From Trichlorobacter lovleyi (GTDB lineage: Bacteria; Desulfobacterota; Desulfuromonadia; Geobacterales; Pseudopelobacteraceae), in NCBI GenBank assembly GCA_020721175.1, contig DYNH01000004.1:1-32132 (forward strand): a stretch of 32,132 bases of DNA. The letters are read 5' to 3'. Position numbers and translations under genes: made by a program. This document shows, piece after piece, positions 1 through 32,132 of the stretch. Numbering within the stretch: position 1 is the first letter of the stretch; each line of letters starts with the position of its first letter. The notes beneath the pieces were generated by a model. That model searched no databases, was not told the origin of the DNA, and saw only the letters and a list, made by a program, of their open reading frames with translations.

Positions 1-94
1 GCTTCCAGAATTGCAAGTTATCCAAAGATTCGGCCAGAAGTTTTTCATCAGGCAAAGCGGTAAGATATTCTGAAGCCAGCAGATACTTTATCAG

Positions 95-2596
95 CTACCC
101 TTTTTTCACAATCGGCAACCTTACTCTGAAGGCAGTTCCCTTGTCTGTCTCTGATTCTACAGCAATACTGCCGCCATGTTCTTCAATAATCTGACGGGTT
201 ATGGAGAGTCCAAGACCTGTGCCAGCGCCCTTACGGGTGAAAAAAGGCTCAAAAATCAGTGGCAGATCAGCATCAGGGATGCCATGGCCTGTATCATTTA
301 TGGTGATTACAATATCGTTTTGATCATACTCAAGATTAATTGTAATCATACCGCCTGCCTTCAACGCTTCCAGGGCATTTTTAAGCAGATTAAGGAAGGC
401 CTGACGAAGTTTTTCCGCATCTATCATGCAGTCTGGCAGACGTGTACTGTTTACATTCAGGGTGATTCCGTTTCTAAAGAATTGGTGTTGCATGAGCATG
501 GCAACATCTTTAACAGCTTCACCCGGATCTGCCTCTTTGAAGTGTGGACGTGGCGGTGCGGCAAAGGTCAGAAGCGCAGATATCAGACGTTCCATCCGCT
601 CTATTTCTGCCATAGCCTTGGATAGCATTTTACGGTCTGCTTCTGACAACTGGGCACGGTCATGCAGATCATCCAGCAGCAGTGAGATGCCGGTAAGAGG
701 ATTCCGTATCTCATGTGATATACCGGCGGCAAGTTTTCCAAGTGAAGCCAGTCGTTCCAATCTGACGGTCTCTTCCCGTAACTCCTCTCGCAAGGTTTCA
801 TCACGCAGGGTAACAGTCAGGCCCTGCTCAGTGCCGCAACCAATCGGAAAAATACCTACATCAAAGTGGTGTTTTCTTCCTTTCAGCTCTTTTTTCAGCG
901 GCTCCCTGCCATAACCGGTTCCAACTGTCATCACCTGGGCAATTCTTGAAGGCAGAGGCTCCCAACCTTCAAACACAGAGGCATAAAAACTTCCCATGGG
1001 CCAAACCCTTCCCAGGAATGTATTAGCTGTACTGTTGCGGTAGGTAAGTTCTCCATTAGCAGCAAAGGTAGTGATTGCGCTTGATATACTTTCCAGAACA
1101 CTTTCCTTGAAGTTGCGTTCATCCAGTATTGCCTGTCTGGACTCCCGCAGTTGTTCAAGTGTAGTAACAAGATTAGCCTTGCGTTGTTCCAGTTCGGCAA
1201 CCATCACGTTGAATGAAAGTGCCAGTTCAGACAGCTCATCCCCCCCTTTTATAATAACAAGACTGCCAGTTTCACCGTTTGCCAGTTTTCTTGCCCCTTC
1301 ATTAAGCAGTTGCAATGGACTGGTGATACCTCTGGCCAGTAACCAGGCGGCAAGTGCGGCAGTCAAGGCGGTCAGTGAGATAAAAATTGTACTTTTATGC
1401 AGATAATCCTTAAGTTTTCTGGCTATCAGATGACTGCTGACATTGGCCTGCTGCTGAAGCTGGTCAACCTGATAGCCGATCGTAATTCCCCCAAATATTC
1501 CATATTTTTTATAATGCCCCGTGTCATAGATGATCGGGGCAAATGCCATAATCTTGCGTGCCTTTCCAACGTTTGTCAGTTCAACAATGCCATCTTGATG
1601 TTTTCTCACCAATTTAAGGGTTTCAGGATAGTTAGGGTGTATAAAACCGGCATGTTCAAGGTTGTACGGTATGTTACCTTCATCAATATCTTTTGGTGTT
1701 GATTTTGTGCTGTACGGGGGTACCAGACGCCCATTTTTATCTACACCACGAATATCCCAATACTTGGGGTGTGTTATAATCCAGCCTTCATCATCAAAAA
1801 GGAATGCGTAGTTGCCACTTTTGTATGATGGAAATATTGTAGAAAAATGAGGGCTGGGATCTATATGCTGTGTAAATTCCATCAGGTGGCGATGGTTTAG
1901 TGAGATGACAAAGGCACCTTTGAATTTACCTTTGTCAGTAAACATGGGGGTTCCAAATCTTATGACGCCTTCATAGCGTCTGCCCAGTGCATTTTCAGGT
2001 TCCAGTGCACCGGCAAGCTGCTGCTCTTTGTTTATATGAAATCCGGTCAAGTGTGTAACATGTATCTGCCCCTTCTCAAGCTTCCTGATCTCATTAAAAT
2101 AGGTCTCACTTTTGTATTCTGTTTCTGATGGATTTGAGACATTGCGAAGTTTTGATTGAGGTAGAAAATGACCATCCTTAAGCACCAGAGTTTCCTTGCC
2201 GTTTGCATTTATAAGAGCAAACGAACTGTAAATCGGAATCATCTCCCGAAATTCTGCAAACCTTCCCTTTGAGACAAGCCGTCTTTCCCAAACCTCGCTT
2301 CGCTGCTGTTTCCAGAATGAAAGCAACATTTGCCGGTTATCAGTAAAACCGCTCAGAAATCTGAGATCATCCTCACGGCGATACAGATATTCTGCTATGC
2401 TGTCAGCCACCTGGCGTGCTCGCATCTGCAGCCCTTCTGTTGCCTGTTTCTCTGCATTGCTTCCTATTTCAACTGCCAGACGTTTCCGAACCTGCTCTAG
2501 TTCTGAAAACAGAAACAGAGATGCAGCCAGAAGAGGCAGCAATGCAATGATCAATGACGCGATAAGAAATTTTTTGAAAATAGTAGGTCTGATCAT
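95..2596 (-). CDS. Sensor histidine kinase (N-terminal TM, Cache-like sensor region, HAMP, PAS-like, HisKA, HATPase_c)
   Basis: 833-aa ORF. N-terminal TM, long extracytoplasmic region, second TM, HAMP-like segment (ITSPLQLLNEGARKLANG), H-box GISHEIRNPLTGISLLL, N-box FLNLLKNALEAL, G-boxes DTGHGIPDADLPLIFEPFFTRKGAGTGLGLSI. Confidence 0.93.
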   Translation of the reverse strand: MIRPTIFKKFLIASLIIALLPLLAASLFLFSELEQVRKRLAVEIGSNAEKQATEGLQMRARQVADSIAEYLYRREDDLRFLSGFTDNRQMLLSFWKQQRSEVWERRLVSKGRFAEFREMIPIYSSFALINANGKETLVLKDGHFLPQSKLRNVSNPSETEYKSETYFNEIRKLEKGQIHVTHLTGFHINKEQQLAGALEPENALGRRYEGVIRFGTPMFTDKGKFKGAFVISLNHRHLMEFTQHIDPSPHFSTIFPSYKSGNYAFLFDDEGWIITHPKYWDIRGVDKNGRLVPPYSTKSTPKDIDEGNIPYNLEHAGFIHPNYPETLKLVRKHQDGIVELTNVGKARKIMAFAPIIYDTGHYKKYGIFGGITIGYQVDQLQQQANVSSHLIARKLKDYLHKSTIFISLTALTAALAAWLLARGITSPLQLLNEGARKLANGETGSLVIIKGGDELSELALSFNVMVAELEQRKANLVTTLEQLRESRQAILDERNFKESVLESISSAITTFAANGELTYRNSTANTFLGRVWPMGSFYASVFEGWEPLPSRIAQVMTVGTGYGREPLKKELKGRKHHFDVGIFPIGCGTEQGLTVTLRDETLREELREETVRLERLASLGKLAAGISHEIRNPLTGISLLLDDLHDRAQLSEADRKMLSKAMAEIERMERLISALLTFAAPPRPHFKEADPGEAVKDVAMLMQHQFFRNGITLNVNSTRLPDCMIDAEKLRQAFLNLLKNALEALKAGGMITINLEYDQNDIVITINDTGHGIPDADLPLIFEPFFTRKGAGTGLGLSITRQIIEEHGGSIAVESETDKGTAFRVRLPIVKKG

Positions 2597-2726
2597 ATAT
2601 AAACCTGAATAAGAAGATAGTGTGGCCAGAGGTTAAAAGGTTTTTCTTGCCCATTATCAATGTCGTAATTAGTATCTGCTTTATAAACAGTCTGTAAACT
2701 GAATGCTATCAGGAAATGAGTCATAA

Positions 2727-4574
2727 ATGGGATATAAAAATCTTCAGGAGACGGTGCGGGATTTGGAATATCACGGCATGTTGAGAAGGATTAATGTGCC
2801 TGTTGATCCTTACCTTGAGGTAGGGATGATACAACGCAGGGTTTACCAGGCAGGCGGTCCGGCCTTGCTGTTTACCAATGTTAAAGGTTCAGATTTTCCG
2901 ATGCTTGGCAATCTCTTTGGGACCCTCGAACGTACCCGTTTTATCTTCCGTGATACCCTGCGTACAATCGAAACCCTTGTCAAGTTGAAGGTTAACCCTT
3001 TCCAGTTACTGAAAACCCCTGGTAATCTGCTAAAGGTACCACTTGGGGCATTACATCTGCTCCCCAGGTCTGTCACGGCAAGTCAGGCTCCGTCTCTGGC
3101 ATTTAAAACCATCCTGTCCAGATTGCCTCAACTTGTTTCATGGCCAAAGGATGGCGGCGCATTTGTAACTCTGCCCCAAGTGTATAGTGAAAGTCCATTT
3201 AAACCAGGTTTTGCAAAATCAAATATCGGGATGTACCGTGTACAGATATCAGGAAACTGCTATCAGCAGGACAAGCAGGCCGGATTGCATTATCAGATTC
3301 ATAGAGGGATAGGGGTACATCATCAGGAGGCTATCAGCAGAGAGGAACGGTTGAAGGTTAATGTCTTTATAGGGGGATCACCGGCCATGTCTGTTGCAGC
3401 AGTAATGCCACTTCCGGAAGGAATGCCGGAACTTTCCTTTGCAGGTCTGCTGGCGGGGCACAGAATATCAATGTCGAGGTTGAACGGACATCTGCCTGTG
3501 TCTGCGGAGGCAGATTTTTGCATTGTTGGCTCGATTGACCCATTTGCCACTCTTCCGGAAGGACCATTCGGCGACCACTTGGGTTATTACAGTCTCACCC
3601 ATCCCTTTCCATTTATTGATGTGGAGGCGGTTTATCACCGTGCTGATGCTATCTGGCCATTTACTTCTGTGGGGCGTCCGCCGCAGGAAGATACATCTTT
3701 CGGAGCCTTTATTCATGAGCTGACAGGAGAGCTGATCCCTACAGTATTACCTGGAATAAAGGCAGTTCATGCTGTTGATGCAGCAGGTGTTCATCCGTTG
3801 CTGCTAGCAATCGGTTCCGAGCGTTACACCCCTTACAACGGGGTTCAGCAACCGCTTGAGTTATTAACACAGGCCAACGCCATTCTTGGTCAGGGACAGC
3901 TTTCACTTGCCAAATATCTTCTTATTGTTGCTGAACAGGACAACCCTGATCTGGATATACATGATATTGCCGCTGTATTCAGACATCTGCTTGAAAGAAT
4001 GGATCACCGGCGAGATTTGCATTTTCATACATCTACAACCATTGATACGCTTGATTACTCTGGTTGCGGTTTAAACAGCGGTTCAAAACTGGTTATTGCA
4101 GCAGCAGGCCCAATCCGGCGTACACTTTTAACAGAATTACCGGTAGAAATACCAATGACCGCAGGTTGGTCAAAACCTGCCCTGGCCTTGCCAGGCCTGC
4201 TGCTTTTGCAGGGAACTGCTGCTAATTCTGATAACGGTGAACCAGACCAGGCACTGCAAGCGCTCTGTAATTTTTGGGAGCAGGTTCCTTTGCCTGATGG
4301 AATAGCCATGGTGGTTATAGTGGATGATAGCGAGTTCTGCAGCCGCAGTCTTGATAATTTTTTATGGGTTACTTTTACCCGTTCCAATCCTGCTTCAGAT
4401 GTATACGGTGTTGGAATCTCTGTAAGACAACGCCACTGGGGATGCAGAGGTCCAATGGTAATTGATGCCCGTATCAAGCCATTTCATGCCCCGCTGCTGG
4501 AAGAAGACCAGGCTGCTGTCAATCGTATTGAAGCCCTCGCAATACCAGGGGAGCCGCTTTATTCATTGTGGTAA
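2727..4574 (+). CDS. ubiD: UbiD family (3-octaprenyl-4-hydroxybenzoate carboxy-lyase type) decarboxylase
   Basis: 615-aa ORF with UbiD-like motifs (EGPFGDHLGYYS, VGRPPQEDTSFGAFIHELTGELIPTVLPGIKAVH) and family-typical length. Confidence 0.88.
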   Translation: MGYKNLQETVRDLEYHGMLRRINVPVDPYLEVGMIQRRVYQAGGPALLFTNVKGSDFPMLGNLFGTLERTRFIFRDTLRTIETLVKLKVNPFQLLKTPGNLLKVPLGALHLLPRSVTASQAPSLAFKTILSRLPQLVSWPKDGGAFVTLPQVYSESPFKPGFAKSNIGMYRVQISGNCYQQDKQAGLHYQIHRGIGVHHQEAISREERLKVNVFIGGSPAMSVAAVMPLPEGMPELSFAGLLAGHRISMSRLNGHLPVSAEADFCIVGSIDPFATLPEGPFGDHLGYYSLTHPFPFIDVEAVYHRADAIWPFTSVGRPPQEDTSFGAFIHELTGELIPTVLPGIKAVHAVDAAGVHPLLLAIGSERYTPYNGVQQPLELLTQANAILGQGQLSLAKYLLIVAEQDNPDLDIHDIAAVFRHLLERMDHRRDLHFHTSTTIDTLDYSGCGLNSGSKLVIAAAGPIRRTLLTELPVEIPMTAGWSKPALALPGLLLLQGTAANSDNGEPDQALQALCNFWEQVPLPDGIAMVVIVDDSEFCSRSLDNFLWVTFTRSNPASDVYGVGISVRQRHWGCRGPMVIDARIKPFHAPLLEEDQAAVNRIEALAIPGEPLYSLW

Positions 4575-4667
4575 AATAATGTGAGAACTTTTCTCCCCTT
4601 TTTCTTTTATAAATATGTGCTATGATTTACGCACTTGATTAAGACAAATTCCTCAGAGGAGGTCTGA

Positions 4668-5177
4668 ATGGCTACCACTGCCCTGGTAAAAAGCGGAGAT
4701 GTAACCACAACCGGTGGAGACCAGTTGATACAACTGGTTAGTTTTATGCTTAGCAATGAAGAATACGGTGTAGAGGTCTTGAAGGTTAGAGAGATTATCA
4801 GGATGCCTGGCATTACCAAAATGCCTAATACACCACCATATGTGGAAGGCATTATAAACTTGAGAGGCAAGGTAATTCCAATCATCTCAATGCGTAAACG
4901 TTTTGGATTATCAGAATCAGACCATGACAGTCATACCAGAATTATGGTCATGGATGTTGCAGGAGGCTTGACCGGTTTTATTGTTGATGCTGTTTCAGAG
5001 GTAATCAGAATCCACTCCAGTGAAATTCAGCCCCCACCTACCATGGTTTCGGGAAATATTGATCAGGAGTTTATTACCGGGGTTTTCAACCACTCGGACC
5101 GACTTCTGATTATTATGGATGTTGACCGGATGTTCTCTCCCCAGGAACGGGAGTATTTTGGTGGTGTAGGGGATTAG
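4668..5177 (+). CDS. cheW: Chemotaxis coupling protein CheW
   Basis: 169-aa ORF with CheW signatures (QLVSFMLSNEEYGVEVLKVREIIRMPGITKMPNTPPYVEGIINLRGKVIPIISMRKRFG); SD aggaggt upstream of ATG. Confidence 0.93.
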   Translation: MATTALVKSGDVTTTGGDQLIQLVSFMLSNEEYGVEVLKVREIIRMPGITKMPNTPPYVEGIINLRGKVIPIISMRKRFGLSESDHDSHTRIMVMDVAGGLTGFIVDAVSEVIRIHSSEIQPPPTMVSGNIDQEFITGVFNHSDRLLIIMDVDRMFSPQEREYFGGVGD

Positions 5178-5225
5178 CAATCTGCGTAAGGACAAATTTT
5201 GCGTTATCAGTTCTATATGGTCTTG

Positions 5226-5364
5226 GTAGAGGTCTCTTGCTAAAACCCTTAATTGCCTCATTTCGGCTAAAAGCCTTTCGGAATCCAGATTTTAACTGCC
5301 TGAAAAGACTGGATCCACGATAGAGGCCTTCGGCTATGACAATCTTTTTGAAAGAGCCTCGAAT
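5226..5364 (+). repeat. MITE/REP-like element, subtype 1, copy A
   Basis: Reads tagaggtctcttgctaaaa...ctttttgaaagagcctcgaat. The inner 84 nt (5279-5362) align without gaps to the reverse complement of 6916-6999 with roughly ten differences. Left end more diverged than right end. Confidence 0.75.
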
Positions 5365-5384
5365 GTTTGAATTTTTTAGAGATA

Positions 5385-5415
5385 TCCGGTGGTCTTGCTT
5401 TGCTTGACCACCGGA
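5385..5415 (-). terminator. Strong hairpin directly downstream of the flavoprotein gene (possible terminator)
   Basis: TCCGGTGGTC (5385-5394) pairs with GACCACCGGA (5406-5415): 10-bp perfect stem, 11-nt loop, 6 nt past the end of the minus-strand ORF. U-tract is weak. Confidence 0.5.
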
Positions 5416-5421
5416 ACCCGG

Positions 5422-6765
5422 CTAATTTTCAAATTGTACAATTGCTTGTGTAGCTGCCAAGTGTAACAGATATTTATTTGGTGCGAACGTACCCATTGGC
5501 TGGGTTGCGTAATTATATGCAAATAAATTATATGCTGTTGCATTGTTTTGTATTGCTATCCCAATTCCATTAATCATTTCAGCAACCTGATCATTACCTG
5601 CCAACTGGGCTCCCAATAACTTAAGGTCACTATTATCAAAAAAGAATGTCCCTCTGGTCTTGACTGCCCCGGGCAATTTTCCGGGATGTCTGTTAAATTC
5701 AGAAACTTCTACCTGAATTACGCCATAGCCGGCATCTTCGCATTGTTGTCTTGTCATACCTGCCGCAGCAAAGTAATCTCCTTTAACGGCTGTAGAAAAC
5801 AGATTTGTTATACCAACCGGACTCATTAATTTCTTTTTTCCCAATAGATTATAGGCCGCATTTCTGCCTTCTTTGGATGCAATTGAAGCCAGCCTGATGT
5901 TACTTACTTCATTTGTAAACAGGTCAATTTTAGACGCACAGTCACCAATCGCCATTATGTTGGGGTCGCTGGTACGCTGATATTCATCTACCTTGATTGC
6001 AGAACGGGAATCCAGCTCCAGCCCTGCCTCTTTTGCCAGTGATGAGTTTGGTACTGCACCAATGACAAGAAATACAATGTCGGCATCAATAAATTCACCG
6101 TTACTCAGCTTGACTTTTTGAACAGCCCCTGTGCCGCTGAAGCCCTGCACTGAAATCCCTGTCAGGACATTAATTCCATGTAATTTCATTTTTTCTTCAA
6201 TTTCTATTGAATATTTCGCTTCAAAAGCAACGCTGAGACAATATGGGGCATATTCAACAAGCGTAATTTTTTTTCCAGACAGGTGACTTATTTCATCAGC
6301 AAGTTCTACACCAATAAAACCGCCACCAACTATTACAACTGACTTGGCTGCTTCTACCTTAGCCCTTAAATCAACGGTCTTATCCAGATCCTTTTCTATT
6401 ATGTAAATGCCTTCCAAATCTATCCCTTCAAACTTGGGTTTAATCGGATTGGAGCCTGTTGCCAAAACAAGCTGATCGTAAGCTACAGGATCGTTATTTT
6501 TTAAATAGACTTTTTTTTCATCACGATTTATGGAGATTACATCATCAATCACCAATGTGGACCCCTGATCTATTATTTCAGTGTCTGCTGATAAATTATC
6601 ATTCGGGTCTTTCAGAACTCCTAATGCATATGGAATACCGCAAGGAACAGGGGCACGTCTGTTGCTTCTTATAACTGTATGTGTGACATCTTTATTAAGT
6701 TTTTTAGATGTAATTACGAAGCCTTTAGCTGCCACACCACCACCAATAACTACTACCTTGTTCAT
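5422..6765 (-). CDS. FAD/NAD(P)-dependent pyridine nucleotide-disulfide oxidoreductase, CoA-disulfide reductase / NADH oxidase-like
   Basis: Starts MNKVVVIGGGVAAKGF with GGAGG SD at 6771-6775; conserved Cys motif VPCGIPYALG; second Rossmann VVIVGGGFIGVELADE; FAD-binding IMAIGDCA. The upstream ATG at 6813 is less likely. Confidence 0.85.
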   Translation of the reverse strand: MNKVVVIGGGVAAKGFVITSKKLNKDVTHTVIRSNRRAPVPCGIPYALGVLKDPNDNLSADTEIIDQGSTLVIDDVISINRDEKKVYLKNNDPVAYDQLVLATGSNPIKPKFEGIDLEGIYIIEKDLDKTVDLRAKVEAAKSVVIVGGGFIGVELADEISHLSGKKITLVEYAPYCLSVAFEAKYSIEIEEKMKLHGINVLTGISVQGFSGTGAVQKVKLSNGEFIDADIVFLVIGAVPNSSLAKEAGLELDSRSAIKVDEYQRTSDPNIMAIGDCASKIDLFTNEVSNIRLASIASKEGRNAAYNLLGKKKLMSPVGITNLFSTAVKGDYFAAAGMTRQQCEDAGYGVIQVEVSEFNRHPGKLPGAVKTRGTFFFDNSDLKLLGAQLAGNDQVAEMINGIGIAIQNNATAYNLFAYNYATQPMGTFAPNKYLLHLAATQAIVQFEN

Positions 6766-6913
6766 AAAACCTCCATTTTCTGAATATTTAATCTGCTTGA
6801 CTATTTGATACAAGCAGTTGAAACACTGTACACTAATTTAACTAATATAAGATAATTTTAATTTAATAACAACGCCATCATTTTTTAACCTAGCATTATC
6901 AAAATTGCGTTAC

Positions 6914-7052
6914 ATATGAGGTTCTTTCAAAAAGATTGTCATCCCCGAAGGCCTCTATCGGGGATCCAGTCTTTTCAGTTGTTTAAAATCTGGATTCCGG
7001 CTTAAAGCCTGCCGGAATGACACAATTCGGGACTTTTGAAAGAGGCTCATAT
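6914..7052 (-). repeat. MITE/REP-like element, subtype 1, copy B (inverted relative to copy A)
   Basis: Terminal inverted repeats ATATGAGGTTCTTTCAAAA (6914-6932) and TTTTGAAAGAGGCTCATAT (7034-7052), 17/19 matching. Internal palindromes CCCCGA..TCGGGG and TTCCGGC..GCCGGAA. Confidence 0.85.
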
Positions 7053-7194
7053 TCAAAAGTCCCTGATACAGACTTTTTGAGTTCCGTAACATGCAGATGT
7101 TATTATTGTGTAATGGTGATATAAATCAAAGATTTATGGCAGAAATGTTGTGCGGGATTTAATAATTAGGCGAGATTTACGAACTCAAAAATAC

Positions 7195-7224
7195 AGAAAG
7201 CCCGTCGTGATAGGCGGGCTTTCT
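7195..7224 (-). terminator. Rho-independent terminator for the rpsF-rplI operon
   Basis: Minus strand AGAAAGCCCG-CC-TATCAC-GA-CGGGCTTTCT followed by GTATTTTTG; lies just after the rplI stop. Confidence 0.85.
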
Positions 7225-7247
7225 ATGAGTATACTGTCGAATTTTAC

Positions 7248-7691
7248 TTATGCGGCGGTGATGACTACCTTAAGGTTTGCTGTTACCTCAGGATGAATCT
7301 TGACTGTCACAGTATATTCTCCCACTTTTTTGATAGATTCGGCCAGTACAATTTTTTTGCGGTCAACTTCAATGTTGTTAACTTTCAGAAATGCCGCAAT
7401 CTCCATATTGGTCACAGAACCAAACAGCTTGCCTTCATCTCCGGCTTGGTGGGTGAGATTAATAGCAAGTGCCTCAAGTCTGGCAGCAAGATTTTTTGCA
7501 GCTTCAAGTGTTTTGTTCTTTTTGTATGCAAGTTGACGTTTGGTGTGTTCAAGGGCTTTTGCGTTTTTTTCTGTAGCCTCTATAGCTAATCCCTTGGGTA
7601 ACAGGTAATTGCGGGCATAGCCAGGGGCAACTTTGGTAATATCACCAATCTGCCCCAGATGTTCGATGTTTTCTTTAAGTATAACCTTCAT
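7248..7691 (-). CDS. rplI: 50S ribosomal protein L9
   Basis: MKVILKENIEHLGQIGDITKVAPGYARNYLLPKGLAIEAT is the L9 signature. Start set to ATG at 7691 with upstream gaaaggagaaat SD; the 174-aa ORF call includes a spurious N-terminal extension. Confidence 0.97.
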   Translation of the reverse strand: MKVILKENIEHLGQIGDITKVAPGYARNYLLPKGLAIEATEKNAKALEHTKRQLAYKKNKTLEAAKNLAARLEALAINLTHQAGDEGKLFGSVTNMEIAAFLKVNNIEVDRKKIVLAESIKKVGEYTVTVKIHPEVTANLKVVITAA

Positions 7692-7725
7692 TTTATTTCT
7701 CCTTTCAAGCCTGTATTTACAGGTT

Positions 7726-8685
7726 TTATTCCTGATTGTTGCGTGGAACGCGAAAATCACCCCAGTAATCAAAAATTCCTACTATGGCAACTACACCATT
7801 TAAATAGGGTTGTGTCAAAAGCAGAATTGCCAGAAAAACCTTAAGGGTTCCGCTGAAGCCGGAGCGATCGCAGTAGGTAATCAGAACAGCCAGACCTTGC
7901 ATAAAATAAAGCGCAGCCAGCACGATAAGTATGTTTAGTGCCGGTGTTGAAATTAGTGTTGTTGGAGCCAGCACAGAAAAACCTGCTATAATCAGCAGCC
8001 AGATCAATATCTCCGGTACCTTAAACTCCCGAAATTGGGGCAGGTTAAGTTCAATGGATCTACTTGTTGCCATTCTGTTAAACAAAAGCAGACTAACCAT
8101 GCTGACGAGACCTGTATTTATTGTGGCTACTGCAGGATAGATTTGGATCATCAGCTTTTTGATGGAATGCATCCCCTGTCTGATCGTTTCCATATCCTGA
8201 GCAGAAAGCCCTGCCTGCTGCTCATAAAGTTTTAATGCCTGGCTTAAACCTTCATTAATCTCTTTTTCTGCAAACAGATGGGGATTTGTACCGCTGGTAA
8301 AAGAAAAAATCGCTACCATCAATGCTGTCATTATCAAAGCAGATGCAGTTGACCAAAGTATAGAACGGGAAGGCCTGAATCCCCGTAAAGCAAATTCAGG
8401 AATCAGAAGTCCGATCAGTCCACATTGAACGGCATACCAGGCTCCAACAGGAGGGGTGAACAGCACAGCCATGAGTAACAAAGCAAGCAGGGCGGAGAAT
8501 TCGGCAGCGCCTCTGCCGCCCATAATGCGTGACAATCCCAATGGAGCTGGCGCAATAAATGCCGAGATAAAGCCGAACAAAGGGACTGCAAGGCTAGCGC
8601 TAAAGAGCAGACCCGATCCAATGGTCCCTATCAGGACGGCGACCAGTATCTGGCCGCCGTTTGGATGCTGCTGGGAGTTATCCAT
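7726..8685 (-). CDS. Polytopic membrane protein, DUF2232/YybS-like
   Basis: 319-aa ORF with several hydrophobic helices, located between rpsR and rplI, where a DUF2232 protein occurs in related genomes. Confidence 0.7.
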   Translation of the reverse strand: MDNSQQHPNGGQILVAVLIGTIGSGLLFSASLAVPLFGFISAFIAPAPLGLSRIMGGRGAAEFSALLALLLMAVLFTPPVGAWYAVQCGLIGLLIPEFALRGFRPSRSILWSTASALIMTALMVAIFSFTSGTNPHLFAEKEINEGLSQALKLYEQQAGLSAQDMETIRQGMHSIKKLMIQIYPAVATINTGLVSMVSLLLFNRMATSRSIELNLPQFREFKVPEILIWLLIIAGFSVLAPTTLISTPALNILIVLAALYFMQGLAVLITYCDRSGFSGTLKVFLAILLLTQPYLNGVVAIVGIFDYWGDFRVPRNNQE

Positions 8686-8697
8686 GTATCCCCGACG

Positions 8698-9033
8698 TTA
8701 CGGTAAAATATGTCCTGCCGCCAGCGGCAGCAGTGCCAGGTTACGGGCGCGCTTGATGGCCTCTGTTATCTCCCTCTGATGCTTTGAACAGTTACCTGAT
8801 ATCCGCCGTGGAACAATTTTGCCCCTCTCAGTAATAAAGTAACGCAGTGTTCTGGGATCCTTATAATCAATTGTGGTTTCCTTTTCAGCACAGAAACGGC
8901 ATATTTTGCGACGCTGGAATGGACGTTTCTTACGTGGTCCGCTTCCAGGGCCCCGATCATTACGAGGACCGGCAGGTCGGCCCCCCGGGCGCATGGTAGA
9001 AGGGGTTGATGTTGTAGTTGTAGCTTCGCTCAT
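8698..9033 (-). CDS. rpsR: 30S ribosomal protein S18 (Gly/Pro/Arg-rich N-terminal extension)
   Basis: [69 protein letters not shown]. Start at 9033 (MSEA) or 9039. Confidence 0.96.
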
Positions 9034-9055
9034 TGGCAATTATCCTCCAAAACTT

Positions 9056-9433
9056 TTATTCAACCGGAGCTTCTGCGGCTTCCGGAGCTTCCGTGGCTTC
9101 TGTATCTTCGATAACAGGCTTGCGTTCGGCAACCCTTTTATCAGGCTCATCGGTAATGTTTACACTTAAAAAGCGTAATACTTTTTCGTCAAGCCGGAGA
9201 CGACGCTCCAGTTCAGCCACAAGTTTGGACCCTCCGTCAAAACGCAGATAATAGTAGCGTCCACGGGGGTACTTCCTGATTGCATAAGCCAGTTTGCGGG
9301 TTCCCCAGTCATCCAGCCGATGGAAATCACCCATATAGGATGTAACCACATCTCTAACCTTGTCAGTGACCAATTTTATATCGTCTTCTGCAAGGTCCGG
9401 CTGGAGGATGAAGATAGTTTCATACTTCCTCAT
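9056..9433 (-). CDS. rpsF: 30S ribosomal protein S6
   Basis: MRKYETIFILQPDLAEDDIKLVTDKVRD...RKLAYAIRKYPRGRYYYLRFDG; Ala/Glu/Pro-rich C-terminal tail. Confidence 0.97.
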   Translation of the reverse strand: MRKYETIFILQPDLAEDDIKLVTDKVRDVVTSYMGDFHRLDDWGTRKLAYAIRKYPRGRYYYLRFDGGSKLVAELERRLRLDEKVLRFLSVNITDEPDKRVAERKPVIEDTEATEAPEAAEAPVE

Positions 9434-9488
9434 TTTGTAATCCTCCTCTTGGATCGGTTAGCCCCGGTCTCGCCCGGAGCAAGGAGTA

Positions 9489-9506
9489 GCGAACAAAAAT
9501 GTCCGC
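9489..9506 (-). promoter_or_regulatory. 5' leader hairpin of the rpsF operon (possible ribosomal-protein leader element)
   Basis: Minus strand GCGGACA-TTTT-TGTTCGC, 7 bp including one G.U; a second CTCCGG/CCGGGG stem follows before the rpsF SD. Confidence 0.35.
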
Positions 9507-9520
9507 CTTAAAAACTAAAA

Positions 9521-9550
9521 TTAATACTACAATACCATCTGTAAAGGCAA
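9521..9550 (-). promoter_or_regulatory. Candidate sigma70-type promoter for the rpsF operon
   Basis: Minus strand TTGCCT (9550-9545), 18-nt spacer, TATTAA (9526-9521). Consensus match only. Confidence 0.35.
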
Positions 9551-9563
9551 GTATAAATTTTAT

Positions 9564-9707
9564 GTAACCACTCAGCACACTATCAAATATAGTCATTACC
9601 GAGTGTGTAATCCGGAATCTGGTGTTGGCTCTAAAAACATATCCTCGATAGATGCATTCGGGGATGACAGACTTTTTTTGGCAAGCTCAATTATGCTGAT
9701 TAGTTAC
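9564..9707 (-). repeat. MITE/REP-like element, subtype 2, copy C
   Basis: Terminal inverted repeats GTAACCACTCAGCACA and (reverse complement of right end) GTAACTAATCAGCATA, 13/16. Interior aligns to the reverse complement of 23647-23793 (GGAATCTGGnGTTGGnTCTAAA..., TCGGGGATGACAGAnTTTTTTT). Confidence 0.8.
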
Positions 9708-9739
9708 GAAGATTATTCTAAATTACACCTGAAGTTGGA

Positions 9740-10573
9740 TCATGAGTAACAAATAAGAATATTGTTACATAAGGGACAACGAACAGAAAGGGGCTTATTA
9801 AGTGAAGGAATCCTTAGTTGCTGTTCACAGCAGATGCACCTGAAGGTTATTGTGGCCTTTTTGAGAAAGACATCAAATTTGCTGGCAAGATTTCCTATAA
9901 AGGTTTTTTTTATATACGGGCGTTTCAGGTTTTTGATAAAAAAGTCCTTGCCGGCATCATGGAATTCCTTTGAATGGCCGTATATCAACAGATCTGACGA
10001 ATCCTGCTGCAGCAGAAAATCTCTTTTGGCCAGTATATAACCAACCTCATACTGTGTTATATACCCAAAAGAATGCACTGTTGTAAGATTAGTTCCAAAT
10101 GACATCTCCTCAAATGATGAATTAAGTATAAGGCAGGAACACCCAAGAAAAGATGCTGTTGTGTCGGTTAGAACTTCATTACTGAACGTGTCGTCTATCC
10201 TGATGTTTTTTCTATAGAGATATATATGGGCTATTTCATGCGACAGAATGGCTGATAAAAAATTGGTGTTGGATTGATATCTTATATCTATCTCAATAAA
10301 AAATATGTTTCCAGATGAAAGCTCTACCCTGCCAGGCACGCCTAAATTAGCGACAAAAGTTACTACAACCTTTGTGATATTCAAACCAAAGTGATTGGCT
10401 ATCTGTTTGGCAATGTTTTGCGTATATATAACGATATTACTATGAAAACACCTGTGATCTAAAACCAGGTTGGTTTTAAAATCCGGAATGAGAAATGAAC
10501 CGAGAGATTTGTACAACAGGCTGATATAGGAATTGATAGAACTGATATTTTTGAATCTGTCTTTTTCATTCAT
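9740..10573 (-). CDS. Putative zinc metallopeptidase (HEIAH motif) with C-terminal zinc-ribbon-like Cys pairs
   Basis: 277-aa ORF; FLSAILSHEIAHIYLYRKN followed by NEVLTDTTASFLG as a possible third-ligand helix; C-terminus FRCICCEQQLRIPSLNKPLSVRCPLCNNILICYS. Confidence 0.65.
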   Translation of the reverse strand: MNEKDRFKNISSINSYISLLYKSLGSFLIPDFKTNLVLDHRCFHSNIVIYTQNIAKQIANHFGLNITKVVVTFVANLGVPGRVELSSGNIFFIEIDIRYQSNTNFLSAILSHEIAHIYLYRKNIRIDDTFSNEVLTDTTASFLGCSCLILNSSFEEMSFGTNLTTVHSFGYITQYEVGYILAKRDFLLQQDSSDLLIYGHSKEFHDAGKDFFIKNLKRPYIKKTFIGNLASKFDVFLKKATITFRCICCEQQLRIPSLNKPLSVRCPLCNNILICYS

Positions 10574-10672
10574 GGCTTGTATGCCGCATGGAACAAAACC
10601 CTATTCAGGATATATCTGGTCAAGACACATCCCAAACAGGGAACAGAATATCCAGTGCTAAACAGCGGAAAG

Positions 10673-10885
10673 CTAACGGTGCTTTTCGCTGAAACCCTTG
10701 AATCCTGGTTGAGGCACCTGTTTTGGAGGTAGCGGGGGAGGCTTGGTCATATCCCAGATAATCTTGGAGAGTGATTTTTCTACAGGGAATAATGCCATAG
10801 CAAACAGATACAGAAATAGAAAAATCCCGAAAAAACAGGCCAGCATTATAACCGCAACTACAATCGCTTCTAAAAGTAACGGCAT
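10673..10885 (-). CDS. Small single-TM protein with Pro-rich C-terminal tail
   Basis: 70-aa ORF: N-terminal hydrophobic stretch LLLEAIVVAVIMLACFFGIFLFLYLFAMALF then KPPPLPPKQVPQPGF; aggaag-type SD upstream. Confidence 0.55.
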   Translation of the reverse strand: MPLLLEAIVVAVIMLACFFGIFLFLYLFAMALFPVEKSLSKIIWDMTKPPPLPPKQVPQPGFKGFSEKHR

Positions 10886-10982
10886 ATATATATCCTTCCT
10901 GTTCTGATGTTAATGCATATATAACTACTCTAGCACATAACTGATGTCACTTCCAATCAGGTAATTTCAGATTGTGCAAACA

Positions 10983-11474
10983 TCAACAGATATTGCTTGA
11001 CTTAAGTCTCTTTTCTTCCCTGAACAGATCAAGCGCTATCAGAGCTACACCTACGCATATTAATGAATCTGCGATGTTAAAAGCCGGCCAGTGGTGATTT
11101 TTCCAGTAAACATCCAAAAAATCAATTACTTCTCCAAGCCTGATCCGGTCAATCAGGTTACCTGTTGCACCGGAAAAAATCATTGCAAGTGCGGTTTGTG
11201 CCAGTTTTTGATCGTCTCTCATCCTTTTAAAGGCCACCAGGATGACCACCGCTGCAATCAGAGATATGATAATAAAAAAAGGCAACCGCCAGGAGGCGTT
11301 GGAAAGGAAACTGAATGCAGCCCCACGGTTACGCAGATAGGTAAAATTGAAGAGACCATCAATGACCGTGATGCTTTGATGCAGAGACATGACCTTGTCA
11401 ACGTATAATTTTGTGGCCTGATCTGCCAGCAAACCGGATATTGTTATCAGGAAAAAGACTACCCAACGCCCCAT
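10983..11474 (-). CDS. lspA: Lipoprotein signal peptidase (SPase II)
   Basis: DQATKLYV, GAxFSFL, SGATGNLIDRIRLGEVIDFLDVYW, PAFNIADSLICVGV motifs of LspA; start abuts the ileS stop. Confidence 0.96.
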   Translation of the reverse strand: MGRWVVFFLITISGLLADQATKLYVDKVMSLHQSITVIDGLFNFTYLRNRGAAFSFLSNASWRLPFFIIISLIAAVVILVAFKRMRDDQKLAQTALAMIFSGATGNLIDRIRLGEVIDFLDVYWKNHHWPAFNIADSLICVGVALIALDLFREEKRLKSSNIC

Positions 11475-14255
11475 TTAAACCACCGCAGATGTACATTTGG
11501 GGCAGATGGCAGGATGTTCGGAATTGGTGCCAAGTTCTTCACTGTAGCACCAGCAACGCTCACATTTTTCACCAGGCGCCCGTGTTACAGCAATCTTGAG
11601 ACCTGGTACAGCAGTGCCTTCATAGAAATCCCCTTCACCTTCAATATCCTGCAACATCTGAACCTTTGAAACAATGAAGAGTGTCTGTAGCAAATCGCTG
11701 GCACCTTCAAGTAGTGGCGCAAGCTCTGCTGTAGAAACTATTGTAACGCACGCGTCAAGCGGATGCCCGATTATCTTTTCCACCCTCTTCAGCTCCAGAG
11801 CCTTCAGGACATCGGTACGCACATCCAGCAGCCTGCTCCAGTAACTCTGCAACTCGTTATCACACCATTCTGGCGTGACAGTTGGAAAAAGCGCCAAGTG
11901 GACACTAGCCTCCCTTTTACCAGGGAGAAACTGCCATATTTCGTCCGCTGTAAAAGAGAGCAGGGGTGCCAGCAGACGGGTCAATGTGTCCGTTATCAGA
12001 AACATGGCAGTCTGACTGCTGCGTCGCTCGATGGCATCCTTACGGCTGGTATACAGACGGTCTTTCAGGACATCAAGGTACTGGGCGCTCAATTCTACAG
12101 TACAGTAGGCGTTGATCGCCTGATATATGGTATGAAACTCAAAATTGCTGTAGGCTGACAGCACACGTTCCTTCAAAAGCTCCAGATGATGAAGAGCCAG
12201 CCGGTCAATCGGCATCATATCGGCAAAGGCTATGCTGTTTGCAGCCGGATCAAAGTCAAACAGATTGCCCAGCATAAAGCGACAGGTATTCCGGATGCGA
12301 CGGTAAGCCTCGGACACCCTGTCAAGAATCTGTTCAGAGATACGATTGTCATCACGATAATCCTGGGCTGAGCACCACAGACGCAGAATATCGGCCCCAA
12401 ATTTTTTGATCACATCCTCCGGTGCGACAACATTTCCCATCGACTTGCTCATCTTGCGTCCCTGACCATCAAGCACAAACCCATGAGTCAACACAGCCTT
12501 GTAAGGGGCAGTTCCGCGAGTGCCAACAGATTCAAGCAGTGAAGAGTGGAACCAGCCGCGATGCTGGTCGCTTCCCTCAAGGTAGAGATCAGCCGGCGCA
12601 TAGAGCTTGGGATTTGGTTCCAGTACAGCGGCATATGAGACACCCGAATCAAACCAGACATCCAGGATATCGTTTTCCTTGTCAAAGTTATCTGAACCGC
12701 ACTTGGGACATTTTGTATCGGCAGGTAGCAACTGTGTTGCGTCCCATTCAAACCAGATGTCAGAACTATGCTGTTTGAATAACTCTGCAACATGATCCAT
12801 TATAGTTCCGTCGGCAATATATTCACTACAATCCCGGCAAGAGAATGCTGTAATCGGTACTCCCCAAGTACGCTGGCGGGAGATGCACCAGTCCGGACGA
12901 TTTTCAACCATGCCATAAATCCGGTCACGCCCCCATTTGGGGATCCACTGCACCTTGTCAATTTCCTCCAGTGACTTTTTACGCAGTTGATTGGCATCCA
13001 TGGAGATAAACCACTGCTCTGTTGCCCTGAAGATGATCGGCTTCTTGCAACGCCAGCAGTGCGGATAAGAGTGTGAAATCTTGCTCACTCCAACCAAAGC
13101 CCCTGTTTCCTTGAGTTTTTCAACTACCTCTGGGTTAGCCTCAAAAACCTTTTTACCGCCAAAGAACTCAAGATTACCCTGATACTTGCCGTAGTTATCA
13201 ACCGGATTATAGATTTCTAGCCCTTCTTTCAGTGCCAGCTCGTAGTCGTCCTGCCCATGCCCCGGGGCGGTATGCACGCAACCGGTACCTGCGTCAAGTG
13301 TAACATGCTCACCCAGAAGAATAATGGAGTCACGTTCATAAAAAGGATGTCTGCAGCGCTTGCGTTTCAGTAATCCAGCCTTAAAAGTTGCTATCACACT
13401 GCCGGAAAGGTTGTTAGCAGTCAGAAACTGCTCTTTCAGCCCATCGGCAACAATCAGGATCTGATTATCAACCTCCAGGGCACAGTAATCGAATTCCGGA
13501 TGCATGGCTATTGCCAGATTGGCTGGAATAGTCCAGGGGGTAGTAGTCCAGATCACAACAAAAACCTGTTTACCGGCAAGTGCCGGTATATCAACGCTGA
13601 TATCGTCCTTGAGCGCAAATTTGACATAAATGGAAGGTGATGTATGGTCAGCGTACTCAACCTCTGCCTCAGCAAGCGCAGTAACACAGGAAGAACACCA
13701 ATGCACAGGCTTTCTGCCACGGTAAAGCCCGCCGTTGTGGGCAAATCTGGCAAGCTCTGCAGCGGTAAGTCCCTCGTACTCGTTATTCATGGTCAGATAT
13801 GGATTTTCCCAGTCTCCTAGCACACCCAGACGCATGAACTCCTCTTTTTGAACATCAATAAACTTTCTGGCGTAAGCGCGACATTCCTTACGCATCTCAG
13901 ACTTGGTCATCTGATGTTTTTTAGCCCCCAGATTTTTTTCTACCTGTAACTCAATCGGCAGTCCATGACAGTCCCAGCCTGGTACGTATGGGGCCTGAAA
14001 CCCCTCCATCCTCTTCATCTTCAGTATGATATCCTTCAGCGTCTTGTTTAGTGCATGTCCGATATGGGTATGGCCGTTAGCATATGGCGGGCCGTCATGA
14101 AGCATGAAAACAGGCCGTTTAATGCCAGCATCCTCTATCATCCTGTATAGATTCAATTCCTCCCAGCGCTTTAGTATTTCCGGTTCACGCTGGTAAAGGT
14201 TTGCCTTCATCGGGAAATCGGTCTTAGGTAGATTCAGTGTGGCTTTATAGTCCAT
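11475..14255 (-). CDS. ileS: Isoleucyl-tRNA synthetase
   Basis: 926 aa; HIGH motif GHTHIGHALNK; KMSKSMGNV; C-terminal zinc-binding CERCWCYSEEL...CPKC. Confidence 0.98.
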   Translation of the reverse strand: MDYKATLNLPKTDFPMKANLYQREPEILKRWEELNLYRMIEDAGIKRPVFMLHDGPPYANGHTHIGHALNKTLKDIILKMKRMEGFQAPYVPGWDCHGLPIELQVEKNLGAKKHQMTKSEMRKECRAYARKFIDVQKEEFMRLGVLGDWENPYLTMNNEYEGLTAAELARFAHNGGLYRGRKPVHWCSSCVTALAEAEVEYADHTSPSIYVKFALKDDISVDIPALAGKQVFVVIWTTTPWTIPANLAIAMHPEFDYCALEVDNQILIVADGLKEQFLTANNLSGSVIATFKAGLLKRKRCRHPFYERDSIILLGEHVTLDAGTGCVHTAPGHGQDDYELALKEGLEIYNPVDNYGKYQGNLEFFGGKKVFEANPEVVEKLKETGALVGVSKISHSYPHCWRCKKPIIFRATEQWFISMDANQLRKKSLEEIDKVQWIPKWGRDRIYGMVENRPDWCISRQRTWGVPITAFSCRDCSEYIADGTIMDHVAELFKQHSSDIWFEWDATQLLPADTKCPKCGSDNFDKENDILDVWFDSGVSYAAVLEPNPKLYAPADLYLEGSDQHRGWFHSSLLESVGTRGTAPYKAVLTHGFVLDGQGRKMSKSMGNVVAPEDVIKKFGADILRLWCSAQDYRDDNRISEQILDRVSEAYRRIRNTCRFMLGNLFDFDPAANSIAFADMMPIDRLALHHLELLKERVLSAYSNFEFHTIYQAINAYCTVELSAQYLDVLKDRLYTSRKDAIERRSSQTAMFLITDTLTRLLAPLLSFTADEIWQFLPGKREASVHLALFPTVTPEWCDNELQSYWSRLLDVRTDVLKALELKRVEKIIGHPLDACVTIVSTAELAPLLEGASDLLQTLFIVSKVQMLQDIEGEGDFYEGTAVPGLKIAVTRAPGEKCERCWCYSEELGTNSEHPAICPKCTSAVV

Positions 14256-14390
14256 GTTAAATTCTCCGCAAATCTTCTGATAAATTTGTTTAAACTAATG
14301 GCATCCTGTTAGAAAGTCAAGCAGATAGCAGGATAGAAGGAGTTGACCTTAACGGTTTTCTCCCTTGCGCTTGGTTACTTAATCTGCTAA

Positions 14391-15473
<1,083 letters not shown>

Positions 15474-15721
15474 AAAGTATCTGACTATTGAATCTGGGTT
15501 CATTCAAAAAAAATTCTGTCACTGGCGTTACCTGCCTTGAGATCGCCAACGGGATCATCATTTGACAGTATCTCTTTTACCCACTGCAAGGCAACGTTAC
15601 TTCTGCATAACCTGCATAAGCAGGCCAAAAGACGATGCCTGTTTGTTCACCGGACTTTTGCAAAGGGATTTACTTACGGGATAACGGGTTAACAATTCCC
15701 GCTGGTTCTGTATGACATTTT

Positions 15722-16759
15722 ATGACATTAACCTCTGTTGACATCATTATTCCGATATGGAACAACCCGACTGAAGCCAGGGCCTGTATCGTATCCATCA
15801 TTAACAGTGCCCCATCAGCGCGTCTGATAATCGTCAACAACAGTTCTGACCGCATCACAGAACTGATGCTGGAAGAGTTTTCAGATGTCTTGGGAAATCG
15901 GGCGATCTATATGACTATGGAGCGTAATATCGGCTTTGTGCCTGCTGTAAATCGAGCCCTGATACGCTCTGATGCAGACTGGGCGATTATCATCCGTCCG
16001 AATGCAACCCTCTCTCCGACATGTTTTCAGAAGATCACTTCACAGACTGCTGTTGAACAGGCCGGAATTATTACACCAAACTGCCCTGCTGATTTTAAAA
16101 TGCCGGAGCATCTTACAAAAAAAAGCTGCACTGTTATTGAAACCTGTGAGATCGGTTTTTCAATACTCACACTATCAAAAAAACTGCGTGAACAGATTGG
16201 TAACTTTAATGAAGAAATGGACGGTGGTATCTGGTGTTTAAGGGATTACCAGCATAAAACTGGTGCTGCCGGTTTCAAAACCCTGCTTATCCCTGATGCC
16301 GCTGTCAACGCTACCCCGGCAGTTATCTTCGGGTCCGTTGAAAGGCGACGCAGGATAGATGAAGCGTCCATAGCCATCTTCAGAAAGAACTGGGGTGACC
16401 AGCATCATTTTGCCGTATACCTGCCTAAAGATTCTAACGAAGCAAATATTGTAACAACAATGGAATTGCTGTTGGCAGTAGCAAGAAAAGGTCACCGTCT
16501 GGAACTTTTCCTGCACCGTTCACAGTACAATATCGCCTTAAAGAAGAGGTTTACCTGCCTTCACTGCGGAATCATCCTGCACAGACTTGCCCTGTTTACC
16601 CCTCTTAAGAGCTTGGCCAAAGGGATTAAACAGCTTAAAACCTTCGTACCCGGACTAGAGATTGTCTGCGGTATGGACAACGCAGATTTTCCAGTATTTG
16701 ACGGCGCTCTACCGCTAAATACACTAAAACGGCTGATAGGCCTGGATGGAGGATGTTGA
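15722..16759 (+). CDS. Family 2 glycosyltransferase
   Basis: VDIIIPIWNNPTEARACIVSIINS...LIIVNNSSD is a GT-A/GT2 N-terminus; start region overlaps the gmhA operon. Confidence 0.75.
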   Translation: MTLTSVDIIIPIWNNPTEARACIVSIINSAPSARLIIVNNSSDRITELMLEEFSDVLGNRAIYMTMERNIGFVPAVNRALIRSDADWAIIIRPNATLSPTCFQKITSQTAVEQAGIITPNCPADFKMPEHLTKKSCTVIETCEIGFSILTLSKKLREQIGNFNEEMDGGIWCLRDYQHKTGAAGFKTLLIPDAAVNATPAVIFGSVERRRRIDEASIAIFRKNWGDQHHFAVYLPKDSNEANIVTTMELLLAVARKGHRLELFLHRSQYNIALKKRFTCLHCGIILHRLALFTPLKSLAKGIKQLKTFVPGLEIVCGMDNADFPVFDGALPLNTLKRLIGLDGGC

Positions 16760-17349
16760 TGGAGCAGTTTGTTACCAGACAAATACAGGAACATCTGTCT
16801 GTTTTTAAAAGAATCGAGACAGAGCTGACCACACCGGTTGTAAAACTAGCAGAACGCCTGATTGAAACCTTCAGGATAGGAAACAAGCTGATTATTATGG
16901 GTAATGGTGGCTCGGCGGCTGACGCGCAACACTTTGCCGGTGAAATTGTCAGCAGGTTCAGAATGGAGCGACCAGCGTTGCCTGCAATTGCGCTTTCCAC
17001 GGATACATCAATAATCACAGCAATAGGTAATGATTACGGTTTTGATATGGTGTTTTCGCGTCAGATTGAGGCACTTGCCGTAGCTGGAGATGCTGTAATC
17101 GGCATCTCCACCAGCGGTAATTCCCCTAATGTGTTCAGGGCACTTGAAGCTGCCCGTCAGGCCGGCTGTACAACTGTCGGCCTGCTTGGAAAGGATGGAG
17201 GCAGTATCAGAAAACTCTGTGACATGGCGCTTGTCATACCTTCTGACGACACACCACGGATTCAGGAAGGACACATCACTGTAATCCACATCCTCTGCGA
17301 TCTGGTTGAGCAGGGACTTTTCGGCGCATTTGCCGGAGAAGGGCGCTAA
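16753..17349 (+). CDS. gmhA: Phosphoheptose isomerase (sedoheptulose-7-phosphate isomerase)
   Basis: GNGGSAADAQHFAGEIVSRFRMERPALPAIALSTDTSIITAIGNDYG...GISTSGNSPNV...TPRIQEGHITVIHILCDLVE. Confidence 0.95.
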   Translation: MLMEQFVTRQIQEHLSVFKRIETELTTPVVKLAERLIETFRIGNKLIIMGNGGSAADAQHFAGEIVSRFRMERPALPAIALSTDTSIITAIGNDYGFDMVFSRQIEALAVAGDAVIGISTSGNSPNVFRALEAARQAGCTTVGLLGKDGGSIRKLCDMALVIPSDDTPRIQEGHITVIHILCDLVEQGLFGAFAGEGR

Positions 17350-17353
17350 ATAG

Positions 17354-18829
17354 ATGGACCGCAAACTGATTGAATCCCTGTTCCAGCGAGCATCGCTAAT
17401 CAACTGCCTGGTAGTTGGCGACCTGATGCTGGACGAATATCTTTGGGGCAAGACCGAGCGTATATCTCCGGAGGCACCGGTACAGGTAGTTGATATCATC
17501 AGGGAAGATCTTCGTCTTGGTGGTGCCGGTAATGTGGCCAATAACCTGCTGGCGCTCGGCTGTCAGGTGTCTGTTGCGTCAGTGATCGGGCAAGATGAGA
17601 ACGGATTGGCGCTGCTGAAAGAACTTGATAACAAAGGTTTTGATATCACACCGATATTTCAGGAGCCTGGACGCCGGACGGGACGAAAGACCCGTGTAAT
17701 TGCATCTCACCAGCAGATTGTCAGGATTGACAGGGAATCACGGGAGCCACTGTCTGAAAGCTATGAACAACTGCTGATTGAATGGCTGAAACAGCATGTC
17801 AGCAGATTTGATGTGGTGTTGGTTTCTGATTATCTGAAAGGGGTTCTGACTCCGGATGTGCTTTCAACCGTCACTGCCACTGCCGCAGAACACCGGATAC
17901 CGGTACTTGCAGACCCCAAGGGGATTGACTACAGCAAGTATAGCGGTGCAACCTGTATTACCCCAAATCTCAAAGAGGCGGAGGCTGCAGCAGGAGTAAA
18001 AATCAACAGTCAGGAAAGCCTTGCCCTAGCAGCAAGTACTCTGATGGGCAATGTTAAACTGGACAACCTGCTGATCACACGCAGCGAGGAAGGGATGTCG
18101 CTATTTTGCGGTAATGGCGAGACTGTGCATATTCCGACTGTAGCCCGTGAGGTGTTTGATGTAACAGGCGCAGGGGACACAGTTCTGGCAGTCATGGCTT
18201 TTGGTCTGGCCGCAGGACTTTCCCTTGCAGAGGCAGCCCGCCTGTCAAATCTGGCAGCAGGAATAGCAGTCGCCAAACTGGGCACATCAACCGTAACCCC
18301 TTCCGAGATTGTCACTGTACTGTCCCTTGAACATCGTGACAGTGATAGTAAGATCAAGCATCGCGAAACCCTGGCAGGAATTATTGCCTCTGAAAAAGTC
18401 AGGGGGAGAAGGGTGGTATTTACCAACGGCTGCTTTGATCTGCTTCACGCTGGCCATGTCAAGTATCTTCAGGCTGCCAGACGACTTGGCGATCTGCTGG
18501 TTTTGGGACTGAATAGCGATGCATCTGTAAGACGTCTTAAAGGGCCCAGGCGACCTCTGATTGGCGAAGAGGAACGAGGGCATATCCTGGCAGCACTTGA
18601 CTGCATTGACTATGTCTGCATGTTTGATGAAGACACGCCGCTTGAGCTGATCAGTGCCCTTATGCCTGATATTCTGGTGAAAGGCGGAGACTATACCCCG
18701 GAAGGTGTGGTGGGAAAAGAACTGGTTGAGTCCTACGGCGGCAGGGTAGAGCTGATCCCTTTTGTTGACGGAAAATCAACCACCAATATCATTGACAAGG
18801 TGCTGGAAAGATACAGTAGTGAAAACTGA
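17354..18829 (+). CDS. hldE: Bifunctional D-glycero-beta-D-manno-heptose-7-phosphate kinase / heptose-1-phosphate adenylyltransferase
   Basis: PfkB-type N-terminal domain ([26 protein letters not shown]) plus nucleotidyltransferase domain ([21 protein letters not shown]). Confidence 0.96.
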
Positions 18830-18908
18830 CCCGACAGAATATTTTATTACAGAAAAAGACAGTTCATCAAAACAACATATTACATAAATTTGAAAGGCAA
18901 GGGTTTAT

Positions 18909-20066
18909 ATGGGTATCTATTCAAATACAGTCAGCATCAGTCAGTTCAGAATTTCAGGGGAACTGCCGGATCAGGATCTTTTTAACTGGCTGCAAACTGC
19001 CCTTGCAGGCCGTAGTTTTAAAAGTATTGAACAGTCTGCGGAAGAAACGGCTGAAGGCTGGGTACATACTGACAACCCTGATTATGCGGAATTTACAACT
19101 CCGGATACCTGCTGGCGTGATCGTTATCTGTTTTTTACATATCGCCGTGACCAGCGAAAGATTCCTTCAGCACTTCTGAAATCGCATATCAGTCGTGCTG
19201 AGAAAGAATATCTGGCCAGGCGACCAGAAATGAAACGCCCCCCCAAGAGCGAACGGGAAGAGATATCCGAACGGGTCAAGCTGTCTCTCCTTGCCAGAAC
19301 CCTGCCTGCTCCTGTCACAGTTGATCTGGTCTGGCAGCCGGATAAAGGACTTGTCACCTTATTTTCTACTTCTCAAAAGGTAATAGAACGCTTTGAAGAG
19401 CTGTTCAACAAGAGCTTTGAAAATCTTCGGCCACTGCGTATCTATCCATACAAACGAGCATTTGACCTGTTGGATGAGAATCTAAGAGAAAGACTTGTTG
19501 CAGTAAACCAGGCCCCTACAGAAGCGGCCCTGGACGAAATTCAGTGTAATATCTGGATAGGGCAGGATTTTTTACTCTGGTTACTGAACAGAGGTCTGGA
19601 GGGTGAATCTTTCCGGACCTGCACAGAAGGTCACCTTGAAACCGGAACCCCTTTTTCAGCATGGATTGACGACAAGATTCATCTGCAGGGAGGCGGGGAG
19701 TCCGGCCTTCAGAAGGTTGCTGTGTCAGGTTCCCAAGACAGGTATCTGGAAGCCCGCACTGCGCTAAAAAGTGGCAAAACAATCAGTAGCGCAGTGATCC
19801 ACCTTGAAAAAGATGACCTGCAGTGGCGCTTCTCATTAAACGGAGATATGTTTACTTTTGGCTCATTCAAATCCCCATCGGTAAAGATTGAGCGTGATGG
19901 GGGGGATCAGATTTCTGAACTGGAATCCGTTTTTTATGAACGATTGTACCTGCTGGAGTCCGGTTTACAGATGTTTGACAGTCTGCTGGTCTGCTTTTTA
20001 AAGCAGCGGCTAGGAGATGAGTGGACTAACTGCATGAGCATCATTAATGCCTGGCTGGAAGATTAG
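18909..20066 (+). CDS. RdgC-like recombination-associated protein
   Basis: 385-aa ORF; overall pattern (IPSALLKSHISRAEKEYLAR..., LPAPVTVDLVWQPDKGLVTLFSTSQKVIERFEELFNKSF) resembles RdgC-family proteins. Confidence 0.65.
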   Translation: MGIYSNTVSISQFRISGELPDQDLFNWLQTALAGRSFKSIEQSAEETAEGWVHTDNPDYAEFTTPDTCWRDRYLFFTYRRDQRKIPSALLKSHISRAEKEYLARRPEMKRPPKSEREEISERVKLSLLARTLPAPVTVDLVWQPDKGLVTLFSTSQKVIERFEELFNKSFENLRPLRIYPYKRAFDLLDENLRERLVAVNQAPTEAALDEIQCNIWIGQDFLLWLLNRGLEGESFRTCTEGHLETGTPFSAWIDDKIHLQGGGESGLQKVAVSGSQDRYLEARTALKSGKTISSAVIHLEKDDLQWRFSLNGDMFTFGSFKSPSVKIERDGGDQISELESVFYERLYLLESGLQMFDSLLVCFLKQRLGDEWTNCMSIINAWLED

Positions 20067-20088
20067 AGACGCAAAATATTGCGTCTCT
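20065..20088 (+). terminator. Hairpin terminator after the RdgC-like gene
   Basis: Perfect 10-bp stem AGAGACGCAA-AATA-TTGCGTCTCT overlapping the stop codon; weak T-rich tail. Confidence 0.6.
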
Positions 20089-20164
20089 GGCTATTTATAT
20101 CCGTTATATTAAAATTATTAGACTGTTTGGCAAGCCCATAGATCAATACCAACAAGGTGTTACG

Positions 20165-20506
20165 CTATTTTTTACGACGTGCGGCCATTGACACCACCTT
20201 CTGTCCTGCATCAGCCGGAATCTCCTTTTTGGCCGGTTTTGCTGACTCTTCCATCCGCCTCCGATCTTCTTCAAGCGGTGAAACCAGCCTTTCAATGCGC
20301 AGCGGAGTGCCTCCCATGGTAAATGGCATCTCCTCAAGCTGTTCTTCATCAAGAATCCAGGTGAATATCTGTAGTGGAAAAGTCAGTACAAGCAGTTTTA
20401 CCTGCCACCAGCCAGCCTTAACATCCGGAGAAATCTCCTCAACCCTTGCATAAAAACCAGGTTTTTCATCAACATGCACCAGTACAAGATCAAATTCCAG
20501 AATCAT
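20165..20506 (-). CDS. Conserved hypothetical protein
   Basis: Likely start MILEFDLVLVHVDEKPGFYARVEEI at 20506; C-terminal Lys/Ala-rich tail. Upstream part of the 151-aa ORF does not look coding. Confidence 0.6.
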   Translation of the reverse strand: MILEFDLVLVHVDEKPGFYARVEEISPDVKAGWWQVKLLVLTFPLQIFTWILDEEQLEEMPFTMGGTPLRIERLVSPLEEDRRRMEESAKPAKKEIPADAGQKVVSMAARRKK

Positions 20507-20670
20507 TTGTAATCCCTTGCAAAATTGGAATATCCACCGGAATGTGTCCCAGGAGCAGAACTGGTGAAGGACCACAACTGAGATTACCGGCACGTTTAAG
20601 GAATCGGATATTATGCACATTTTTCAGGTTGTAGCAACACCAAGATTCCTTAAAATCCTTCAAAGCAGCA

Positions 20671-21243
20671 TCAGTTCTCCTCCTCAAGTCTCTCCTTCAG
20701 TGCTGAAACAGCCTCTTTAGATGGTATACTTGATCCAAGCCCCTTTAACCAGAACCGGTCGAAAATCCTGTTGTTTTTAGTTTCAACCAGCATTTTTACA
20801 GGAAATAGCGAAAACAGGCTGAACCTGTTCAGAAGTGAAGACAGGATGCCAATCCGGTCTGGTCCGCCCGCCTCTAGATAAAGACTGCCATCGCAATCCG
20901 TTGAAAACTCCATTTTCAGACTCTCAATACAGAGTGACTCAGCCTTGACTGCACTTGATGATTCCCTGCTAAGGCCGATGTAATCGAGGTCGTCAGGTCT
21001 AATATCAGTAGTTGTAAAATCCAGATTTAGTCTTGCACTCCATTGCATGCCAACGCCCCTGGCAGCCTCTACCCTTGTGATATTAATATTTCTATGGGCC
21101 AATCCGTTACTAAGATGACCTACCCAACCTGGGGCAAACCGTCCCTTGAGGTCAACCTGGTAACATTGCAAACCAAGATAATTCATATACACATCTGACT
21201 CTATTTTGTTCGATACTGCTGCAAATTTATGCATATCAGCCAC
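20671..21243 (-). CDS. Tandem ACT-domain protein
   Basis: 190 aa; LKGRFAPGWVGHLSNGLAHRNINITRVEAARG and EAGGPDRIGILSSLLNRFSLFSLFPVKMLVET are two ACT-like beta-alpha-beta segments. Confidence 0.65.
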   Translation of the reverse strand: MADMHKFAAVSNKIESDVYMNYLGLQCYQVDLKGRFAPGWVGHLSNGLAHRNINITRVEAARGVGMQWSARLNLDFTTTDIRPDDLDYIGLSRESSSAVKAESLCIESLKMEFSTDCDGSLYLEAGGPDRIGILSSLLNRFSLFSLFPVKMLVETKNNRIFDRFWLKGLGSSIPSKEAVSALKERLEEEN

Positions 21244-21509
21244 CTGTTACCCTGCCTGGTAATGTTTTAAAGGAACTTATTCATTAGTCATGCCAAACAG
21301 GAGTTTGGTTACAGCGCTAACAGGAGTTTGGGGTCTTTGGCATAAAAAAAATCTATCAAGAAGGGCAAATTATTCAGCAGTTTAATGGCAAATTTTGCAG
21401 GTTTTTAGGAGATTTTACAGAAAATTGGAAGAAACAGCCGGTGAATCAAAAACGGAAACAGGCTTTCCCCAAAGTTAACACTTCAGAGCAAGCTGATTTA
21501 GCATTATGA

Positions 21510-21921
21510 TCAAACGGCCTGAAAGTCCATTTCCGACTGAGGCAGGACATCTCCTTCAAAGCAACTGAAGTCCAGAATGCCAATAAAGATGACCTGACCA
21601 AGTTTTGGGTAGTCTTCACCTTTGTTAATCTGCCCGGTGTAGTACTGTGCGCGATTATGAAAGGAATGTTTGCGCTCTACCTGCATCTCGACAATAAATG
21701 ATACGCCACGGTTGTCTACCGCTTTTATGTCCAGTATGGTTTCTTTAAGGGATGGCAATATCCGGAGGCTACCAGGGGTTTTTAAGACTTACCTCACGGA
21801 TGCTTTTTTCTCCTTGAAGGTCAAGCACGGCATTCAAAAAGCCTATCAGAATATCCTTATGCTTTTCACTGCCAAATACCTTCTTGAAGGCTATGTCGGT
21901 TTTAACATCTACAAATTGCAT
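21510..21921 (-). pseudogene. Frameshifted, truncated Rpn/PD-(D/E)XK nuclease-family transposase-like protein
   Basis: N-part (MQFVDVKTDIAFKKVFGSEKHKDILIGFLNAVL...SLKNP) and C-part (LPSLKETILDIKAVDNRGVSFIVEMQVERKHSFHNRAQYYT) are consecutive pieces of one family in different frames; the break falls near a CCCC run around 21770-21777. Confidence 0.85.
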
Positions 21922-22118
21922 AAAAAACCCGCAGTATGAACGTTCTGTAAATGTATGATGCGTTCGCAAAAGCTCAAAAATCGCCTGTTTTTAGCCTAGT
22001 AACATACTGATATTACTGAAGTTCAAAAACTAAAAATCGAGAATTTGCGAGGGCATCAATGTATAATTTCAAATGCTGGTAAAGGAACAAAAATCTGCAT
22101 TTTTTTGCCTGGCACTAT

Positions 22119-22946
22119 TTAACATTTATCCTTATAAGCCTTATAGTTCAAGACATGCAGGTTCTCGGTAATCCCTGACACACCTGGTATTTCACTTACT
22201 ACCCGCATGGCTGCCTGTTTTTCCTGTTCTGATCCGAGGTAGCCTGACAGATTCACCTGACCATCTTCTACGTCAATTCTAAAGGGACGATACTCCAGCT
22301 CGTCTGATTTCAGGAGGGCAGATTCGATCTTTTTGACCATAATTGTATTTTCAATTTTGGCTACTGACCACTCATCAGCCTCTTTAAGTTTAGGGTCTCT
22401 GGCTGCTGCAACAACAGCGTCAATAATTGAACCTGGAGACATTCGTGATGTGTTGAAAATCATGTCATAACTTAACGGATCATTCCAGTCGCGATCAAAA
22501 TAGAAGTGAATAAACCCACCTCGCTGGTGATCGCTGCGCCGGATTAAATTCTGTGCAAGATCCGGGTCAAGCCATTCCCTTTCCGCAAACTGCTCAACCC
22601 GCTCTTCAAAATCTGCCACGAAACGCAGCCGGAGTACATTTTCACAATTTTGCAGTAAATCCTGACCACCACGCCCATACAATATAACGTTACCGTTTTT
22701 GGCAAAGTCAAGGATCATCAATTCAATCAGATTCAGTGAAGCTGCCCTGGCACGATCCTCTACAGTGTTGTAGGAAGGCGGTTTTTCATCAACTGCCTGA
22801 AACATGTCAATACTTAATCCGTATTCTGCAGCAGAACAGGCCAGTTTGGGGCCATCAACCAGTATATACTTCAGCTTTCTTGAAAGCTCCCTGGCAATAC
22901 CATATGCTCCGGTTCCCATCTCTCGAGAAATTGTTATAATCGGCAT
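22119..22946 (-). CDS. Cytidylate-kinase-like protein fused to a C-terminal BON domain
   Basis: N-term MPIITISREMGTGAYGIARELSRKL (cytidylate-kinase-like family), ILYGRGGQDLL; C-term KKIESALLKSDELEYRPFRIDVEDGQVNLSGYLGSEQEKQAAMRVVSEIPGVSGITENLHV (BON). Confidence 0.8.
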   Translation of the reverse strand: MPIITISREMGTGAYGIARELSRKLKYILVDGPKLACSAAEYGLSIDMFQAVDEKPPSYNTVEDRARAASLNLIELMILDFAKNGNVILYGRGGQDLLQNCENVLRLRFVADFEERVEQFAEREWLDPDLAQNLIRRSDHQRGGFIHFYFDRDWNDPLSYDMIFNTSRMSPGSIIDAVVAAARDPKLKEADEWSVAKIENTIMVKKIESALLKSDELEYRPFRIDVEDGQVNLSGYLGSEQEKQAAMRVVSEIPGVSGITENLHVLNYKAYKDKC

Positions 22947-23052
22947 CTGAACTCACTCCTCCAGTTTAACAGTGTATACATTACCAATTAACACGTTATG
23001 CTTGTCTATACAAGACAGCAGTGTTAGGCTTGTGCCGGATAAAGGAGATACC

Positions 23053-23640
23053 GTGCCGGACAGCCTGAATTTTACGATACGACTGACTGTATTTTTTGTT
23101 ATTCATTCTCTGCTGGCTGCCCCAGGTATCAAAGCCCGCATTTGTAAAATTACCAAAAGACAGATGCCTGGCTACCGACTTCTTTACAATCTGCTATCAA
23201 TGGCACTGTTCAGTTGGGTAATACTTGCCTGGCATTCCGCCAGTGTCATTTTTGTAGCACCTGGCATCTGGAGTCTTGTAATGCATGGATTGCAATTCAT
23301 AATTATCTGTACAGCTTTTATCTGCCTCAAACAGACCGGTCTTTCCAGTTTTATGGGAACGGATTTCAATAAAACTGAAGAAAAACAATTATTCAAAACA
23401 TCTGGTTGTTATTCTGTAGTACGACATCCCCTCTATCTGCTGGGAATACTTTTTATGCTGCTGAATCCGGTCATCACTACGCGATGGCTTGTGTTAACGC
23501 TGTTTAGCATCCCATATCTGATATTTGGTGCAATACTTGAAGAGCGTCGTATGATTAGTCAATTGGGAGACAAATTCCAACAGTACCAGCGTGATGTACC
23601 GTTCCTGATCCCCAAACCGATTCGCCATATCTGTAAATGA
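23053..23640 (+). CDS. Isoprenylcysteine carboxyl methyltransferase-like integral membrane protein
   Basis: C-terminal FKTSGCYSVVRHPLYLLGILFMLL...EERRMISQLGDKFQQYQRDVPFLIP is typical of ICMT/phospholipid-methyltransferase-like proteins; GTG start at 23053 has an AAAGGAGA SD. Confidence 0.75.
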   Translation: MPDSLNFTIRLTVFFVIHSLLAAPGIKARICKITKRQMPGYRLLYNLLSMALFSWVILAWHSASVIFVAPGIWSLVMHGLQFIIICTAFICLKQTGLSSFMGTDFNKTEEKQLFKTSGCYSVVRHPLYLLGILFMLLNPVITTRWLVLTLFSIPYLIFGAILEERRMISQLGDKFQQYQRDVPFLIPKPIRHICK

Positions 23641-23646
23641 CAATTA

Positions 23647-23793
23647 GTAACTATTCAGCGTAATAAGCAGAGCTTGCAAAAAAAATCTGTCATCCCCGAA
23701 CGATTCTATCGGGGATACGGCTTTAGAACCAACTCCAGATTCCCGATTGCACCCTCGGGAATGACACAATTTGATAGCGTGCTGAATGATTAC
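23647..23793 (+). repeat. MITE/REP-like element, subtype 2, copy D (inverted relative to copy C)
   Basis: Terminal inverted repeats GTAACTATTCAGC and (reverse complement of right end) GTAATCATTCAGC; interior TGTCATCCCCGA..TCGGGGAT and ATTCCCGA..TCGGGAATGACA palindromes. Fills the gap between two convergent genes. Confidence 0.85.
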
Positions 23794-23808
23794 GATAATT
23801 AAAACTAT

Positions 23809-24603
23809 TCATTCAATCTCTAAAGAGATCACCAAATTACAAGATTTTAAGACTGTACCGCTTTGAATCGTTACTGGCACCCTTAGAACTGTACTTCCTG
23901 ACAGAAAAAGTCTCGATTCAGGTAGTTTGATTGTCTCTTGGATCTGCTCCTGACTTGTTTCAGAAACATCCGCTCCTCCCCCCTGTTTAACATTCAGGCT
24001 AGTGACTGATTCCGTGGCTGTTTCGGCAATTTCCAGCCTTATTTTTTGCATCACATCCTGGGAAAGCCTTGCAAGTGACTGCAACAGACCGGCCCTGCTT
24101 GCTGAAGAACAGGCAACGGTTCTGGAAGCATCAAAAAAGGCCTCAATTTCTCGATAATCCCCTGCAGCAGGTTCAAAATCACAGGACAGCCAGAACCTGG
24201 GCAGATCACGCAAATCCCTGTAATAGCCAGACAGCATTGAACGCAACACCCTCAGGCTTTCCATAGCCTCTTCGCCACCTGTTTTTCCAACTGCTGTCAC
24301 AAAAATAAGGCCGTCCACCCCTTTCAACGTCATCTTCCACATACCTGGATTGGTAACTGGACCGGTGAGCGTATACAGGTGAAATCTTACCCGGTACCCA
24401 TTCAGACTTGATGATTCAAATGGAACATAGTCAAAAAAAAGCAGGGTATCACTGCCTGTCAAGGTGGTTTTTAGTGGTCCACACAAATCAGGTTTGATTC
24501 TCTGATGAATAAAACGTAACAGTTCCCCTTTTCCACAACCATGACTGCCGAAGTAAACAATCTTTGCATTTATTTCTCGTTTTGCGTGATTAATAACAGC
24601 CAT
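23809..24603 (-). CDS. MglA-like small GTPase-domain protein (degenerate G4 motif)
   Basis: INAKIVYFGSHGCGKGELLRFIH P-loop-like; TLLFFDYVPFESSSLNGYRVRFHLYTLTGPV resembles MglA G3 region; no clear NKxD. Confidence 0.7.
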   Translation of the reverse strand: MAVINHAKREINAKIVYFGSHGCGKGELLRFIHQRIKPDLCGPLKTTLTGSDTLLFFDYVPFESSSLNGYRVRFHLYTLTGPVTNPGMWKMTLKGVDGLIFVTAVGKTGGEEAMESLRVLRSMLSGYYRDLRDLPRFWLSCDFEPAAGDYREIEAFFDASRTVACSSASRAGLLQSLARLSQDVMQKIRLEIAETATESVTSLNVKQGGGADVSETSQEQIQETIKLPESRLFLSGSTVLRVPVTIQSGTVLKSCNLVISLEIE

Positions 24604-24626
24604 ATATAATTGTATATTCCAGATTA

Positions 24627-25544
24627 CTAATGTTTTTTGCTTAAAAGCATCCGTTTTGCCTGAGTAGATATAACTGATGAAATATTACGGCTTTTGGCAT
24701 AACCAGCCAGGTCTTTTTCTGTCACTGTACCCAGATAACGCAAGGCATTGGTCAACGGAGTCTTTGGATTTTCAACTAATGCCTTTCTAATCTGGTAGTT
24801 TTTAACCCATTCCCTGTTTGCACAAATAAGGCGAATAATTTCGTCGTTCTGTACACCTGATTTCAAGACATTAAGCACTTCAGGTTCAGTTATACGAGGA
24901 TTTTTTATCACTCCGCTACTCACCAGTTTGTTGGCATCTTTGATCAATATCTTACGCCACTCCTTATCACCGGTCAGTGCCATCTTGATTTTATCAGCAA
25001 TTGACATTGTCTGGGCCTGTTTGTATTTGCTCTGGTACTCCTCGCTAGTCTGGTCAGCTTCAAAGTCAGGTAACTCTTCCTGTTCCGATTCTGGTAGTGG
25101 TGGAAACTGTTCATCATCCTGCAACTCTTCGTCAAAGGTTACCAAATCGGATGTATCTACCCCTGATTCAGCCGCCGCTTCCTGTTCGGATAACTTTTTC
25201 AGCAAGGAAGAGGTAACATCTGCCAAGGCCGGGTGCTTTAACAGTAGTGTTCTTATGTTGGGACGTTTACCGACTATCAGGGCAAAGGTGTGAAGAATTG
25301 CAGGATGCAGGTCAGGCCATTCAGAAAGACAGTTGAAGGCCTCATCCACTAAATCCTGAATTGTTGATACAGCTAGAGACCTGACAGCAGTATCAGTATC
25401 TTTACTAAGGCAAAACAGTAATAACAACTGTTCACGGGGCCCAAGATTCGCATTACCGCCGGCACCAAGCAGGCGCTGCTGTACAGGGACATCAGGTCCT
25501 GCGAAAGCCAAAACCGATGCAGGTATGCTTATTTTCAGAGACAC
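24627..25544 (-). CDS. Conserved hypothetical protein (helical N- and C-terminal parts, acidic linker)
   Basis: 305-aa ORF in operon-like order with neighbours; acidic linker FDEELQDDEQFPPLPESEQEELPDFEADQTSEE between helical regions. Confidence 0.6.
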   Translation of the reverse strand: MSLKISIPASVLAFAGPDVPVQQRLLGAGGNANLGPREQLLLLFCLSKDTDTAVRSLAVSTIQDLVDEAFNCLSEWPDLHPAILHTFALIVGKRPNIRTLLLKHPALADVTSSLLKKLSEQEAAAESGVDTSDLVTFDEELQDDEQFPPLPESEQEELPDFEADQTSEEYQSKYKQAQTMSIADKIKMALTGDKEWRKILIKDANKLVSSGVIKNPRITEPEVLNVLKSGVQNDEIIRLICANREWVKNYQIRKALVENPKTPLTNALRYLGTVTEKDLAGYAKSRNISSVISTQAKRMLLSKKH

Positions 25545-25559
25545 TTAAAAAGACTCCTG

Positions 25560-26585
25560 TTACTCAATCGCCGGTGTGCCAATACCGGCTGACCTCAATT
25601 TTTTTACAGCATCTTCAGCGGTCTTGCGGTCAGTAAAGGTGCCTGCTGTCAACTTACGTGAGGTGAGCGGCACTGCTATCTTTTTAATGGTTACCTTAAT
25701 ACCACTGGAGGCAAGTCGCTGCTGTTCAGAAATTGCCCCGCTCTGCACTGCGTAAGAACCCGCGTATACTTCATGCTTACCGCCCCTCTGTACAGTAAAG
25801 CCGACTCCAGCCTTGGACTTTAGCATATCTACAGCCTGTATGGCCTGATCTCTATTTGTATACTCATTATAAAACAGACGATTCATTGTAACTGAACGTC
25901 TTGGACCACTTGTCATAACAGGGTTAAGGCCAATCTTTTTAACCTTGACCATATCTGCCGCCAGTGTCTCTTCGATAACATAAAGCCCTACCAGCACTGT
26001 CCAGGGGCCACTTTTTTTAATTACTACCGGCTGCTTGACAGCAGGTATGGCAGTTTTTGAATCAGCCTGAACTGGCTTGTTGTCTTTAGAATTTGATGAT
26101 GCAACTTTTTTAGGTTCTTCCTTAATAGCAGGAGCCACGGGCTTAGCAGGAGACACTGTATTTTTTACAGCCGCTGAAGGAGCTTCCGGCCTGGATTGCG
26201 AGGGCTTTTTTTTAGCCGTTTTTGCTGCAGGCACTGGCTGTGTCTTCACTTCAACAGATTTCTGAGGTGATTTTACAGCAGGAACCGCTGTTGCCGCAAT
26301 CTGAGGTTTTTCCGTTGTAACAGTCTGGCCCTTTGGGTCATCGGGCTTTGCTGTCTCTGCAACTGCAGGGCCGCGAGGAGGTAATGTCTTCTTCACAACC
26401 TGGGGTGGAGGCTGGGGAGGTGGCGGCGATTCCTGTGGACGGATCAGGCCAGTAAAGAAATACAGGTAGCCAAATCCACCCAGCATGACAAGTAACAAAA
26501 CCACCAATCCGGTCTGGCGGCCCTTTTCATTTTCTTTAGCCTGTGTTTCTCCTTCTTTTGGCTCTTTACTGAACTTAAAATCCAT
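25560..26585 (-). CDS. SPOR-domain membrane-anchored protein
   Basis: TM GLVVLLLVMLGGFGYLYFFTG, Pro/Lys-rich linker, then two SPOR-like repeats (PWTVLVGLYVIEETLAADMVKVKKIGLNPV; HEVYAGSYAVQSGAISEQQRLASSGIKVTIKK). Confidence 0.75.
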   Translation of the reverse strand: MDFKFSKEPKEGETQAKENEKGRQTGLVVLLLVMLGGFGYLYFFTGLIRPQESPPPPQPPPQVVKKTLPPRGPAVAETAKPDDPKGQTVTTEKPQIAATAVPAVKSPQKSVEVKTQPVPAAKTAKKKPSQSRPEAPSAAVKNTVSPAKPVAPAIKEEPKKVASSNSKDNKPVQADSKTAIPAVKQPVVIKKSGPWTVLVGLYVIEETLAADMVKVKKIGLNPVMTSGPRRSVTMNRLFYNEYTNRDQAIQAVDMLKSKAGVGFTVQRGGKHEVYAGSYAVQSGAISEQQRLASSGIKVTIKKIAVPLTSRKLTAGTFTDRKTAEDAVKKLRSAGIGTPAIE

Positions 26586-26677
26586 AGATATACCTCCATA
26601 AAAAGGGTCAAATAGTTAGGGAAAGCGGTGAGCAGTTGGCATAGACGCCATGATAGCAACACCGCTGTCCCCATGAA

Positions 26678-28762
26678 TCAGTCTTTTTTGGCAGCCTGTG
26701 CCTCGGCGATAACCTTCTGTGCAAGGTGAGTAGGCACCTCTTCATAGTGTGAAAATTCAGTGCTAAAAAGTCCACGGTCACTGGTCATAGACTTGAGATC
26801 ATTAGAGTAGGCAAGCACTTCAGACATTGGTACAACAGCCTTAATCGCCTGGGAGTTAGCCTTGGGTTCCACGCCAACCACCTTTCCGCGGCGAGAGTTC
26901 AGATCGCCAATTACATCACCCATATTTTCATCAGGAACAATCACTGTCATGTTGACAATAGGCTCAAGTAAAACCGGCTTGCAAAGCTCCATAGCCTTCT
27001 TGAAAGCAAGGGAACCGGCAACCTTGAAAGCCATTTCCGAAGAATCTACCGTGTGAAACGAGCCATCGTACAAGGCAACCCTGAAATCAACAACCGGGTA
27101 ACCAGCTAGGAATCCTTCTAACGAAGCCTCCTGGATCCCCTTGTCAACAGCAGGTATATACTGTCTGGGAATAACACCGCCAACAACCTTGTCCTCAAAT
27201 ATGTAACCTTCTCCCCTTGATGTAGGTGACATTTCTATCCAGCAATCTCCATATTGACCACGTCCACCGGACTGCTTCTTGTACTTGCCCTGAACCTTGG
27301 CTGGTCCCCGAATGGTTTCAAAATAAGGTACTTTGGGCGTCTTAAGCAGAACTTCAACGTTAAATTTACGTTTAAGCTTTTCAACAATAACATCAAGATG
27401 CACCTGCCCCAAACCGGATATAATAAATTCTTTAGTTTGAGGATCACGATGAGATTCAAGGGTAGGTTCTTCTTCAATCAGACGGTGCAGTGCATTGTGA
27501 ATCTTGTCCTCATCGGCCTTGGTCTTTGGTTCTATGGCGTAGGATATAACCGGCAAGAGCTGCTTTGCTGGTTCAAATATAATCGGATTGCCAGGATCGC
27601 ACAGAGTATCACCGGTGACGGTCTCTTTAAGTTTTGCTACTGCTACAATATCACCTGCAAATGCCTGCTTGACTGCTCTCTGTTTTTTGCCTTCAAGTTC
27701 ATATATCTGACCTATCCGTTCTTCAACACCCTTTGTGGCATTGTATATGTTTGAGTCAGAATTGAGTGTGCCGGAATAGATTCTGAAAATAGTTATCTTG
27801 CCAGTGTATGGATCTGAAGTGGTTTTAAATACCAGGGCAGAAAAAGGCTCTTTTTCATCCGGGCCCCGTTCGGCCAGTTCTTTTTTCTTGGGGTTTATAC
27901 CTACAGCCTTTGTACGATCAAGCGGTGAAGGCAGATAGTCACAGATCGCCTGCAGCAACTGTCTTACCCCCACATTAAGGGTAGCAGAACCGCACAGAAC
28001 AGGGGTAAAGGTATTACGCATTGTACCTACACGCAGTCCGTCTATTATCTCTTCTTCAGTTAATTCACCGGTTTCGAGATATTTTTCAGTCAGCGCATCG
28101 TAGGCCTCTGCAACCGTTTCAACCAAATGTTCCCTCAGACGCTGGGCCTCTTCCATATATTCCGCAGGGATATCAATATCCTGGCAAGTTCCGGAACCAT
28201 CCTTGCTGTATTTGCATGCCTTCATCCAAATCAGGTCAACCACCCCCTCAAAGGAGTCTTCAGCACCAATGGGCATCTGTACTGCTACTCCACGGGCCTT
28301 GAGATTCTTTTCCATATCGTCAATTGCACGAAGAAAATTTGCACGCTCCTTGTCCATCTTGTTGACAAAGGCGATTCGAGGAATTTCAAATTCATTGGCC
28401 CATTCCCAAACCTCTTCAGTTTGAACCTTTACACCTGATATTGCGGAGAGAATTACAACTACACAATCCAGAGCACGCATACAGGCGCGGGTATCACCAA
28501 TAAAATCACCGTAACCGGGGGTGTCCACAAAATGGATAGAATGACTGTTCCACTCACAATGATCAAAGGCCGAAGTTATTGAAATTTTACGTTTGATCTC
28601 TTCAGGCTCAAAGTCCATGGTTGATGTGCCTTCATCAACCCGACCTAGCCGATCAATCATTCCGGTATTAAACAGAATAGCCTCAGCCAGTGAAGTCTTA
28701 CCAGCCCCACCATGTGCTACAATTCCAAGATTACGAATTTTTTCAGTTGGATACGTCCCCAT
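26678..28762 (-). CDS. fusA: Elongation factor G paralog (EF-G2-like)
   Basis: 694 aa; NLGIVAHGGAGKTSLAEAILFNTG, DTPGYGDFIGD, NKMDKERANF; C-terminal EF-G domains IV/V. The P-loop differs from canonical EF-G (AHIDAGKTT). Confidence 0.92.
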   Translation of the reverse strand: MGTYPTEKIRNLGIVAHGGAGKTSLAEAILFNTGMIDRLGRVDEGTSTMDFEPEEIKRKISITSAFDHCEWNSHSIHFVDTPGYGDFIGDTRACMRALDCVVVILSAISGVKVQTEEVWEWANEFEIPRIAFVNKMDKERANFLRAIDDMEKNLKARGVAVQMPIGAEDSFEGVVDLIWMKACKYSKDGSGTCQDIDIPAEYMEEAQRLREHLVETVAEAYDALTEKYLETGELTEEEIIDGLRVGTMRNTFTPVLCGSATLNVGVRQLLQAICDYLPSPLDRTKAVGINPKKKELAERGPDEKEPFSALVFKTTSDPYTGKITIFRIYSGTLNSDSNIYNATKGVEERIGQIYELEGKKQRAVKQAFAGDIVAVAKLKETVTGDTLCDPGNPIIFEPAKQLLPVISYAIEPKTKADEDKIHNALHRLIEEEPTLESHRDPQTKEFIISGLGQVHLDVIVEKLKRKFNVEVLLKTPKVPYFETIRGPAKVQGKYKKQSGGRGQYGDCWIEMSPTSRGEGYIFEDKVVGGVIPRQYIPAVDKGIQEASLEGFLAGYPVVDFRVALYDGSFHTVDSSEMAFKVAGSLAFKKAMELCKPVLLEPIVNMTVIVPDENMGDVIGDLNSRRGKVVGVEPKANSQAIKAVVPMSEVLAYSNDLKSMTSDRGLFSTEFSHYEEVPTHLAQKVIAEAQAAKKD

Positions 28763-28870
28763 GCGCTGCCTCCTTGTGGTTAATTTTATTTAAAAACGTC
28801 CTGTTTTACCCTCCGAAAGTCTCAGGGTAAAAACACCTGTCAACAGTTTTACCGTTATAAACACTGTTTC

Positions 28871-29635
28871 CTACCGGTTTCGATCGTAAAGTATCCTGAG
28901 ACCTTCAAGTGTCAGAAACTTATCAACCTCATCAATTGTTTTTGATTCAGGTGCAATCAGCGCTGCAAGCCCTCCGGTTGCGATTACCTTCAATTGCTCG
29001 GTGCTTTCCTGTCTTATCCGTTCAACAATGCCATCCACCAAACCTACATAACCGTAAAAAATACCTGACTGCATTGAATTTACCGTATTTTTTGCAATCG
29101 CATTTGGCGGACGGCAGATATCTACACGGGGCAGCTTACTTGCACGCTGAAAAAGTGCCTCAAGAGATATTGCAAGTCCGGGGGCAATCGCACCACCACA
29201 ATACTCACCCTTAATGTTCACATAATCAAAAGTGGTTGCAGTGCCAAAATCAACTATAATTAATGGGCAGCGATGCTTTTCATACCCGGCAACTGCATTA
29301 ACAATCCGGTCAGCCCCAACCTCAAGGGGGTTGTCATACAGTATCTGCATACCTGTTTTGGTGCCTGAACCTACCACCAGAGGAGACAGTGAAAAAAAAT
29401 CATTGCAAAGGGATTCAAGCACACCGGTTAGCGGTGGTACAACTGAAGAGATAATGATAGCTTCAATCTGTTCAAAAGACATTGAATACATTGAAAAAAG
29501 GTTATGCAGCAGAATCCCGTACTCATCAGATGTACGTGACTTGTCAGTTGAAATACGCCAATGACGGGTAAGCAGATCGTTGTTATAAACACCAATTACA
29601 ATATTACTGTTACCTACATCAATAACTAGAAGCAC
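28871..29635 (-). CDS. coaX: Type III pantothenate kinase
   Basis: [22 protein letters not shown]...[19 protein letters not shown]...[13 protein letters not shown]...[16 protein letters not shown]. Confidence 0.97.
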
Positions 29636-29648
29636 AAAAGTTTTCCTT

Positions 29649-30632
29649 TCAGAGTATGGTCACGTCTCCGCTTAATATCCGTTCATTTCTGTTATCAGGC
29701 ATCCGCAAAAGAAGGGCGCCATCATAGTCAAGACCTGCAAACTTGCCCTGCAGCCTGGTTGCACCTAAATCCACCAGCACCTCACGTCCTGAAGCATTGC
29801 AATAACCTTCCCATTCTTCCCTGACCGGTGCAAAACCATACTGTAAAAAACGGGCATATTCTGCATCAAGCTGCTTCAGCAGGCAGACAATGAACTTCTG
29901 TCGCATAATCGGCCTGCCTGTCTCCAGCAACAGTGATGTAGCCGGAGTACGTAAATCTGCGGGAAACTGTTCGGCCTGCATATTTATATTTACACCTATC
30001 CCCAGAATCACAAAACTGACCCTGTCGGTCTCGGCACTCATCTCGTTTAACAGACCTGCAAACTTCCGACCATTAAGCAGCAGATCATTGGGCCATTTGA
30101 TTTCCGGTTGAATACCTGTAGTCATCTTAACAGCTCTGGCAACCGCTACGGCAGAGATAAAAGTCAGTTGCGGGGCTTCAAAAGGTGGTATACATGGACG
30201 TAGGATAACCGAGCAATAGAGGTTTATCCCGCCCGGGGACACCCAATACCTCCCCAAACGCCCCTTGCCTCTGGTCTGGCGATCTGCAATCAGAACTGTA
30301 CCCTCACAGGCACCTTGCTCTGCCAGTAAAAAGGCATCTGTATTTGTTGAACCGGTCTCCCCGGTGCAGACTATCTTGCAACCTATAATGCAATCAGATT
30401 CAAGTTCCGCCCTGATAAAGCCGTTGTCCAGTTGATCTGGCTCTCCGGAAAGATAATATCCCTGGGAAGGAACAGCATCAATCCTGTATCCTTCTGACCT
30501 TAAGAGGGATACCTGTTTCCAGACGGCAGTGCGGGAAACCCCCAAGTTACGGCTCAACTGCTCACCAGATATTATCCCGTCTGCGTTTCTGAGGTGCATC
30601 AGCAATCTTGCTGTTGTCTTGGGCCGGTGCAT
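29649..30632 (-). CDS. birA: Biotin--[acetyl-CoA-carboxylase] ligase / biotin operon repressor
   Basis: N-terminal winged HTH ([29 protein letters not shown]) plus ligase domain ([43 protein letters not shown]). Confidence 0.95.
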
Positions 30633-30637
30633 TACTG

Positions 30638-31471
30638 CTAGTCCAGCAGCATGGAAATATCCATTGCGCGTGCAGAATGGGTCAGGGCGCCGACCGAAAT
30701 AATATCAACGCCGGTTTCAGCTATTGCTCTTACTGTATCAAGATTTACACCGCCTGAGGCCTCTACAGTAGCACGACCGGCAATCAGCTCAACACAATGG
30801 CGCATTGTGGTGCAGTCCATATTATCAAGCATTATGATATCAGCCCCGGCAGTCAACGCCTCCTCAACCTGATCAACTGTTTCAGTCTCAATTTCAACCT
30901 TGAGGGTATGGGGGATATAACTGCGGGCACGACGGATCGCCTCGCTGATCCCTCCGGCCGCTGTAATGTGGTTTTCCTTAATCAATATTCCATCATACAA
31001 TCCAGTGCGATGGTTAAATCCCCCGCCTCTCCTGACAGCATATTTCTCCAGCACCCTTAACCCCGGGGTTGTTTTACGGGTATCAACAATACGCACCCCG
31101 GTGCCGGAGACCTCAGCAACATAGCTGGCAGTTAAAGTAGCAATGCCACACATCCGTTGCAAAAGGTTAAGGGCTACCCGCTCTCCCTGCAACAGCATGG
31201 ATGCATCACCGGAAAGGTAAGCCATAACACTGCCTGTTTCAATCTGCTGACCGTCACTGCAACATGGAGTACAAGCAATACTGGAATCAAGCAGATAAAA
31301 AACCCTCGCAAAAACGGAAATACCAGCGACAGTTAACGGTTCCTTTCCAACAAGCCTGGCCCTGGCAGGTCGTGAACCCGGAACCACTGCAAGTGTGGTC
31401 AAATCCCCGGTATGAATGTCCTCTCTCAGGGCGTTTTGAATAATATCATCAAGAGTCAACATAAAGCCCAT
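30638..31471 (-). CDS. nadC: Nicotinate-nucleotide pyrophosphorylase (carboxylating)
   Basis: REDIHTGDLTT, RVALNLLQRMCGIATLT, VDTRKTTPGLRVLEKYAVRRGGGFNHR, VEIETETVDQVEEAL, SGGVNLDTVRAIAETGVDIISVGALTHS. Confidence 0.97.
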   Translation of the reverse strand: MGFMLTLDDIIQNALREDIHTGDLTTLAVVPGSRPARARLVGKEPLTVAGISVFARVFYLLDSSIACTPCCSDGQQIETGSVMAYLSGDASMLLQGERVALNLLQRMCGIATLTASYVAEVSGTGVRIVDTRKTTPGLRVLEKYAVRRGGGFNHRTGLYDGILIKENHITAAGGISEAIRRARSYIPHTLKVEIETETVDQVEEALTAGADIIMLDNMDCTTMRHCVELIAGRATVEASGGVNLDTVRAIAETGVDIISVGALTHSARAMDISMLLD

Positions 31472-31598
31472 CCTGTTATTTTAAAATGGAAACCTGTATA
31501 ACACACCTCAACCGCACTCGCAACCGCATTCAATCTGTAATTATCGGAGCTTGCACATCGGTCAGGCCGGGGCATCGGCAATACAAGTATCAAACGAT

Positions 31599-32132
31599 TC
31601 AAGCGGCGGCTTTAACCTGGTTTTTACCTTCAAGCTTGGCTTGTTTTAGCGCCTGGGAAGCACTGGAAATCAACTGCTGAAAATTTTGACCAACCTGATA
31701 TTCAGACAATCCAAGACTTGCAGTAATCCGAATGCCTGGTTTGTTTATCTTGAATTCAGTCATCTGGATAGCATCATGGATCTTGTTGGCCACTGTCATC
31801 GCACCGATGATATTTGTTTCCGGCAACAACAAAAGAAATTCTTCTCCGCCCCAGCGCGAGCAGATATCCTCGTTACGCAAGCAACTGAGCAACACCCGTG
31901 ATACCTCTACCAAAACATCGTCTCCGACATTGAAGCCATATAAATCATTGACACTGGAAAAACAATCCAGGTCTAAAACAATCAAGGATGTAATTCTTTT
32001 ATGCCTGCTGGACCGGCTTAACTCCTGATCAATTGCCTCCATAACAGCCCTGCGGTTCAACAGACCTGTCATTGGGTCAATTTTTGTTGCAAGGTTCAGG
32101 GAACGGTTCAAATCAGTCATTTGAATCTGTAA
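31599..32132 (-). CDS. GGDEF-domain diguanylate cyclase, N-terminus likely outside window
   Basis: DPMTGLLNRRAVMEAIDQEL...RNEDICSRWGGEEFLLLLPET; the frame stays open upstream of the ATG to the window end. Confidence 0.9.
   Translation of the reverse strand, partial: LQIQMTDLNRSLNLATKIDPMTGLLNRRAVMEAIDQELSRSSRHKRITSLIVLDLDCFSSVNDLYGFNVGDDVLVEVSRVLLSCLRNEDICSRWGGEEFLLLLPETNIIGAMTVANKIHDAIQMTEFKINKPGIRITASLGLSEYQVGQNFQQLISSASQALKQAKLEGKNQVKAAA

Follow-up and report, generated by a model that had tools for sequence, protein, structure and literature searches.

Inverted MITE copies around a flavoprotein gene of Trichlorobacter lovleyi: most probably two independent insertions of one dispersed family

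The inverted repeats that enclose a flavoprotein gene in a stretch of 32,132 nucleotides from Trichlorobacter lovleyi (contig DYNH01000004.1 of assembly GCA_020721175.1, hereafter called the window) belong to a transposing MITE family. We consider it very probable that the two copies, A and B, were inserted independently, that they belong to a dispersed, non-autonomous family for which a putative IS5/IS1182-like DDE transposase acts in trans, and that the bracketing of the gene is due to chance. The striking picture of a gene bracketed by inverted repeats can arise from copy density alone, and in this case target-site duplications (TSDs), copy ages and the count of chance pairs settle the bracketing question without experiments. 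The data establish the family, its ends, TSDs and copy number and the relative ages of A and B, and from them we infer the kind of transposase and a horizontal origin of the gene.

The repeat pair and its family

A repeat search of the window recovered an inverted pair at positions 5279–5366 and 6912–6999, consisting of 88 nt that are 89% complementary and separated by 1545 nt, and thus confirmed the mirror arrangement that an earlier note on this DNA had described. The same note had given both elements a length of 139 bp, which is a few bases too long on each side. With the ends fixed by terminal inverted repeats (TIRs) and by alignment with other genomic copies, copy A occupies positions 5229–5360 on the minus strand (132 bp) and copy B positions 6918–7048 on the plus strand (131 bp); both are of type 1. 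Copy B is young. It has full TIRs, differs from the family consensus by 5 substitutions (3.8%) and, as comparison of its flanks revealed, lies between two ATAT duplications at 6914–6917 and 7049–7052. Copy A is old and decayed, and with 28 substitutions in 131 positions (21.4%) it is the most diverged type-1 copy. Its inner TIR at 5346–5360 is intact, its outer TIR is degenerate (GAGGTCTCTTGCTAAAA), and the outer 49 nt on the cheW side, where most of its differences from the consensus are found, are badly decayed; a good match between A and B is confined to the 82–84 nt nearest the gene. Alignment yielded no TSD for copy A, which is flanked by GGTA and GAAT, and this copy is too decayed to reveal whether it ever was a simple TSD-flanked insertion.

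The designation of the repeats as MITE-like was right, since TIRs, TSDs and a high copy number are all present. The consensus element is noncoding and multicopy (about 100 family-I copies or fragments), its 131 bp fall within the 50–500 bp of such short elements, and it runs from GAGGCTCTTTCAAAA to TTTTGAAAGAGGCTC with two inner stem-loops and 15-bp terminal repeats, GAGSCTCTTKCAAAA, at both ends. When the TIR pattern was searched in the element's own genome with at most one mismatch, 168 matches were obtained, compared with 0 for a reversed-pattern control, and copy B as the query gave 40 scored matches (155 candidates). Sequence retrieved from this genome in the vicinity of the matches, 293 kb in total, contained 100 copies or fragments of this family, family I, and 22 of a second family, numbers that include fragments and are lower bounds within the fetched sequence. 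A TSD of 4 to 6 bp is carried by 30 of the approximately 58 complete elements, a figure derived from 69 candidate end pairs by subtracting overlapping combinations; exact 4-bp TSDs were found 25 times, as opposed to a mean of 1.1 and a maximum of 4 in shuffled sequence. Across 46 copies of types 1–3, 98% of cells preserved the predicted stems, and changes on both sides were seen in four pairs. Family I had not been catalogued before; nothing matched in Rfam, a literature search with the end sequences found no paper, and one with the core sequences gave, among the papers listed, unrelated primers only. The Chunjie MITE of Geobacter uraniireducens, as a review describes it (PMC10969869), is likewise dispersed and non-autonomous, has TIRs and direct repeats and occurs in dozens of mostly intergenic copies along with many partial ones; its length is 178–235 bp versus 131 bp here.

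The source of the sequence is a draft metagenome-type assembly of 2.07 Mb in 174 contigs that is 85% complete with 4.1% contamination. Many of its contigs break off within these elements; C93, C106, C124, C131, C13 and C9 terminate about 50–90 bp inside family-I copies, from which it follows that the MITEs fragment the assembly.

Origin of the mirror arrangement

The proposal of two independent insertions, one of three histories put forward in the earlier note, is borne out by the separate ATAT/ATAT duplication of copy B, by the very unequal ages of A and B and by a spacing that is expected by chance at the given copy density. Chance alone predicts about 8 pairs of family members within 1.7 kb of each other, and about 14 were seen, several of them inverted, so the A/B pair is not special. 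As there is also no duplication across the A+B unit, with GGTA to the left of A and ATAT to the right of B, the insertions appear to have taken place independently and at different times. Mechanistically, an IS5/IS1182-like transposase would bind the 15-bp ends, and insertion would duplicate 4 bp, sometimes 5–6 bp. Copy A would have landed near cheW long ago, or may sit where the DNA was later rearranged, and would then have decayed. The insertion of copy B, into the stretch that separates the flavoprotein gene from the rplI terminator, would be recent. With roughly 100 copies or fragments spread over some 2 Mb, a mirror-image pair such as this would have come about by chance.

The genetic environment offers some ground for a different history. 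The cheW gene (4668–5177, plus strand) forms a genus-conserved block with genes for UbiD and a HK; what comes next in the genus is an MCP gene instead of rplI. The rplI gene (7248–7691, minus strand) belongs to a conserved block with rpsF-rpsR-DUF2232, next to which most relatives have a CorC-like gene. The cheW|rplI junction is absent from the relatives compared, congeners carry the two blocks at different loci (with over 0.8 Mb between them in G005), and the CorC-like and MCP genes, the usual neighbours, sit on other contigs here. Because the former neighbours are found elsewhere, cheW|gene|rplI must be regarded as a rearranged junction. Recombination between MITEs could have created it, in which case copy A, lacking a TSD, would mark the breakpoint, just as IS copies without TSDs frequently mark recombination (PMC11708052). 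We judge this unlikely. Synteny with G005 is preserved in 9 of 28 MITE-bearing gaps (32%) versus 3 of 11 MITE-free gaps that measure 100 bp or more (27%); breaks are thus no more frequent in MITE-bearing gaps than in size-matched ones, the repeats were rejected as markers of synteny breaks, though the numbers are small, and the rearrangement can therefore not be credited to them. Neither the CorC side nor the end of the MCP contig bears a clear MITE relic, and the missing TSD of copy A is equally well explained by decay.

Far less probable is a composite mobile unit, in which A and B would have moved the flavoprotein gene jointly via their outer ends. Such MITE-flanked units exist in the literature: the TIME and TIME-COMP elements of Pseudomonas are mosaic and non-autonomous, have 38-bp Tn3-type ends and 5–6-bp TSDs, and pairs of them can bracket and move unrelated DNA (PMC4133298). 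The AT-richness of the gene, the lack of a close homologue in genomes of the same genus and a junction not seen in relatives would also fit acquisition as one unit, which the earlier note had considered. This history is already contradicted by the ends, since no composite TSD exists at the left of A and the right of B, copy B has a TSD of its own, and the required pair of functional outer ends of similar age is not there, copy A being far older (21% versus 3.8% divergence) with a degenerate outer TIR.

The least probable history is an invertible segment, flipped by homologous recombination of A with B. The substrate would be the two inverted elements of about 131 bp, in which an 88-nt block is 89% alike. 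No sign of inversion was found, the still matched flanks of copy B (ATAT/ATAT) show that any A × B recombination after the insertion of B has not left the segment in the opposite orientation, and the ten mismatches in the best block would probably make recombination inefficient. As neither repeat is located within the gene or its terminator, flipping would not clearly switch the gene. Among the relatives, none that is close has the same gene pair minus the repeats, and no empty site could be read.

A MITE relic that seemed apparent by eye at the CorC–sucD junction was unsupported by alignment. The MCP orthologue, L244 (G000:C6, 4017–5144), stops 51 bp short of a contig end that is free of MITE sequence. 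Between rpsF, whose upstream neighbour differs in G005, and lspA, the window contains an open frame of 277 aa (9740–10573, GC 36%) that lies beside a repeat of the second family and has no match in Pfam or NCBIfam.

The flavoprotein gene and the candidate transposase

The enclosed reading frame (5422–6765, minus strand) is a real gene, and its product is a CoA-disulfide-reductase/NADH-oxidase-like flavoprotein, i.e., an FAD/NAD(P) pyridine-nucleotide-disulfide oxidoreductase. With members of this family (TIGR03385; PDB 6pfz and 3icr) it has the FAD/NAD(P) and dimerisation domains in common as well as a candidate redox-active cysteine, which resides in APVPCGIPYALG (PCG motif). The scores are low, however: the protein reaches 212.8 bits with TIGR03385, for which the cut-off is 578.8 bits, and all other equivalog scores are likewise far below their cut-offs, so that the assignment stops at the family and does not extend to a substrate. 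The impression by eye that the gene is AT-rich against its neighbours held when composition was computed. Its GC content is 40.0%, compared with 46.1 ± 3.5% for the 24 other genes of the window (z −1.8), and its GC3 of 32.1% versus 44.0 ± 4.6% (z −2.6) is the lowest of the 25 window genes. No homologue with more than 33% identity was detected in 27 related genomes, 14 of them from the same genus, and the best match in a plasmid collection, with 41.7% identity, stems from Peptoclostridium acidaminophilum. Judged by composition and distribution, it is plausible, albeit not proven, that the gene is lineage-specific or arrived horizontally. A scan for promoters and terminators returned no more sites than in shuffled sequence, and hence there is no case for copy B driving the flavoprotein gene.

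A candidate for the mover of family I was found in a congener. Genome G003 (L216, L214) contains an insertion sequence with GAGCCTCTTGCAAAA at both ends that is broken at contig ends. These ends carry the same 15 bp as the family-I MITE, and the transposase, split by the contig ends, is represented by fragments that encode N-terminal and C-terminal parts with DUF772-like (E = 0.0069, below the cut-off for this domain) and DDE_Tnp_1 signatures (E = 6e-6, above its cut-off). DUF772 plus DDE_Tnp_1 is the domain pair of IS5/IS1182-type transposases, and the G003 fragments, as a candidate partner of the MITE, would resemble IS1182-family elements in this combination. Extrapolating from the congener, the mover of family I is likely an IS5/IS1182-like (DUF772 + DDE) insertion sequence. 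No such transposase was found in the 85% complete draft genome itself, either with the protein fragment or with PF05598; the autonomous copy may have been lost or may be hidden in an assembly gap. One member of the IS1182 family, IS1272, for which ends and targets alike are inverted repeats, replaces its stem-loop target without a TSD, whereas the family described here leaves 4-bp TSDs (PMC5678879).

Combinations of ends and cores in related genomes

Family-I ends are not tied to a single core. The GAGSCTCTTKCAAAA ends enclose cores of types 1, 2 and 3, which are mutually related, and a type-4 core, a TTCGACAAGCTCA palindrome; in G035 the same ends surround a CCCCCCTTAGATAAGGGGGG core, and in G002, G005, G009 and G011 a GC-rich one. 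Among these four groups (types 1–3, type 4, CCCCCCTTAGATAAGGGGGG and GC-rich) no similarity was detectable. Conversely, the TTCGACAAGCTCA core resides within at least four sets of terminal repeats (L323–L352 in G000, G014, G018 and G026), namely GAGNCTCTTTCAAAA in G000 and G014, CCTGATTAGCGC with 8-bp duplications in G014, AGGTGATTCGCRRCAAAGA in G018 and TGATGCACTCGCAAA in G026 and G014. In the plasmid collection the type-1 core was unmatched, and one arm of the type-4 core was matched in Comamonas.

These combinations would fit the idea that MITE ends and cores are exchangeable modules in this order, such that one GAGSCTCTTKCAAAA end set with its 4-bp TSD is combined with unrelated palindromic cores of 95–110 bp, the TTCGACAAGCTCA core is shared by four or more end sets, and stem-loops have perhaps been captured repeatedly by different transposases; we see the chances that this holds as even. 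Some transposases attack stem-loops, which is perhaps the reason for core capture, and by analogy the stem-loop targeting reported for IS1272 (PMC5678879) may offer a route. Independent assortment of ends and cores, if true, would help to explain why the same stem-loop repeats occur inside different mobile elements of distant bacteria.

Elsewhere in the genus and order (L186, L187, L195, L211 and others), family-I ends were seen around a CCCCCC...GGGGGG stem and around GC-rich TACTGCGGAGGCCGTC cores that are unrelated to those of the window. The second MITE-like family is represented in the window at 9564–9680 and 23677–23793 and, in the fetched sequence, by 22 or more copies or fragments. Its core is similar to that of type 3 in family I, and its ends, judged by eye, look different (GTAACTATTCAGC-like), so that one core is common to two sets of ends.
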